Assembly: GCF_015767275.1 (NCBI RefSeq)
Contig: NZ_JADWMY010000001.1
Location: 744,001-808,000 of the forward strand
Length of the DNA stretch: 64,000 nucleotides
DNA from: Herbaspirillum sp. AP02
GTDB lineage: Bacteria > Pseudomonadota > Gammaproteobacteria > Burkholderiales > Burkholderiaceae_D
Direction: 5' to 3'
A program made the position numbers and the translations under genes. The notes beneath the pieces are model-generated. The model worked only from the letters and a program-made list of their open reading frames with translations. It made no database searches and had not been told where the DNA came from. This document shows, one piece after another, positions 1-64,000 of this stretch. Positions within the stretch are counted from its first letter, which is position 1, and each line of letters begins with the position of its first letter.

Positions 1-29
1 ATGCCGTTCAGCACTCCGCTGAACGGCAT
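1..29 (-). terminator. Hairpin at window edge, probable terminator
   Basis: A perfect 12-bp inverted repeat (1-12 with 18-29, loop of 5) lies 40 bases beyond the stop codon of the minus-strand gene ending at 70. The position suits a rho-independent terminator for that gene, but any T-tract would lie outside the window, so termination is inferred from the stem alone. Confidence 0.5.
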
Positions 30-69
30 GTCTAGCGCATCACCACTATCCGCTTCGTGACTGCAGGCC

Positions 70-1152
70 TCAGGCTCCCAGTGCCACCGGCATGGGGACG
101 TTTCTGCGACGCAGGGCCGCTGCGCCGATGACAACGGCCAGCCCAGCCAGCATCATCAGGTATTGCTCAGGCTCGGGAACCGGGGCCACGGCTGCCAGGT
201 TGCCGGTGAAGGACTGCAGGTGCAGTTCGCCATTCTGGGTCAGGCTGTTGACGAACACGCCGCCTTCGATGTTCTGGTTATTGGTCAGACTGGCATGCGT
301 GGCCAGGATGGTGCCGCCAAACTGATTGTTGATGGTGAGGCTGCTGGCGTTATAGAAGTTCCATACGATGGACTTGCCCAGCGACTGCGCTTGCCCGCCC
401 AGGAAATTGGCGCCGATCACCGCCGAACTCACGCTCGAATTGATGATGATGGTACTGGCGCCATTGGCGGCGAAGGAGAATTCGCCCGCCGAGAACACCG
501 AGGCGCTGGTGGTGTTATCCAGGTTGAAGACGGCAACGCCCTTGGCATTGGCGACGGCATTGAAGGTCGCCTTGTTGCCGCTGAGAGAGACCGTGCTATT
601 GGCGACTGCGCCTTTGAGGGTGTTGGACAGCGCGCCGAGCGTGCTGCCGAAATTGGTGGAGCTGGCTGCATCGAAGTTGGTCTGCATCAGCGAGGACGGC
701 GCGGACAGATGGCCACCATTGAAATTGCTACCGTTGCTGCCGCCAACCACATAGGCCGGTCCGTTCAGATTGCTATTGGAGACGGAGCCGCCGATGTAGC
801 TGGAGCCGGTGTTGACCGTGGAATTGACCAGCGAGCCGCCGATAGCCGAGCCCAGACCATTGACGTGTACGTTGGTGGCGCTGCCCATGACGGTCAGGCC
901 CGCGTAATTGGAGGCCGGGGTATCGCCGACGTGCTGTACATAATCGCCGCCGGTGAGCGAGCCGCCGATCCAGGCACGACCATCGACGTGGGAATTGGAC
1001 GTGGCGCTACCGAGCACGACCAGGTTGAACTGCTGGAGCGCTTCGGCGCCGGTGAGCGAAGTCGTCGCCGCGTGTGCGGTTTCGGACAGGCCGAACGATA
1101 ACAGCGGCGCGATAGCAAACGTGGCCAAGACCGACTTGGAACGACCAAACAT
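70..1152 (-). CDS. Choice-of-anchor A family protein with PEP-CTERM sorting signal
   Basis: 360 aa. A Sec signal peptide (residues about 1-28, ending AHA) is followed by the opening 'LQQFNLVVLG' typical of choice-of-anchor A domains and by loose repeats of the type 'IGGSL/IGGSV' (about residues 60-145), suggesting a beta-solenoid-like surface protein. The C-terminus has the exosortase sorting signal: VPEPEQ, a hydrophobic helix, then an RRR cluster. Known for the family: PEP-CTERM proteins are cut and anchored or exported by an exosortase/EpsH system tied to exopolysaccharide. The gene stands alone, with an AT-rich upstream region (1153-1379). Its substrate or role is unknown; an adhesin or biofilm-matrix protein is an inference. 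Confidence 0.85.
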   Translation of the reverse strand: MFGRSKSVLATFAIAPLLSFGLSETAHAATTSLTGAEALQQFNLVVLGSATSNSHVDGRAWIGGSLTGGDYVQHVGDTPASNYAGLTVMGSATNVHVNGLGSAIGGSLVNSTVNTGSSYIGGSVSNSNLNGPAYVVGGSNGSNFNGGHLSAPSSLMQTNFDAASSTNFGSTLGALSNTLKGAVANSTVSLSGNKATFNAVANAKGVAVFNLDNTTSASVFSAGEFSFAANGASTIIINSSVSSAVIGANFLGGQAQSLGKSIVWNFYNASSLTINNQFGGTILATHASLTNNQNIEGGVFVNSLTQNGELHLQSFTGNLAAVAPVPEPEQYLMMLAGLAVVIGAAALRRRNVPMPVALGA

Positions 1153-1379
1153 GGAACCCCCGATTCGATAAAATGACGCCTGGTCAGATCCCTCACTGGC
1201 TCAGGCAAGAATTGATCGCGGCTGTCGCCGCGTAAATCTACACAAATAGTTGTAAATTTTTTATCAATTCTACGGGCGTAGTTGTCATTTGATCAAGTCG
1301 AAAAGTGAAGTTCTGCGATAGTGTGAAATATTTGCCACATTGACAACAATCAAGTTTCCCATCTCTTGATAGCTGCTTG

Positions 1380-1901
1380 CTAGCGGATGAGCTTGCTCAT
1401 GTAACGGGCGCCATCACCGTAGCCGGCCAATGCGTCCAGCCCTTGCGGCGGGACTTCCAGGTCATCCTCGAATCCGGCGTTGTGCCAGTAGCCGCCGGAT
1501 TCATGAACGGCCACCAGCGTCGCGCATGGCAGCGCGGTGGCACGGCCGAGGTGGTAGATCTCCTGAATCAGTGCAAGACCCAGGCCGGAGCCCCGCGCCT
1601 GCGGCAACAAAGCGACGTCGTGCAGGTGCAGGCAGTCGGCCTGTTCATCAATGACGTGCAACAACTGGTTCAAGGCTGGCGGATGGCCACGACGCGTCGG
1701 GTGCATGAAGGCGTAGCCGAGCACCACGGCCGCACCAGACAAGTCGCGCAGCCAGGCGATGCGGCATCCCTGCGGGAACAGGCTCAGGCGCTCGGCAAAG
1801 ACTTCCGGCGCTTCGTAGTAACCGACGTGAACCTGCGCGGCGATGTCCATCACCTGCGGCAAGTCAGCCGCTTTCATCGGGCGCCACTGATAAGGGTTCA
1901 T
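1380..1901 (-). CDS. GNAT family N-acetyltransferase
   Basis: 173 aa with a GNAT fold: an N-terminal 'WRPMKAADLPQVMDIAAQVH' strand-helix, a central 'LHLHDVALLPQARGSGLGLALI' stretch that fits motif A, where the R/Q-x-x-G-x-G/A loop binds the acetyl-CoA pyrophosphate (here QARGSGLG), and a C-terminal 'GGYWHNAGFEDD' that resembles motif B. The family moves an acetyl group from acetyl-CoA to an amine; the acceptor cannot be told from sequence. ATG start. It lies just downstream of the merR-like gene but behind a hairpin terminator, so it is probably transcribed separately. Confidence 0.85.
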   Translation of the reverse strand: MNPYQWRPMKAADLPQVMDIAAQVHVGYYEAPEVFAERLSLFPQGCRIAWLRDLSGAAVVLGYAFMHPTRRGHPPALNQLLHVIDEQADCLHLHDVALLPQARGSGLGLALIQEIYHLGRATALPCATLVAVHESGGYWHNAGFEDDLEVPPQGLDALAGYGDGARYMSKLIR

Positions 1902-1944
1902 GGGTACTCTCCCCTGCCATCGATGTTGTTGCTGCGATGGGGTT

Positions 1945-1992
1945 GGAAGGAAACGCGCCGCACGGTGGTCAACGAGACCAGCGTGCGGCGCG
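1945..1992 (-). terminator. Rho-independent terminator after the merR-like gene
   Basis: A 10-bp stem (1954-1963 with 1983-1992) continues, after a 2x2 internal loop, as a second 5-bp stem (1966-1970 with 1976-1980). On the minus strand it is followed by TTTCCTTCC. It lies about 60 bases past the stop of the gene at 2052-2453 and probably ends the thrS-to-merR transcript. Confidence 0.7.
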
Positions 1993-2051
1993 TAGAAGCG
2001 TGATATCCGCCGGAACGGAGAAGACCTCGCGATCGGAACGATGCCAGCGGA

Positions 2052-2453
2052 TTATGCTGCGGCACCTGGCTTGAGGCTCTCCAGCACGGCCAGCAACTCT
2101 GCACGCAGGCTGTCGATGGCGGCCTCGTCCAGACTGATGGCAGGAGGCTGCGGCTCTTCCGGTTGCTCGACCTCGTGGGTGCCATCGAGTTTGTTGCGGG
2201 CGCCACTGATGGTGAAGCCCTGCTCGTAGAGCAGTTCACGGATACGACGGATCAGCAGCACTTCGTGATGCTGGTAATAACGACGGTTGCCACGTCGCTT
2301 CACCGGCTTCAACTGGGTAAATTCCTGCTCCCAATAGCGCAACACGTGCGGCTTGACGCCACACAGCTCGCTGACCTCACCTATCGTGAAATAACGCTTG
2401 GCCGGGATGGGCGGCAGCACAATGGCCGCCGGCTTGTTGACACGTTCATTCAT
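2052..2453 (-). CDS. MerR-family transcriptional regulator (ihfA-linked)
   Basis: 133 aa. The helix-turn-helix begins 'YFTIGEVSELCGVKPHVLRYWEQEF' (about residues 20-45), followed by the wing 'KRRGNRRYYQHHEVLLIRRI', the MerR-type DNA-binding domain. The C-terminal half is a short acidic/Pro-rich tail without the cysteines of metal-sensing members, so the effector is unknown. It starts 3 bases past the ihfA stop and is almost certainly co-transcribed with pheST-ihfA. This pheT-ihfA-merR order is usual in beta- and gammaproteobacteria. The ATG at 2451-2453 is the obvious start. Confidence 0.9.
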   Translation of the reverse strand: MNERVNKPAAIVLPPIPAKRYFTIGEVSELCGVKPHVLRYWEQEFTQLKPVKRRGNRRYYQHHEVLLIRRIRELLYEQGFTISGARNKLDGTHEVEQPEEPQPPAISLDEAAIDSLRAELLAVLESLKPGAAA

Positions 2454-2456
2454 AGA

Positions 2457-2930
2457 TTAGACGGACATTTCAACGGCACCGCCGCTGGAGAGTTCCACCA
2501 TTTCCTTCAATTTCTGGCTGGCATGGAAGGTCACGACGCGACGCGCCGTGATCGGGATTTCCTCGCCAGTCTTGGGATTGCGGCCAGGCCGTTGCGGCTT
2601 GTCGCGCAGCTGGAAATTACCGAAGCCGGAAAGCTTGACGGCCTCGCCACGCTCGAGGGCGTTGCGGATCTCGTCGAAGAAGGTTTCCACCATGTCCTTG
2701 GCTTCGCGCTTGTTCAGACCGACCTGTTCGAACAAAAGTTCGGCCAGCTCGGCCTTGGTCAGCGTTGGCAGGTTCTTGTCGGCCTGCGAACGTGCCTGCG
2801 ATTCCATCACAGCACGATGCAGATCGGCGTCCAGCACGGATTGAAATTCGTTCGAATTCACGTTGTTCATGGCGATGAATGACTGGGCCTCAACCGATTC
2901 CGGTCTGTAATTATTTTCGCTCTCGGACAT
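2457..2930 (-). CDS. ihfA: Integration host factor subunit alpha
   Basis: HU/IHF-family DNA-bending protein; with IHF-beta it forms a heterodimer that bends DNA at specific sites. The core '[32 protein letters not shown]' through '[34 protein letters not shown]' is the full IHF-alpha fold, including the arm with RNPKTGE and the intercalating proline. An N-terminal extension of up to about 56 residues precedes the core. Three in-frame ATGs are possible (2930, 2870, 2807). None has a strong ribosome site; 2930, four bases past the pheT stop, fits coupled translation, while 2870 gives a 137-aa protein. The start is therefore uncertain, the identity is not. Confidence 0.93.
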
Positions 2931-2934
2931 CACG

Positions 2935-5361
2935 TCAGGCACGCAACCTGGCGCCAAGTCTGCTGCCCGCAGCGGCCACCAGCGCATTCACGGCAAGGTC
3001 GACCTTGTCATCCTGAAGGGTGTTTTGAGTATCTTGCAAGGTGCAGCGGAACGCAAGACTTTTTTCGTCGCTTTCCAGACCCTTGCCTTGATATTCGTCA
3101 AATAAAACAAGGGCTTGCAAGATAGCGCATGCGGGGTTGACCTGCTTTTCAGCAGTAAAAACATCCAGCAATTGCTGGGCGCCAATCGACTGTTTCACCA
3201 CCAGGGCGATATCGCGGCTGACGGCGGGGAATTTGGAAATCTCGGTGTAGACCGGTAGGTCGCGCTGCTGCAGAGCATCGGCATCGACTTCGAAGACCAC
3301 CGGTGCCAGCGGCAGCTCGTACTTCTGCTGCCACTTCGGATGCAATTCACCGATCACACCGATCACCTGCTCGCCCAGCAGCACGTGCGCGGTACGGCCC
3401 GGGTGCAGCGCCGGATGTTCTGCCTTAACGAAACGCAGGGTGCGCGGTGCGAACAGGGCCTCCAGATCGGCCTTGACGTCGAAGTAATCGACGTTGCGGC
3501 TGGACTGGCCCCATTGTTCTTCGGCCACCGGGCCGTAGGCCAGCGCAGCCACGCGTTTGGGCTGCTCGAAGCCAGCGACCGCCAGCGGACCATCAACGAT
3601 ATCGGCATTCTTGCGGAAGACGGCACCGGCTTCGAAGACACGAATGCGCGACGCCTTGCGGTTGACGTTGTAGCGCGCATTGGCCACCAGCCCGGCCATC
3701 AGCGAAGAGCGCATGACGCTCATCTGGCTGGCGATCGGATTGAGCAGCTTGATCGGATCGGTATTGCCGGCGAAGTCGGCTTCCCAGCCTGCTTCCACGA
3801 AGCTGAAATTGACCACTTCCTGATAGTCCTGATCCGCCAGCAGACGACGGATGGCGAACAGCGAGCGCGTGTTCTCCGGCGCGATGCACATGGCATTGGC
3901 GGCCACCGGCGGCAGTGCCGGGATATTTTCGAAGCCGTAGACGCGCGCGACTTCCTCGATCAGGTCTTCCTCGATCTCGATGTCGAAACGATAGGACGGC
4001 GGCGTGACCGAGAACAGGCCAGGCTGATAGTCAAAGGAAAGGCCCAGGCGCTTGAAGATGTCCGAGACCATCTCATCGGTGATCTCCACGCCGATCACCT
4101 TGGCCGCACGCGCAGTGCGCAGCGTGACAGGCTCACGCTTGGGCAGGTTGACGATCTGGTCGTCGATGGGGCCGACGCGGGTGTCGCTGGTGCCGCAGAT
4201 TTCCAGCAGCAGCGCAGTAATGCGTTCGATGTGATCGACCACGGTGGCGAAGTCGACACCACGTTCGAAGCGATGCGCCGCATCGGTCGAAAAGTTGTAG
4301 CGACGTGCCCGGCCCTGGATCGCCTGCGGGAACCAGAAGGCAGCTTCCAGGTAGATGTTGCTGGTCTCCAGCGAGACTGCAGTGGCGTCACCGCCCATGA
4401 TGCCGGCCAGGGATTCGATTTCCTTGTCGTCGGAGATCACGCCAACCCACTCATCGACTTCCACGGTATTGCCGTTGAGGAGCTTGAGCGATTCGCCCTT
4501 GCGCCCCCAGCGCACATCCAGGCCGCCATGGATCTTGTCGAGGTCGAACACGTGCGAGGGACGGCCCAGCTCCAGCATCACGTAGTTGGAGATATCCACC
4601 AGCGCCGAGATCGAGCGCTGACCGCTGCGTTCCAGGCGCTGCTTCATCCATTGCGGCGTAGCTGCCTTGGCATTGAGGCCACGGATGACGCGACCGGCGA
4701 AACGGCCGCACAACTCGGGCGCCGAAATGCGCACGGGCAGTTTCTCGTCGAGATTGACCGCCGCGGATTGATACACCGGTGCCTTCAGAGGGCTACCGGT
4801 CAGGGCTGACACTTCACGGGCCACGCCCAACACCGACAGGCAATCCGCCTTGTTGGGGGTGAGCTTGATGGTGAACTTCAGATCGTTCAGTTGCAGGTAG
4901 TCACGGAAGTTCTGGCCCACGGGTGCATCGTCGGGCAATTCCAGCAGGCCACCGTGATCTTCCGACAGCTTCAGTTCGCGCGCGGAGCACAGCATGCCCT
5001 GCGATTCCACGCCGCGCAGCTTGCCGACCTTGATTTCGAAGGGCTTGCCATCGGCACCCGGGGGCAGCACCGCACCCACCATGGCGCAAGGCACCTTGAG
5101 GCCGGCACGCACGTTGGGCGCGCCACAGACGATGTTCAGGATGGTACCGGTGTGCACGTTGACGCGGCATACGTTCAGGCGATCCGCGTCCGGGTGCTTG
5201 GTGACTTCCAGCACTTCACCCACCACCACATTGGTGAAGGGGGGCGCGACCGGCTCGACTTCCTCGACCTCCAGGCCGGACATGGTCAGCAGATGCGACA
5301 GTTCATCCGAGGTCATGGTCGGATTGACCATGGTACGCAGCCAGTTTTCAGAGAATTGCAT
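2935..5361 (-). CDS. pheT: Phenylalanyl-tRNA synthetase beta chain
   Basis: 808 aa, full length. PheT pairs with PheS as an (alpha-beta)2 enzyme that charges tRNA-Phe. Visible domains in order: N-terminal tRNA-binding (EMAP/OB) domain with '[21 protein letters not shown]' (about 45-150), B3/B4 editing domain (about 210-390), B5 domain, the catalytic-like core, and a C-terminal FDX-ACB anticodon-binding domain starting '[12 protein letters not shown]' (about 715-808). It lies 66 bases past pheS and 4 bases before the longest ihfA start, within one transcription unit. Confidence 0.97.
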
Positions 5362-5427
5362 GATTCAGACTTTCAGCTATCAGCCAGAGGCGCGTCGCGA
5401 CATGGCGCGGCGCCCTTCTTGATCGGA

Positions 5428-6456
5428 TTAATTGAATTGCTTCAGGAAGCGCAGGTCGCCTTCGTAGAACAGGCGCAGGTCATTGATGCCATAGCGCAGC
5501 ATGGTCAGGCGCTCAAGGCCGGAGCCGAACGCGAAGCCAATGTACTGCTCGGGGTCCAGCCCCATGTTGCGCACCACGGTCGGATGCACCTGGCCTGCAC
5601 CGGAGACTTCCAGCCAGCGCCCCTTGAGCGGACCGCTACCAAAGGCGATGTCAATTTCGGCCGAGGGTTCGGTAAAGGGGAAATAGGAGGGACGGAAACG
5701 CACCTGCAGGTCGTCAGTCTCGAAGAAGGCCTTGACGAAGTTGAGGTAGACGCCCTTGAGGTCGGCGAAGCTGATGTCCTCGGCGATCCACAGGCCTTCG
5801 ACCTGGTGGAACATCGGCGAGTGGGTGGCATCGCTGTCCACGCGATAGGTACGGCCCGGGGCGATGACCTTGATCGGCGGCTTGTTCATGCGGGCGTAGC
5901 GCACCTGCATCGGACTGGTGTGGGTACGCAGCAGCAGGGGCTTGCCCTGGGTGTCGTTGCCTTCGATATAGAAGGTGTCCTGCATCGAGCGCGCCGGATG
6001 GTTCTCGGGGCTGTTCAATGCGGTGAAATTGGTCCAGTCGGTCTCGATCTCGGGACCGTCGGCGACATCGAAGCCGATGGAACGGAAGATTTCCTCGACG
6101 CGCTGCCAGGAGCGCATCACCGGATGGATACCACCCACGCCGCGACCACGACCAGGCAGGGTGACGTCGATGGCTTCCGCATTCAGGCGCGCCTGCATCT
6201 GGGCATTGGCCAGAGCATCGCGGCGTGCGGTCAGCGCGTTTTCGATCTGTTCCTTGGCGACGTTGATGATCGCCCCTTGTACCTTGCGTTCTTCCGGCGC
6301 CAGCTTGCCCAGCCCCTTCATCTGCTCGGTGATCTGGCCGGTCTTGCCGAGGTACTTGGCCTTGGCGTTTTCCAGTGCGGCGGCGTCGGGCGCGGCGGCG
6401 AAATCAGCCTGCGCCTGCGTGACCAGTTGGCCCAGGAGTTGGTCTAGGGGATTCAT
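5428..6456 (-). CDS. pheS: Phenylalanyl-tRNA synthetase alpha chain
   Basis: 342 aa from the ATG at 6456 (MNPLDQLL), the usual PheS length. The N-terminal coiled coil leads into a class II catalytic core: motif 1 region '[23 protein letters not shown]', motif 2 '[21 protein letters not shown]' and motif 3 '[18 protein letters not shown]'. It catalyses Phe-AMP formation and transfer to tRNA-Phe together with PheT. The reading frame stays open upstream for a further 30 codons to an ATG at 6546, crossing a terminator hairpin and containing six Phe codons; this is treated as a leader, not as part of the enzyme. A GGAG lies about 13 bases before the 6456 ATG. Confidence 0.96.
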
Positions 6457-6503
6457 GCGGTAAGTCTCGCTCCAATCGAAAATCCGACGACGAAGTCGAA
6501 AAG

Positions 6504-6528
6504 GAAAAAAATCCACGAAACCGTGGAT
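6504..6528 (-). terminator. Terminator/possible attenuator before pheS
   Basis: On the minus strand ATCCACG-GTTT-CGTGGAT (7-bp stem, 6511-6528) is followed by a run of Ts (6504-6510) and TTTTT again shortly after. It lies between rplT and pheS, only 48 bases before the pheS start, so pheST transcripts must read through it. A second ATCCACG at 6606-6612 could pair with the 3' arm instead, and GCCGGCTGC / GCAGCCGGC arms flank that copy; this is the layout expected of a terminator/antiterminator switch. Confidence 0.75.
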
Positions 6529-6647
6529 CAAAAACATACGGGGCATCGGTGTGACACCTCTGCCCCGCAGGATTTTGCAGCGCCGGCTGCTCGTCTGACT
6601 TGCGTCGTGGATGTTGCAGCCGGCTACCGCGTCAACACGCTGTCGAT

Positions 6648-7010
6648 TTAGGCGGCAGCGATGTTGGCCTTCACCTGGTTGACGATGGCAGCGAATGCAG
6701 CCTTGTCGGTGACAGCCATATCGGCCAGGACCTTACGATCCAGTTCGATCGCAGCCTTCTTCAGGCCGTTCATGAACACGCTGTAGGTCACGCCGTGCGA
6801 ACGCGCAGCGGCGTTGATACGGGCGATCCACAGTGCGCGGAACACGCGCTTCTTGTTACGACGGTCACGGTACGCGTACTGACCAGCGCGCATGACTGCT
6901 TGCTTGGCGATACGGTAGACGTTTTTGCGACGGCCGCGGTAACCCTTGGCGAGTGCGAGGACTTTCTTGTGGCGGGCACGTGCTGTTACCCCACGTTTGA
7001 CTCTAGGCAT
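6648..7010 (-). CDS. rplT: 50S ribosomal protein L20
   Basis: 120 aa, very basic. It opens '[39 protein letters not shown]', the long N-terminal helix that threads through 23S rRNA, and ends with the globular domain that in E. coli also represses the rpmI-rplT mRNA. L20 is an early assembly protein of the large subunit. It sits 24 bases downstream of rpmI in the conserved infC-rpmI-rplT order. Confidence 0.98.
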
Positions 7011-7034
7011 AGTAGCTCCTTAGTGTAGGTGAGG

Positions 7035-7232
7035 TTAAGCGAACGGCAGCATTGCGCGAACGGAATTCAGGTTCGTCTCATGGACGCCCTCGGTACCGCG
7101 CAGTTGACGCTTGTTCTTGGTGGTCTTCTTGGTCAGGATGTGACGCTTGAAGGCTTGACCGCGCTTGACGGTACCGCCCGGGCGCACGCGAAAACGTTTC
7201 TTCGCGCTGCTCTTCGATTTCATCTTAGGCAT
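7035..7232 (-). CDS. rpmI: 50S ribosomal protein L35
   Basis: 65 aa starting [22 protein letters not shown] and carrying the L35 signature of a lysine/arginine-rich small protein with '[18 protein letters not shown]'. The frame extends upstream without a stop but the ATG at 7232 is the family start and follows an AAGGA site. That site lies inside a hairpin (7240-7255), which suggests translational control. Confidence 0.97.
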
Positions 7233-7239
7233 AGCAACT

Positions 7240-7442
7240 CTGTCCTTCCGGACAGCTCCATTTTTTGATGATTGCAGGTGGCCGCAAATACTCGCTGCTC
7301 TTTGATGCCTGCTCTCACTTATTTGACAGCGGGTAATCCCGCTGCTTTTGCCTGACACAGTCGCCTGCGCCCTGCAAATCCTTTGTCGGCCCTACGCTGC
7401 CGCGGCTTTCGCGGCATGGACGACACCGGAGAGATGTCGTCC
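7240..7442 (-). promoter_or_regulatory. Structured infC-rpmI spacer, candidate L20 operator
   Basis: The spacer of about 260 bases between infC and rpmI holds four hairpins on the minus strand: 7418-7442 (8-bp GGACGACA stem), 7399-7415 (GCCGCG stem), 7327-7344 (CAGCGGG stem, ATTA loop) and 7240-7255 (CTGTCC-GGAA-GGACAG). The last encloses the rpmI ribosome binding site AAGGA. In E. coli L20 binds structures in this spacer and blocks rpmI translation; equivalence here is an inference. Confidence 0.6.
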
Positions 7443-7496
7443 TGATACGGCTAACTGCTTGAAACTGAATAACTGAACAAGAATGATGAAAAAGAT

Positions 7497-8018
7497 TTAT
7501 TTCTTTTTCTTCGGCGCCAGGACCATGATCATCTGGCGACCTTCCATCTTGGGAAACTGCTCGACCTGACCGTAGGGCTCCAGATCCGCTTTCAGACGCT
7601 CCAGCACGCGCATGCCGATTTCCTGGTGAGCCATTTCACGGCCGCGGAAACGCAGCGTGATCTTGGTCTTGTCACCCTCTTCCAGGAACTTGGTCAGGTT
7701 ACGCAGCTTGATGTTGTAATCGCCATCATCGGTACCCGGACGGAACTTGACTTCCTTGACCTGGATGACCTTCTGCTTGAGCTTGGCCTCGTGCGCCTTC
7801 TTCTGTTCCTGGTACTTGAACTTGCCGTAGTCCATCAGGCGGCAGACAGGAGGTTGCGCGGTGGGCGCAATCTCGACCAGATCGACTTCGGCCTCTTCGG
7901 AAAGCCGTAAGGCTTCGGCCAGGCTCACGATGCCCAACGGCTCGTTTTCAACACCCGAAAGGCGTACTTCCGGCGCAGTGATCTCGCGGTTGAGGCGATG
8001 CGACTTGTCAGTAGCTAT
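7497..8018 (-). CDS. infC: Translation initiation factor IF-3
   Basis: 173 aa when started at the ATA codon at 8016-8018: the first residues then read (M)[12 protein letters not shown], the conserved IF-3 N-terminus of betaproteobacteria, and an AGGA lies about 8 bases upstream. No ATG, GTG or TTG occurs near this point in frame; the first alternative is a much later internal codon at 7937 that would remove the N-domain start. IF-3 binds the 30S subunit, prevents premature 50S joining and rejects non-canonical start codons. E. coli infC uses AUU for autoregulation; an AUA start would serve the same feedback. Both domains are present, with '[12 protein letters not shown]' in the C-domain and a lysine-rich tail. 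Confidence 0.95.
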
Positions 8019-8069
8019 TGCAGTTTCCTTTTAAAATCCAATAAATTAAGCCGTGCTCTTGCGCTGGGA

Positions 8070-8086
8070 GGAAGCCCTAGGCTTCC
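8070..8086 (-). other. Hairpin in the thrS-infC spacer
   Basis: GGAAGCC-TAG-GGCTTCC (7-bp stem, 3-base loop) lies just past the thrS stop. No T-tract follows it on the minus strand, so it may stabilise or process the mRNA between thrS and infC and is not called a terminator. Confidence 0.4.
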
Positions 8087-8091
8087 CCGAC

Positions 8092-9999
8092 TCAGGCTTT
8101 GGCGGCAACCTCATCCTTGAGGCGCTCCACCAAGGTGTCGATGGACATGACGCCCAGATCGACATTGCCCCGCGCACGCACGGCCACAGTGTTTGCATCC
8201 CGTTCTTTATCGCCGACAACCAAGATATAGGGCGGCTTCTGAATAGAATGCTGCCGTATTTTATAGGTAATCTTTTCGTTGCGCAAATCGGTCTCTACCC
8301 TAAACCCTTGTTTTTTCAGCGTTTGTGCAACGTTTTGCACATAATCCACTTGCGCGTCGGAAATATTCAGGATGACAACTTGTGTTGGCGCCAGCCACAA
8401 AGGCATCGCGCCAGCATGGTTTTCGATCAGGATGGCGATGAAACGCTCCAGCGAACCGACGATGGCCCGGTGCAACATCACAGGTACCTTGCGGTTGTTG
8501 TCCTCGGTGACATACTCGGCACCCAGGCGGGCTGGCATCGAGAAGTCCACCTGCATGGTGCCGCACTGCCAGGAGCGACCGATGGAGTCCTTCAGGTGGT
8601 ATTCGATCTTGGGACCATAGAAAGCGCCCTCACCCGGCAACTCCTCCCACTCCGAACCGGAGGCACGGATGGCTTCGCGCAGGGCGTTCTCGGCCTTGTC
8701 CCAGACTTCCTCGGCACCGATGCGCTTTTCCGGACGCAGCGCAAGCTTCACCGCGACTTCCTTGAAACCGAAGCAATCGTAGACTTCACGCACCACGCGA
8801 TTGAAGGCGGCCACCTCTTCCTGGATCTGGTCTTCGGTACAGAAGATGTGACCGTCATCCTGGGTAAAGCCACGCACGCGCATCATCCCGTGCAGCGCGC
8901 CCGAGGGCTCGTTGCGGTGGCACTGACCGAATTCGCCGTAGCGCAGCGGCAGGTCGCGGTAGCTGTGCAGGCCAGAGTTGAAAATCTGGATGTGGCCCGG
9001 GCAGTTCATCGGCTTGAGCGCGTAGGCCCGGTTTTCCGATTCGGTCGTGAACATGTTTTCACGATAGTTTTCCCAGTGGCCGGTCTTTTCCCACAGCGAA
9101 CGATCCAGAATCTGCGGTGCCTTCACTTCCTGGTAGCCGTTGTCCTGGTAGACACGACGCATGTATTGCTCGACCTGCTGCCAGATGGTCCAGCCCTTGG
9201 GATGCCAGAAGATCAGGCCCGGCGCCTCATCCTGGAAATGGAACAGGTCCAGTGCGCGACCCAGCTTGCGGTGGTCGCGCTTCTCAGCCTCTTCCAGCAT
9301 GTGCAGGTAGGCTTCCTGGTCTTCCTTCTTGGCCCAGGCGGTACCGTAGACGCGCTGCAGCATCTCGTTGTTGGAGTCGCCACGCCAGTAGGCGCCAGCC
9401 AGCTTCATCAGCTTGAACACCTTGAGCTTGCCGGTCGAGGGCACGTGAGGGCCGCGGCACAGGTCGGTGAAGCTGCCCTCGGTATAGAGCGAGACATCCT
9501 CGTTCTGCGGAATGGAAGCGATGATCTCGGCCTTATAGGCTTCACCGATGGATTTAAAGTACGCCACCGCCTCATCGCGCGGCAGCACCTTGCGGGTCAC
9601 CGGCTCATCCTTCTTCACCAGCTCGGCCATCTTCTTTTCGATGGCCTGCAGGTCTTCCGGAGTGAAGGGGCGCTTGTAGGAGAAGTCGTAGTAGAAACCG
9701 TTGTCGATGACCGGACCAATGGTGACCTGGGCGTCAGGGAACAGCTCCTTGACCGCATAGGCCAGCAGGTGGGCGGTGGAGTGACGGATCACCTCCAGGC
9801 CATCGGCATCCTTGTCGGTGATGATGGCCAGGTCCGCATCCTTGTCGATCAGGTAGGAGGTATCGACCAGCTTGCCATCGACGCGGCCGGCCAGGGCCGC
9901 CTTGGCCAGACCGGTGCCGATGTTGGCGGCGACCTGCGCCACGGTGACCGGGTTGTCGAACTGGCGTTGCGAACCATCGGGAAGACGAACTGAAACCAT
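8092..9999 (-). CDS. thrS: Threonyl-tRNA synthetase
   Basis: 635 aa from the ATG at 9999 ([11 protein letters not shown]), which follows GGAG at 6 bases. Domains in order: TGS (1-62), the N2 editing domain with '[19 protein letters not shown]' (about 70-220), the class II core with the zinc-site cysteine in '[13 protein letters not shown]' and motif 3 '[23 protein letters not shown]', and the anticodon-binding domain (about 530-635). It charges tRNA-Thr and clears mischarged Ser. It is the first gene of the thrS-infC-rpmI-rplT unit and is preceded by a 260-base leader carrying a threonine-rich leader peptide and a terminator. Confidence 0.98.
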
Positions 10000-10084
10000 T
10001 TTGCACTCCATGTCGGCAGCGTGGCTGCCTTGCCTATTGAGGGTAATTACGGGTTAGCTAAGTGGATTAGCGAAAAGACGGACG

Positions 10085-10113
10085 AAAAAAAACGCGGACC
10101 AGCCGCGCTTTTT
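10085..10113 (-). terminator. Terminator in the thrS leader (candidate attenuator)
   Basis: Minus strand CGCGG-CTGGT-CCGCG (10093-10107) is preceded by AAAAAG and followed by eight Ts (10085-10092). It lies 23 bases past the stop of the Thr-rich leader peptide and about 85 bases before the thrS start, so it must be read through for thrS to be expressed. Confidence 0.8.
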
Positions 10114-10135
10114 CAAAGGACGAAAAAGAACCCGA

Positions 10136-10177
10136 CTAGCGTCGCGTGAAAACCTCGGTGGTAGTTCGCGGTGTCAT
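10136..10177 (-). CDS. Threonine-rich leader peptide of thrS
   Basis: A 13-codon frame, ATG at 10177 and TAG at 10136-10138, reads MTPRTTTEVFTRR: five Thr in 13 residues with three consecutive Thr codons (ACT ACC ACC). An AAAGG lies about 10 bases upstream of the ATG. It sits between a strong extended -10 promoter and the terminator at 10085-10113, the standard layout of ribosome-mediated attenuation. Inferred role: when charged tRNA-Thr is scarce the ribosome stalls on the Thr codons and the terminator fails to form, raising thrS expression. The exact antiterminator pairing could not be settled by eye. Confidence 0.7.
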   Translation of the reverse strand: MTPRTTTEVFTRR

Positions 10178-10266
10178 AACCGGTTTGCCTTTCTCGCTCT
10201 TACAGATGGGGATGCATTGATATTCGGGAAGTCGCCACCCGAAGGCAACCTCAACCATAGCTCGCT

Positions 10267-10272
10267 ATTATA
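10267..10272 (-). promoter_or_regulatory. Extended -10 promoter for thrS
   Basis: Minus strand TGCTATAAT: a perfect -10 hexamer (10267-10272) with the TGn extension. No good -35 is present at 16-18 bases, as is allowed for extended -10 promoters. Start of transcription near 10260 gives a leader of about 260 bases that includes the leader peptide and the terminator. Confidence 0.65.
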
Positions 10273-10372
10273 GCAAATTCCCTCGACCATCGACACAACT
10301 TACCCGCGCTCCAGTACACGCAGAGGAACGCCGCCGTGCTAGCATCCAAGTCCACAGAGGGAGACCAGCATC

Positions 10373-10558
10373 ATGTCGGACCAGAAGAATCACACCGAGC
10401 ACCAGACCGTGATCAACAACCGGGAATACACCCTGCAGAGCCGCACCGTGGAACTGGAGAACGGCGAACGCCATGACGAATACCGCGTGCTGCTGGATGG
10501 GGATGTCATCAAATCCTGGACGCGCGGCGATGTCGCCCGCTACTTCGGCCTGACCTGA
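10373..10558 (+). CDS. Small hypothetical protein
   Basis: 61 aa, acidic to neutral, soluble, with no membrane segment or cysteine. The sequence 'TLQSRTVELENGERHDEYRVLLDGDVIKSW' looks like a small beta-sheet protein with alternating polar and hydrophobic residues. The ATG follows AGGGAG at about 9 bases, and a terminator follows the stop by about 32 bases, so it is a compact single-gene unit and probably real. Function not recognised. Confidence 0.7.
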   Translation: MSDQKNHTEHQTVINNREYTLQSRTVELENGERHDEYRVLLDGDVIKSWTRGDVARYFGLT

Positions 10559-10583
10559 CACCCCTCCCCACCCGGATTGAAAA

Positions 10584-10613
10584 CAAAAAAACGGCATCCA
10601 CAGATGCCGTTTT
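10584..10613. terminator. Bidirectional terminator between convergent genes
   Basis: ACGGCATC-CACA-GATGCCGT (10591-10610) with seven As before and TTTC after on the plus strand. The converse Ts on the minus strand make it work for cheY, which converges from the right, as well as for the 61-aa gene on the left. Confidence 0.85.
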
Positions 10614-10641
10614 CATTTCACAACCTATCCCACCCTGCGCA

Positions 10642-11049
10642 TCATGCCTTGGCAAGGTTGGCACGTCGCGCCAGGATCTTCTCGATCTTATCCTTCAGCG
10701 TCGCCGCATTGAAAGGCTTGACGATATAACCATCTGCACCGGACTGCGCGGCTTCGACGATGTTTTCCTTTTTCGCCTCGGCGGTAATCATCAACACCGG
10801 CAGATGCGCCATCGATGGCGTGGCGCGAATCTTCTTGAGCAGGGTCAGACCATCCATGCCCGGCATGTTCCAGTCGGTCAACACGAAGGTGACCGGCATG
10901 GCACCCGCCTCCAGGATCTTCAGGGCGGTCGTACCATCGTCGGCCTCCACCATCTTGGTGTATTCAAGTTCCTTCAGCAGGCCGCTGACAATACGACGCA
11001 TCGTCGAAAAGTCATCAACCACGAGGAAATACTGATCATCTGCCGCCAT
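10642..11049 (-). CDS. cheY: Chemotaxis response regulator CheY
   Basis: 135 aa, one REC domain closely resembling CheY: '[21 protein letters not shown]' with the acidic pair, phospho-acceptor Asp59 in '[11 protein letters not shown]', Thr in '[10 protein letters not shown]' and Lys in 'YIVKPF'. 'AEAKKENI' is a CheY-specific stretch. Phospho-CheY binds the flagellar switch (FliM) to reverse rotation. No other che or flagellar gene is adjacent, so it may be an extra or orphan copy. The ATG start leaves a 312-base AT-rich leader up to the tRNA-Val genes. Confidence 0.92.
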
Positions 11050-11361
11050 AGGAAAATTCGTTCATCCGTAAGAATATGAGTTTGAGGAGCAAACTCACAA
11101 AAAATTCGAGGCAAGTGTAAAGCATTTTTAGATGCTTTCGCGAAACATATGTCACGCCTACACGTAAAACACTTCGTCGACATGCAGATCCATCCTCCAC
11201 CCTCTCGCATAATGAGAACAAAAAGCGAAAGACAAGAGCGCCGCGGAAGTTCAGAAAATGAGGGAAATAGGGACTGAAAAGCAAAAAAGGAAGCCGCCAA
11301 TGCGCTTCCTTTTGCGTTTCTACTTCGCCAATCCATCCGCTCGCCACTGCAACAGAAGAAT
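11050..11361. other. Intergenic region upstream of cheY
   Basis: 312 bases, AT-richer than the genes around it. It holds an 8-bp hairpin (11077-11097, TGAGTTTG stem) in the cheY leader and the tRNA-Val terminator at 11283-11313. No open frame with a ribosome site was found. The cheY promoter must lie here but no consensus sigma-70 or sigma-28 site was clear. Confidence 0.5.
11283..11313 (-). terminator. Terminator after the second tRNA-Val
   Basis: AAAGGAAGC (11286-11294) pairs with GCTTCCTTT (11304-11312), with a T-run on the minus strand at 11283-11288. The same GGAAGC-type terminator recurs after other tRNAs in this window. Confidence 0.8.
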
Positions 11362-11438
11362 TGGTAGGCACGATTGGACTCGAACCAACGACCCCTACCA
11401 TGTCAAGGTAGTGCTCTAACCAGCTGAGCTACGCGCCT
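11362..11438 (-). tRNA. tRNA-Val(GAC), copy 2
   Basis: 77 bases with encoded CCA. Acceptor AGGCGCG/CGTGCCT, anticodon arm CTACC-TTGACAT-GGTAG giving anticodon GAC, and T arm with GTTCGAGTC. Identical to the copy at 11541-11617; the pair repeats with a period of 179 bases. Confidence 0.96.
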
Positions 11439-11463
11439 ATCGAAGAATTACAGATGAGAAAAC

Positions 11464-11494
11464 AAAAAAGGAAGCCAAGAATGCGCCTCCTTTT
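11464..11494 (-). terminator. Terminator-like hairpin between the two tRNA-Val genes
   Basis: GGAAGC (11470-11475) with GCCTCC (11485-11490), one G-T pair, followed on the minus strand by six Ts. A weaker duplicate of the element at 11283-11313, which indicates that the tRNA was duplicated together with its terminator. Confidence 0.6.
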
Positions 11495-11540
11495 CAGTTG
11501 GCTTCGCCCCAACCCAACATCCCCAGAAGGGAAGAAAGAT

Positions 11541-11617
11541 TGGTAGGCACGATTGGACTCGAACCAACGACCCCTACCATGTCAAGGTAGTGCTCTAACC
11601 AGCTGAGCTACGCGCCT
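11541..11617 (-). tRNA. tRNA-Val(GAC), copy 1
   Basis: 77 bases, same sequence as the copy at 11362-11438; anticodon GAC, encoded CCA. It lies directly downstream of a consensus-like promoter. Confidence 0.96.
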
Positions 11618-11631
11618 AACGAAGAAGCGAG

Positions 11632-11660
11632 AGTATAGGAGGCTTTTCAAAATTTGCCAA
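11632..11660 (-). promoter_or_regulatory. Sigma-70 promoter of the tRNA-Val pair
   Basis: Minus strand TTGGCA (11655-11660), 17-base spacer, TATACT (11632-11637). The -10 ends 14 bases before the mature tRNA 5' end, as expected for a tRNA gene. Confidence 0.8.
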
Positions 11661-11742
11661 GAGGTAAATGATGAAAAATTAAAATAATTCCCCCTTCCTC
11701 CTAACACTCCCCCGCAGGCGGAACCTAACCTGCTCGGACCCG

Positions 11743-13995
11743 CTACTGCCGTTTGGCCTCGATCACGCCCTTCACATCGCGAATCACTGTCAGGGCTTTC
11801 TGCAACTGTTCGGTCGAGCCGATCTCGGCTGTAAAGGCCATGCGCGCATGGCCCTTTGCACTCTGCGTACTCACACCGATCACATTGATCTTGTCGCGCA
11901 GGAAGATGTCGGAAATATCACGCAGCAAACCCTGGCGATCACTGGCCAGCACGAAGATATCGACCGGATAGACCGTATCCCGCGCCGGCGCGCCCCAGGT
12001 CGTCTGAATCACCCGCTCGGGGGCATGCGAGGCCATCTCGGCGAAATTCTTGCAGCTCACCCGATGGATCGACACCCCCTTGCCCCGCGTGACGAAGCCG
12101 GCAATCACATCCGGCGGTGCCGGCTTGCAGCAGCGCGCCAGTTGCGTCAGCAGACCATCGGTGCCGACCACCAGCACGCCGGACTTGGCGCCCTGCACGA
12201 TGCTGGAGGCGCGACTCTTGCGGGTGATCAGCGCCTCGTCGTCGATCTCGGGCTTCTTGTCCTGACCTTCATGCAAAGCCTGCTCGACATGACGCAGGCT
12301 GAACTCTTCCTTGGCCAGCGACAGGCACAGGTCGTCCACCTTGGCAAAACCCAGCTTCTGCGCCAGCTCTTCCAGGTTGACGGCGGTCTTGCCTTCGCGC
12401 TGCAGGGTCTTTTCCAACAGGCCGCGACCGACCGACAAGGTTTCCTGCTGCTCGATGGCGTTGAACCAGGCGCGGATCTTGGAACGGGTACGTGAGCTGG
12501 CGGCATAATCGGGGCTCAGCCAGTCGCGCGAAGGCCCGACTCCCGCACCGCTCTTGGCCGTGATGATCTCGACTGTCTGGCCGTTCTTGAGCACGGTATT
12601 CAACGGCACCATGACACCGTCGACCCGGGCGCCGCGGCAGCGATGACCCACATCGCTGTGCAGGTGGTAGGCGAAATCGATGGGCGTGGCACCACTGGGC
12701 AGCTCGATCACCCGCGCCTGGGGTGTGAGCACGTAGATGCGCTCATCCAGGGTGGCCGACTTGAGCTTTTGCACCCAGTCGCGTCGGACCTCTTCCTGAT
12801 CCACAACAGCGTCGGTTACTTCATTTTTCCAGGCCAGAAGCTGACGCAGCCAGGCAATCTTCTCGTCGTATTTCTGCGCCGAGAAATTGGAGCCGCCACT
12901 TTCCTTGTAGCGCCAATGCGCGGCCACGCCGTATTCGGCAAAGTGATGCATCTCGTGCGTACGGATCTGCACTTCCAGGGCGCGGCCATCCTCGGCCAGC
13001 ACCACGGTGTGCAGGGACTGGTAGCCGTTCTGCTTGGGACGCGAAATGTAGTCGTCGAACTCTTCGGGGATCGGGGTCCAGATATCGTGCACGATGCCCA
13101 GCACCGCGTAGCAGGTCTTGACGTCATCGACGATGACCCGGAAAGCGCGCACGTCGTAGAGCTCGGAAAAGTCGATCGACTTGCCGCGCATCTTGTTCCA
13201 GATACTGTAGATGTGCTTGGGCCGACCACTGACCTCGGCCCGGATATCCTGGGCTGCCATTTCCGAGCGCAGGCGCGCAATCGCGCTGGCCACGAAGGCT
13301 TCGCGCTCCAGGCGCTTTTCTTCCAGCATCTTGGCGATGCGCTTGTAGGTCTGCGGTTCCAGGAAGCGGAAGGACAGGTCCTCCAGCTCCCACTTCAGTT
13401 GCCAGATACCCAGCCGGTTGGCCAGCGGCGCATAGAGGTCGAAGGTCTGGCGCGCATACTGGGCGCTGGCCTCGTTCTCCTGCTTGGTTTCGGCAAAGTA
13501 GCGCAAGGTGGCCACCCGCGAGGCCAGGCGCACCAGCACGGCGCGCATGTCGGTGGCCATGGCCAGCAGCATCTTGCGCAAGGTTTCCACCTGCGCAGCC
13601 GCCTGCTGGGCCGCATTCTTGCCGCGCAGGACCTCCTGGTTCTGCGGCTGGAAGCTGAGGCTATGGAAGCGCATCAACTGGCGCACATTGCCCACCAGCT
13701 CGGCGATCTCCTTGCCGAAGCGCTCTTCCAGCTTTTCTTCCAGCTCCGGATGCAGCATCTGCGCCTCGAAGGCCAGGCCGGCGATGCGGGTGGCGGCGTC
13801 GACATTGAGCGCGGTCAGCACCGTGGCCACGGAAACCGCGAATTGCAAGGCGTTCTGCCCGGACAGGATCTGCCTGTCGGCATACAACGGTTCGAGTTCG
13901 GCCAGTGCCTGCTCGACCCGCACCACATCCTCGGGGGCAAGGCCGGCGGTGATCGCCGCCAGGCCTTCACCCTGTGTACTTGCTACCGAAACCAT
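11743..13995 (-). CDS. relA: (p)ppGpp synthetase RelA
   Basis: 750 aa. Domain order: a degenerate HD region (no His-Asp pair visible in 'RIAGLAFEAQMLHPELEEKL'), the synthetase domain (about 240-360) with 'PKHIYSIWNKMRGKSIDFSELYDVRAFRVIV', then TGS ('RVIELPSGATPIDFAYHLHSDVGHRCRGARV'), helical, and C-terminal ACT domain. Residues 312-315 read EFDD, the EXDD signature of monofunctional RelA rather than the RXKD of bifunctional Rel/SpoT. The enzyme makes (p)ppGpp on stalled ribosomes during amino-acid starvation. It lies 6 bases past ridA and probably shares its transcript. Confidence 0.95.
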   Translation of the reverse strand: MVSVASTQGEGLAAITAGLAPEDVVRVEQALAELEPLYADRQILSGQNALQFAVSVATVLTALNVDAATRIAGLAFEAQMLHPELEEKLEERFGKEIAELVGNVRQLMRFHSLSFQPQNQEVLRGKNAAQQAAAQVETLRKMLLAMATDMRAVLVRLASRVATLRYFAETKQENEASAQYARQTFDLYAPLANRLGIWQLKWELEDLSFRFLEPQTYKRIAKMLEEKRLEREAFVASAIARLRSEMAAQDIRAEVSGRPKHIYSIWNKMRGKSIDFSELYDVRAFRVIVDDVKTCYAVLGIVHDIWTPIPEEFDDYISRPKQNGYQSLHTVVLAEDGRALEVQIRTHEMHHFAEYGVAAHWRYKESGGSNFSAQKYDEKIAWLRQLLAWKNEVTDAVVDQEEVRRDWVQKLKSATLDERIYVLTPQARVIELPSGATPIDFAYHLHSDVGHRCRGARVDGVMVPLNTVLKNGQTVEIITAKSGAGVGPSRDWLSPDYAASSRTRSKIRAWFNAIEQQETLSVGRGLLEKTLQREGKTAVNLEELAQKLGFAKVDDLCLSLAKEEFSLRHVEQALHEGQDKKPEIDDEALITRKSRASSIVQGAKSGVLVVGTDGLLTQLARCCKPAPPDVIAGFVTRGKGVSIHRVSCKNFAEMASHAPERVIQTTWGAPARDTVYPVDIFVLASDRQGLLRDISDIFLRDKINVIGVSTQSAKGHARMAFTAEIGSTEQLQKALTVIRDVKGVIEAKRQ

Positions 13996-14001
13996 AAGCG
14001 A

Positions 14002-14352
14002 TTACTTCTGTGCGGCGACGATGATGATTTCCACCAGCAGTTCAGGACGGGCCAGCTTGGCTTCGACGGTGGCACGCGGCGGCGCGTTGCCGGGGGCCAC
14101 CCATTCGTCCCAGACCGAATTCATGCCGGCAAAATCCTTCACATCGGACAGGAAAATCTGGCACGACAGGATCTTGGTCTTGTCGCTGCCGGATTCGGCC
14201 AGCAGGCGGTCGATATGGCCCAGCACTTCACGGGTCTGGCCTTCGATGTTCTGGGTAGCGTCTTCGGCAATCTGGCCAGCCAGGTAGACGGTGCCATTGT
14301 GGATGGCCACTTCGGAGAGGCGCTTGCCGACGTGCAGGCGTTGAATGGGCAT
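14002..14352 (-). CDS. RidA/YjgF family enamine/imine deaminase
   Basis: 116 aa from the ATG at 14352 (MPIQRLHVGKRLSEV), which follows AAGGA at 7 bases. The fold signature 'NGTVYLAGQIAED', the arginine in 'PPRATVEAKLARPELLVEIIIVA' and the acidic residue after it match the RidA active site. Family members hydrolyse reactive 2-aminoacrylate-type enamines from PLP enzymes. Its position directly upstream of relA suggests co-transcription. Some subfamily members lack deaminase activity, so the substrate is open. Confidence 0.88.
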   Translation of the reverse strand: MPIQRLHVGKRLSEVAIHNGTVYLAGQIAEDATQNIEGQTREVLGHIDRLLAESGSDKTKILSCQIFLSDVKDFAGMNSVWDEWVAPGNAPPRATVEAKLARPELLVEIIIVAAQK

Positions 14353-14422
14353 GGGATTTTCCTTATAGATGAGGCCGGTTCCGCAGAACCGGCGCATGAT
14401 AAAAATTTACCGGGTTGAACAC

Positions 14423-15289
14423 TCAACCCAGCAGAAACTGACGGGCCACCTCGATTTGCGGGGCATGCATGAAGGTCGGTGCATGACCGACCTCGGGCAA
14501 CTCCACCAGCGTGGCCTTGGGACCGCGACGAGTCATCTCCTGCGCCACCTCGGGCAGCAGCAGGTCTGACTGGGCACCGCGCACCAGCAGCGTCGGACAG
14601 GCAACGGCGTCATAGGCGGCCCACAGCATCTTCTCGCCGGCGCTGGCCGCTTCCGGCGTGGTGAGCTTGAACGGCACCGCCAGCGCCAGATCGTAATGGC
14701 GCACCCACTTGCCGTCCCCGTTCTGTCGCAGCACATCCCTGGCCAGCTTGTGCCACTCTTCATCACTGTGATGACCAAAGCTGGCCGAGATGGTACGAAT
14801 GTACTGCGCAGCCTCTTCGAAACTGTCGAAACGCACATCCTGGCCAATGTAGTCACCGATACGCGCCAGCGCCGCACCATTGATGGAGGGGCCGATATCG
14901 TTGAGCACCAGGCGTCGGATCGGATTGCCTGGCAGCGAGGCCAGTACCATGCCGATCAGCCCGCCCATGGACGTACCGAACCAGTCCACGATCTCGGCGT
15001 CGGCCCGCGCCAGCAGCGTGACCATGTCGCTGACGTATTGCGGCACCGCATAGAACTGCGGATTGGCCAGGCGCCCGGAGCGTCCGCGACCGACCACATC
15101 GGGGCAGATCACGCGGTAGGTATCGCACAGCTCACGGGCCATGCGATCGAAATCATCGGAGACCCGCGTCACCCCATGCACGCACACCAGTACATTGGGA
15201 TTGCGGGCATCGCCCCATTCCTTGTAGGCCATGGTATGCAGCCCGGCGGGTGAGATGCATTGCACTGTCTTGACTACGGCTTCAGTCAT
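14423..15289 (-). CDS. Alpha/beta hydrolase
   Basis: 288 aa from the ATG at 15289; an ATG at 15322 in the same frame would add 11 residues, and neither has a strong ribosome site. The oxyanion strand 'NVLVCVHGVTRVSDDFD', the nucleophile elbow 'DWFGTSMGGLIGM' (Ser in G-T-S-M-G), and the C-terminal 'ELPEVGHAPTFM' with the catalytic His define an alpha/beta hydrolase of the epoxide-hydrolase/haloperoxidase-like type. The 'VGRGRSGR' loop follows strand 4. It may act as an esterase or C-C hydrolase; the substrate is unknown. Located upstream of ridA-relA in the same direction. Confidence 0.85.
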   Translation of the reverse strand: MTEAVVKTVQCISPAGLHTMAYKEWGDARNPNVLVCVHGVTRVSDDFDRMARELCDTYRVICPDVVGRGRSGRLANPQFYAVPQYVSDMVTLLARADAEIVDWFGTSMGGLIGMVLASLPGNPIRRLVLNDIGPSINGAALARIGDYIGQDVRFDSFEEAAQYIRTISASFGHHSDEEWHKLARDVLRQNGDGKWVRHYDLALAVPFKLTTPEAASAGEKMLWAAYDAVACPTLLVRGAQSDLLLPEVAQEMTRRGPKATLVELPEVGHAPTFMHAPQIEVARQFLLG

Positions 15290-15594
15290 GATGACGGCTT
15301 TTCTGGTGAAAGAAGTCGTCATTCTACTATCTCGAACCGGCTTCTCGTCCGGAAAAGGCTTACTTTGCCCCCGGTAGAATGCTCTCACGCGCACCCGAAT
15401 GAACAGGGTCGGCGTACCGGAGAAGAGCACCCGGGAAGTAGCGCCATTTCCTTAGGAAAAAATCCATATCGCAACATAAGTCGCTGCTATAATGCCTGCC
15501 TTTTCGGCGGCCATTGCCGACAACGCTGATGTCCTGGCGATCGTCACGACAGATCAACCGGGGTGCATGCGCACTGCCAGGCTGATGTCGCACC
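15290..15594. other. Intergenic region with a promoter for tRNA-Leu
   Basis: About 300 bases between divergent genes. An extended -10 (TGCTATAAT) on the plus strand at 15485-15493 lies about 100 bases before tRNA-Leu and is its likely promoter; no clear -35 is present. No credible open frame was seen. Confidence 0.5.
15485..15493 (+). promoter_or_regulatory. Extended -10 promoter upstream of tRNA-Leu
   Basis: TGC followed by the perfect hexamer TATAAT at 15488-15493. The distance of about 100 bases to the tRNA 5' end implies a leader that RNase P would remove. Confidence 0.55.
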
Positions 15595-15681
15595 GGGGGT
15601 ATGGTGAAATTGGTAGACACAAGGGACTTAAAATCCCTCGGCTGCAAGGCCTTGTCGGTTCGATTCCGACTACCCCCACCA
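15595..15681 (+). tRNA. tRNA-Leu(TAA)
   Basis: 87 bases with encoded CCA. Acceptor GGGGGTA/TACCCCC, anticodon stem AGGGA/TCCCT with loop CTTAAAA (anticodon TAA), a long class II variable arm (CTGCAAGGCCTT region) and T arm GTCGG-TTCGATT-CCGAC. Confidence 0.97.
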
Positions 15682-15924
15682 GAGGTTTACAGCAATGCGG
15701 CTCCGCAATTGCTGGCAGCGGACTGAGCCAACGCCGCCGCTCCCCAACAATCCCGCCTCCCATGCTGGCCACGCGCCAAAGCGTGTCAGCGCTCAGGGCG
15801 AGCTTGGCTTTTCTTTTCCGGTAGCGTCCACCCAGAAACATTTCCGTTCAGAAATTCGCGTTAATATAGGCAATTATTTTCCATTCAACGGGCCACCGGA
15901 AAAGAAAACCCGTCCGATTTCAGC

Positions 15925-16857
15925 ATGAATACCGCTCCCACCGCCCCACCCTCGCCAGCCCCCGACGCAACGGGGCCCGATGGGCAAGCCGAGGACTCGC
16001 CGACACCTCCGCCGACGTCTCCGTCAACGCCATCAGTAGTGCCTATCATGGCTTACGCCGCACTGATCAGCGCGGGGATGATGTGCATCTGGATGCTTCT
16101 GCTGGGCCGGTACTACTGGAATGTCGCCACGTCTTCCCTGCCGCTCCCGGTCAGGTCACAGGCCATCATCGCGATCGTGTCCCTGATCCTTTGCCTGATC
16201 TTCAACCCGCTGCTGGCATGGGGATTCCTCGCGGCGAAAAAGTGGGCGCGCCTCATGTTCTACACCAGCCTGATCATATTTCCGCTTCCGTTGCTGACGC
16301 CCATGATGGCATCGAACCTGAAGTGGGCGTATGTCCTGGCCCTATTTCCTTTCGTCGCAGGGCTGCTCTACATGATCACGCGCAAGGAGGTCGCGCAGTA
16401 TTTCAGCCAGGCCCCGGTGCGCACCAAGCCGCAATACTCCCGTGCGGAAAAGACCAGGCGGGCGTTGCGCAGCAGCCTGTACGTGGTCGCCGGCATCGTC
16501 CTGGTACTGAGCTTTCATGGCATTGCCACCGGATTGGGACATTTTTATCCCCAGCTCCGCGGGATGGAAAACCTGAGCTTTCTGGCGCTGCCCGTCTTGC
16601 TGGTTGCCGAGGGACTGGGCGCATCGCCTGGCGCCCCGGGTCGCTTGTTCAATTTAAGCGCCAGTCTGACGCTGGCCATGGGGCCGAACGCCGTCCTGAA
16701 TTGTTTGATTACCCTGCCGGGTACATCAGCGGCATATCAGCTTCATCAGCGAAACTGGGCATTGGGATTGGCGAGCTTGGCGGCCATGCTGTACTACCTG
16801 AAGCGCCGGCAACGACGTCAGATGCCAGCAGCCACTGAAGACACCGAGCACTCTTGA
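15925..16857 (+). CDS. Hypothetical multipass membrane protein
   Basis: 310 aa. The first 38 residues are Pro/Thr/Ser-rich and presumably cytoplasmic or disordered. About seven hydrophobic stretches follow (near residues 43-61, 80-102, 110-130, 135-150, 185-205, 215-235 and 265-290), ending in a basic 'YYLKRRQRRQ' tail. No catalytic motif was recognised. It stands alone after tRNA-Leu; the region between (15682-15924) is AT-rich near the start codon, without a strong ribosome site. The function is not known. Confidence 0.7.
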   Translation: MNTAPTAPPSPAPDATGPDGQAEDSPTPPPTSPSTPSVVPIMAYAALISAGMMCIWMLLLGRYYWNVATSSLPLPVRSQAIIAIVSLILCLIFNPLLAWGFLAAKKWARLMFYTSLIIFPLPLLTPMMASNLKWAYVLALFPFVAGLLYMITRKEVAQYFSQAPVRTKPQYSRAEKTRRALRSSLYVVAGIVLVLSFHGIATGLGHFYPQLRGMENLSFLALPVLLVAEGLGASPGAPGRLFNLSASLTLAMGPNAVLNCLITLPGTSAAYQLHQRNWALGLASLAAMLYYLKRRQRRQMPAATEDTEHS

Positions 16858-16953
16858 TGTCGGCATGATGTGTGTGGGAAGGGGGAAGGAAAACGATGAG
16901 CCGATATCAGCCTGGTCAGGCGACGTGCTCCACCCGTGCAGCCCGGCGTGGCA

Positions 16954-17175
16954 TCAGCGCTTGAGCAACTCCAGCGCATCTTCGGCCACGCTACGCAGAT
17001 TGGTGATGGTGGCGTTGAGATCGGCCAGTTCAGCCGCAGTGGGCGGCTGATCCATGCCGTTCTTGACCAGCGAGGCCTTGATGATCGTGGCAGCCATCTG
17101 CCACGCAGCCTTATTGTGTGCATCCACCAGCTCCTTCTGAATGCGCTCCAATTCCGCTTTCTGATTTTTATCCAT
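16954..17175 (-). CDS. Small helical hypothetical protein
   Basis: 73 aa, predicted almost wholly helical and charged (MDKNQKAELERIQKELVDAHNK at the start, then 'LADLNATITNLRSVAEDALELL'), with heptad-like spacing suggesting a coiled coil. No membrane segment or cysteine. An AAGGAT lies immediately before the ATG, closer than usual. Function unknown; it could be a small assembly or regulatory partner. Confidence 0.6.
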   Translation of the reverse strand: MDKNQKAELERIQKELVDAHNKAAWQMAATIIKASLVKNGMDQPPTAAELADLNATITNLRSVAEDALELLKR

Positions 17176-17453
17176 TATCCTTGACGAGGCCGTATGCGAA
17201 TTTGCCCAGCACGCTGTGCAGATCCATGATCGTCCCGATGGAAGACCACTCCCTTGAATCGTCTAACATTACTTTCAGTCAGGCAATTTCACAAGTGATT
17301 TTACCTTCACGCAACTGACTTGCGGGCAGCTTCACATCTGTTCTCACTAGGTGATAACTTTTCTGTTACCGATCTTTACCATCTGCCCAAACCCTGGGGT
17401 GGGCGAATCCTTTACAATTCAGCCACCGTTTTCTGTCGCCGGAGATTTGCCGC

Positions 17454-18008
17454 ATGTCGCGCCCGTGTCTTTCTGTTCCGCTTACCCTGATCGTTGCCTT
17501 CGGCCTGAGCGCCTGCGCCAGCGGCAAGACCGCTTTCTATCACCAGGAAGAGTTCAGCGATACCAGCGCCTTCTCGCGCAGCTTCCCCGGTAGCGAGAAG
17601 GCGGTCTGCGAGGCCGCGCGCCGCGCCTTGCTGGGCCAGGGCTATGTCATCAGCCGCTCCACCGACAACACCATGGACGGCAACAAGAGCTTCCAGCCGG
17701 CCAGCGACAAGCACATGGAAATCGCTTTTCACGTCGTCTGCGCCTCCAATGGCAACGGCAAGAGTTCCACCATGTTCGCCAGCGCCACCCAGGATGGCTA
17801 TGGCATCAAGAAGAGCAACAGTTCGGCCAGCCTTGGGGTCAGCGTGCTGGGCTCGGTGTCGATGCCCTTCGCTGCCAGCGACGACTCCATGGTGCGCGTC
17901 TCCAGCGAGACCATCCGCTCGCCCGATTTCTACGACCGTTTCTTCGGCGCGGCAGAGCGCTATCTGCTGGTCGACGTCGACGACGAAGCCGCTCCGGCCA
18001 AGAAGTAA
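17454..18008 (+). CDS. DUF2242-like lipoprotein
   Basis: 184 aa. A type II signal peptide ends in the lipobox LSAC (Cys at about residue 22), so the mature protein should be lipid-anchored in the envelope. The body 'FSRSFPGSEKAVCEAARRALLGQGYVISRS' and 'GNKSFQPASDKHMEIAFHVVC' resembles the uncharacterised DUF2242 family of betaproteobacteria. Two further cysteines (in VCEAAR and HVVCAS) may form a disulphide. ATG with GGAG 9 bases upstream; a strong terminator follows. Role unknown. Confidence 0.8.
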   Translation: MSRPCLSVPLTLIVAFGLSACASGKTAFYHQEEFSDTSAFSRSFPGSEKAVCEAARRALLGQGYVISRSTDNTMDGNKSFQPASDKHMEIAFHVVCASNGNGKSSTMFASATQDGYGIKKSNSSASLGVSVLGSVSMPFAASDDSMVRVSSETIRSPDFYDRFFGAAERYLLVDVDDEAAPAKK

Positions 18009-18068
18009 GCCGAGCACAGGCGCCAGGCTCACCACTCCCGGCGCAAGGTTCACATCGCGGATACGACA

Positions 18069-18094
18069 ATGGCGGCCTCGGCCGCCATTTTTTT
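18069..18094 (+). terminator. Terminator after the DUF2242-like gene
   Basis: ATGGCGGC-CTCG-GCCGCCAT (18069-18088), an 8-bp GC-rich stem, followed by TTTTTT. A textbook rho-independent terminator about 60 bases past the stop. Confidence 0.9.
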
Positions 18095-18137
18095 CGCCGG
18101 CACACCCCACGTCACCAGGGGTAGCCTGTCCCCGACA

Positions 18138-18449
18138 TCAACGATGCCAGTAACCCGGCGGCGGCGGCGGGCGATGCCAGTGGCGGTGATGGTGTCCACG
18201 GTAATAGCCCGGAGCCACATAGACCGGTGGCGGACCGTAATAGACCGGCGCCGGGCGGACATAGACCGGCGGCGGCGGTGCGTACACGGGTGCAGGCTGC
18301 ACGTAGACCGGCTGCGGAGCCACGTAGGCGCCCGGCACGCCGATGTTCACGCCGATCGAGACATGTCCGGCCATTGCCGGAGCGGCCGACAGCCCGGCTA
18401 CGGCAGCGAAGATGGCCAGGCCGGCCATCAGGGGAATCGACTTTTTCAC
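18138..18449 (-). CDS. Secreted Pro/Tyr/Val-repeat protein
   Basis: 103 aa, starting at GTG (18447-18449) with AGGAG 6 bases upstream. A Sec signal peptide ends in AMA (about residue 27). The mature part is made of repeats of the kind P-x-P-V-Y-V/A-x-P-P (about residues 45-80) and ends in a His/Arg/Pro tail (HHHRHWHRPPPPPGYWHR). Such short periplasmic proteins are common in Burkholderiales but have no assigned function; a cell-wall or metal-binding role is only a guess based on the His cluster. Confidence 0.7.
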   Translation of the reverse strand: MKKSIPLMAGLAIFAAVAGLSAAPAMAGHVSIGVNIGVPGAYVAPQPVYVQPAPVYAPPPPVYVRPAPVYYGPPPVYVAPGYYRGHHHRHWHRPPPPPGYWHR

Positions 18450-18627
18450 GGTAGCTCCTCGTTGTTCTGGATTACGTAGCGTGAATATAGCCCGCCAATC
18501 CTGACAACTCTAGGCCAAAGCCGTAAGGGTTGTAAGCAAATGCTTCACAATCATTAAGAAAAATGTGAACAGATATTTGAACCCAATGCCCTTCCGCACG
18601 TGGCCTGTGCGCGCCGGCCAAGCTTAT

Positions 18628-19143
18628 TCAAGCCGCGTTCAGGCTGTGACGTACAGCCTCGGCAGCACGCACCTCGGCGAGCTTGGCCACGGTGGTGGCG
18701 CAAGCCTGTGCCGCTTCCTTGCCCTTGACCAGGAAATGCTCATGGAAATAGCTGTGGTGCTCGCCATGGGAATGGAAGTGATGCGGCGTCAAGACGGCCG
18801 AGAAGACCGGCACTTCGGTATCAAGCTGCACCTGCATCAGCGCCGAAATGACCGACTGTGCCACGAAGTCGTGACGGTAGATGCCACCGTCCACCACCAG
18901 GCCGCTGGCGACGATGCCGGCATACTTGCCGGTCTTGGCCAATACCTTGGCATGCAGGGGGATTTCGAAGGCGCCGGGCAGTTCGAAGAAATCGATGCTG
19001 CCGGTCGGCCAGCCGAGTGCAGCCATTTCAGCGGTGAAGGCGATACGGCACTGATCGACGATATCCTTGTGCCAGCAAGCCTGGATGAAGGCGATACGTT
19101 GACCGTGGTGGGAAGAAACGGCAGAAAGATGCGATTGCGACAT
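18628..19143 (-). CDS. ribH: 6,7-dimethyl-8-ribityllumazine synthase (RibH2-like)
   Basis: 171 aa. Lumazine synthase condenses 5-amino-6-ribitylaminouracil with 3,4-dihydroxy-2-butanone 4-phosphate in riboflavin synthesis. Seen: 'RIAFIQACWHKDIVDQ', 'FELPGAFEIPLHAK' (substrate loop), 'GLVVDGGIYRHDFVAQSVI' with the catalytic-type His, and 'VPVFSAVLTPHHFH'. The His-rich 'HHFHSHGEHHSYFHEHF' and overall form resemble the decameric RibH2 type known from Brucella. The gene stands alone under an FMN riboswitch, apart from other rib genes. Confidence 0.93.
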   Translation of the reverse strand: MSQSHLSAVSSHHGQRIAFIQACWHKDIVDQCRIAFTAEMAALGWPTGSIDFFELPGAFEIPLHAKVLAKTGKYAGIVASGLVVDGGIYRHDFVAQSVISALMQVQLDTEVPVFSAVLTPHHFHSHGEHHSYFHEHFLVKGKEAAQACATTVAKLAEVRAAEAVRHSLNAA

Positions 19144-19150
19144 GGTTCAG

Positions 19151-19175
19151 GACTCCTGTTTGATGTTTAAACAGG
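19151..19175 (-). promoter_or_regulatory. Hairpin hiding the ribH ribosome binding site
   Basis: CCTGTTT (19069 side, 19069 not used; arms at 19169-19175 and 19155-19161) pairs with AAACAGG on the minus strand, and the second arm contains the AGG of the AGGAG ribosome site of ribH. This is the likely expression platform of the FMN riboswitch and points to translational control; no T-tract terminator was seen in the 90-base platform. Confidence 0.65.
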
Positions 19176-19235
19176 GCGTTGGAATGCACGGCCGCAGGCA
19201 GACTGCTCACGCAGGGCTGCCATGCCAGACATTCC

Positions 19236-19396
19236 GTTCTCTTTCATCCGGACTATGACCGTCGGCCCCGGGATCACACCGGGTCTGCTGACCCCGTCCC
19301 GCCACGATGGCAGGCCGGGCGCTCGCGGGCTACAGGCGAAGTCGGGTGACCTCGCCTGATTACCGCCGGTGGGGAGTTTCACCCCGCCCCGAGAAC
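19236..19396 (-). promoter_or_regulatory. FMN riboswitch (RFN element)
   Basis: The minus strand carries the conserved RFN segments in order: GGGGCGGGGTGAAACTCCCC, ACCGGCGGTA, AGCCCGCGAGCGC, the GGGGTCAGCAGACCCGGTGT arm, GCCGACGGTCATAGT, and CGGATGAAAGAGAAC. The P1 stem GTTCTC (19391-19396) with GAGAAC (19236-19241) closes the element. It binds FMN and represses the downstream riboflavin gene ribH. Confidence 0.96.
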
Positions 19397-19495
19397 TTGT
19401 TGCTGCGCAGCAGACAGTGAGCCCGCCACCGCAGCAGCCGCGACTTTAGCACGCATGGAAAATTGCTGCAGGCCACCGGCGCGTTGACTGAACCA

Positions 19496-21136
19496 TCAGG
19501 CGCCCTGCCCCACCATGTCGAGCATGCCCCGGGCGATTTCGCGTTCCCCCATGATGACGCGCTGGGCACCATGTTTTTCCAGGTGCTCGATCTCGGCATC
19601 CGAATGGGCCCGCGCCACCACCTGCAGTCCGGGGTTCAGCTCCAGCGCATTCTCGATCACCTGCCCGGCCTCGAATACTTCGGGAATGGCCACCAGCAAC
19701 CAGCGGGCGCGATCCACGGCGGCCGCCTTCAACAGTTCGCTCTGGGCGGCATTGCCATACAGGGCTGGCACACCGGCGCTGCGCAGGGCATCCAGGTTTT
19801 CCCGTTCCGCCTCGATGACCACGAAGGGCCGGCCCTGGGCACGCAATTGCTCGCCGATGCCCCGCCCCACCCGGCCATAGCCGATCAGTACGACGTGATC
19901 CTGCAGGTCGACGGTCGGTGGCGCATTGTTGGCGTCAGGCTCTTTGGGCTGGCGCGCCTCGTAGCGATCCAGCAGCGAGAACAGCAGCGGATTGAGCAGG
20001 ATGGAGAGAATGGCGCCACCCAGGATCAGGTCGCGTGCCATCGGCGAGAGCAGGTCCAGCGACAGTCCCAGCGTTGCCAGGATGAAGGAAAATTCACCGA
20101 TCTGCGCCAGGCTGGCCGAGATCGTCAAGGCGGTCGAATTCGGATGACCGAAGACCCGCACGATCATCAATGCCGCCAGCGACTTTCCGACCACGATGAT
20201 GAGCACCGTCGCCAGCACCAGCAAGGGCTCGCGTACCAGGATCGAGGGGTCGAACAGCATCCCCACCGAGACGAAGAACAGCACCGAGAAGGCGTCGCGC
20301 AGCGGTAGGGATTCCTCGGCGGCACGATGGCTCAACTCGGATTCGGACAGGATCATGCCCGCAAAGAAGGCCCCCAGCGCGAAGGAAACACCGAACACAT
20401 AGGCCGAACCCAGTGCGAAGCCCAGCGCAATGGCCAGCACCGCCAGGCGGAACAGCTCGCGCGAGCCGGTATCGGCAATGCGCTCCAGGATCCAGGGAAT
20501 GACGCGACGACCGACGATGAGCATCACCGCGACGAAGGCCACCACCTTGCCCAACGTGATCCCCAGCGTCAGCAGCACCGCATTGCCGCTCAGGGCCTCG
20601 CCCTTGCCGCCGAGGATGCCCGACAGCGCCGGGATCAGCACCAGCGCCAGCACCATGGCAATGTCTTCGACGATCAGCCACCCGACGGCGATGCGCCCAC
20701 GCTGGGTCTCCACCAGGCGCCGCTCCTGCAGGGCCTTGAGCAACACTACGGTACTGGCCACCGATAAGGCCAGCCCGAACAGGAAACCTTCACCCACCGG
20801 CCAGCCCAGCACCCACCCCATCCCCATGCCCAGCAAGGTCGCGATGGCGATCTGGGCGACCGCTCCGGGGATGGCGATGTTCTTGACCGACAGCAGGTCC
20901 TTGAGCGAGAAGTGCAGCCCCACCCCGAACATCAGCAGGATCACTCCGATCTCGGCCAGCTCCTGGGCCAGGTCGGCATCGCCCACGAAACCGGGAGTAA
21001 AGGGGCCGATGGCGATGCCGGCGACCAGGTAACCGATCAGCGGCGGCATTTTCAGACGATGGGCCAGGGTGCCGAAGATAAAGGCCAGCACCAGGCCTGC
21101 GACAATGGTGGCGATCAGGGGGGTGTGATGGGGCAT
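19496..21136 (-). CDS. Kef/YbaL-type cation:proton antiporter
   Basis: 546 aa. Residues about 1-390 form 12-13 membrane helices of a CPA2 (Na+/H+ exchanger) domain with 'PPLIGYLVAGIAIGPFTPG' and 'ALGAFFAGMILSESE'. A cytoplasmic TrkA-N/RCK domain follows from about residue 410 with the nucleotide-binding 'LIGYGRVGRGIGEQL' motif and 'GNAAQSELL'. The arrangement matches E. coli YbaL/KefB-like potassium/proton antiporters; YbaL is the closest by memory. Inferred role: K+ efflux and pH homeostasis gated by nucleotide or redox state. ATG start; single-gene unit. Confidence 0.88.
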   Translation of the reverse strand: MPHHTPLIATIVAGLVLAFIFGTLAHRLKMPPLIGYLVAGIAIGPFTPGFVGDADLAQELAEIGVILLMFGVGLHFSLKDLLSVKNIAIPGAVAQIAIATLLGMGMGWVLGWPVGEGFLFGLALSVASTVVLLKALQERRLVETQRGRIAVGWLIVEDIAMVLALVLIPALSGILGGKGEALSGNAVLLTLGITLGKVVAFVAVMLIVGRRVIPWILERIADTGSRELFRLAVLAIALGFALGSAYVFGVSFALGAFFAGMILSESELSHRAAEESLPLRDAFSVLFFVSVGMLFDPSILVREPLLVLATVLIIVVGKSLAALMIVRVFGHPNSTALTISASLAQIGEFSFILATLGLSLDLLSPMARDLILGGAILSILLNPLLFSLLDRYEARQPKEPDANNAPPTVDLQDHVVLIGYGRVGRGIGEQLRAQGRPFVVIEAERENLDALRSAGVPALYGNAAQSELLKAAAVDRARWLLVAIPEVFEAGQVIENALELNPGLQVVARAHSDAEIEHLEKHGAQRVIMGEREIARGMLDMVGQGA

Positions 21137-21311
21137 CAGTCAGGGTTCCTTTCTAGGTGGATGAAATTGATGGAGATGACTGCAGATGAAGCACGAAGGA
21201 TACCGACGACCACGCAAAGACTAACATGGCCGTCGGTCGACCGCGGTGGCGAACTGCGGCGCTTGGCGCGGCGCCGCTGGTCCACCGCCTGCGGTCATTA
21301 CGCCATGGCGA

Positions 21312-22190
21312 TCAGCGGGCCGCCTGCAGGGCCGCGATGCGCGACTCCAGCGGTGGGTGGCTGGAAAACAGCCCCAACCAGGCGTCGCGACCGGAAATGC
21401 CGGACGCCTGCAGGTTCTGCGGCAAGCCGTCGGATTGCAGGCCGCCCAGGCGACGCAGGGCATTGATCATCGGCGCGCGGGAGCCCATGAGCGTAGCGGC
21501 GCCAGCATCGGCTCGATACTCACGCTGGCGCGAGAAGTACATGACGATGACGCTGGCCAGGATGCCGAACACGATCTCGCAGATGAAGACGGTCACCATG
21601 TAGGCGATGCCGGGGCCGGAATTTTCTTCGTTGTTGCGACGCAGGAAGGAGTCGACGAAATAGCCGACGATGCGGGCAAAGAACATCACGAAGGTATTGA
21701 CCACTCCCTGGATCAGGGTCAGCGTCACCATGTCGCCATTGGCGATGTGCGCCACTTCGTGGGCCAGCACGGCTTCCACTTCTTCCTTGGTCATGCCCTG
21801 CAGCAGGCCGGTGGATACCGCCACCAGAGAATTGCTCTTGCTGGCACCGGTGGCGAAGGCGTTGGGCGGACCGTCATAGACCGCCACTTCCGGCATGGGC
21901 AACTGGGCGCGGGTGGCCAGGGTCTGCACGGTCTGCAGCAGCCACAGTTCGGTGGAATTCTGCGGCTGCTCGATCACGCGCGCTCCGGTAGACCACTTGG
22001 CGATGGTCTTGGACATGAACAGCGAAATGAAGGAGCCACCAAACCCCATCAGGCCGCAGAACACCAGCAGCATGCCGAAGTTGAGGCCATTGGCGGTGAG
22101 GTAGCGATTCACCCCGAGCAGGCTGGCCGTGACGCTCAGGACCAGCATCACGGCCAGATTGGTAACGAGGAACAGAGCAATGCGTTTCAT
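21312..22190 (-). CDS. htpX: Membrane zinc protease HtpX
   Basis: 292 aa from the ATG at 22190 ([20 protein letters not shown]), with AGGAA 6 bases upstream. Four hydrophobic helices, the metalloprotease motif HEVAH in '[15 protein letters not shown]' (about residue 139), and the third zinc ligand region '[10 protein letters not shown]'. HtpX degrades misfolded inner-membrane proteins alongside FtsH. The family's usual length is about 290 aa. A GC-rich 7-bp stem (21257-21278) lies downstream without a T-run. Confidence 0.95.
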
Positions 22191-22335
22191 GGTTTTTCCT
22201 GTAGAACGAAATGAAAGCGTCCGGCACGAGCCGGTCGCCAAGACTGGGGAAACGTGAAATCAGGGAGAGGGAGCGCGCCGCCGGGGGCGGACCATCACTG
22301 CGGACGCGACGTGGGCGCGAGCAGATCAGGCAGGC

Positions 22336-22752
22336 TCAGGCCAATGGTGGCGGGCGCAACTGATCGCGCAGGTAGGACGACCAGGCAGGAATTGCCGAAA
22401 AGGCGTGGGGAAACGGGTACCAGTGCAGCTCCGGGGTGACGATACGCGCCGGCAAGGCGGGGTCTTCCAGTTCAGCCTGCAGCGATGGCCGGTCATCGTC
22501 ATCGTCCACGGGCGCGCCGGGATCGCTGGTGGTCGCGCCAGCCACGTCGGCCAGCGCCGTCAACGTGTGCCAGGCACGATGGTCCGGCCTGGCCTGCTCG
22601 GCTTGCGGGCAGGAAGCCGCCCCGGCAGCGGTGTTGTGCAATGCGTTGTGCAATTCGACGCGTAACTGCTGGCGAAGCTGCGACTCTCCCGTGGCTGCCA
22701 GCAATTGCAGCGGGATCAGCAGAGTCAGCAACAGAAGCAGCAATCGGCGCAT
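22336..22752 (-). CDS. Small secreted hypothetical protein
   Basis: 138 aa from the ATG at 22752 (MRRLLLLLLTLLIPLQLLA), which follows AAGGA by about 4 bases and starts a Leu-rich signal peptide ending near LLAATG. The mature protein has a helical N-terminal part ('LRQQLRVELHNALHNT'), an acidic run (DDDDDR) and a conserved-looking C-terminus 'LHWYPFPHAFSAIPAWSSYLRDQLRPP'. Similar short secreted proteins accompany metal-efflux systems in related bacteria, but none is near here. Function unknown. Confidence 0.6.
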   Translation of the reverse strand: MRRLLLLLLTLLIPLQLLAATGESQLRQQLRVELHNALHNTAAGAASCPQAEQARPDHRAWHTLTALADVAGATTSDPGAPVDDDDDRPSLQAELEDPALPARIVTPELHWYPFPHAFSAIPAWSSYLRDQLRPPPLA

Positions 22753-22924
22753 CAAATCCTTGTCAGATGGAAAGAAAACGGAGCTAAGAGCAGGAGCCAT
22801 TCACAGGCGTCAACACGGTAACATCCGTCAGCATTTCGTCAGCAATGGCGGCCCGGCATTATACGCAATATCACCGCCTGGCCGCTGCCGACCGTTCTCC
22901 CCAGAATCAAGCCGGCAGGAAAGT

Positions 22925-23026
22925 TATCCACAAAAGCTGTGAACAAGCCTGTTGATAAGCGCCCTGACAGTTTCTGACATGCTTGCTGAGCAAGGGTTTC
23001 CAATAAATTGCCCTTGTTTTACACAA
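22925..23026. other. Cluster of DnaA-box-like sequences
   Basis: TTATCCACA (22925-22933) is a perfect DnaA box; TGTGAACAA (22939-22947) and TGTTGATAA (22951-22959) are inverted near-boxes with one mismatch each, and TTTTACACA (23018-23026) fits TTWTNCACA. They fall between the diguanylate cyclase stop and the 138-aa gene. Binding is inferred. Confidence 0.45.
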
Positions 23027-23042
23027 AGGTGAAGAAATTGGC

Positions 23043-24005
23043 CTAGATGGTGGAGACCACCTTGTTACGGCCGCCCAGTTTGGCGCGGTAGAGCGCGGCA
23101 TCGGCCGCCTCCAGGAGCTGGCGACCCTCTGCATCGTCCCGCAGTTCACGCGTGCAGACGCCGACACTGATGGTCAGACGCCGCTCGACCAGCGACTTTT
23201 CATGGGGCTCGGCCAGCTGATAGACCGCCTGACGCAACACTTCGCCAAGTTCAGCGGCCCGCACCGGCTGCAGATTGCCGACCAGGAGGATGAATTCCTC
23301 GCCACCATAGCGCGCCAGCACGTCGTCCGGGCGCTGCAGGTGCGCGCGCAGGGTCTCGGCCACGCGCTTGAGCACGCGATCGCCGCCACCGTGACCATAG
23401 AGGTCGTTGTACTGCTTGAAATAATCCACGTCGATCATGAACAGGGAGAGCGTTCCGCCCTCTTCCCGGACCCGCTGCAAGGCGCGGGCGTAGTTCTCAT
23501 CGAAGTAGCGGCGATTGGGAATGCCGGTCAGGCCGTCGGTACCAACCTGGCGCTTGAGCACTTCCGAATGGGACAGCAGCATCTTCTCGCGCTTGAGCGA
23601 ATTGCTGGCATCGGTGACCTGCATCAGGCACAGGCGCTGGCCGTCCGGATTGTCGATGGGCGTGAGTACCACCGACTGCGCCATCCTCTGGCCGCCCTCC
23701 CCTTGCCCGCCCGGATGGTGCGGGTAGAGCGGCAAGGGAGAACGGTGCAAGGCGCTGGAGAGCAGCGAGGGCAGGCCGTAGCTGAGCGTATTGTCCAGGG
23801 CGCGCAGCAGGGCTGGCGTCACCTGCCCCGCAAACAGCGCGGCAAAGTCGGCATTGAGGGCAGCGCTGGCAGGCACACGGCTATGGCGCGCCATCCAGGC
23901 GTTCCACAGCAGGATGTTCAAGTCCCCGTCCAGCATGACCAGGCCGCAATTGAGCTGGTCGTAGACGTCCTCCAAGCGGAAGCGCCCAGCAACGAAACTG
24001 CTCAT
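23043..24005 (-). CDS. Diguanylate cyclase with N-terminal PAS-like domain
   Basis: 320 aa from the ATG at 24005, which overlaps the stop of the CheC-like gene (ATGA). Residues about 5-130 look like a PAS sensor ('VYDQLNCGLVMLDGDLNILLWNAWMARHS'). The GGDEF domain (about 150-320) has GGEEF at 234-238 and an intact product-inhibition site RPDD five residues before it, so it should make c-di-GMP from two GTP with feedback inhibition. The tail ends 'ADAALYRAKLGGRNKV', typical of active cyclases. It is third in a response regulator-CheC-cyclase operon. Confidence 0.93.
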   Translation of the reverse strand: MSSFVAGRFRLEDVYDQLNCGLVMLDGDLNILLWNAWMARHSRVPASAALNADFAALFAGQVTPALLRALDNTLSYGLPSLLSSALHRSPLPLYPHHPGGQGEGGQRMAQSVVLTPIDNPDGQRLCLMQVTDASNSLKREKMLLSHSEVLKRQVGTDGLTGIPNRRYFDENYARALQRVREEGGTLSLFMIDVDYFKQYNDLYGHGGGDRVLKRVAETLRAHLQRPDDVLARYGGEEFILLVGNLQPVRAAELGEVLRQAVYQLAEPHEKSLVERRLTISVGVCTRELRDDAEGRQLLEAADAALYRAKLGGRNKVVSTI

Positions 24006-24625
24006 GTCAACTCGATCTTCCTCAGATAGGCCTGGACATGCTCGACCAGTGCGTGCAAGGACGTGGAACTGAGCAGGAAGATGAGATGGCCATCGGTCTG
24101 GTGTTTCTCGATGACCAGATCGATGTGCAGCACCAGCACGTAGCGCTCGTCGGACTGCACCTCCGACAGGCGCGAGGAAATCTCCTCCGGGGAGGACACC
24201 ACATACTGCGGCAGGGAACTGTTGAGCGTGATCTCCAGCATGTCGGCCATGGCCGACAGGCAGGCATTGAGGATGATGTTGCCCAGTTCGCACATGGCCT
24301 CGCGTTCGAACTCGGCCAGCTGGTCCAGGCTCATTTGCGACCCCATCATGTCGCGCACGATGGCCAGCGCCCGGTCTTCGGTAAAGAGCAGCACCGCCTC
24401 GGCATCGAAGGGGCCGTAGAAATTCTGGCTCACCGTGGCAAAGCGGCCCTGGATGCGCGGCAGCAGTTGCTCGTTGATGGCGTCGGTGCGCAAGACCTCC
24501 ACCGAAGGCACGGTCAGGCGCACTTCATCGCCGACGATTTCCGACAGGCTCTGCGCAGCGCGACCGGCACCGACATTGAAGATCTCGGTCAGGGCATCGC
24601 GTTCGATTTCCGACAGGATGCTCAC
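24002..24625 (-). CDS. CheC-like protein (CheY-P phosphatase family)
   Basis: 207 aa with a GTG start at 24623-24625 that overlaps the stop of the upstream receiver gene (GTGA). Two CheC signatures of the D/E-x3-N type are seen: 'ALTEIFNVGAGRAAQSLSEI' (about 8-28) and 'EREAMCELGNIILNACLSAM' (about 107-126). CheC/CheX proteins dephosphorylate CheY-P. Here the natural partner is likely the 127-aa receiver encoded just upstream. Translational coupling with the cyclase downstream suggests one signalling unit. Confidence 0.88.
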   Translation of the reverse strand: MSILSEIERDALTEIFNVGAGRAAQSLSEIVGDEVRLTVPSVEVLRTDAINEQLLPRIQGRFATVSQNFYGPFDAEAVLLFTEDRALAIVRDMMGSQMSLDQLAEFEREAMCELGNIILNACLSAMADMLEITLNSSLPQYVVSSPEEISSRLSEVQSDERYVLVLHIDLVIEKHQTDGHLIFLLSSTSLHALVEHVQAYLRKIELT

Positions 24626-25005
24626 ACCGGTCCCCGGAAATGCAGCAAGGCCTGGGCAATCGACTTTTCCGTGACCGGCTTGGCGACAAACACGGCGCCC
24701 AGTTGCTGGGCCCGCGTCTGTGCGGCCTCCTGGATATTGGCCGAGAAGATCGCCACCCGCACGGTGGGCTGGAGCTGCAGGATCTGCTCGGCGGCGTCGG
24801 TGCCGAGCATGCCGGGCATGTTGATGTCCATCGTGCAGTAATGCGGCGCATTCTGCTGCACCACGCGGATCGCCTCTTCCCCGCTGGCCGCTTCCACCAC
24901 CTGCCAATCCGGGTGCACCGCCAGCACGTGGGCCTTGATCACCATACGCGATACCTTGCTGTCGTCGACGATGAGGAGAGTCTTGCCTGTTGCGTCATTA
25001 ACCAT
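24622..25005 (-). CDS. Single-domain response regulator
   Basis: 127 aa REC domain: 'TLLIVDDSKVSRMVIKAHV' with the acidic pair, phospho-acceptor Asp60 in 'CTMDINMPGMLG', a Ser in 'AIFSANIQ' and Lys in 'FVAKPV'. No output domain, so it must work by contact with partners. It heads the operon with a CheC-like protein and a diguanylate cyclase. No kinase lies in the operon; the divergent histidine kinase at 25328 already has its own NarL-type regulator. Confidence 0.92.
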   Translation of the reverse strand: MVNDATGKTLLIVDDSKVSRMVIKAHVLAVHPDWQVVEAASGEEAIRVVQQNAPHYCTMDINMPGMLGTDAAEQILQLQPTVRVAIFSANIQEAAQTRAQQLGAVFVAKPVTEKSIAQALLHFRGPV

Positions 25006-25327
25006 CTTGAATCACTTTGACTATCAGAAAGCTGAATACAAGCTGAAAACAAACAGCTGAACGAAAATGCAGAAAAAAACTGGATAAATGCTGACACCTA
25101 CTGACAAGTTGTCAGACATTTAAGAATGATAAATCAAAATCAAGCCGGGCCGTATGGGGGAATCCCTGATAAAACCTGCATCTATCAAAGATGCAACATG
25201 AATATTACTCCGGTGGGACCGCTTTCTCACGCCACTGCAGCCGACATCTTGACCTGTGGCAATATCGCGATGCCGGCGCAACGCAGATTTTCGGCTGGGC
25301 GTGCAGGGCTTGGGTAGAATCCCGGGC
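25006..25327. other. Divergent intergenic region
   Basis: 322 bases between the receiver-CheC-cyclase operon and the sensor kinase gene. AT-rich near 25006-25150, with a 7-bp hairpin TGCATCT-ATCAA-AGATGCA at 25177-25195. It must hold two promoters but no consensus pair was clear. No coding frame with a ribosome site was seen. Confidence 0.5.
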
Positions 25328-26743
25328 ATGAAGCTGCGCCAGAAGATCATTTTCCTCGCCATTGTCCCCCTGGGCCTGGCCTTTGCCGCCATTGCGCTGG
25401 TGGTGCGCTACCAGGCGGTGGAACTGGCCCGCCAGCAGCGCGCCACCATCGAAGCCGCCTATCTGGCCAGCAAGAACACCGAATTGCGGCATTACGTGGA
25501 CCTGGCGCAGCACGCACTGGCTCACCTCTACGACACAGGACGCAGCGACGACGCCATCAAGGAAGAGGCGCGCCGCATCCTGGCCGACATGGAGTTCGGC
25601 GACGATGGCTATTTTTTCGTCTATGACGACCATGGCCGCAACATCGTCCACCCGCGCCAACCGGAACTGGTGGGACTGGACATGTGGGACTGGCGCGACG
25701 AGTCCGGCAGCCCCACCATCCAGCACCTGATCACGCTGGCCCATCAGGGCGGCGGCTTCGAACATTACCTGTGGCGCAAGCCGTCCAGCAAGGCGGTGGC
25801 GCCCAAACTGGGTTACGTGATCGGCCTGCCCCGCTGGGGCTGGGTGATCGGCACCGGCATCTATCTCGACGACGTTGAAAAGGCGCTGGCCCAGGTGGAT
25901 CACCAGAACTCCGGCCACCTGCGCCGGACCATGCTGCTGATCGCCGCCATTGCGCTGTCCAGCGCGCTGGTGGTGGGCCTGGCCGGCGTCCTCCTGAACC
26001 TGAGCGAACACCGCGTCGCCGATGCCAAGCTGCGCCAGCTGGCGCAGCGCGTGGTGCGCTCGCAGGAAGAAGAACGCGCCCGCCTGTCACGCGATCTGCA
26101 TGACGGCATCAGCCAATGGCTGGTATCGATCAAGCTGCAGATCGAGGCGGCACTGGAGCGTCTGCGCGGCACGCCCGAGCAGGCCGCCCAGGCGCGCCTG
26201 GGCTTCGAGAAGACCGCGACCCAGATCAATGGCGTGCTGGCCGAAGTAAGGCGCATCTCGCACGACCTGCGCCCGGCCATCCTGGACGACCTCGGTCTGG
26301 CGGCGGCACTGGAACATCTCTGCGGCGAATGGCGCGCTACCCTTGGCGACGGTACAGGTGCCGAGCACAGTGAAAGCCGGATCGACTTCGAGAGCGACGG
26401 CAACATCGGCGATGGCGCGCCTCTGTCCGACGTGGTCAATACCGTGCTCTTCCGGGTGGCTCAGGAAGCGCTGACCAACATCGCCCGCCATGCGCACGCC
26501 AGCCAGATCAGGATGCGCCTCTACGGCGGCCACAATCTGATCATGCTGCAGGTCCAGGACAATGGTTGCGGCTTCGACCTGGGCCAGGTGGACGATCACT
26601 CGCGCCACGGCATCGGTCTGCGCAACATGCGCGAGCGCATGGAGTCGGTGGGCGGCGAACTGGCGATCGATTCGTCGGCCGCCGGCACCAGCATCAGCGC
26701 CATCATTCCCCGTTCCTCCCTGTTCCTCTCCCCCCATGGCTGA
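25328..26743 (+). CDS. NarX-type sensor histidine kinase with Cache domain
   Basis: 471 aa from the ATG at 25328. Membrane helix 1 (about 7-29), a periplasmic single Cache domain (about 30-195; 'GDDGYFFVYDDHGRNIVHPRQPELVG' and 'GWVIGTGIYLDDV'), helix 2 (about 198-222), then a HisKA_3 box 'RLSRDLHDGISQ' with phospho-acceptor His258 and a HATPase domain with 'NIARHAHASQI', 'DNGCGFD' and 'GIGLRNMRERM'. It should sense an extracellular small molecule and phosphorylate the regulator encoded next, whose ATG overlaps its stop by 8 bases. A longer in-frame start at 25256 is less likely, as it would precede the membrane anchor with a basic tail. Confidence 0.92.
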   Translation: MKLRQKIIFLAIVPLGLAFAAIALVVRYQAVELARQQRATIEAAYLASKNTELRHYVDLAQHALAHLYDTGRSDDAIKEEARRILADMEFGDDGYFFVYDDHGRNIVHPRQPELVGLDMWDWRDESGSPTIQHLITLAHQGGGFEHYLWRKPSSKAVAPKLGYVIGLPRWGWVIGTGIYLDDVEKALAQVDHQNSGHLRRTMLLIAAIALSSALVVGLAGVLLNLSEHRVADAKLRQLAQRVVRSQEEERARLSRDLHDGISQWLVSIKLQIEAALERLRGTPEQAAQARLGFEKTATQINGVLAEVRRISHDLRPAILDDLGLAAALEHLCGEWRATLGDGTGAEHSESRIDFESDGNIGDGAPLSDVVNTVLFRVAQEALTNIARHAHASQIRMRLYGGHNLIMLQVQDNGCGFDLGQVDDHSRHGIGLRNMRERMESVGGELAIDSSAAGTSISAIIPRSSLFLSPHG

Positions 26744-27389
26744 ATTCATTCCCATTGCACCGGCACTGACCCGCATCATGCTCATCGACGACCATCCGCT
26801 GGTGCGGGATGGCTTGCGGGCACGCCTGGAAACGGTGCCTGGCCTGCTGGTGGTGGCCGAAGCCGGCAATGCCGAGGAAGCGCTGGCCGCCGCCAGCGCG
26901 CAGCAGATCGACCTGACGCTGATGGACATCAACATGCGCGGCATCAACGGGATCGAGCTGACCGCCCGCTTCCACGCCCTGCATCCGGAAATCGCGGTGC
27001 TCATCCTGAGCATGCATGACAAGGCCGAATACGTGATGCAATCGATCCAGGCCGGCGCCCGTGGCTACGTACTCAAGGACGCGCCCAGCCAGGACATCGT
27101 GCAAGCCATCGAGACCGTGCGCTCGGGCGGCATCTACTACAGCGCTGCGCTGGCACGCCAGTTGACCCAGCCGCTGCCGGCGCGCGACCTGCTTACCCAG
27201 CGCGAGCGGGAGGTGCTGCAGCACATCGCCAACGGCGAATCGAACAAGCAGATCGCCCGCGAACTGGACCTGAGCGTACGCACGGTGGAAACCCATCGAC
27301 TCAACATCAAGCGCAAGCTCAACATCGATGGGCAGGCCGAGCTGATCAAGTTCGCGGTGGAGTCACGCAGCAGCAGCGGCACGTCCTGA
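26736..27389 (+). CDS. NarL/LuxR-family response regulator
   Basis: 217 aa. REC domain with 'IMLIDDHPLVRDGL', phospho-acceptor Asp64 ('LTLMDINMRG') and Lys114 ('YVLKDAP'); a LuxR-type helix-turn-helix at the C-terminus ('LTQREREVLQHIANGESNKQIARELDLSVRTVETHRLNIKRKL'). Its ATG lies 8 bases before the end of the kinase gene, so the two are translationally coupled and form a two-component pair. The target genes are unknown. Confidence 0.94.
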   Translation: MAEFIPIAPALTRIMLIDDHPLVRDGLRARLETVPGLLVVAEAGNAEEALAAASAQQIDLTLMDINMRGINGIELTARFHALHPEIAVLILSMHDKAEYVMQSIQAGARGYVLKDAPSQDIVQAIETVRSGGIYYSAALARQLTQPLPARDLLTQREREVLQHIANGESNKQIARELDLSVRTVETHRLNIKRKLNIDGQAELIKFAVESRSSSGTS

Positions 27390-27434
27390 CTGGCCCAGGC
27401 CGGGGCGCGCCGATGCCGGCCGGCATGATGCATG

Positions 27435-28049
27435 TCACGCCGCCGGCGTGGGCATCGCGGGCAAGGTCAGGCTGATCACTTCCCCAAAACCGATCTGACG
27501 TCGCTGTGCCATGGCGCGCAGGGCAATGTCTTCACATGCCTGTTGATCCGGGGCCCGTGTGTCGCCCCGCTCGGCGCGCCATTGGGCGCAGGCGTGCAGC
27601 ATACGGATCGATCCGGCGTGACAGACCACGATGGCAGCCGGTGTGGCGCGGGCACGCATGCTCCGGAGGGCCTGCCAGATGCGCCAGGCCATGGCCGGCA
27701 ATGTCTCGCCACCACCGGGCGCATGGTGCAGCAGGTCCTGGTTCCAGGCCTCGACCTCGGCCCAGGGGATATCGTCCCAGTGGCGCAATTCCCAACTGCC
27801 GAAATCCATTTCCTGCAAATCGCGCTCCAGCACCACATCGGCTTGCCCCAGCCGCAGCGCCAGCAGTTGCGCCAGCCCGGCACAACGATGCAGGGGGCTG
27901 CTGAACACCGGCACATTGCGCGGCAGTTGCGTGACCAGTTGCTCCAGGCACTGCTGTTGCACCTCAGGTGCGACCGCGATGTCGCTGCGGCCATAGCAGG
28001 TGCGCTGATCCAGCACCGGTTGTGGATGGCGGATCAGGTAGAGCAGCAT
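27435..28049 (-). CDS. cobC: Alpha-ribazole phosphatase-like histidine phosphatase
   Basis: 204 aa from the ATG at 28049, 2 bases past the cobS stop. Histidine phosphatase fold: 'LLYLIRHPQPVLDQRTCYGRSDIAV' (RHP in place of the usual RHG), 'VFSSPLHRCAGLAQLLA', 'DLQEMDFGSWELRHWDDI' and the second catalytic His in 'IVVCHAGSIRML'. In cobalamin assembly CobC removes phosphate from alpha-ribazole 5'-phosphate. The symbol rests on the cobT-cobS linkage as well as on sequence. Confidence 0.88.
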   Translation of the reverse strand: MLLYLIRHPQPVLDQRTCYGRSDIAVAPEVQQQCLEQLVTQLPRNVPVFSSPLHRCAGLAQLLALRLGQADVVLERDLQEMDFGSWELRHWDDIPWAEVEAWNQDLLHHAPGGGETLPAMAWRIWQALRSMRARATPAAIVVCHAGSIRMLHACAQWRAERGDTRAPDQQACEDIALRAMAQRRQIGFGEVISLTLPAMPTPAA

Positions 28050-28051
28050 GT

Positions 28052-28885
28052 TCAGGCGTTCCACCAGGCCGGCAGCGTGGCCAGCGCGCCGAGATAGAAC
28101 GCGGTCTCGCTCAATTGCTGGACGGCGCCCAGGCAATCGCCGGTATAGCCGCCCAGTCGCTGCTGGAAACGGCGCGCCAGCCAGCCGGCGGCCAGCGCCG
28201 CGAACAGCACGCCCACCACGATGCGTTGCCAGGACATGAGACCGACGGCCCACACGCCCAAGACCGGCAAAGCGGCGCACAGCGACGCCAACAGGAATTC
28301 ACCGCCATGCATGTGCTGGGCCAGCGGCTTGGCCTTGCCTTGCTCGCGCACGTAGTCCATGCGCCAGATCAGGCAGGTCGCCAGCCAGCGCGACACGGGG
28401 TGGGCCATGCCCAGTACGGCCAATACCTGCAGGGGCAGGAGCGCGTTGAGCGCAACCACCTTGGTAACCAGTAGCAGGACGATCCCGATCACGCCATAGC
28501 TGCCCAGGCGAGAATCGCGCATGATCTCCAGGGCGCGTTCGCGTTCCACCGCGCCACCTAGCCCATCGCAGACATCGGCAAAGCCGTCCTCATGGAAAGC
28601 CCCTGTGAGCCAGATGCCGACCGCCGTCGACAACAGCACCGCCAGCAGATGCGGCCAGAACTGCACGGCCAGCAGATATACCAGCGCGCAGGCCCAGGCC
28701 ACGAACCAGCCCACCAGTGGAAAATAGCGCGTGCAACGCTGCAGCCATTCCGGCTGGAAGCCGACCCAACGCGGGATGGGCAGGCGCGTGAAGAACTGCA
28801 GGGCGATGAAGAATAGCCTCAGTTGATGCACCGCACCCGCGCTGCGTGCGGACGGGTCACCGGAGTCCGGGTGCGGTTCAGCCAT
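28052..28885 (-). CDS. cobS: Adenosylcobinamide-GDP ribazoletransferase
   Basis: 277 aa integral membrane enzyme that joins adenosylcobinamide-GDP and alpha-ribazole, the last step of cobalamin nucleotide-loop assembly. Seen: 'FFIALQFFTRLPIP', the conserved 'GAFHEDGFADVCDGLGGAVERERALEIMRDSRLGSYGVIGI' with its Asp/Glu-rich metal-binding motif, and five to six hydrophobic helices. It overlaps the cobT end by 8 bases and precedes cobC by 2, a tight three-gene operon. Confidence 0.95.
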   Translation of the reverse strand: MAEPHPDSGDPSARSAGAVHQLRLFFIALQFFTRLPIPRWVGFQPEWLQRCTRYFPLVGWFVAWACALVYLLAVQFWPHLLAVLLSTAVGIWLTGAFHEDGFADVCDGLGGAVERERALEIMRDSRLGSYGVIGIVLLLVTKVVALNALLPLQVLAVLGMAHPVSRWLATCLIWRMDYVREQGKAKPLAQHMHGGEFLLASLCAALPVLGVWAVGLMSWQRIVVGVLFAALAAGWLARRFQQRLGGYTGDCLGAVQQLSETAFYLGALATLPAWWNA

Positions 28886-29921
28886 GTCTGACGCTGACGC
28901 TGGCCGAGGAAAAGGTCGCCATCTGCTCCAGGAAATTGATCGCCGCCCGCAGCAGGGGCAAGGCCAGCGCAGCTCCGGTGCCCTCGCCCAGGCGCAGATC
29001 CAGCTGCATCAGCGGCCGGGCCTGCAGATGCTGCAGCATGCGAGCGTGGCCGGCCTCGTCGGAGCAGTGGGAAAACACGCAGTAGTCCAGCACCGCCGGC
29101 TGCAAGGCCGCCGCCACCAGCAGCGCCGACGTGACGATGAAACCGTCGATCAGCAGGACCAGGCGCCGCTTGGCGGCGCCCAGCATGGCGCCGACCATGA
29201 AGGCGATCTCCAGGCCACCCAGCGCCGCCAGTTGTTCCAGCGGCGCCAGCGGCGTACTCGCCTGCGCGTGCAGGCGCAGTGCCCGCGTGATGGCATCGGC
29301 CTTGCGCGCCATGCCCTGCTGGTCCAGCCCGGTGCCGGCGCCGATACAATCCTCCACGGCCATGCCGGTCAGCGCGGCCATCAAGGCGGCCGCCGCAGTC
29401 GTGTTGCCGATCCCCATCTCGCCAAAACCGAGCACGTCCGCATCCACCGACTCGGCCCATTGCAGGCCGGCCTGGATGGCAGCCTCGCATTGCGCTGCGG
29501 TCATCGCCGGATCATCGCAGAAATTGGCGGTACCGTGGGCAATCTTGCGATCCAGCAGGCCGGCACGAACACCAAAATCATGATTGACGCCGACGTCGAC
29601 GATGGTCAGCGCGCAGTCGTTCTGGCGCGCAAAGACATTGATGGCCGCGCCGCCGGCCAGGAAATTCTCGACCATCTGCCAGGTCACGCTTTGCGGATAG
29701 GCGGAAACCCCCTCTGCGGTGACCCCGTGGTCGCCCGCACAGATGACGATGGCCGGCCGCCGCAGGGTGGGACGGTCGGTGGCCTGGATCAGGCCGATCT
29801 GCCGCGCCAGGTGCTCCAGCGCGCCGAGGCTGCCCTGGGGCTTGGTCTTGTCGTTGATGCGCGCGTCCAGGCGCGCTGCCAGCGCGGCATCGTGGGTGGA
29901 AACGAGGGTGGGAATCTGCAT
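28878..29921 (-). CDS. cobT: Nicotinate-nucleotide-dimethylbenzimidazole phosphoribosyltransferase
   Basis: 347 aa. Makes alpha-ribazole 5'-phosphate from dimethylbenzimidazole and nicotinate mononucleotide. Seen: 'KTKPQGSLGALEHLARQIG', 'ICAGDHGVTAEGVSAYPQSVTWQMVENFLAGGAAINV', 'GEMGIGNTTAAAALMAAL' and the C-terminal 'LRLGEGTGAALALPLLRAA' with the catalytic Glu. First gene of the cobT-cobS-cobC unit. The 150-base upstream gap shows no cobalamin riboswitch box by eye. Confidence 0.96.
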   Translation of the reverse strand: MQIPTLVSTHDAALAARLDARINDKTKPQGSLGALEHLARQIGLIQATDRPTLRRPAIVICAGDHGVTAEGVSAYPQSVTWQMVENFLAGGAAINVFARQNDCALTIVDVGVNHDFGVRAGLLDRKIAHGTANFCDDPAMTAAQCEAAIQAGLQWAESVDADVLGFGEMGIGNTTAAAALMAALTGMAVEDCIGAGTGLDQQGMARKADAITRALRLHAQASTPLAPLEQLAALGGLEIAFMVGAMLGAAKRRLVLLIDGFIVTSALLVAAALQPAVLDYCVFSHCSDEAGHARMLQHLQARPLMQLDLRLGEGTGAALALPLLRAAINFLEQMATFSSASVSVRHG

Positions 29922-30020
29922 GGCGTCGTGCTCGGCGCCGCATGGCGCGACAGGATCAAGGGAGCGACAGTATAAGAGATCGCCACGACCGGCGGAGGCG
30001 ACGACCCGCGGTGCGGACGT

Positions 30021-30052
30021 AAAAAAAGCAGGGAGCCCTGCGACTCCCTGCT
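30021..30052 (-). terminator. Terminator after cheV
   Basis: GCAGGGAG pairs with CTCCCTGC (outer arms at 30028-30035 and 30044-30051) and the minus strand runs into seven Ts (30021-30027), 25 bases past the cheV stop. Confidence 0.88.
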
Positions 30053-30077
30053 CTGGACGACAGGATGAAGGACTCGA

Positions 30078-31052
30078 TCAGGCCTTCACGGCCGCCTTGT
30101 CCAGCACACCGTAGATGGTCGAGGCCAGCTCGTTGGCTTCGAACTTGGCGACATAGGCATCGCCCCCCACGCTGCGCACGTGATCCTCGTTGGCCGAGCC
30201 GGACAACGAGGAGTGGATGATGACGGGAATGCTCTTGAGGAAGTCTTCGCGTTTGATATTGCGGGTCAACGTGAAACCGTCCATTTCCGGCATTTCCAGG
30301 TCGGTCAGGACGAAGGAAATCTTGTCGGAGATCGGCTTGCCCTCGGCGCGTGCTTCCTTGGCCAGTTTCTGGATCTTTTCCCAGGCGTCCTTGCCGGTGA
30401 CGTGCATCTCGAAGGGAATCTCCATGGCCCGCAAGCCCTGTTCGATGAGCGAGCGCGCCACCTTGGAGTCATCCGCCGCAATGGCCACGGTCCCCGGACG
30501 GATGCCATGACCGGTGCTCTTCTCCAGGCTCTCCATCTTCAGGTGACGGTCGCTGGGCATGATCTCGTGCAGGATCTGCTCCACATCGAGCACCTGGGCC
30601 AGACGGCTGGTGTCCTTGTCGTTGTCCAGGCGCGCAATGCTGGTAACGAAGGCGCCACCGCTGCTGGTTTCGGCCGACAGCACCTGGCTCCACTCCAGGC
30701 GCACGATCTCGTCCACCGACTCCACCGCAAAGGCCTGGGTGCTACGGGCATATTCGGTGACCAGCAGGATGTTCAGGCCGGTCTTGGGCACACAGCCGAC
30801 CACGGCCGGCAAGTCGATCACCGAAATGATCTGGCCCCGGATGTTGACCATGCCCAGCATCGGCGATTGCGTACCGGCCGCCTTGGTGACCGGCGGCATG
30901 GGCACGATTTCACGAATCTTGAAGACGTTGATGCCGAACAACTCGGAGCGCTCGCCATGTGGGTCCGCCCCCAGACGGAACAGCAGCAGCTCGAACTTGT
31001 TAGATGCGGTGAGATTGGTTCTCTCGTCGATCTCTTTCTGGAAATTGTCCAT
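30078..31052 (-). CDS. cheV: Chemotaxis coupling protein CheV
   Basis: 324 aa. CheW-like domain (about 20-165: 'LLLFRLGADPHGERSELFGINVFKIREIV' and 'MLGMVNIRGQIISVIDLPAVVG') fused to a C-terminal REC domain (about 185-310) with phospho-acceptor Asp251 in 'FVLTDLEMPEMDG'. CheV couples chemoreceptors to CheA and is tuned by phosphorylation. It is a lone gene here, like cheY at 10642, so the main chemotaxis cluster must lie elsewhere. Confidence 0.93.
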   Translation of the reverse strand: MDNFQKEIDERTNLTASNKFELLLFRLGADPHGERSELFGINVFKIREIVPMPPVTKAAGTQSPMLGMVNIRGQIISVIDLPAVVGCVPKTGLNILLVTEYARSTQAFAVESVDEIVRLEWSQVLSAETSSGGAFVTSIARLDNDKDTSRLAQVLDVEQILHEIMPSDRHLKMESLEKSTGHGIRPGTVAIAADDSKVARSLIEQGLRAMEIPFEMHVTGKDAWEKIQKLAKEARAEGKPISDKISFVLTDLEMPEMDGFTLTRNIKREDFLKSIPVIIHSSLSGSANEDHVRSVGGDAYVAKFEANELASTIYGVLDKAAVKA

Positions 31053-31314
31053 TTCCCCCTCTCCCCGTATGTCTGAATTTGACAGGCAAGTGCCTGATTT
31101 AGCAATGTAGTGGGGAAAGTGTGCGGTGGCAATCAGTCAATTTCCTAGCCTTGATCCAGGCACTTTGACGCAACACCCGGCCTGAGATCAATTGCGACGC
31201 CTCTAGCTCCCATTTACGCCCGCGATAGCGCAGGCCGCGCTGGAATGCGGCAAACCGGAGAAGACAAGGGAGAGGAAAACCGGGAGGGTCAGCAGAAAGC
31301 GGAAACCGGAAAGC

Positions 31315-31343
31315 AAAAAAGGAAGCCCGGAGGCTTCCTTTTT
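31315..31343 (-). terminator. Terminator after the tRNA-Cys/Gly array
   Basis: GGAAGCC-CGGA-GGCTTCC (31321-31338) with Ts on the minus strand at 31315-31320, 5 bases beyond the last tRNA-Gly. Confidence 0.85.
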
Positions 31344-31348
31344 CAACT

Positions 31349-31424
31349 TGGAGCGGGAGAAGAGTCTCGAACTCTCGACCTATACCTTGGCAAGGTATCG
31401 CTCTACCAACTGAGCTACTCCCGC
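31349..31424 (-). tRNA. tRNA-Gly(GCC), copy a
   Basis: 76 bases with encoded CCA; acceptor GCGGGAG/CTCCCGC, anticodon loop TTGCCAA (GCC). One of four identical copies; last of the tandem run. Confidence 0.97.
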
Positions 31425-31475
31425 ATGGGACCTTACATCTACTGCAACAGGAGCCGAAGCCGCCTGCCTTGAAAC

Positions 31476-31551
31476 TGGAGCGGGAGAAGAGTCTCGAACT
31501 CTCGACCTATACCTTGGCAAGGTATCGCTCTACCAACTGAGCTACTCCCGC
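31476..31551 (-). tRNA. tRNA-Gly(GCC), copy b
   Basis: Identical to the neighbouring copies. The spacers between copies a, b and c are nearly identical (CATCTACTGCAACAGG... core), so the unit of about 127 bases arose by tandem duplication. Confidence 0.97.
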
Positions 31552-31603
31552 ATGGGAACCTGCATCTACTGCAACAGGAAGCCGAAGCTGCCTGCCTTGA
31601 ATC

Positions 31604-31679
31604 TGGAGCGGGAGAAGAGTCTCGAACTCTCGACCTATACCTTGGCAAGGTATCGCTCTACCAACTGAGCTACTCCCGC
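31604..31679 (-). tRNA. tRNA-Gly(GCC), copy c
   Basis: Identical 76-base tRNA-Gly, 11 bases downstream of tRNA-Cys on the same transcript. Confidence 0.97.
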
Positions 31680-31690
31680 ATGGAGCGTTT

Positions 31691-31764
31691 TGGAGGCGGG
31701 GGTCGGGATCGAACCGGCGTAGACGGCTTTGCAGGCCGCTGCATAACCACTTTGCTACCCCGCC
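31691..31764 (-). tRNA. tRNA-Cys(GCA)
   Basis: 74 bases with CCA; acceptor GGCGGGG/CCCCGCC, anticodon stem CGGC/GCCG with loop containing GCA. It heads the Cys-Gly-Gly-Gly transcript. Confidence 0.97.
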
Positions 31765-31776
31765 TTGGGGACACGC

Positions 31777-31805
31777 ATACTACCTAAAACACGTGTTGTT
31801 TGCAA
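31777..31805 (-). promoter_or_regulatory. Promoter of tRNA-Cys-Gly-Gly-Gly
   Basis: Minus strand TTGCAA (31800-31805), 17-base spacer, TAGTAT (31777-31782), ending 12 bases before tRNA-Cys. Confidence 0.7.
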
Positions 31806-31873
31806 ACATCTTTTTTGACTTTTTCGACAACTTTCGAAAGCCAAACTTTCAATGCATGCTCACCTATCACAAT

Positions 31874-31906
31874 AAAAAAAGGAAGCTTTGTGAGGCTTCC
31901 TTTTTT
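31874..31906 (-). terminator. Terminator after tRNA-Gly copy d
   Basis: GGAAGC (31881-31886) with GCTTCC (31895-31900), seven Ts on the minus strand; ends the pgsA/tRNA-Gly transcript before the tRNA-Cys promoter. Confidence 0.85.
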
Positions 31907-31916
31907 CCAAGTAACC

Positions 31917-31992
31917 TGGAGCGGGAGAAGAGTCTCGAACTCTCGACCTATACCTTGGCAAGGTATCGCTCTACCAACTGAGCTACTCCCGC
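31917..31992 (-). tRNA. tRNA-Gly(GCC), copy d
   Basis: 76 bases, identical to copies a-c, 70 bases downstream of pgsA. The order uvrC-pgsA-tRNA-Gly-tRNA-Cys matches E. coli uvrC-pgsA-glyW-cysT. Confidence 0.97.
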
Positions 31993-32062
31993 ATCGAAAA
32001 CAGAACGCTATTATAAGTCACCGTTGGCGCTTGTCAACTATCAAACTTGGTTTTTTAATTAT

Positions 32063-32662
32063 TTATTTAATTATCTTCTTGCGGTTTTCAGCGTCGGCTT
32101 CCTTGATCATCGGCATGGCGCGACGCAGGTAATACAGCATCGACCACACCGTCAGCACCGCCGCCACCAGCAGCAGCAGGCTGCCCCACAGGCGGGTATC
32201 GATAACGGAGAACAGCGTGTCGTAATACAGCAGCATGGGGATGGCGATCATCTGGGCAGTGGTCTTGATCTTGCCCAGTGAACTGACCGCCACCGACTTG
32301 GAGGCACCGATCTGGGCCATCCATTCGCGCAGGGCCGAGATGGCGATCTCGCGACCGATGATGACGAAGGCGATCACGGGATGCACGCGATCCAGGTGCA
32401 CCAGCACCAGCAGCGCACCGGTGACCATGAGCTTGTCGGCAACCGGGTCGAGGAAGGCACCGAAGGCCGAGGTCTGGTTCCAGCGCCGGGCCAGGAAGCC
32501 GTCGAACCAGTCGGTCGCCGCAGCGACGATGAAGACGGCAGTAGCAGCGATACCCTGCTCATAGCGGTTCAGGCCGATCTCGGGCAGGTAATAGACACCG
32601 ACCACCAGAGGAATGAGCGCCACCCGCAACCAGGTCAGCAGAATCGGAATATTGAAAGGCAT
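32063..32662 (-). CDS. pgsA: CDP-diacylglycerol-glycerol-3-phosphate 3-phosphatidyltransferase
   Basis: 199 aa membrane enzyme forming phosphatidylglycerol phosphate. It carries the CDP-alcohol phosphatidyltransferase motif D-x2-D-G-x2-A-R-x8-G-x3-D-x3-D in 'DWFDGFLARRWNQTSAFGAFLDPVADK' (split over two lines of about 27 residues, near 51-77), between hydrophobic helices. ATG start; 121 bases downstream of uvrC, in the order known from E. coli. Confidence 0.96.
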   Translation of the reverse strand: MPFNIPILLTWLRVALIPLVVGVYYLPEIGLNRYEQGIAATAVFIVAAATDWFDGFLARRWNQTSAFGAFLDPVADKLMVTGALLVLVHLDRVHPVIAFVIIGREIAISALREWMAQIGASKSVAVSSLGKIKTTAQMIAIPMLLYYDTLFSVIDTRLWGSLLLLVAAVLTVWSMLYYLRRAMPMIKEADAENRKKIIK

Positions 32663-32783
32663 ACGTCTTGGAGGGTTGGAGCGGCGTACACAAAAAAAAT
32701 TTACCGAATAGTAGCAGAGTCATCCCCTGCTGCGCCGCCTTTCATTCGGCGGCCGCCGCGCGACGCATCCAGCGCGTGGCGGA

Positions 32784-34649
32784 TCAGTGCAATTGCCGGT
32801 AGATTTCCTCGGCCAGCTGGCGCGAAATGCCTTCCACCGAGGCCAGGTCGTCCACACTGGCATCGACCACGCCGCGCAGGCCACCAAAGCGCACCAGCAG
32901 CCGCTGGCGACGCTTGGCACCGATGCCTTCGATCTCTTCCAGGCGCGAACTCTGGCGTGCCTTGGCGCGCTTGGCTCGCATGCCGGTGATGGCGAAGCGG
33001 TGTGCTTCGTCGCGGATCTGGGCGATCAACATCAGTGCGGCCGACTCCTTGCCCAGTTCCTTGGGCGCGCGTCCATCTGCAAAGACCAGGGTTTCCAGGC
33101 CGACCTTGCGCCCTTCCCCCTTGGCCACGCCGACGATGAGGCTGATATCCAGTCCCAGTTCGGTGAGCACCTGGCGCGCCATTTCCACCTGCCCCTTGCC
33201 GCCGTCGATCAGGACGATGTCGGGCATCACACCTTCGCCGTTGGCGACCTTTTCGTAACGGCGCGTGAGCACCTGACGCATGGCGGCGTAGTCGTCACCT
33301 GGGGTGATATCGTTGATGTTGTAGCGGCGGTATTCACCGTTCTGCATGGCATGGTGATGGAACACCACACAGGATGCCTGCGTGGCCTCGCCCTGGGTGT
33401 GGCTGATGTCGAAGCATTCGGCGCGCAGCTCGTCCAGGTCGTCGCGTTCCAGTTCCAGCACCTCGGCCAGGGCACGCGTGCGGGCCTGCTGCGAACCCTG
33501 TTCGGAGAGCAACCGGGCCAGCGCGATGCCGGCGCCCTTGGTCGCCATTTCCAGCCACTGCCGGCGTTGCCCCTGGGGCTGGAAGGTCAGCGTGATGCGG
33601 TGGCCGCACTGCTCCATCAACGCCACCATCAGGGCCGGGTCGTCGAATTCGGTCCCCACGATCAGCGAGCCGGGAACGAACTTGTCGATGTAATGCTGGG
33701 CCAGGAAGGCCTTGAGCACTTCGACTTCGATGCTGTCTTCGGCGGTATCCATCGCATCGTCGACGTGCGTGGGGAAATAGGCGCGATCGCCCAGATGACG
33801 GCCGCCCCGCACCATCGCCAGGTTGACGCAGGCACGACCGCCCTGCACGACCACGGCGATGATGTCGATGTCGGCGTCGCTGACGGTTTCCATGCTCTGC
33901 TGGTGCAGTACGCTAGAGAGCGAGCCGATCTGGTCGCGCACGGCAGCGGCCTGCTCGAACTTGAGGTCGGCGGCGAAGGCATGCATCTTCTGCTCCAGTG
34001 CTTCCATCACTTCGCTTTGGCGGCCGCGCAGGAATTTGGAGGCATTCTCGACGTCGATGACGTAGTCTTCGCGGCTGACCAGATTCACGCAGGGGCCGCT
34101 GCAGCGGTGGATCTGGTGCAGCAGGCAGGGACGGGTGCGATTGGTGAACACCGTGTCTTCGCAGGTGCGCAGCAGGAAGACCTTCTGCAGGATCTGGATC
34201 GATTCCTTGACTGCACCGGCATTGGGAAACGGCCCGAAATACTGGCTGCGCTTGTCCACCGCGCCACGGTAGTAGGCCATGCGCGGAAAGGCGTGGCCGG
34301 TGATCTTCAGGTAGGGGTAGGACTTGTCGTCGCGAAAGAGGATGTTGAAGCGCGGACGCAGGGTCTTGATCAGGTTGTTTTCCAGCAGCAGCGCTTCGGC
34401 TTCGCTGCGGGTTACCGTGGTTTCCAGACGGGCGATGCGCTCGACCATCATGGCGATGCGCGGGCTGGTCAGGGTCTTCTGGAAATAGCTGGAGACGCGC
34501 TTCTTGAGGTCGCGTGCCTTGCCCACGTAGAGCACATTGTCTTCGGCATCGAAGTAGCGATAGACGCCCGGCAGGTGCGGCAGACGGGCGACCGTTTCAA
34601 GCACAATCTCACGTGGATCGGGCAGCGCAGAGGCAGGCATATCGGACAT
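32784..34649 (-). CDS. uvrC: Excinuclease ABC subunit C
   Basis: 621 aa. UvrC makes both incisions in nucleotide excision repair. Domains in order: GIY-YIG nuclease ('[30 protein letters not shown]', about 22-52), Cys-rich region ('[14 protein letters not shown]'), UvrB-binding UVR motif (about 205-240), RNase H-like C-terminal nuclease ('[20 protein letters not shown]', '[12 protein letters not shown]'), and two helix-hairpin-helix motifs at the end ('[21 protein letters not shown]'). Full length for the family. Confidence 0.97.
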
Positions 34650-34664
34650 GGATCTGAGCGCAGC

Positions 34665-35693
34665 TTACAGCGATTGCAGCAATGTGCGGGCAGCCAGGTA
34701 GCGCGCATCGGCTTGCAGCGCATCCCAGCCCAGGGCCTGGCCCAACGGCAGCAGGCTGGCACGGCGTGTGGCGGAAGCGGCAGCGGTGCCCCCCTTGAGA
34801 CCGGCCAGAATGGCATCGGCCTTGTCGGGCGAATTGCAGATCAGCGCCACGTCGCACCCCGCATCCAGGGCGGCCTGCGCGGCCTCCAGCGGGCCACCGG
34901 CGACACTGGCGCCGTGCATGCTGAGGTCGTCGCTGAAGATCACTCCCTGGAAGCCAAAGCGCTCACGCAGCAGCGACAGCCATACCTTGGAGAAACCGGC
35001 CGGCTGGGCATCCACCTTGGGATAGATGACGTGGGCCGGCATCACTGCCGCCAGGCTCATGCCGAGCCAGTCGTAGGGCATGGCGTCCTCGCCGAGGATG
35101 TCCTCCAGTTCCCGCTCATCGACCGGGATGGCCACGTGCGAATCGGCCGTGACGAAACCGTGACCGGGGAAATGCTTGCCACAATTGGCCATGCCGGCCA
35201 GCGCCAGGCCATGGTTGAGGCTCTTGGCCAGCAAGGTCACCACGCGCGGATCGCGATGGAAGGCGCGGTCGCCGATCACGGTCGAGACGCCATAGTCGAG
35301 GTCCAGCACCGGCGTGAAGGACAAGTCGATACCGCAGGCGCGCAACTCGGCCGCCAGCACGAAACCGGTGGTCGTCGCCAGCTTGGTGGCCTGCAGCACA
35401 TCACGCTCCCACAGCTGGCCGAGCTGGCCCATGGCCGGCAGACGCGTGAACCCATCACTGCGGAAACGCTGCACACGCCCGCCTTCATGGTCGACCGCAA
35501 TCAGGATGCCGGGACGTGCCTGGCGGATCGCGCTGGTCAGCGCGATCAACTGCGCACGGTTCTCGTAGTTACGGGCAAACAGGATGACACCGCCGGTCAG
35601 CGGGTGCTGCAGGCGGGCGACATCGGCGGCATCCAGCCGCGTGCCGACCACGTCCAGCATCACCGGACCCAGGGGCTTGGCGGCTTGGTTCAT
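34665..35693 (-). CDS. nagZ: Beta-N-acetylhexosaminidase NagZ
   Basis: 342 aa, GH3 family. Cytoplasmic enzyme that removes GlcNAc from anhydro-muropeptides in cell-wall recycling. Seen: '[16 protein letters not shown]', '[13 protein letters not shown]', the catalytic loop '[15 protein letters not shown]' and the nucleophile Asp in '[12 protein letters not shown]'. The ATG at 35693 overlaps the acpS stop (ATGA). Loss of NagZ commonly alters AmpC induction in other proteobacteria. Confidence 0.96.
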
Positions 35694-36082
35694 GACTTCT
35701 CCACGATGACAAAGGCGACGGCGTATTCCACTTCGTCGGTGATGGTGACGTGGGCGCTGAGGCCCTGCTCTTGCATCCATTGTTGCAAGGTGCCGCTACA
35801 GACCACCACCGGCTTGCCGCTGGGAGCGTTCAGGACCTGCATGGCACGCCAGGTCATGGGCATGCGCATCCCCATGCCGATGGCCTTGGAAAAGGCTTCC
35901 TTGGCAGCGAAACGGGTCGCCAGGAAGCGAATGCCACGGGCCTCCACCTTGGCCTTGCGACGCAGGTATTTTTCCATCTCCTGCGGCCCCAGGATCTTGC
36001 CGGCGAAGCGATCACCGTGACGCTTGAGCGCCGCCTCCAGGCGCGGGATCTTGAGGATGTCGGTACCAATGCCGTAGATCAT
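35690..36082 (-). CDS. acpS: Holo-[acyl-carrier-protein] synthase
   Basis: 130 aa. Transfers 4'-phosphopantetheine from CoA to ACP. Seen: '[19 protein letters not shown]' with the Mg-binding Asp8 and '[16 protein letters not shown]' with the catalytic Glu. Lies 10 bases past pdxJ and overlaps nagZ by 4, so it is part of the recO-pdxJ-acpS-nagZ run. Confidence 0.96.
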
Positions 36083-36092
36083 GCGACGCGCC

Positions 36093-36872
36093 TCAAGCCT
36101 TGACGCCGGTCTTGGTCGCTTCCAAGCGTGCCTTGACCATGATGGCCTTCATTTCGGAGACGGCATTGCGCCAGCCGACGAAGACCGCATGCGCCACCAC
36201 GGCATGGCCGATGTTCAACTCGGCGATCTCGGGGATGGCCGCAATCGCCTGGACATTGGTGTAGTGCAAGCCGTGCCCGGCGTTGACCTTCAGGCCGAGC
36301 TTGATGCCGGCCAGCACGGCGGTGCGGATGCGTTCCAGTTCTTCCTGCTGCTCCTGCTCGCTGATGGCGTCGGCGTAGCGACCGGTGTGCAGTTCGATCA
36401 CCGGCGCGCCCGATTCGGCCGCGGCCTGGATCTGCTGGACGTCGGGATCGATGAAGAGCGAGACGCGTACCTGTTCCTGCTGCAACTGGCGGATGGCGGA
36501 CTGCACATCGGCAAAGTGGCCGGTCACGTCCAGCCCTCCTTCGGTGGTGACTTCGGTGCGCTTTTCCGGTACCAGGCAGACATCCTGCGGCTTGATGAAG
36601 CAGGCGAAGTCGATCATCTCCTTCGTGACTGCCGCTTCCAGGTTCATGCGGGTCTGCAGCAGCGGACGGATGGCCTTCACATCGTCGTCGCGGATGTGGC
36701 GACGGTCTTCGCGCAGATGCAGGGTGATGACATCGGCACCGGCTTCCTCGGCTTCCAGGGCAGCCCGGATCGGATCGGGATAGCGGGTGCCGCGTGCATT
36801 GCGCAGGGTGGCGACGTGGTCGATGTTGATGCCCAGTTCGATGGTCGGGCCGGCGGGCTGCAGGAAACTCAT
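36093..36872 (-). CDS. pdxJ: Pyridoxine 5'-phosphate synthase
   Basis: 259 aa from the ATG at 36872 ([20 protein letters not shown]). PdxJ closes the pyridoxine ring from 1-deoxyxylulose 5-phosphate and 3-amino-2-oxopropyl phosphate. Seen: '[22 protein letters not shown]', '[12 protein letters not shown]', '[19 protein letters not shown]' and '[15 protein letters not shown]'. The frame is open further upstream, but the chosen start matches the family. Confidence 0.96.
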
Positions 36873-37014
36873 GGCGTCAGGATGTTTCGTGTGAGTGATA
36901 TTCGGATGTGCTATGGGCATCTGGCCGCGCATCGGGGATGGTGCGGCCAGACGGTGATTGTAGCGACTTGGGAGCGTGCGTGGGAGAAGCGACGGCCGAC
37001 TGGCCGCCACCAGA

Positions 37015-37875
37015 TCACAATTGCATGAGGTCGATCAGGATCTGACGCGTATTCAACTGCGCCCCACCCAGGTGGTGCGCCAGCAGGTAGCGCATCAGGA
37101 ATTTGCTCTGGAGCTGGGTGGTAGGGTCGCTGTAGTCCTCGCGCTCCATGTCCAGCAGGGTCTTGCCGCTGACCTTGGGCGCACGGTCTGAAATGCGCTC
37201 CGGACGCGTCCCCTGTTCCGGATCGACGACGTAGACGCTGTCAGCCTGCACGGTCTTGCCGCTGACCACGCAATGGCTCCAGTTGCCGGCCACACCGGTC
37301 TGCCTGAGCAGGACGCGTTCGAACTGGCGCAGCACGATGGGTGCGTTTTCGCCATGGGCCAGCTTGTTCAGGGTCGCCACGTAGTGATCGAACAGCTCCG
37401 GGTGGGCGTCTTCGCGGGCCAGCAGCTTGACCAGCAATTCGTTGAGATAGAAACCGCACAGCAGCGCCGACTTCTCCAGCGGCAGCAGGCCACCGACCCA
37501 TTCGGCATCGGTCAGGGTACGCACCTCGGACTTGCCGCTCCAAGACAGCGAGAGCGGCTGGAAGGTCTGCAAGGCGCCACGCAACTTGGAGTGCGGACGC
37601 TTGGCGCCCTTGGCCACCAGCGCCACGCGACCGTGGTCACGCGAGAAGACGTCGATGATGAGGCTGGTTTCCTTGTACGGATAGCTGTGCAGCACGAAGC
37701 CTGGCTGGGCCAGTACCTTGTGCTCCTTCTCCGGCACGGCGCGGCTGCGCGCACGGGGCGCGGCCGGCTTGCGCGCCGGGGTTTTGGCAGGCGCCTGCGG
37801 CACGACCGCCGGCGCTGCGGCATTTGCCGGGTCAGCCTGGCTGTCGAGCTGGGATTCGGTGAGCATGGTAGTCAT
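37015..37875 (-). CDS. recO: DNA repair protein RecO with N-terminal extension
   Basis: 286 aa. RecO helps RecR load RecA onto gapped DNA. The OB-fold begins near residue 58 ('[36 protein letters not shown]'), and the C-terminal helical domain ends '[13 protein letters not shown]'. About 50 Ala/Pro/Arg-rich residues precede the OB-fold, longer than in E. coli RecO (about 240 aa). No equally good later ATG was found, so the extension may be real and disordered. Confidence 0.92.
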
Positions 37876-37978
37876 GGATATCCGTCCTGAATGCGTGAAG
37901 CCACGTCGTTAGGGCGCGGCGTAATGCCATGATGATGCAGGAATTTCGCACGGCCCGCAGGACGGGCCGCAGCCGGAA

Positions 37979-38908
37979 TTATTCGTAGCCGTAGGCGCGC
38001 AGGCCGGCTTCGTTGTCGGCCCAGCCCGATTTGACCTTGACCCAGATCTCCAGGTAGACCGGACCGCCGAAGAGGCGCTCCATGTCCAGCCGCGACTGGG
38101 TGGAAATTTCCTTCAGACGTGCGCCCTTCTGACCGATCACCATCGCCTTGTGGGTGTCGCGTTCGACCAGGATGGCGGCAAAGACGCGACGCAGGTTACC
38201 TTCCTGCTCGAACTTCTCGATCAGCACCGTGCTGGTATAGGGCAGTTCTTCGCCGACAAAGCGGAACACCTTTTCACGCACGATTTCAGAGGCCAGGAAT
38301 TTCTCGCTGCGGTCGGTGATGTCGTCCTCGTCGAACATCGGCGGATTCTGCGGCAGCAGCTTGCGCACCTCTTCCTGCAGGCGATCCAGCTGGAAGCGCT
38401 GCTTGGCCGAGACCGGGACTACGGCCGCAAAATCATGATGCGAAGCCACTTCGGCGGCAAAGGGCATGAGCGTGGTCTTGTCCTTGTTGCGGTCGGCCTT
38501 GTTCAATACCAGGATGCAGGGCACGTTGGACGGCAGCAGGTCCAGGACCTGCTTGTCGGCCGGGCCGAAGGTGCCCGCCTCGATGACGAACAGGATGACG
38601 TCGGCCGCCGTCAGGGTGTTGGTGACGGTACGGTTCAGGGTCTTGTTGAGCGCATTGCTGTGACGGGTCTGGAAACCGGGGGTATCGACGTAGACGTACT
38701 GGGTGTTCTCGATGGTCTGGATGCCGGTGATGCGGTGGCGCGTGGTCTGGGCCTTGCGCGAGGTGATGCTGACCTTGGCGCCGACCAGCACGTTCATCAA
38801 GGTCGACTTACCGACGTTGGGACGACCGACGATGGCGATGTAACCACAACGGTAATCATCAGCCGGGGTCTGCGCCGACGTGTCGCCGGCCATGGGGGAA
38901 TCTGTCAT
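37979..38908 (-). CDS. era: GTPase Era
   Basis: 309 aa. Ribosome-assembly GTPase acting on the 30S subunit and 16S rRNA. Seen: G1 '[12 protein letters not shown]', G3 'DTPGF', G4 'LNKAD', and a C-terminal KH domain ('[40 protein letters not shown]'). Overlaps rnc by 4 bases (ATGA), the rnc-era coupling known in many proteobacteria. A 7-bp stem without T-run (37951-37969) lies past its stop. Confidence 0.97.
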
Positions 38909-39894
38909 GCTGTTCTTGATTGCGTGGCGGATGAAGCCGCCGAAATGGGTTCTGCCGCGACCGTTTCAGCGCGGTCGCCGGTGTTGTTCTTGCCCTCGTT
39001 GCGGGTGGCCGCCGCAGGGCTCTTCGGCTCCTTGGAGGACTTGGCCGGTTTGCTGGCAGGAGCACGCTCGGAGGAGGATGCTCCCTCCGGACGGTTGCCC
39101 TTACCGCTTTCCTGGTCCGGCGCATCGGGCTGGATGGTAGCGATGCCGGCCAGCTTCAACTGGGTGGTGCGGGTGCGTGGTTTGCGGCCGGCCGAGGGCG
39201 TCTTGGCCAGCGCCAGCTGCACCGCTTCCAATGCCAGTTTGGCGGCGGCTTGTTCACCGGCCCGGCGACTGCCACCGGTGCCGAAGACCTGGATGTCCAG
39301 CTTGGGCACCAGGCATTCGATCTCGAATTCCTGGCTGTGGGCGGCACCATGGGTGGCGATCACGTTGTATTGCGGCAGCGGGATTTTCTTGCCTTGCAGG
39401 AACTCCTGCAGCAGCGTCTTGGCATCCTTGCCCAGCGTGCGGGGATCGACGTGTTCCAGCACCGGGACATAGAGCGAGCGGATCACCCCACGCGCCGCAT
39501 CGAAACCGGAATCGAGGAAGATGGCGCCAAACAGCGCCTCCAGGGTATCGGCCAGGATCGAGGGGCGGCGGAAACCGCCCGACTTCAGCTCGCCCTCGCC
39601 CAGGCGCAGGAACTGCGACAATTCCAGCCGCTGGGCGATCTCATACAGGGATTGCTGCTTGACCAGATTGGCGCGCAGGCGGGAAAGGTCGCCTTCGTCG
39701 ATCTTGTCATAGCGTTCGAACAGCAGGGAAGCCACCACGCAGTTCAGTACCGAATCGCCGAGGAATTCCAGCCGCTCGTTATGCAAGGCGCTATGGCTAC
39801 GATGGGTCAAGGCCTGCTGCAGGAGCGATGCGTCCTTGAAAGTGTGGCCTAGCCGTTGTTGCAAGAGTTGAGGATCCATTTTTTCATCCGTCAT
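38905..39894 (-). CDS. rnc: Ribonuclease III with long C-terminal tail
   Basis: 329 aa. RNase III domain (1-150) with the signature '[21 protein letters not shown]' and '[18 protein letters not shown]', then a dsRNA-binding domain (about 155-230: '[14 protein letters not shown]', '[16 protein letters not shown]'). A further 100 residues rich in Ser, Lys, Ala, Pro and Glu follow, with no fold visible. E. coli RNase III is 226 aa. It cleaves double-stranded RNA in rRNA maturation. ATG at 39894; a second ATG at 39879. Confidence 0.96.
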
Positions 39895-40082
39895 TCAGTC
39901 TGCCGCCCCGTTCGCGCAGTGGCGCGAGGATCGGGGATTACCAGCCTGACCAGTCAGCGGGATCGGTACAAAGCAAAGCTGAATACTGCTCCGGGTCTGC
40001 CTCCACAACGCAAAATTGCCAAATGGAAACTGCGGAAAACTGCGAAACCTTCGAAAGCTGCTCGACCAGAATGCGGCGCGCC

Positions 40083-40997
40083 TTAGTGGAAGCTGCCGAT
40101 CCGCTTGATATCGCCCAGGTTCATCCAGACAAAGAAGGCCTTGCCGACGATGTTCTGGTCAGGCACAAAGCCCCAATACCGACTGTCGAGGCTGTTGTCC
40201 CGGTTGTCACCCATCATGAAATACTCGCCCGGCGGCACCGTGCAGGCAAAACCTTCGGCGTTGTAGGTGCACAGTTCGTGATGCGGGAAGGCATCCGGAT
40301 TGGGCACGAAATTGGGAGCACGCTCATCAGTGAGGATCTTGTGATCCACGCCGGTCAGGTTTTCCTGCCATTGCTTATAGTACGTCAGATTTTCCTCGTC
40401 CAGATAATCCGGCAGCGCTTTATAAGAAATTTGTTCACCATTAACGGTTAAGCGCTTGTTTTTATAGACAATTTTATCACCGGGCACGCCAACAACGCGC
40501 TTGATGTAGTCCACCGATACATCCTTCGGATACTTGAAGACCATGACGTCGCCGCGCTGCGGCTGGTTCACTTCGATGATCTTCTTGTTGATGATGGGCA
40601 AGCGGATGCCATAGGTAAATTTGTTCACCAGGATCAGGTCGCCAACCAACAATGTGGGCACCATGGAACTGGAGGGAATCTTGAACGGCTCGTAAAGGAA
40701 GGAGCGCAGACAGAACACCAGTGCGATCACCGGGAAAAAGCTGCCCGAATACTCGATCCAGGCCGGCTGCTTCATCAGGCTGGCCTGCAGATCGGCACGA
40801 CCGGTGGCCACGGCGCCGTCACGCTTGATGCCTTGCGCCTCGTCGCGCGCCACGCGGGCATCGAACTCGGCCAGAGCGGCATCGGCACGGGCACGGCGCT
40901 GCTTGGACAGGAAGAAGGTGTCGGCGAACCAGATCACGCCAGTCACCAGCATCAGGACGAACAGAATGAGTGCGAAGTTACCCAACAAAGCCTGCAT
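40083..40997 (-). CDS. lepB: Signal peptidase I
   Basis: 304 aa. Two N-terminal membrane helices (about 5-25 and 80-100) and a periplasmic catalytic part: 'IPSSSMVPTLLVGDLILVNKFTYG' with the nucleophile Ser, 'YPKDVSVDYIKRVVGVPGD' with the general-base Lys, and 'MMGDNRDNSLDSRYWGFV'. It cuts Sec signal peptides. Lies 1 base past lepA (stop at 40999) in the lepA-lepB-rnc-era-recO order. Confidence 0.97.
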   Translation of the reverse strand: MQALLGNFALILFVLMLVTGVIWFADTFFLSKQRRARADAALAEFDARVARDEAQGIKRDGAVATGRADLQASLMKQPAWIEYSGSFFPVIALVFCLRSFLYEPFKIPSSSMVPTLLVGDLILVNKFTYGIRLPIINKKIIEVNQPQRGDVMVFKYPKDVSVDYIKRVVGVPGDKIVYKNKRLTVNGEQISYKALPDYLDEENLTYYKQWQENLTGVDHKILTDERAPNFVPNPDAFPHHELCTYNAEGFACTVPPGEYFMMGDNRDNSLDSRYWGFVPDQNIVGKAFFVWMNLGDIKRIGSFH

Positions 40998-40998
40998 G

Positions 40999-42792
<1,794 letters not shown>

Positions 42793-42811
42793 TAACAGAC
42801 TGGAAACGATG

Positions 42812-42855
42812 AAAAAAGGCGCTCCTAAGCGGGCAGTGCCCAGCCGAGCGCCTTT
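42812..42855 (-). terminator. Terminator immediately before lepA
   Basis: AAAGGCGCTC (42815-42824) pairs with GAGCGCCTTT (42846-42855), a 10-bp stem, with six Ts on the minus strand ending at 42812. It ends the mucD/glutaredoxin transcript and leaves only 20 bases before the lepA ATG, so a separate lepA promoter would have to overlap it. Confidence 0.85.
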
Positions 42856-43042
42856 GCAACAGCTTATTCGACCCGGCATTTTACCGGATTTCAGAGGGAC
42901 GAGCCCGACTTTCCGGTGCCCAGTCGGTCCGGCGAAGGCGAAAAAACCTCGGAAATGCACCCCACATGGCGCCGCCAAGCATGACTATCCAACAACTTTT
43001 TCCGGCTTGAATACCACTCCGGGGGCATCCCCCTCCCCGGCG

Positions 43043-43333
43043 CTACCCGGCTGCGAGAAAATCCTGCAAGCGTAGCGAGTCAAGATGGTAATGACACAAC
43101 TGCAGCCACTGCCCGTCCGTCGCCCGCCCCATCAATACCGGCACCAGTTCGTCATATAACGCCAACAGCGCCGGATCGGCATCCACATCGATCATGTCGA
43201 TCTGCGCAGGCCGCGCCCCGAGCGCGGTGCGCAAGGCGTCACGCAAGTCATCGCAAAGGTGACAGTAACTGCGCGAATAGATGATGAACTGCAACTCTGC
43301 GGCATGCACCGACGGGGATTCAGACAAGGACAT
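43043..43333 (-). CDS. Glutaredoxin-like thiol protein
   Basis: 96 aa, thioredoxin fold. The active-site motif is CHLC in 'YSRSYCHLCDDLRDAL' (about residues 24-27), with the strand 'IDMIDVDADPALLALYDELVPVLM' carrying the conserved cis-proline. Likely a dithiol reductase. Located between mucD and lepA; such a gene is usual at this place in Burkholderiales. ATG start. Confidence 0.85.
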   Translation of the reverse strand: MSLSESPSVHAAELQFIIYSRSYCHLCDDLRDALRTALGARPAQIDMIDVDADPALLALYDELVPVLMGRATDGQWLQLCHYHLDSLRLQDFLAAG

Positions 43334-43446
43334 GAAGCGGATAAGCGATCAATCCCGGGCAATGGATGGAAAAAGGCTGCGACTCCCGGGAATCGCAGCC
43401 TTGATGGCGCAACGCCCGAAGGCGCTGGCCACTCCCTTCAATTTCG

Positions 43447-44925
43447 TCAATTACCGCCGTTGGGGCGCAACGGCACGAATTGGGAAGAATCGCCACGGCG
43501 CACCAACACGGCCGCACGCTTCTTGGCATCCAGCTTGGAAACCAACTGCCCGAACTGCTTGGCATCCTTGATATCGACCTCGTTGAGACGCTGGATCACG
43601 TCGCCCGGGCGGATGCCGGCCGCGGCAGCCGCACCGCTGACCGCCTCCACCAGTACGCCGTTATCGACCTTCAACTCCTTTTTCTGGGCGTCAGACAGGT
43701 CGCTCACCACCAGGCCCAGGGCATTGGGGGTGTTATCCGGCTTGGCCTTCTTTTCCTCCGGCTGCTTGGGCTTGTCGGCTTCCAGCTCGACCACGGTCAC
43801 CGTGAGATCACGTGCACTGCCCTTGCGCCAGATATTGACGGTCGCCTTGGCACCCGGCTTGGTGGCGCCCACCATGCGCGGCAGATCACTGGGCCGTTCG
43901 ATGGCGGCGCCGTTGTATTTCAGGATGATGTCGCCCGCTTCCAGGCCAGCCTTCTCGGCCGGACCGCCGGCTTCCACGCGCTGCACCAGGGCCCCCTGGG
44001 CACGCGCCAGGCCCAGTGATTCAGCCACGTCCTTGGTCACTTCGCCGATCTGCACGCCAATGCGACCACGGGTCACGCGGCCGCTAGCCTTCAACTGGTC
44101 GGCCACGCGCAGCGCTTCATCGATGGGCACCGCGAAGGAAATCCCCATGAAGCCGCCAGAACGGCTGTAGATCTGCGAGTTGATGCCGACCACTTCACCC
44201 TTGAGGTTGATCAGCGGACCGCCCGAATTACCGGGATTGACGGCGACGTCAGTCTGGATCAGAGGCAGGTAGTCGCCGGTATCACGCGCCTTGGCCGAGA
44301 CAATGCCGGCAGTGACCGTATTTTCCAGCCCGAACGGCGAGCCGATGGCCAGCACCCACTCGCCGACGCGGATCTTGTCGGAATCGCCCATGTTCAGGCG
44401 CGGCAGATTGCTGCCGTCGATCTTGAGCACAGCCACATCGGTGCGGGTATCGGAGCCGACGATCTTGGCCTTGAATTCACGCTTGTCGGTCAAGGTCACA
44501 TAGACTTCGCTGGCACCGTCCACTACGTGGGCATTGGTCAGGATGAAGCCGTCGGCCGAGATGATGAAGCCGGAACCAACGCCACGCGGCACCTCATCCT
44601 GCTGCCCCTGCCCACCCTGTTTGCCATTGCCACGCGGCGTTCCGGGCTGCTGCTGGCGCGGGATGGGTATACCGAAGAAACGCCGGAAGAATTCCTGCAT
44701 TTCCGGATCATCCATCCCGCCCTGCCCCTGGGCATTCTGGCGTACGCGCTCGGTAGTACGGATATTGACCACACCGGGGCCAGTGCGCTCGACGATGTCG
44801 GCGAAATCAGGCAGCGCGGCCACGCTCGGCGATGCCACGGGCGGCGCAGCCAGCACGCCCGGAGCGGCGGCCACAACGGAGGCGGCCAGCAAGGCGCTGG
44901 CAAAGGTCTTCTTCAACGGAGTCAT
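43447..44925 (-). CDS. mucD: DegP/MucD-type periplasmic serine protease
   Basis: 492 aa. Signal peptide (1-26), trypsin-like domain with the triad His ('LTNAHVVDGA'), Asp ('DTRTDVAVLK') and Ser ('VNPGNSGGPLINL'), then two PDZ domains (about 280-370 and 395-480). A Gln/Gly-rich loop ('QQQPGTPRGNGKQGGQGQQ') lies near residue 90-110. It degrades or chaperones misfolded periplasmic proteins and works with the sigma-E system encoded upstream (rpoE-rseA-rseB). Confidence 0.94.
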   Translation of the reverse strand: MTPLKKTFASALLAASVVAAAPGVLAAPPVASPSVAALPDFADIVERTGPGVVNIRTTERVRQNAQGQGGMDDPEMQEFFRRFFGIPIPRQQQPGTPRGNGKQGGQGQQDEVPRGVGSGFIISADGFILTNAHVVDGASEVYVTLTDKREFKAKIVGSDTRTDVAVLKIDGSNLPRLNMGDSDKIRVGEWVLAIGSPFGLENTVTAGIVSAKARDTGDYLPLIQTDVAVNPGNSGGPLINLKGEVVGINSQIYSRSGGFMGISFAVPIDEALRVADQLKASGRVTRGRIGVQIGEVTKDVAESLGLARAQGALVQRVEAGGPAEKAGLEAGDIILKYNGAAIERPSDLPRMVGATKPGAKATVNIWRKGSARDLTVTVVELEADKPKQPEEKKAKPDNTPNALGLVVSDLSDAQKKELKVDNGVLVEAVSGAAAAAGIRPGDVIQRLNEVDIKDAKQFGQLVSKLDAKKRAAVLVRRGDSSQFVPLRPNGGN

Positions 44926-44941
44926 TGCAACAGTCTCTCTT

Positions 44942-45976
44942 CTATTTGGATGTCAGTTCAATGGAATCGGCGACTTGCCGGATTGCGGCGACCGGCACTT
45001 CCCCCACCACGGTGAGCCAGTAGTCTCCTTGCCGGCGGCCGAGGATATTCATGGCCCCCTGCTGGATCGTACCTTCTTCGCCGCCCTGGCTGCCGGGCTC
45101 GATGAATACCGAAATGGCGGCCAGGCCATCGGAAAACACGATCTGCGACACTTCACGTTCGGCTGGTCGACTCTGGGCAGGCGCCACCCCGTCTGGCAGG
45201 CTGCCGGGGATCATGCGTCGTACCTGCTGGATTTTACGAAATCCCGGCGGTGGCGTAATCCGCCATGCGGAAAGATCGACCGGGTTCATGGCCACCTTTT
45301 CGACCTGCCAGCCACGCGTATCCTTGTAGGTGGGGTTGACGCGGTTGCGATCAATCCCGCCGATCTCGATCTGCGTGAAGGAAATCTGCTCAATCACCTC
45401 TCCCTTCACCCCCAGCGTCTGGGCGCGCAGCAACAGGCCAGACGCCTTGTCGCCGCAGAAGCGGTAACCGTAACGCAACTTGTCCAGTGGCTCCAGCACC
45501 ACGGCATCGCACACCCGTCCCGCCACCCGCTCGACGCTGCCTTCCTTGAAGCGATAATGGACTGCCAGCTCATCGGGTCGGGCATCCAGAATCGCCGGAA
45601 ATACATCCCGGCTGACGCGTTTTTCCACGCGCATGACGCGCAGATCTGGCAGATAGCTGACGACATCATCGTTACTACGGATGAATTCGCTGGGCTTGCC
45701 GTCGAGGAGTTCCAGCTTTTCGTGCTCGACCTTGCCTGCGACCACGTGCGTGACACGCGAGCTACGGATCAGGGAGCCCTGCTGATAGACAAAACTACCC
45801 GAATAATTCAGTCGCTGCGCGGCCGATTGCATCTTTTGCAATTGCGCCGGCAATGGAGAGGGAATGGAAGCTTCGCTGGCGGGAGATGTTGAAACGCCAT
45901 CCGCCGCGTGAGCGGATGGCGAGAACAACATGGGCAGGAAGCAGAGTACGCCGTACAGACGCCCCGTTTGACGCAT
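44942..45976 (-). CDS. rseB: Sigma-E regulatory protein RseB/MucB
   Basis: 344 aa from the ATG at 45976, 1 base past the rseA stop. Signal peptide (1-23, ending AHA) and an N-terminal LolA-like domain ('AAQRLNYSGSFVYQQGSLIRSSRVTHVV') followed by a C-terminal domain (about 230-344). RseB binds the periplasmic part of RseA and shields it from protease. Downstream it meets mucD with 16 bases between. Confidence 0.93.
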   Translation of the reverse strand: MRQTGRLYGVLCFLPMLFSPSAHAADGVSTSPASEASIPSPLPAQLQKMQSAAQRLNYSGSFVYQQGSLIRSSRVTHVVAGKVEHEKLELLDGKPSEFIRSNDDVVSYLPDLRVMRVEKRVSRDVFPAILDARPDELAVHYRFKEGSVERVAGRVCDAVVLEPLDKLRYGYRFCGDKASGLLLRAQTLGVKGEVIEQISFTQIEIGGIDRNRVNPTYKDTRGWQVEKVAMNPVDLSAWRITPPPGFRKIQQVRRMIPGSLPDGVAPAQSRPAEREVSQIVFSDGLAAISVFIEPGSQGGEEGTIQQGAMNILGRRQGDYWLTVVGEVPVAAIRQVADSIELTSK

Positions 45977-45977
45977 C

Positions 45978-46673
45978 TTATTTATCGGCGTCAGAGGAGA
46001 AGGCAGCAGAACGGGCGTATTGCGCCGAACTATAGGAAGGCGAGAAACGCTGGTGGGCCGACAGGTACTGGTCGATGCGCGGGTCGCGCCTGACTTCACC
46101 CTGCTGGGCCAACGAACTGAGCTGGTTGACGTTCTGCGAGTTGCCACTGGTATCGGCAACCGTGGCGATCGCTGACGGCACCGAGGGCGCAGCCACGGGA
46201 GCCGAAGCCACCTGGGCGACCGGGGTCGCCATCCTGGCGTCGGCATTGACCACGGCCTGCTGCGGCATGGCTACGAACACCGCAGCCACGGCGGCAGCTG
46301 CCGCTGCGGCGCTGGGCATCAACAGACGCACCAGGCGGCCGGGACGAGCGGCACGATGGTCGCCATTGGCGGCGGTCTTGACCGCAGCGGCAGGCTGGAC
46401 TTCAACAGCGGCGGGTGCTGCAGCAGCCTGAGGTGCCACGATGGCCGGCTCGGCGTCCAGCAAGGCAGCCATCCTGGCCGAGAAGCCGGCGCTCAGCGAG
46501 ACATCCATCTCCTCTGAACGCAGTACCTCGCCTATGCGATGGTAATCTTCCCACGCGTCCTGAGCGTTCTCGGAAGAACGCAGGGCCGCGAAGGCAAGGG
46601 TCATTTCATCAGAGCTCAACTCGCCATCGGCAAGGGCTGAGATCTGTTCTCTGGTCGTTACTTTGGTATCCAT
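45978..46673 (-). CDS. rseA: Anti-sigma-E factor RseA
   Basis: 231 aa. N-terminal anti-sigma domain ('ISALADGELSSDEMTLAFAALRSSENAQDAWEDYHRIGEVLRS', about 11-53), an Ala-rich linker, one membrane helix ('LLMPSAAAAAAAVAAVFVAM', about 115-138) and a periplasmic domain that should bind RseB. It holds RpoE inactive until cleaved by regulated proteolysis. Translationally adjacent to rpoE (76 bases). Confidence 0.92.
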   Translation of the reverse strand: MDTKVTTREQISALADGELSSDEMTLAFAALRSSENAQDAWEDYHRIGEVLRSEEMDVSLSAGFSARMAALLDAEPAIVAPQAAAAPAAVEVQPAAAVKTAANGDHRAARPGRLVRLLMPSAAAAAAAVAAVFVAMPQQAVVNADARMATPVAQVASAPVAAPSVPSAIATVADTSGNSQNVNQLSSLAQQGEVRRDPRIDQYLSAHQRFSPSYSSAQYARSAAFSSDADK

Positions 46674-46749
46674 AAGCAGTCACCCGGCAAAAATCTTAGT
46701 TCCATACCCGCTTTATTGTTTTCTTTTTAACAACAGGCTTGTGGCCTCA

Positions 46750-47352
46750 TTACCAGCGTTTGTCCGCCGCCGTATCCAGCAATGGACGCAACTTCTCGGC
46801 GATTGCTTCCCGGGCGCGGAAAATGCGGCTGCGCACGGTGCCGATCGGACAATTCATCGCATCTGCAATCTCGTCGTAGCTCAACCCCTCGATCTCGCGC
46901 AACGTGATGGCAGTACGTAATTCTTCCGGCAATGCCTCCATCGCCACGTTGACCGTCTGAGCAATTTGCTTGGTGGCCAACATCGACTCTGGAGTGTTGA
47001 TGTCCCTCAGATGGTCTGCATCGTCAAAAGTTTCAGCTTCTTCTGCATCGGCTTCTGTCGAAGTTGGCGCCCTACGGCCCATGGTGACCAAATAGTTCTT
47101 GGCAGTGTTGATGCCGATACGATAAAGCCAGGTATAGAAGGCCGAATCGCCGCGAAATTGCGGCAATGCGCGATACGCCTTGATGAAGGCTTCCTGCACC
47201 ACATCTTCGGCTTCTGCCTGGTCGCGCACCAGGCGCGAAACCAGCCGCATCAGCTTGCGTTGATACTTGACTACCAATAGCTCGAACGCCTTCTTGTCGC
47301 CGCGCTGGACGCGCTCAACAAGCTGCTGATCTATTTCGCGTTCTGTCGTCAA
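46750..47352 (-). CDS. rpoE: RNA polymerase sigma factor RpoE
   Basis: 200 aa ECF sigma factor. Start codon is TTG (47350-47352), with AAGGA about 7 bases upstream. Region 2 'YQRKLMRLVSRLVRDQAEAEDVVQEAFIKAYRALPQFRG' and region 4 'TLREIEGLSYDEIADAMNCPIGTVRSRIFRAREAI' are complete. It drives the envelope-stress regulon and usually its own operon. Heads the rpoE-rseA-rseB-mucD cluster. Confidence 0.96.
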   Translation of the reverse strand: MTTEREIDQQLVERVQRGDKKAFELLVVKYQRKLMRLVSRLVRDQAEAEDVVQEAFIKAYRALPQFRGDSAFYTWLYRIGINTAKNYLVTMGRRAPTSTEADAEEAETFDDADHLRDINTPESMLATKQIAQTVNVAMEALPEELRTAITLREIEGLSYDEIADAMNCPIGTVRSRIFRAREAIAEKLRPLLDTAADKRW

Positions 47353-47443
47353 ACCGGATTCCTTGTTTTTTATGGCCGTGTTGTTTTATCGTCATTGCCT
47401 GTGACAGATGCTTCCAGCCCGGCAATTTTCAAGTCTGCCGACC

Positions 47444-47941
47444 TTATTTTTCGAGCATCTTCGCCTTGGCCGTATTGTGACTGATCAGCCAGCGACATGC
47501 CACGGAAAGTGAACGGAAGGTATCTTCAGACACCGAATCCGGAAGAATGGGAATGGTACGGGTCTTGCCGTTTTCCAGGCGCAGGCGCAGAAACAGCATG
47601 CCCGGCCAGATGGTGCTACCAGCCAGCAATTGTGCCAGCCCGGCCTTCATGACCTGCGGCTTGGCGCGGGCAGACTGCACGAGGTGTTCGACCACCCGGA
47701 TCTGCCCAGTACCGGAAATATGGAGCCAGATGACCTTGCGGTCCCGCAACACCAGCACCAGGGCGATGGCGGCCGCCAGGATACAACCGCCGGCCAGGCA
47801 GATGCGCACAGGCCAGGACAGCACGCCCGGCATCAGCGCCGAGACCAGTATGCCGGTCAACGCCACGCACAGGCAGGCAAAACCGGTGACCAGCAGGAGC
47901 AGGCGGGAAGGTTTGATATCCGCAGAAACTGCTATCGACAT
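47444..47941 (-). CDS. YgfX-like membrane protein
   Basis: 165 aa. Two N-terminal membrane helices (about 12-38 and 43-64) followed by a soluble C-terminal part with 'VRDRK...GTGQIRVVE' and 'FLRLRLENGKTRTIPILPDSVSEDTFRSLSVACRWL', a pattern like the YgfX/CptA family. YgfX in E. coli is the inner-membrane partner of the SdhE protein and has been proposed to affect cell division. Family assignment is from pattern only. Lies between fabF and rpoE. Confidence 0.65.
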   Translation of the reverse strand: MSIAVSADIKPSRLLLLVTGFACLCVALTGILVSALMPGVLSWPVRICLAGGCILAAAIALVLVLRDRKVIWLHISGTGQIRVVEHLVQSARAKPQVMKAGLAQLLAGSTIWPGMLFLRLRLENGKTRTIPILPDSVSEDTFRSLSVACRWLISHNTAKAKMLEK

Positions 47942-47972
47942 AGGATGCCCGGGAGCGATGGCGCCGTTAAAA

Positions 47973-48003
47973 CGACAAACCCGGCTTCCAGGGAAGCCGG
48001 GTC
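47973..48003 (-). terminator. Terminator after fabF
   Basis: ACCCGGCTT (47979-47987) pairs with AAGCCGGGT (47994-48002), 9-bp stem with loop of 6, followed on the minus strand by TTGTCGTTTT. Ends the fab operon 8 bases past the fabF stop. Confidence 0.8.
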
Positions 48004-48010
48004 TTGCATT

Positions 48011-49252
48011 TTACATCTTGCCGATGACCAGGGTACCGTTGGTACCGCCGAACCCGAAGGAGTTCTTGACGGCAATATCGATCTTCATGTCCCGCGCCTG
48101 GTTGGCGCAGTAATCCAGATCACATTCCGGATCCTGATTGAAGATGTTCATGGTCGGTGGCGACACCTGATTGTGCACGGCCAGCACGGTCAGCACGGTC
48201 TCCAGACCACCAGCGCCACCCAGCAGGTGACCGGTCATGGACTTGGTCGAATTGACAACCATCTTGTAAGCATGGTCACCGAAAGCGGCCTTGATCGCAT
48301 CGGACTCGTTCTTGTCGCCCAGCGGGGTCGACGTGCCATGTGCGTTCAGGTACTGCACTTCATCTGCATTGATGCCGGCATCGCGCAGTGCATTGAGCAC
48401 GCAGCGACGCGGACCATCCAGATTGGGTGCAGTCATGTGGTACGCGTCACCGCTCATGCCGAAGCCGAGCAGTTCTGCATAGATCTTGGCGCCACGGGCC
48501 TTGGCGTGCTCATACTCTTCGAGCACCATCACGCCGGCGCCCTCGCCCAGCACGAAGCCGTCACGATCCTTGTCCCAGGGACGGGACGCGGTCGCCGGAT
48601 CATCGTTGCGGGTCGACAAGGCGCGGGCCGAAGCGAAACCACCGATGCCCAGCGGCGAGACGCTGGATTCGGCGCCGCCGGCAACCATCGCATCCGCGTC
48701 ACCGTACATGATCATGCGCGCGGCAGAGCCGATGCAATGCAGGCCGGTGGTGCAGGCAGTGACGATCGCCAGGTTAGGCCCCTTCAGGCCGAACTTGATG
48801 GACAAGTTGCCAGAGATCATGTTGATGATCGAGGCCGGGATAAAGAAGGGACTGATGCGGCGCGGACCACGGTTGGTCAGTTCGGCGTGGGTTTCTTCGA
48901 TCAGCGGCAAGCCGCCGATGCCCGAACCGATCATGACGCCGATGCGCTCGGCATTCTCGTCGGTCACCGTCAAGCCACTGTCCTGGATGGCCTGGATACC
49001 GGCGGCCATGCCATAGTGGATGAAGGTGTCCATATGACGCGCTTCCTTGGCGGGGATGTAATCCTCGATATTGAAGCCCTTGACTTCACCGGCGAAGTGC
49101 GTGGTGAAGGGGGTAGCGTCGAATTTGGTGACGGTAGCGATGCCGGACTTGCCTTCCTTGATGGCACTCCACGTATCGGCGACGTTGTTGCCGACAGGCG
49201 AGATGCATCCCAGGCCGGTAATGACTACACGACGTTCACGAGTGCGGCTCAA
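48011..49252 (-). CDS. fabF: Beta-ketoacyl-ACP synthase II
   Basis: 413 aa with a TTG start (49250-49252) preceded by AGGAG at 7 bases, giving (M)[16 protein letters not shown]. Seen: the catalytic Cys in 'VTACTTGLH', His in '[11 protein letters not shown]', His in '[10 protein letters not shown]' and '[10 protein letters not shown]'. Condenses acyl-ACP with malonyl-ACP in fatty-acid elongation, with a role in temperature control. Follows acpP by 34 bases. Confidence 0.96.
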
Positions 49253-49286
49253 GCAATTCTCCTGAAACTTTTGACCAAAGCCCTTA

Positions 49287-49526
49287 TCAGGCCTTGACTT
49301 GCGACTTTGCGTAGTCGATCGCCTGTTGCACGGTGGTGATCTTTTCGGCTTGTTCGTCGGGGATTTCCATTTCGAACTCATCTTCCAGTGCCATGACCAG
49401 CTCGACGGTGTCCAGCGAGTCGGCGCCCAGGTCGTCCACGAACGACGATTCGTTCTTGATGTCGGCTTCGGCGACGCCCAGTTGTTCAGCGACGATCTTC
49501 TTCACGCGTTGTTCGATATCGGACAT
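49287..49526 (-). CDS. acpP: Acyl carrier protein
   Basis: 79 aa, acidic, with the phosphopantetheine attachment Ser in '[11 protein letters not shown]'. Carries acyl chains for fatty-acid and lipid synthesis. Substrate of AcpS encoded at 35690-36082. Spaced 163 bases from fabG in an AT-rich gap that may hold a promoter for the highly expressed acpP. Confidence 0.98.
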
Positions 49527-49689
49527 AGTGTTCCTCCAGAGGGATGATAGGTTACAAAAGTGCGCGCATTTTAGCAGGTTTGCGCGGGGAAAATTTACTT
49601 TTAACTATTCCTGGCAAGATTGCGCCAAGTGCAGCTTAACTTCAAACAAAAGTCAGCAAAAGGACTTGAATCAAGCCCTCAGGACTTAC

Positions 49690-50445
49690 TCAACCCATGT
49701 ACATGCCACCGTTCACATTGAGGGTGGTACCGGTGATGTAGGCGGCTTGCGCAGAGGCCAGGAAGGCCACCGCATAGGCGATCTCCTCGGCCGCACCCAG
49801 ACGACCCAGCGGAATCTGCTGCAAGATGGCGGCGGACTGCTGCTCGTTCAAGGCCTTGGTCATGTCGGTATCGATGAAGCCGGGCGCCACGCAGTTCACG
49901 GTGATGTTGCGACTGCCGATCTCGCGCGCCAGGGCACGGCTCATGCCGGCCACACCGGCCTTGGCGGCGGCGTAGTTCATCTGGCCGGGATTGCCGGCCT
50001 CGCCCACCACCGAAGTGATATTGATGATGCGGCCGGTGCGGGCCTTCATCATGCCGCGCAGCACGGCGCGGGAGAGACGGCCGACGGCGGTGAGGTTGGT
50101 GGCGATGACGCTGTCCCACTCCTCGTCCTTCATGCGCATGGCCAACTGATCCTGCGTGATACCGGCATTGTTGACCAGGATGGACAGCGAACCGAATTCC
50201 TTCTGCACCTGCTCCACCACGGCCACGCTGGCTTCGGCATCGTTGACGTTCAACACCACGCCGCGACCGGCTTGCGGCCCCAGCGCCGCCAGGTATTCGC
50301 TGATGGCGACCGCGCCGGCCTCGGAGGTGGCGGTACCGACCACCTTGGCGCCCTGGCGCGCCAGTTCGGTGGCGATGGCACGACCGATACCGCGCGACGC
50401 ACCGGTCACCAGGGCGACCTGGCCCTGCAGATTCTGTGCACTCAT
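49690..50445 (-). CDS. fabG: 3-oxoacyl-[acyl-carrier-protein] reductase
   Basis: 251 aa, short-chain dehydrogenase. Seen: NADPH-binding 'VTGASRGIGRAIATELA', 'NNAGITQDQLAMRM' and the catalytic Tyr-x3-Lys in 'MNYAAAKAGVAGMSRALA'. Reduces beta-ketoacyl-ACP. Overlaps the fabD stop by 4 bases. Confidence 0.97.
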   Translation of the reverse strand: MSAQNLQGQVALVTGASRGIGRAIATELARQGAKVVGTATSEAGAVAISEYLAALGPQAGRGVVLNVNDAEASVAVVEQVQKEFGSLSILVNNAGITQDQLAMRMKDEEWDSVIATNLTAVGRLSRAVLRGMMKARTGRIINITSVVGEAGNPGQMNYAAAKAGVAGMSRALAREIGSRNITVNCVAPGFIDTDMTKALNEQQSAAILQQIPLGRLGAAEEIAYAVAFLASAQAAYITGTTLNVNGGMYMG

Positions 50446-51374
50446 TTCAGCAACTCCAATACTTTGTTCAGGGATTCCTGGTCGACGATGGCCTCACCCA
50501 CCAGTTCGCCGTTGATGCGCTTGGTCAGGCCGGTGAGCACCTTGCCGGGACCGCATTCGACCAGATGGGTCATGCCACCGGCAGCCATCTTCTGTACTGT
50601 CTCGACCCAGCGCACGGGCGCAGCGGCCTGGCGCACCAGCGCATCCTTGATGGCAGCCGGATCGCTGACCACCGCCACATCGACGTTATTGATCAGGGGA
50701 ATCTGCGGCGCGGCAAACGCCAAGTTGGCCAGATAAGCCTGCAGACGATCGGAAGCGGGCTTGAGCAGCGAGGAGTGAAACGGCGCCGACACCGGCAGCG
50801 GCAGTGCGCGCTTGGCGCCCTTGGCCTTGGCGATGTCGCAGGCACGGCTGACGGCGGCCTTGTGACCGGCGATCACCACCTGGGCCGGCGCATTGAAGTT
50901 GACCGCCTCGACCACTTCGCCTTGCGCGGCTTCGATACAGGCAGCACGCACGTCGTCGTCGGACAGTCCGAGGATGGCAGCCATGCCGCCCTGCCCGACC
51001 GGCACGGCTTCCTGCATGGCCTGCGCGCGGAAGCGCACCAGCGGCACGGCATCCTTGAACTGGATCACGCCAGCGGCGACCAGCGCCGAGTATTCACCCA
51101 GGCTATGGCCCGCGACCAGCGCCGGCGCCTTGCCGCCAGCGGCCAGCCAGGCGCGATAGAACGCCACGGCCGCCGTCAGCATGACCGGCTGGGTGTTGGT
51201 GGTGAGGTCCAGATCCTCCTTGGGACCTTCGGCAATGAGCTTGCCCAGGTCGAATTGCAGCGCATCGGAGGCTTCGGCCACGGTCTGGCGAACGATCTCA
51301 TTATCGGCAAAACCGTTGAGCATCCCGATTGCCTGAGAACCCTGACCCGGGAAAACGAAAGCAAATGTTGTCAT
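50442..51374 (-). CDS. fabD: Malonyl-CoA:ACP transacylase
   Basis: 310 aa from the ATG at 51374 (MTTFAFVFPGQGSQ). The nucleophile Ser is in 'AGHSLGEYSALVAAG', the catalytic His in 'SAPFHSSLLKPASDRL'. Loads malonyl groups onto ACP. 75 bases past fabH. Confidence 0.97.
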   Translation of the reverse strand: MTTFAFVFPGQGSQAIGMLNGFADNEIVRQTVAEASDALQFDLGKLIAEGPKEDLDLTTNTQPVMLTAAVAFYRAWLAAGGKAPALVAGHSLGEYSALVAAGVIQFKDAVPLVRFRAQAMQEAVPVGQGGMAAILGLSDDDVRAACIEAAQGEVVEAVNFNAPAQVVIAGHKAAVSRACDIAKAKGAKRALPLPVSAPFHSSLLKPASDRLQAYLANLAFAAPQIPLINNVDVAVVSDPAAIKDALVRQAAAPVRWVETVQKMAAGGMTHLVECGPGKVLTGLTKRINGELVGEAIVDQESLNKVLELLK

Positions 51375-51449
51375 GCTTGGATGTGAGTGAAGTTGGATAA
51401 AAATGCGGGAGCTGCGCCGCACGGATCGGCGCGACGCTCCCTGCCCTGC

Positions 51450-52436
51450 TTACATGCGCACCAGCACGGCGCCCCAGGTGAAGCCGCCACCCACGCCTTC
51501 CATCATGACGGTGTGGCCGGGCCGGATGCGACCATCGCGCACCGCCTGGTCCAGCGCCAAAGGAATCGAGGCAGCAGAGGTATTGCCATGTTCGGCAACA
51601 GTGACCACCATCTTTTCCAGCGGCAGGCCCATCTTCTTGGCCGTACCCTGCATGATGCGGATATTGGCCTGGTGGGGCACCAGCCAGTCCACCTCTGTGG
51701 ACTGCAAGCCGGCCGCCTCCAGCGCTTCGCGCGCGACCTTGTCCAGCAAGGAAACGGCCAGCTTGAAGACGGCCGGACCATCCATGTACAGGTAGGCAGT
51801 GCCGGTGATGGCACCATTGTCGATACTACCGGGCACGCACAGGATGTGGCCGTGGCTGCCATCGGCGTGCAGCTTGGTGGCCAGCACCCCTGGCTCCTCC
51901 GAGGCACTCATGATGACGGCACCAGCGCCGTCGCCAAAGAGCACGCAGGTCGTGCGATCCTTGAAGTCGAGGATGCGCGAGAACACTTCGGCGCCGATCA
52001 CCAGAACGTTCTTGTGCGCGCCCGACTTGATGAAGCTGTCGGCCACCGACATGGCATAGACGAAGCCGCTGCACACAGCCTGCACGTCCATGGCCGGCGC
52101 ACCATTGGTGATGCCCAGCTTGCGCTGGACCACACAGGCAGTACTGGGGAAGCCCCCCAGGTGATCCGGGGTGGAGGTCGCCAAGATGATCAGGTCGATA
52201 TCATTGGGCTGCATGTTGGCCGCTTCCAGCGCACGCTGGGCGGCCGTCAGGGCCAGGTCGCTGGAGAACTGGGTCGGCTCGGCGTAATGGCGCGCGGAGA
52301 TGCCGCTGCGTGTGACGATCCATTCATCCGAAGTCTCGATACCCTGCTCTGCCAGTTGGGCAGCCAGTTCGTGATTGGTCACGCGCTTGGTCGGCAGGTA
52401 ACTGCCGGTGCCGACGATTTTGCTGTAAGTGGTCAT
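51450..52436 (-). CDS. fabH: Beta-ketoacyl-ACP synthase III
   Basis: 328 aa. Initiates fatty-acid synthesis from acetyl-CoA and malonyl-ACP. The Cys-His-Asn triad is seen in '[12 protein letters not shown]', 'PHQANIRIM' and '[11 protein letters not shown]'. Follows plsX by 17 bases. Confidence 0.97.
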
Positions 52437-52453
52437 GCCGTCTTCTTGCTCTG

Positions 52454-53554
52454 TTAGTTCGGTTGATCCAGCGAGACCGGTGCCGCAGGCTCCACCGCCA
52501 CGACAGCCGTCTCGACCGCGCGCCCCTGTCCCTGGGGCATCAGCTCCGCCATGGTGGCGGCAATACGGGCGAGCACATCATACTTGGCCGCATCATACGC
52601 GCGGCGGATGGCCCATTCGAACGCATACACATCGGCGCCGCCATGGCTCTTGAACACCAGGCCCTTCAGGCCCAGCAGGCTGGCGCCATTGTAACGGGAA
52701 GGATTGAGCCGGCGCGACAGCGCCTTGATGGCGCCATAGGCGATCAGGGCGCCCAGCTTGTTGATGAAGCCCTTCTTGAATTCACTGGTGAGCACGCTCT
52801 TGACGAAGCGCCCCAGCCCCTCGGAGGCCTTCAGGGTGACGTTGCCGACGAAACCGTCGCACACCACCAGGTCGGTCGTGCCTTCGAAGATATCGTTGCC
52901 TTCCACGTTGCCGTAGAAGTTGAGGATACCTTTCTCGTGGTCGGCACGCAGCAGCCCGGCGGTCGCCTTGACCAGCTCGTTGCCCTTCATGTCTTCTTCA
53001 CCCACGTTCAAAAGGCCCACGGTCGGCTTGGGCTTGCCTTCCATGACCGCCACCAGGGCCGAGCCCATCAGTGCAAATTGATGTAAATGCTGAGGCTCGC
53101 AGTCGACATTGGCGCCGAGGTCGAGCATGTAGGTAGGGCCGTCCTTCTGGTTGGGCAGGATGGTGCAGATGGCCGGGCGATCCACGCCTGGCAAGGTCTT
53201 GAGCACATAGCGCGACACTGCCATCAGGGCGCCGGTATTGCCGGCCGACACGGCCGCCTGGACCACGCCATCCTTGACCAGGTTCACGGCCACGCGCATG
53301 GACGAATCCTTCTTGCGGCGCAGTGCGACCTCGATCGGGTCTTCCATGGTCACCACCTCGGTGGCGTTCTGGATCTGCACACGTGGCTCGCCGGCCAGCC
53401 GGTATTTCTTCAGCAACGGCAGCAGCACGCTTTCCTGGCCCACCAGGATCAGTTCGGCATCGGATTGACGCTTCAGGAAGGAGGCAGCGGCCGGGAGAGT
53501 GACTGACGGGCCATGATCGCCACCCATGCAGTCGATTGAAATTTTGATGGTCAT
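52454..53554 (-). CDS. plsX: Phosphate acyltransferase PlsX
   Basis: 366 aa. Makes acyl-phosphate from acyl-ACP for phospholipid synthesis. Seen: '[19 protein letters not shown]' at the N-terminus, '[27 protein letters not shown]', '[13 protein letters not shown]' and '[18 protein letters not shown]'. Sits between rpmF and fabH as in E. coli rpmF-plsX-fabH-fabD-fabG-acpP-fabF. Confidence 0.97.
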
Positions 53555-53699
53555 CGATTTGATTCAGAGCCTTGCCAGCCCACATTATGAGGCAGATTGG
53601 AGACCCTTCAAAATAGCACGCTCGCACAGCGCAAAAAGTGAAGGTTCACGCAAGCAGGCAGGCACGTCCGCACACGGATTACACGGATGCAACGGACAT

Positions 53700-53753
53700 A
53701 AAAAAGCGGCGCAAAATGAACCTCCTGAATCAGAAGCTCATTGCGCCGCTTTT
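53700..53753 (-). terminator. Terminator after rpmF
   Basis: AGCGGCGCAA (53705-53714) pairs with TTGCGCCGCT (53741-53750), a 10-bp stem with a 26-base loop, and six Ts follow on the minus strand. It separates rpmF from plsX, though readthrough is possible. Confidence 0.8.
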
Positions 53754-53783
53754 CTCCAAAAACAGCAAGCTCAATGAATGAGA

Positions 53784-53966
53784 TTACTCGTCGTTCTTGG
53801 TCTTCAGCACCTTGCGACCACGGTAGAAACCGTTCGGGCTGATGTGGTGACGCAGGTGGGTTTCACCAGTCGTCGGCTCCACAGCCAGCGGGGGTGCAGT
53901 CAGAAAGTCGTGTGCACGATGCATACCGCGCTTGGACGGGGTCTTTTTGTTCTGTTGAACGGCCAT
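53784..53966 (-). CDS. rpmF: 50S ribosomal protein L32
   Basis: 60 aa, basic: '[35 protein letters not shown]'. It lacks the four zinc cysteines of some L32 forms, as is usual in proteobacteria. Together with the yceD gene upstream it forms the conserved yceD-rpmF-plsX-fab order. Confidence 0.97.
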
Positions 53967-54079
53967 GATTACTCCTAAACCTTACTTAAGATTGAAAATT
54001 TTAACACACCGGATTGCGTTTTTCCGCAAACCCACTGTGCCGCTGCCCGGCAACGCCAGACATTCCCCAACAATACTTG

Positions 54080-54577
54080 TTACTGCTTCAACTTCTTCAG
54101 TACTTCAAACGGGGAAGCCCGTTCAGCACTTTTGGCCTCGACCGCCACACTACCGTCAGGACAGACGTCATGCTTGGGTGCTACCGGCAGGGCCAGCAGC
54201 GCGTCGTCTTCGATCAGGGAGTTCACATCGAAGTCTGCCGATCCGACGATGACATCGATCTCGTCATCATTCAGCAGTTCCTCGATGGTGTCGGCCTGCG
54301 CCTCATCTTTTGCCAATACCAGCAGCGACTTCGAATCAATCTCGAAATTCAATGCCGTCAGGCAACGCTGACAGATCAGATTAACTGCACCCGACACTGC
54401 CAGACTGAGTTGAGCATGCCCCAGCTTGTCGATGTCGCCGGACAGGGCCCAACGAATCGAGCCGGAACGGTCAACCGTCTCTTGCGCCAGACGACCTAAT
54501 TCAGCAACCGGAATCTCACCCTGTGCCTGCTGTTTCAGCCTGCAGAATTCGAACGCGTCGATAACAAATGCATTCAT
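54080..54577 (-). CDS. yceD: DUF177/YceD family protein
   Basis: 165 aa from the ATG at 54577 (MNAFVIDAFEFCRL). Acidic; it holds the conserved 'LICQRCLTALNF' with two Cys (C-Q-R-C) and 'DIDVIVGSADFDVNSLIEDDALLALPVAPKHD'. YceD of E. coli and related proteins are linked to 23S rRNA accumulation or ribosome assembly in plants and bacteria; role here inferred. Lies upstream of rpmF. Confidence 0.88.
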   Translation of the reverse strand: MNAFVIDAFEFCRLKQQAQGEIPVAELGRLAQETVDRSGSIRWALSGDIDKLGHAQLSLAVSGAVNLICQRCLTALNFEIDSKSLLVLAKDEAQADTIEELLNDDEIDVIVGSADFDVNSLIEDDALLALPVAPKHDVCPDGSVAVEAKSAERASPFEVLKKLKQ

Positions 54578-54776
54578 AGCCAAAGCAGAATCCGGAAAAC
54601 CTGCGATCATAACAGAAAATTTCCTTACCAGTCAAAGCCTTAGCACGCCAATTGCGACAGAGAGACGAAAAAATCGCCGGACCTGTCGCGGCAAACCCTC
54701 TTTTGCATCGATTTTCCGCCAGAATCCCTGTTTTACTTGCCCGCGTCGCCGGTCGACACTTAGCCATCACACCACC

Positions 54777-55418
54777 ATGTCGCAACATCATCCTGAAGCA
54801 TCCCCTCCCAGATTGATCCTCGGTTCCAGCTCGATCTACCGCAAGCAATTGCTGAGCCGGCTTGGCCTGCCTTTCGAGACCATGATCCCCGACATCGACG
54901 AAACCCCGCATCCCGCAGAGACGCCGGAGGCCACCGCCCTGCGACTGGCACGAGAAAAAGCCGCCGCCATCGGCGCCCGCAGCGGCCCGGCTCTGGTAAT
55001 CGGTTCGGACCAGGTGGCCACCCTGGATGGCCTGCAGATCGGCAAGCCCGGCAACCATGCCAATGCGCTGCGGCAATTGCAGTTGATGCGCGGGCGGGAA
55101 GTGATCTTCCATACCGCCTTGTGCCTGTGGGATGGTCGCCATTCCGGTATCGCCGCGACCACGCAAGTCTGCAACGTGCAGACGCTGGTCCGTTTCCGCG
55201 ATCTGGATGACGCCGAGCTGGACGGCTACCTGCACATCGAGCAGCCCTACGACTGCGCCGGCAGCGCCAAGAATGAAGGCCTGGGCATTGCCATTCTGGA
55301 AAGCATCCGCAGCGACGACCCCACTGCATTGACCGGACTGCCACTGATCGCCCTGACCGGCATGCTGCGCCGGGCCGGCGTGCGGTTCTTCAGGAACGAG
55401 GCGAGCGGCGATCAGTAG
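54777..55418 (+). CDS. maf: Maf-family nucleotide pyrophosphatase
   Basis: 213 aa from the ATG at 54777 (MSQHHPEASPPRLILGSSS). Seen: 'LILGSSSIYRKQLLSRLGLPFE' with the S-S-x-x-R nucleotide motif, 'IDETPHPAETPEATALRLAREKA' and 'IGSDQVATLDG', typical of the YceF/Maf2 branch that hydrolyses modified or canonical nucleoside triphosphates. Divergent from yceD, 199 bases away. Its stop overlaps that of the DUF1289 gene by 7 bases (convergent). Confidence 0.9.
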   Translation: MSQHHPEASPPRLILGSSSIYRKQLLSRLGLPFETMIPDIDETPHPAETPEATALRLAREKAAAIGARSGPALVIGSDQVATLDGLQIGKPGNHANALRQLQLMRGREVIFHTALCLWDGRHSGIAATTQVCNVQTLVRFRDLDDAELDGYLHIEQPYDCAGSAKNEGLGIAILESIRSDDPTALTGLPLIALTGMLRRAGVRFFRNEASGDQ

Positions 55419-55630
55419 TTGCGACGCGGATAGCCCTGGGCCAGGATGCGCTGCCACACCACTTCGCGCTGCTCCACATCCATGAAGACCCATTGGGCAA
55501 CTTCATCGACGGTGCGTCCGCAGCCGCGGCAGACATCATCGAACGTGGTCGAGCAGACCGCTACGCAAGGCGTATCGGGCCGCTCGGGCGCGGGTGACAA
55601 GGGCGAGGGAGACAGGAATGTGGAAGACAT
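55412..55630 (-). CDS. DUF1289 family small Cys-rich protein
   Basis: 72 aa from the ATG at 55630 (a second ATG at 55654 is possible). The motif 'CVAVCSTTFDDVCRGCGRTVDEVAQW' has four cysteines in the pattern C-x3-C-x8-C-x2-C, as in the DUF1289 (Fe-S or zinc) family. Function unknown; often found near maf or rng genes. Confidence 0.85.
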   Translation of the reverse strand: MSSTFLSPSPLSPAPERPDTPCVAVCSTTFDDVCRGCGRTVDEVAQWVFMDVEQREVVWQRILAQGYPRRNY

Positions 55631-55992
55631 TGACAGGATCTGAACAAAAAACATGAAGCGACATGATCATGGTATTGACCAGTTCCATGCACGCCCGTAT
55701 CCCCCATCTTACCAAGAACCTGCCGCTCACCCTCCCTATCGATGGAAGGGATAAACAGACCGCATGGGCAAAAGCGGAACAAAGAGGCAGAAACGACAGG
55801 CAAAAAAAAGCCCGCGACCAAGAGGTGCGGGCTTGAATCCAATTTCTTAAGGAGATTGGAGGAGACAGGTGCAACTATAGCGATGCGCTATCGCCGAGTC
55901 TGCTTTATTGTGGCAATAGCAGATATTCAGCAGCAGAATAACAGTCGCAACATCGTCTCAACCCTCCCCTCCTGCCGGGCCCGCATCGCGGT
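55631..55992. other. Intergenic region with a minus-strand terminator and C-rich element
   Basis: 362 bases between the DUF1289 gene and the small lipoprotein. It holds the terminator at 55802-55832 and, just upstream of it on the minus strand, TCTCCTCC and TCTCCTTAA (55848-55866), which are complementary to ribosome binding sites. Candidate small RNA or long 3' region; no protein frame is convincing. Confidence 0.4.
55802..55832 (-). terminator. Rho-independent terminator downstream of the small lipoprotein
   Basis: GCCCGC (55827-55832 on the minus strand reads first) pairs with GCGGGC (55810-55815), followed by eight Ts (55802-55809). It is 160 bases past the nearest minus-strand stop codon. 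Confidence 0.85.
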
Positions 55993-56118
55993 TCAGCTCG
56001 CCTGACCGGCACGCTCCAGTGCCGACGTCACCGGCCGCGGCGGGGTACCCCCCTTGCGCTCGCATGCTTGCACAAGCAAGAGAGCGCAGACTGCCAGAAC
56101 CATGCCACGCATTCTCAT
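55993..56118 (-). CDS. Small lipoprotein
   Basis: 41 aa from the ATG at 56118 (MRMRGMVLAVCALLLVQACERKG), preceded by GGAGAG at about 8 bases. The signal peptide ends in the lipobox LVQAC (Cys20), leaving a mature peptide of 22 residues with 'RKGGTPPRPV'. Resembles the tiny LptM/YifL-type lipoproteins in size and Pro-rich tail, but that is only a resemblance. Stop is 77 bases past the HPP/CBS gene stop on the same strand. Confidence 0.6.
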   Translation of the reverse strand: MRMRGMVLAVCALLLVQACERKGGTPPRPVTSALERAGQAS

Positions 56119-56195
56119 GATCAGCTCTCCACGTGAAGTTTCAGGCCACACGAACCCGGCCCGGGCAACCACGATCCCCCTTGCCACCCGGACTG

Positions 56196-57392
56196 TCAAG
56201 CGACGCTGCGCAAACCCGGCTCTGCACGGGCGGCGGCCAGGTTCTTTTCGTACAGCGCCGCGATCATGTCGGATTGCGTCAGCATCCCGGCCAGCTTGCC
56301 ATCTGCCTGCACGATGGGAATCTGGTGCAAACCATCGGCCATACGTGGCACCAGCTCCAGCACCGGCGTATCGACCTGCGCCATGATCACGGGACGGCTC
56401 ATGATCTGCCCCACCACTTCCGGCTTGTCCGAATGACTGAACGGCACCCGGTGCAGCAGCCGTCGCAGTTGCGCCACCAGGCCGGTATGCACCTCCACCC
56501 CGGCATGTTCCAGAAAGTCACTTCGACTGACAATGCCGATCACATGCCGCCCCCGATCCAATACCGGCATGGCACGCAAGCGATGCTGCTGCAATAGCCG
56601 CCACGCCTCGTCCAGCCCGGTGGCGAACTCCACCGCCACCACATCACGCGACATCACCGCCGCACACAAGGTCTGACCGAAGCGGCGATGATAGGCGCGC
56701 ATTTCGGTCTGCAGAAAGATCTCTTCCAGGTCATCCCGCCCGATGTCGAGCACCTGATTGAAATTCTTCAGTACCTCATCCAGATCATCATGCGAGAAAC
56801 CCAGCCGCGTGATCGGCAGCTCATCGCGCGTCTGGTGCGGATGCGGCGCCGCGCTGTGCTGCGCATGCGGATAACGGCGGCCCGTGGCGTTATTGAAGAA
56901 CAGCGCCGTCAGCAACAGCAGCGCCGAATTGAGCAGTACCGGTGACAGCACGAAGGCATAGCCCATCTCCTGCACTGCAGGACCACCCAGTACGGCGGTC
57001 AGCGCCACCGCACCACTGGGCGGATGGATACAGCGCAGCAGGAACATCGCACCGATGGCCAATGAAATCGCCAGCGCCGCTGCCAGCGCCGGTTCCTGGA
57101 CCAGCTTGGCGCAGCTCACGCCGATGATCGCAGCGCACAGGTTGCCACCGATGATGGACCAGGGCTGCGCCAGTGGACTGGATGGCACCGCGAACAGCAG
57201 CACCGCCGAGGCGCCCATCGGTGCAATCAGCCAGAGGGTCGTGGCCTCGTGAGGCAGGACTGCATAACTGATCAGTCCAACGAGCAGAATCCCGAACAAA
57301 CTACCGGCGCAGGAGCGCATGCGCTCGAATCGGTCCACATTAGTCTTGGCAGGAATAAAACTTTTGAACCACAGCAAGATAGAATCAGGCAT
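56196..57392 (-). CDS. HPP-family membrane protein with CBS domains
   Basis: 398 aa from the ATG at 57392 (MPDSILLWFKSF). Five to six membrane helices (about 25-175) carry the HPP signature 'LRCIHPPSGAVALTAV'; a cytoplasmic linker is followed by two CBS domains (about 255-315 and 330-390, 'RLRAMPVLDRGRHVIGIVSRSDFL' and 'IPIVQADGKLAGMLTQSDMIA'). HPP proteins are linked to nitrite transport in chloroplasts; the CBS pair suggests adenine-nucleotide control. Substrate unproven here. Confidence 0.85.
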   Translation of the reverse strand: MPDSILLWFKSFIPAKTNVDRFERMRSCAGSLFGILLVGLISYAVLPHEATTLWLIAPMGASAVLLFAVPSSPLAQPWSIIGGNLCAAIIGVSCAKLVQEPALAAALAISLAIGAMFLLRCIHPPSGAVALTAVLGGPAVQEMGYAFVLSPVLLNSALLLLTALFFNNATGRRYPHAQHSAAPHPHQTRDELPITRLGFSHDDLDEVLKNFNQVLDIGRDDLEEIFLQTEMRAYHRRFGQTLCAAVMSRDVVAVEFATGLDEAWRLLQQHRLRAMPVLDRGRHVIGIVSRSDFLEHAGVEVHTGLVAQLRRLLHRVPFSHSDKPEVVGQIMSRPVIMAQVDTPVLELVPRMADGLHQIPIVQADGKLAGMLTQSDMIAALYEKNLAAARAEPGLRSVA

Positions 57393-57550
57393 ATCCGTTC
57401 CGTGACAACTTGGGCCGACGACGTCCTGGGCACAGCAACGTACCAGGCCAAACCGCAATTACATCACAAGATGATACATATGTCCCACTTACCCCGTATT
57501 ACGCAGTCTTTCACACCGGCGAGCCACCCCCACCCCGCAGGTCGGGACTC

Positions 57551-57976
57551 ATGAAAAGCGCCAGCCGCCTGCAAAAGGAGGATTTCGAGGCCCTGTCGGA
57601 TTTTCGCTACCAGTTGCGCCGCTTCCTGCGCTTTTCGGAAGACGCCGCGCAAAGCGAAGGCCTGACACCACTGCAATACCTTCTGCTGCTGCACATCAAG
57701 GGCTTCCCGGGACGCGACTGGGCCAGCATCAGCGAACTGGCCGAACGGCTGCAAGCCCAGCACCACGGCGTGGTGGCGCTGGTCACGCGCTGCGTGAAGG
57801 CGGGCCTGGTCACCCGCGCCCCGGACGATCGCGACAAGCGACTGGTGCAAGTCCGGCTCACTGAACTGGGCGAGCAATACCTGCACCGCCTGGCGCAATT
57901 GCACCGCAACGAGCTGCAATCCCTGTCGGGCGTGTTCCAGGTTTCGCACATCTCAGCCTTCAACGACCGCGACTGA
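57551..57976 (+). CDS. MarR-family transcriptional regulator
   Basis: 141 aa from the ATG at 57551. Winged helix typical of MarR: 'LTPLQYLLLLHIKGFPGRDWASISELAERLQAQHHGVVALVTRCVKAGLVTRAPDDRDKRLVQVRLTELG' (about 39-108), with a C-terminal dimer helix. The R-D-D-R-D-K-R wing is clear. It is divergent from the HPP/CBS gene, whose start lies 158 bases away, so it may control that gene; inferred. Confidence 0.9.
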   Translation: MKSASRLQKEDFEALSDFRYQLRRFLRFSEDAAQSEGLTPLQYLLLLHIKGFPGRDWASISELAERLQAQHHGVVALVTRCVKAGLVTRAPDDRDKRLVQVRLTELGEQYLHRLAQLHRNELQSLSGVFQVSHISAFNDRD

Positions 57977-58080
57977 GCCTGCGCATTGCCACCGTGCTGG
58001 CACCCTGCGGATGTCGGCAGCCCCCCCCCGTCGCGGCAGGCTGCTGTTATGCTTGCGACAACTTTCCACCACCCGCCCCC

Positions 58081-59103
58081 ATGAATCGCAAACCCTCCAC
58101 CGCCGCTGCGCCCTCCCGCGCCATTACCAAGGAAGACGTGGCACGCGCCGCCGGTGTCTCGCACATCACGGTCTCGCGGGTCATCAATACACCGGAGAAA
58201 GTGGCACCTGCCACCCGTGAACGCGTTGAGGCCTTCATCAGTAGCATGGGGTATATCCCCAACATGCTGGCCGGCGGGCTGGCTTCGCGGCGCACGCGCA
58301 TCGTGGCCGCCATCGTGCCCACCATCAGCCATTCGATCTTTGCCGAAACCGTGCGCGGGCTGTCGGAACAACTTAGCCTGCAGGGCTACCAGTTGTTGCT
58401 GGGACAGACCAATTATTCGGAAGAAGCGGAAACAGGACTGGTGGAGGCCTTCATCGGCCGTCGCGTCGACGGCCTGGTATTGACCGGCGTACAGCATTCG
58501 GTACGCACCCGCCAGCGCCTCAGGGCAGCCGGTATCCCGGTGGTGGAAACCTGGGACCTCACCCCGCAACCGATCGACATGCTGGTCGGCTTCGACAACC
58601 ATGCTGCCGGCTACGCCATGGGGCAATACCTGCACCGCAAGGGTTATCGCCGCATGGCCTTCGTCGGCGGCGAAGACCCGCGTGGCCTGGCGCGCTTTGC
58701 CGGCATGCGCGAAGCGCTGCTGACGCAGTCGGCGCCGGAGCCGGCACACCTGGTCATGCCCATGGGCTCCTTCCTGCAGGCCGGGCGCGAAGCCATCTGC
58801 CGGCTCCTGGCATTAGAGCCGGCCATCGACGCCGCCTTCTTCAGCAATGATGTCCTCGCCGCAGGCGCCGCCCTGGAATGCGCCCGACGCGCCATCGCCG
58901 TGCCGCAGCGCATCGCGCTGGCCGGTTTCGCCAACCTGGAAATCGCACCGGAAGTCTTGCCCGCCCTGACCACGGTCCAGATCAGTGCCCACCAGATCGG
59001 ACTGACGGCCGCCGAGATGCTGCTGACCCGCTTCGAGGGCGATGCGGTCGCGCAACCGGTATGCGACCTCGGCTACGCTATCCTCGAACGCGATAGCACC
59101 TAA
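58081..59103 (+). CDS. LacI-family transcriptional regulator (GntR-like type)
   Basis: 340 aa from the ATG at 58081. HTH 'AITKEDVARAAGVSHITVSRVINTPEKVAPATRERVEAFI' (about 14-54), then a periplasmic-binding-protein-like core ('GYIPNMLAGGLASRRTRIVAAIVPTISHSIFAETVRGLSEQL', 'DGLVLTGVQHSVRTR', 'AFVGGEDPRGLARFAG'). The core resembles gluconate-type repressors. No sugar operon is adjacent on either side, so its target is unknown. Confidence 0.92.
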   Translation: MNRKPSTAAAPSRAITKEDVARAAGVSHITVSRVINTPEKVAPATRERVEAFISSMGYIPNMLAGGLASRRTRIVAAIVPTISHSIFAETVRGLSEQLSLQGYQLLLGQTNYSEEAETGLVEAFIGRRVDGLVLTGVQHSVRTRQRLRAAGIPVVETWDLTPQPIDMLVGFDNHAAGYAMGQYLHRKGYRRMAFVGGEDPRGLARFAGMREALLTQSAPEPAHLVMPMGSFLQAGREAICRLLALEPAIDAAFFSNDVLAAGAALECARRAIAVPQRIALAGFANLEIAPEVLPALTTVQISAHQIGLTAAEMLLTRFEGDAVAQPVCDLGYAILERDST

Positions 59104-59106
59104 ACC

Positions 59107-60852
59107 TCAGGACACCACGTCGTCGACGGCCGCCTGTTCGACCCGATTGCGCCCGATCCGCTTGGCCCGGTACAGGGCCAGATCGGCGCGCCTGATCAGT
59201 TCGTCGAGCCCCGCCCCATCGCATAACGCGGCCACCCCGAAGCTGGCGCTGACCTTGATCCGGCGCCCGTCCTCGATCTCGAAATCGGCATGCTCCAGGG
59301 CCGCACGCAACTTCTCGGCAACGCTGCCTGCCTGCGCCAGGTCAGCTTCCGGCAGCAGGATGACGAACTCCTCGCCGCCATAGCGCGCCAGCACATCCAC
59401 CTTGCGCAGCAAGCCAGCCACGAGCTGGGCCACGCCACGCAGGATGACGTCGCCAGCCTGGTGGCCATAGCTGTCGTTGACGCGCTTGAAATGATCGATA
59501 TCGAACAACACCACCGCCATGCCTCGCCCATAGCGCTGCGACAGCTCCATCTGCTGACCGGCCTGGGCAAAGAAGGCGCGCCGGTTCAGTACACCCGTGA
59601 GGAAATCGGTATTGGAGGAGGTCTGCAGCTGCGTGATCAATGCTTCGCGCTCGCTGGCCAGGCTATTGCGCTCTAGCATGCGCTGCTTGAGCACCCGCAG
59701 GGCGCGCATCATGGCAGCAATCTCGTCGCGATACCGCGCCTCCGGGATTTCCTGCTCCAGCTTGCCCTCCACCAGTCCGGCCACCAGATCGGTGGCCTGC
59801 ACCAGCGGCTGCACCACGCGCCGGCCTATGAGCACCATCAGCAACTGGAAGAACAGGCAGGCCGTCAGCGTTAACCCCACCACCAGCACCAGCAGGTTGC
59901 GTGCCCGGGCGTTGTTCTGCTCGGCCTGACGCATCAATTCAGCCAGCAACAGGTCGCGCAGATCGGTGATGGATTGCATCTGTGGCACATAGAACTTGTA
60001 GAGATCGGCCGTGCTGACACCATAATTGCTGGAATGCAGGCCAATCTGCAGCAGGAAGTCGAGGAACTGGAATCCGCTATCGAAATACTCCTTGTCCACC
60101 CTGTCCAGTGCCTCGGCAAACTGCGGCTGGCTCGCGTAGCCAGCCATCTGCGCAGCCACCACGCCGCGTAACAGTTCGATGCGACCATACAGGCGCCCGA
60201 TTTCGATGACCTCATCCTGGGCCAGCTGGCGCTGCGTGATCAGCGGCGCCACAAAGCGCGAACCGACCTGCCCGGCGTATTCGCGCAGGCTGGCAGTGGC
60301 ACGCACGGCCGACAGACCATCGCGCAGGCGCGGATCGGCCCGATCCACTTCCAGGGTCAATTCGGTGACCACGCGGATCATCAGCGGCATCAGGTCTACC
60401 ATGCCACCCACGGCGGCCAGCACCAGCACATCACTGCGATTGTCCGCCGACAGATGTGCCACCCGGTCCAGATTGGCCCGGGCCGGCGCCAGCCCCTGCT
60501 CCACTGTGCGCACCTTGTCCAGCGCCCATGACTGGCGCAACCGCGCATCGGCTTCCAGCGCCGCATGCAAACTGGTCAAGGCGACATCGGTCTGCTGCCG
60601 GGCGCTGGCCAGTTGCTTCAGCAGTTCTTCGGAGTGTTGCGGCGGGGCGCCCAGAAAAGCGTTGGCCGGGCCACGCTCGGCCGATATCTTTTCCATGGCC
60701 AGCAGGGCCAGCCGCAGATTGCGCAAGGCAGGCACGCTGTTGGCGCCATTGCGATAGGTACTCCATTCCGTCCAGACCAACGCGACGGCAAATGCCAGAA
60801 ACAGCATCAGCAAGCCGATGGAAATGAGCCGGAACAGACGATTCAAGGACAT
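59107..60852 (-). CDS. Membrane-bound diguanylate cyclase
   Basis: 581 aa from the ATG at 60852 (MSLNRLFRLISIGLLMLFLAF). Membrane helix 1 (about 8-28), a large helical periplasmic part (about 30-305), helix 2 (about 312-335), a HAMP linker (about 335-390) and GGDEF domain with GGEEF at 492-496 and an intact RKVD inhibition site five residues earlier. Should make c-di-GMP in response to an unknown periplasmic signal. The N-terminal part 'LRNLRLALLAMEKISAERGPANAFLG' recalls the NIT/nitrate-sensing type but is unproven. Convergent with the LacI gene (3-base gap). Confidence 0.92.
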   Translation of the reverse strand: MSLNRLFRLISIGLLMLFLAFAVALVWTEWSTYRNGANSVPALRNLRLALLAMEKISAERGPANAFLGAPPQHSEELLKQLASARQQTDVALTSLHAALEADARLRQSWALDKVRTVEQGLAPARANLDRVAHLSADNRSDVLVLAAVGGMVDLMPLMIRVVTELTLEVDRADPRLRDGLSAVRATASLREYAGQVGSRFVAPLITQRQLAQDEVIEIGRLYGRIELLRGVVAAQMAGYASQPQFAEALDRVDKEYFDSGFQFLDFLLQIGLHSSNYGVSTADLYKFYVPQMQSITDLRDLLLAELMRQAEQNNARARNLLVLVVGLTLTACLFFQLLMVLIGRRVVQPLVQATDLVAGLVEGKLEQEIPEARYRDEIAAMMRALRVLKQRMLERNSLASEREALITQLQTSSNTDFLTGVLNRRAFFAQAGQQMELSQRYGRGMAVVLFDIDHFKRVNDSYGHQAGDVILRGVAQLVAGLLRKVDVLARYGGEEFVILLPEADLAQAGSVAEKLRAALEHADFEIEDGRRIKVSASFGVAALCDGAGLDELIRRADLALYRAKRIGRNRVEQAAVDDVVS

Positions 60853-61184
60853 GATAAGCCCGCTACGAAGGCAAGTGCATTTGACGAATATAACAAGGCC
60901 GACCAATCGGCGGCACGACTACATCGCGAGCAGGGATAAAAAAGGCGGGCGGTGCAGACACGACGCCACGGAAGCAGGCATGCCCTCCCACGTTGTGGGA
61001 GAAGCCGGCGCATCACGCGCTTCCCCCTCGTGAACGCGTGACCACCAAATGCGATAAACAGAGCGTCGGACTGACCTTCGCCCGGGAGCATTTCCCGCAC
61101 AGGCTGCGTGCCGGCAGACCAGATTCGCCAGTGACGAAATCAGGCGAAGGCGACCAGCCAAAACGACAAGCCAAAACGACAGAC

Positions 61185-61219
61185 AAAAAAATAAGGCCCT
61201 GAAAAATTCAGAGCCTTAT
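61185..61219 (-). terminator. Terminator after tRNA-Ser
   Basis: ATAAGGC (61191-61197) pairs with GCCTTAT (61213-61219) and an inner stem CCTGAA/TTCAG, followed on the minus strand by seven Ts (61185-61191). Lies 30 bases past the tRNA. Confidence 0.88.
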
Positions 61220-61247
61220 CTATACAACTTCTACAACTGCGAGCCAA

Positions 61248-61338
<91 letters not shown>

Positions 61339-61601
61339 GGTTAACTTCGGTCGTTTCACTGCGTGGTGCAGCAAAGACAGCGACTATAGCAGAACTATTT
61401 TCATAGTGGAATGTTTTTTCGAAAAAACTTTCAAAAAAATGCTCGTCCTGCGAGCACAAGGGGGGGCAGCGTAGCGAAAGAATCTTTCTTCACCCCAAAA
61501 CCGCAAGAACTGTCTTTCTTATCATCATCTTGTCATAAATCACTTCTAGCATCCGTAAACTATTTGTCGTTCTTTGTACCCTCAAACCCGGATTCAGCCA
61601 G

Positions 61602-63488
61602 ATGGCGCCCCTATCCAACGCTACCTTCCCGCTCGGCGCAGAAGTCGTCGATCTCATTGCCCGTGCCTCGGGAGCCGCCCTGCGCGGCGTCGAAGACCCG
61701 GACCCGATGCTGTCCCTGCTGCATGAGATCATCGCCCAGCGCAAGCTTTCCGCCCTGTTTCAGCCCATCGTGCGCATGCGCAATGGCGAAATCCTGGGAT
61801 ATGAAGGATTGATCCGGGGCCCCTCCAATACTCCCCTGCACTCCCCGCTGGCGCTGTTCAAGGTGGCGCGCGCCCACAATCTGTCGGTGCAGATGGAATA
61901 CCTGTGCCGCCACATCGTGCTGACCCGTTTCGCGCAACTCGGCCTGCCGGGCAACCTGTTCCTCAATGTCTCCCCCGGGGCGCTGATGCAGCCCGAGGCG
62001 ATCCAGGGCGAAACCCTGCGCTACCTGGAAAAGCTGGGCGTGAACCCGCAGCGCATCATCATCGAGCTGACCGAGAACGAGCCTACCTACGACTACGCCC
62101 TGCTGCGCAATGCCGCCATGCACTACCGCGACATGGGCTTCCAGATCGCCATCGACGACCTCGGCGAAGGCTTCTCCAGCCTGCGCCTGTGGTCGGAACT
62201 GCAGCCGGAATACGTGAAGATCGACATGCACTTCGTGCAGGGCATCAACCATGATCCGATGAAGCTGCAGTTCGTGCGCTCGATCCAGGAGATCGCCGAG
62301 AAGTCCGGCTCCATCGTCATCGCCGAAGGCATCGAATCGCAGGCCGAGCTGCTGACCATCCGCGACCTGGGCATCGCCTGCGGCCAGGGCTACCACATCT
62401 CGCGCCCGCTGCCGGAGCCGCCAGTCTCGATCTCGGAGGATGTCAGCAAGACCCTGCGCCGCGACAAGGTGCCGCTCAATGCCAACAAGTACGGCCCCGG
62501 CAAGCGCAGCGCCACCGTCGCCAAGCTACTGCGCGAGACGCAATACGTGAGCCCGGAGGTTACCAATGATGCGGCCTACGACCTGTTCGTCAACGATCCG
62601 CAGCTGCAGGCCCTGCCGGTGGTCAGCAATGGCTTGCCGATCGGGCTGATCAACCGCTACAGCATGGTGGAGCGCTTCGCCCGCCTGTATGGGCGCGAGC
62701 TGTACGGCAAGAAGTCCTGCGCCTTCTTCATGGATCCCAATCCCCTGCTGACCGAGCAGGACACCAGCCTGCAAGACCTCTCCAACCTGCTGGTGCAGGC
62801 CGAGACGCACCACCTTTCCAACGGTTTCATCATCACCGACCGGGGCCAGTACGTGGGCCTGGGCACCGGTCACGACCTGTTGCGCGAAATCACCCAGATG
62901 CAGATCGACGCCGCCCGCCACGCCAATCCGCTCACGCAGCTGCCGGGCAACGTCCCCATCAACGACCACATCGAATACCTGCTGCAAAGCGGAGTCGAAT
63001 TCTGCATCTGCTACTGCGACCTGGACCAGTTCAAGCCCTACAACGATGTCTATGGCTATCGCAAGGGTGACGACATGATCCAGGCCACCGGCCGCGTGCT
63101 GCAGCAGGCTTGCGACGCCGACCTGGACTTCATCGGCCACATCGGCGGCGACGATTTCCTGATCATGTTCCAGAGCGAAGACTGGGAAAAACGTTGCCGC
63201 GTCATCCTCGACAACTTCGACGCCGAGACCCGCGCCCTCTACTATGACGAGGACGTGGCGCGTGGCGGCTACTACACCGAGGATCGCCAGGGCAACCGGG
63301 TGTTCCACCCGCTGGTCTCGCTGTCGCTGGGCGCGGTGAAGATCGAACCCTCGCAATATTCATCGCCGCACCAGATTGCCTCGGCCGCCACCCGCGCCAA
63401 GAAGCAGGCCAAGAAGATCCAGGGCAACAGCCTCTTCATCGAGCGCCGCATCCCGGCCACCTTCTCCTGGGCCATGAAGGACGCCTAG
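61602..63488 (+). CDS. EAL-CBS-GGDEF protein (c-di-GMP turnover)
   Basis: 628 aa, no membrane segment. EAL domain first (about 45-275): EGL at 68-70, 'NVSPGALM', 'ELTENEP', 'AIDDLGEGFSSL', 'YVKID' and 'IAEGIESQAE', so the metal-binding set looks complete and c-di-GMP hydrolysis is expected. Two CBS-like repeats follow (about 310-440; 'LPVVSNGLPIGLINRYSMVE', 'GFIITDRGQYVGLGTGHDLL'). The GGDEF domain ends the protein with GGDDF at 515-519 instead of GG(D/E)EF, so cyclase activity is doubtful; it may bind GTP as a regulator. Confidence 0.92.
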   Translation: MAPLSNATFPLGAEVVDLIARASGAALRGVEDPDPMLSLLHEIIAQRKLSALFQPIVRMRNGEILGYEGLIRGPSNTPLHSPLALFKVARAHNLSVQMEYLCRHIVLTRFAQLGLPGNLFLNVSPGALMQPEAIQGETLRYLEKLGVNPQRIIIELTENEPTYDYALLRNAAMHYRDMGFQIAIDDLGEGFSSLRLWSELQPEYVKIDMHFVQGINHDPMKLQFVRSIQEIAEKSGSIVIAEGIESQAELLTIRDLGIACGQGYHISRPLPEPPVSISEDVSKTLRRDKVPLNANKYGPGKRSATVAKLLRETQYVSPEVTNDAAYDLFVNDPQLQALPVVSNGLPIGLINRYSMVERFARLYGRELYGKKSCAFFMDPNPLLTEQDTSLQDLSNLLVQAETHHLSNGFIITDRGQYVGLGTGHDLLREITQMQIDAARHANPLTQLPGNVPINDHIEYLLQSGVEFCICYCDLDQFKPYNDVYGYRKGDDMIQATGRVLQQACDADLDFIGHIGGDDFLIMFQSEDWEKRCRVILDNFDAETRALYYDEDVARGGYYTEDRQGNRVFHPLVSLSLGAVKIEPSQYSSPHQIASAATRAKKQAKKIQGNSLFIERRIPATFSWAMKDA

Positions 63489-63529
63489 CCGTCGCGATCA
63501 GGAAAACGTTTTCTCCGTCGCGCACCCAT

Positions 63530-63563
63530 AAAAAAACGGCCACCTCATCAACGAGGCGGCCGT
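63530..63563 (-). terminator. Terminator after serS
   Basis: ACGGCC (63536-63541) pairs with GGCCGT (63558-63563), with an inner CCTC/GAGG stem, and seven Ts on the minus strand (63530-63536). Lies 28 bases past the serS stop. Confidence 0.87.
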
Positions 63564-63590
63564 TCGTGCGTCCTGCAGTGGTACAGCGGA

Positions 63591-64000
<410 letters not shown>

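Follow-up and report, generated by a model that had tools for sequence, protein, structure and literature searches.

A putative ribosome-mediated transcription attenuator upstream of thrS in Herbaspirillum and relatives across its order

In Escherichia coli, pheST is controlled by an attenuator in which PheM, a leader peptide rich in the cognate residue, acts together with a terminator to sense charged tRNA. The leader of the E. coli thr operon (thrL; Thr_leader in Rfam) controls biosynthesis genes and also reads Ile codons, and the thrS T-box of Firmicutes contacts tRNA directly through RNA, uses no peptide and works by transcription antitermination. Attenuators in proteobacteria were reportedly treated in a comparative study of 2004. 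The E. coli thrS gene has another arrangement: according to the relevant part of PMC3858243, ThrRS represses its own mRNA by binding hairpins and hindering ribosome binding. In the portions of a 2010 survey of premature terminators available to us (PMC2965389), threonyl-tRNA synthetase is named once, for E. coli. Titles and the opening parts of abstracts gave no description of a thrS leader peptide in the bacteria considered here, and an earlier mention is possible.

We analysed a 64,000-nucleotide stretch of the genome of Herbaspirillum sp. AP02 (hereafter the window), in which thrS very probably has a leader that acts as a ribosome-mediated attenuator, raising the synthetase when charged Thr-tRNA falls. 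All of the leader parts lie on the minus strand. An extended -10 promoter (TGC-TATAAT, 10267..10272), read from the sequence, is assigned to the leader transcript; a consensus promoter scan that required a -35 element listed nothing at this position. Downstream follow a presumed ribosome binding site, CGAGAAAGG (10188..10196), and the leader peptide frame MTPRTTTEVFTRR (10136..10177), which runs from an ATG at 10177 to a TAG stop at 10138-10136. Its Thr codons are ACA, ACT, ACC, ACC and ACG, with three consecutive at codons 5-7, and its conserved codon pair CGA-ACT (Arg-Thr; 10163..10168) is the presumed control codon. Between this frame and the structural gene stands an intrinsic terminator, CGCGG-CUGGU-CCGCG-U8 with an A/U extension (10085..10113), whose eight Ts occupy 10092-10085; such a placement, seen here in both sequence and folding, is characteristic of attenuators. 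The controlled gene, thrS (threonyl-tRNA synthetase, 8092..9999), has GGAG at 10009-10006 ahead of its ATG at 9999, and its product is 98-99% identical to matches in four genomes of its genus. Direct reading of the sequence bore out the positions that an earlier note on this DNA had given for the promoter, frame, terminator and thrS.

That note had not made out an antiterminator arm; one is present, and it covaries in relatives. Its outer helix joins GCUAGUCG (10140-10133), which overlaps the UAG stop of the leader frame, to CGGCUGGU (10105-10098), which is the terminator 5' arm plus loop, and its inner helix joins CUUUUUCG (10128-10121) to UGAAAAAG (10115-10108), with CUUUUUC (10122..10128) as the inner 5' arm and GAAAAAG (10108..10114), shared with the terminator A-tract, as the inner 3' arm. 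In folding of the window sequence the antiterminator reaches -18.4 kcal/mol versus -14.3 for the terminator, and the two are mutually exclusive. The terminator hairpin is matched in folding by 1 of 200 shuffles; folding of the whole leader is no better than that of shuffles (z -0.75) and is uninformative. An antiterminator that excludes the terminator and overlaps the predicted footprint of a ribosome at the stop codon is a further property expected of an attenuator, supported here by sequence and folding.

We propose that the thrS transcript begins with a ribosome-mediated transcription attenuator, in which a ribosome would translate a short peptide starting Met-Thr-Pro-Arg-Thr. With charged Thr-tRNA available, the ribosome would reach the stop codon and cover GCUAGUCG, so that no antiterminator could form, the terminator would fold and transcription would stop before thrS. 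With Thr-tRNA scarce, it would stall at Thr codons 5-7. Given a usual footprint, the leading edge of the stalled ribosome would extend to about nucleotide 31 of the frame at most, short of GCUAGUCG at nucleotides 38-45; the antiterminator could therefore form, occupying the terminator 5' arm and loop, and polymerase would continue into thrS and probably also into infC-rpmI-rplT.

Such a system would be like the pheST attenuator in having a cognate-residue leader peptide, a terminator, a synthetase gene as target and charged-tRNA sensing, but it has Thr in place of Phe, heads thrS and in many relatives is preceded by tRNA-Val. With thrL it shares Thr codons in the leader peptide and transcription attenuation, although thrL targets biosynthesis genes and responds to Ile as well. 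The E. coli thrS operator acts on the same gene and likewise exerts negative control in the 5' leader; there the ThrRS protein binds the mRNA, whereas here a translating ribosome would be the sensor and termination the output. The Firmicutes T-box also provides tRNA-dependent transcription antitermination upstream of thrS, but by direct tRNA contact without a peptide. Unlike thrL and the T-box, the window leader has no Rfam match at the gathering threshold, with Thr_leader and T-box included in the search; at E up to 5 the one hit was asX2, on the opposite strand (E 1.2, 15.8 bits versus 70).

The leader frame is widely kept in the window's family. Strong ThrRS matches occurred in 112 of the 116 family genomes and weak ones only in G007, G009, G051 and G105. 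With these four set aside, as well as G044 (start missing) and G066, we read 110 thrS upstream regions and found the frame in 97. For 89 of these, the search pattern had prescribed which residue types stood at codons 2-4 and which base opened codon 5, and eight were added by hand. Each of the 97 frames has an assigned terminator after it (set by hand in L048). Among the 13 regions in which the frame was not found, one (L099) is a short contig end and ten retain a CGCGG-type terminator. Frame length is 11 to 15 codons, and once 24. In 80 of the 82 leaders with a recognised box, a whole number of codons separates the ATG from the stop-codon box, and the linker 3' of the stop has no such reading-frame preference (30, 30 and 37 of 97). 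Third bases vary most at codons 6 and 7, codons 2-5 are nearly invariant, and codons 8-11 of the family leaders showed no clear coding-like pattern of variability. On the whole, in-register spacing and codon variability give the appearance of a translated frame. Eight mutually related family members have a TGA two codons early and nonetheless keep CGCUAGUCG behind it, and L066 reads the stop-codon box in another frame; because these leaders keep the box, it seems to be maintained as an RNA element as well.

Threonine ranks first among the 20 residues in a neutral enrichment test, in both the family and the order sets. At least three Thr within seven codons were found in 83 of 110 family regions, versus 2.2% of shuffles, and in 29 of 71 order regions with a terminator, versus 1.4% of shuffles. 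Codon 5 encodes Thr in 95 of the 97 family leaders, the remaining two having a shifted Arg-Thr pair. Codons 6 and 7 encode Thr in 69 and 71 leaders, so the run of three Thr codons, although present in the window, is not strictly conserved, and nine leaders have two Thr only. The expectation that Thr codons would be conserved in relatives thus holds for one Thr codon after Arg, and the number of further Thr codons varies. By conservation and composition the frame is nevertheless what an attenuator calls for, short and rich in codons of the regulating amino acid.

The Arg-Thr pair is more uniform than the rest of the peptide. Codon 4 is CGA in 93 of 97 family and 33 of 39 order leaders; ACT or ACG fills codon 5 in 95 of the 97, and the corresponding Thr position in 39 of the 39. 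Across all 136 leaders (97 from the family, two of them shifted, and 39 from the order), the pair always uses ACU or ACG for Thr and never ACC; the thrS gene of the window uses ACC for 21 of its 26 Thr codons. Since the searches themselves had set the residues in part (Arg for 89 family leaders, Thr when the order was counted), what counts as evidence is which synonymous codon is used. CGA codons are read by inosine.

Comparison with relatives, as the earlier note had suggested, shows that the terminator is kept and that the alternative stem covaries. Alignment A1 comprises 88 of the 97 leaders (eight near-identical rows and L068, which has an insertion, were omitted), and in it the presumed ribosome binding site is mostly at least 90% conserved. 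The two antiterminator helices have 87.2% of their cells paired; six slid registers give 43.9-52.9%. None of 500 shuffles equalled the helices in percentage paired, in double-change cells or in covariation score, and for the other two of the five measures 140 and 67 of the 500 did. In these and all other conservation and pairing tests, related rows are counted more than once. In 66 of 95 family leaders and 16 of 40 other order leaders, region 2 and stem 3 form a better duplex than 95% of shuffles. With stem 3 lengthened by two bases, this also holds for 7 of 7 named Burkholderia sensu lato, and support is weak in a named Sphaerotilaceae-like group (1 of 8), Cupriavidus (0 of 4) and a small Oxalobacteraceae set (4 of 17); without the two added bases, 6 of 10 leaders of the Burkholderia type and 0 of 6 of the Cupriavidus type pass. 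In a swap test pooling overlapping sets, 192 of 248 leaders paired better with their own stem 3 than with the median foreign stem 3, where half would be expected. Both sides of the antiterminator are rewritten by clade: the Massilia type pairs GCUAGACGCG with CGCGCCUGGU, the Burkholderia version UCGAGG with CCUCGA and, judged by eye, the distant member L096 AACCACG with CGUGGUU.

We also modelled the ribosome as a mask in the folding of shortened transcripts, with an assumed footprint from -13 to +15 of the P site and the stall placed at the first Thr codon from codon 4 onwards. For the window, the modelled terminator 5' arm was engaged at 0.84 with a stalled ribosome, 0.66 with a ribosome at the stop and 0.60 without one. 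Family means for the pairing of stem 3 were 0.69, 0.55 and 0.56 in the same three states, and the pattern set gave 0.70 when stalled versus 0.53 at the stop. With the linker (region 2) shuffled, the family states became nearly equal (0.69, 0.68 and 0.69). Since shuffled linkers also give 0.69 when stalled, natural linkers appear to lower the pairing at the stop or without a ribosome, and not to raise it in the stalled state. The modelled effect was larger than 0.2 in 34 of 95 leaders from the family, 6 of 38 from the order and 46 of 112 from the pattern set.

The first arm of the switch appears to differ among groups. In the window, CGAGAAAGG can pair with the U-rich UCUUUUUCG (10129-10121), and the two are paired in the whole-leader minimum free energy structure. 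The ribosome-site box and region 2 form a duplex better than 95% of shuffles in 34 of 95 leaders of the family and 7 of 17 named Oxalobacteraceae, and a duplex of region 1 with region 2 beats shuffles in 6 of 95 family leaders. In the window's family, the leader's ribosome-binding box may thus replace the classical first arm by pairing with region 2. In the named Comamonadaceae, the CGAAC hexamer serves as region 1 and forms a stem with GUUCGCG; this pairing beats shuffles in 16 of 27, and GUUCG is found in region 2 in 15 of 27 versus 1.3 expected. The same partner was found in 0 of 17 named Oxalobacteraceae versus 2.0 expected, and the evidence for it elsewhere in the order is weak (10 of 40 versus 4.6 expected). 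We rejected the hexamer as a universal region 1 for the window's family, where GUUCG is found in 4 of 95 leaders versus 13.3 expected. For a pairing of codons 3-5 with stem 3, the order gave no support (1 of 40 leaders) and the family little (12 of 95). For the test of this 1:2 stem, leaders were grouped by organism name, grouping by region-2 sequence being circular; the named groups covered 63 of 116 loci, with L207 (no terminator found) and L249 (linker too long) dropped and 51 left ungrouped.

The attenuator appears to be widespread. The earlier note had proposed a comparison across Oxalobacteraceae; judged by sequence, the attenuator is not confined to that family and is also present in other families of its GTDB order. 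We covered 85 of the 145 non-family genomes of the order and picked 40 leaders by eye; examples are MSFRTTTTGTLNLG, MFKRTTTTRISR, MFRTSTTTQS and VKHWRTTTTRYSHAC, each preceding a terminator and thrS. A 19-base leader core has exact matches on at least 119 contigs, and among the 119 matches listed a ThrRS start follows within 900 bases downstream in 116, the other three having too little downstream DNA. Genera among the 80 listed matches whose titles were read include Burkholderia, Paraburkholderia, Cupriavidus, Acidovorax, Variovorax, Comamonas, Rhodoferax, Roseateles, Massilia, Janthinobacterium and Herbaspirillum; one listed match (L208) is from a bin titled Alphaproteobacteria. The window's leader is nearly the same as that of a Herbaspirillum frisingense bin (L278). 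In the outgroup, for which we covered 28 of the 85 genomes that belong to the class but not to the order, a CGAAC-type motif within 350 bases was found in 0 of 28, and the Thr test was passed by 1 of 19 regions with a terminator. A near-match to the leader core in the window's own genome (57182, plus strand, one mismatch) showed no leader features by eye.

Autorepression of the E. coli type, in which ThrRS would bind tRNA-Thr-like hairpins beside the thrS ribosome binding site and block translation, is described for E. coli thrS in the pertinent part of PMC3858243, and the terminator loop CUGGU is, by eye, loosely like a Thr anticodon loop. That loop, however, varies (CUAGC, UUAGC, CUUG and others) in a way that fits pairing with region 2 better than anticodon mimicry. 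The terminators of L123 and L122 end 10 and 15 bases before thrS, so that no room is left for operator hairpins behind them, and autorepression would leave both the terminator with its T-run and the conserved frame unexplained; we consider it very improbable. It is just as hard to credit that the hairpin is the plain terminator of an upstream unit, with the frame incidental or marking a small RNA. It is true that a tRNA-Val(GAC) gene stands in the 600 bases preceding thrS in 61 of 110 regions from the family, 57 of 85 from the order and 21 of 28 from the outgroup, and the CGCGG-type terminators kept in ten of the 13 family regions without a found frame also suit this explanation. Yet a plain terminator gives no place to an in-register frame, Thr enrichment or antiterminator covariation, and in the window the tRNA-Val(GAC) genes (11362-11438 and 11541-11617) stand about 1.1 kb before the leader promoter, separated from it by a response-regulator-like gene and another hairpin terminator (10614-10587).

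The same attenuator might instead sense slow translation in general, or the Arg-tRNA that decodes CGA. The near-invariance of CGA ahead of the Thr codon (93 of 97; 33 of 39) and the presence of only one or two Thr in some leaders speak for this. Against it, Leu or Pro (CTG, CCG) replaces Arg in 5 of 39 order leaders, a comparison in which Thr is fixed by construction; Thr, and not Arg, stands far above shuffles; and thrS lies behind the leader core in all 116 judgeable matches among those listed. We therefore regard Arg or general sensing as improbable. Sensing of charged tRNA-Thr through a leader peptide, as the earlier note had surmised, is better supported, by the retention of the Thr codon and terminator and by antiterminator covariation. 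We infer that the frame is translated, that ribosomes stall on it and that readthrough responds to Thr-tRNA; the in-register frame, Thr enrichment, terminator, covarying antiterminator and association with thrS, all read from sequence, point this way.

The tRNA-Val neighbour bears on how the thrS attenuator may have arisen. In 28 of 40 order leaders the start codon lies 17 to 96 bases after tRNA-Val, and 10 of 28 outgroup regions have both the tRNA and a terminator, one of these terminators being the tRNA's own stem. In many relatives tRNA-Val precedes the thrS leader, and in outgroups it precedes thrS without a leader. The attenuator may have originated between the tRNA and its terminator. 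A fuller proposal, which we offer tentatively and think rather doubtful, is that the CGA-ACU/ACG pair, and not the run of Thr codons, is itself the sensor, with CGA in the P site making the Thr codon after it unusually sensitive to the supply of Thr-tRNA; that the switch was inserted between tRNA-Val and its terminator; and that, in relatives so arranged, the charging of Thr-tRNA would decide how the output of one promoter is shared between the tRNA and the thrS operon. In one family region out of 110, the gene in the 600 bases preceding thrS is tRNA-Thr(GGT) in place of tRNA-Val. In L082, one of the family regions without the frame, a ribosome-binding box is fused to the terminator about 150 bases ahead of thrS, which looks like an internal deletion between GAGAAAG and GAAAAAG that removed the sensor.

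Downstream of thrS the window carries infC, rpmI, rplT, pheS and pheT, named from their translations. The earlier note had suggested that all of these may partly share the control. For infC-rpmI-rplT this is probable; for pheST it is weakened by a GGGGC..GCCCCG hairpin with a T-run between rplT and pheS, found in 27 of 30 family loci (window 6600-6456, minus strand). Since this hairpin separates the two genes, pheST is probably partly insulated from the thrS leader. The hairpin itself is a candidate terminator or separate pheST attenuator. A Phe-rich frame runs in the window, in frame, from the hairpin into pheS; frames with at least four Phe were found in 14 of 30 loci and had no common sequence. 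In the single-contig genome G028 (C1:1782078-1783084) the pheS match is in three pieces, one with an internal TAA, reflecting either frameshifts or sequencing error. Elsewhere on the minus strand, the window has matches to the Betaproteobacteria toxic small RNA (Rfam RF02278; 55802-55867, 60.4 bits) and to the FMN riboswitch (19232-19400, 103.7 bits).

Leader-peptide attenuation is a known type of mechanism, and its use at thrS appears, from sequence comparison, to be both widespread and well supported. If this is right, a leader read by the ribosome would control an essential synthetase in many members of the order, at a gene for which E. coli uses a protein repressor, and would offer natural variants in which both competing stems have been rewritten together. 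The locus would then be a testable case of regulator replacement at one gene, and possibly of an attenuator originating from a tRNA terminator. The unexplained invariance of the codon pair bears on how control codons are chosen, and the thrS leader could act as a sensor of Thr-tRNA charging.
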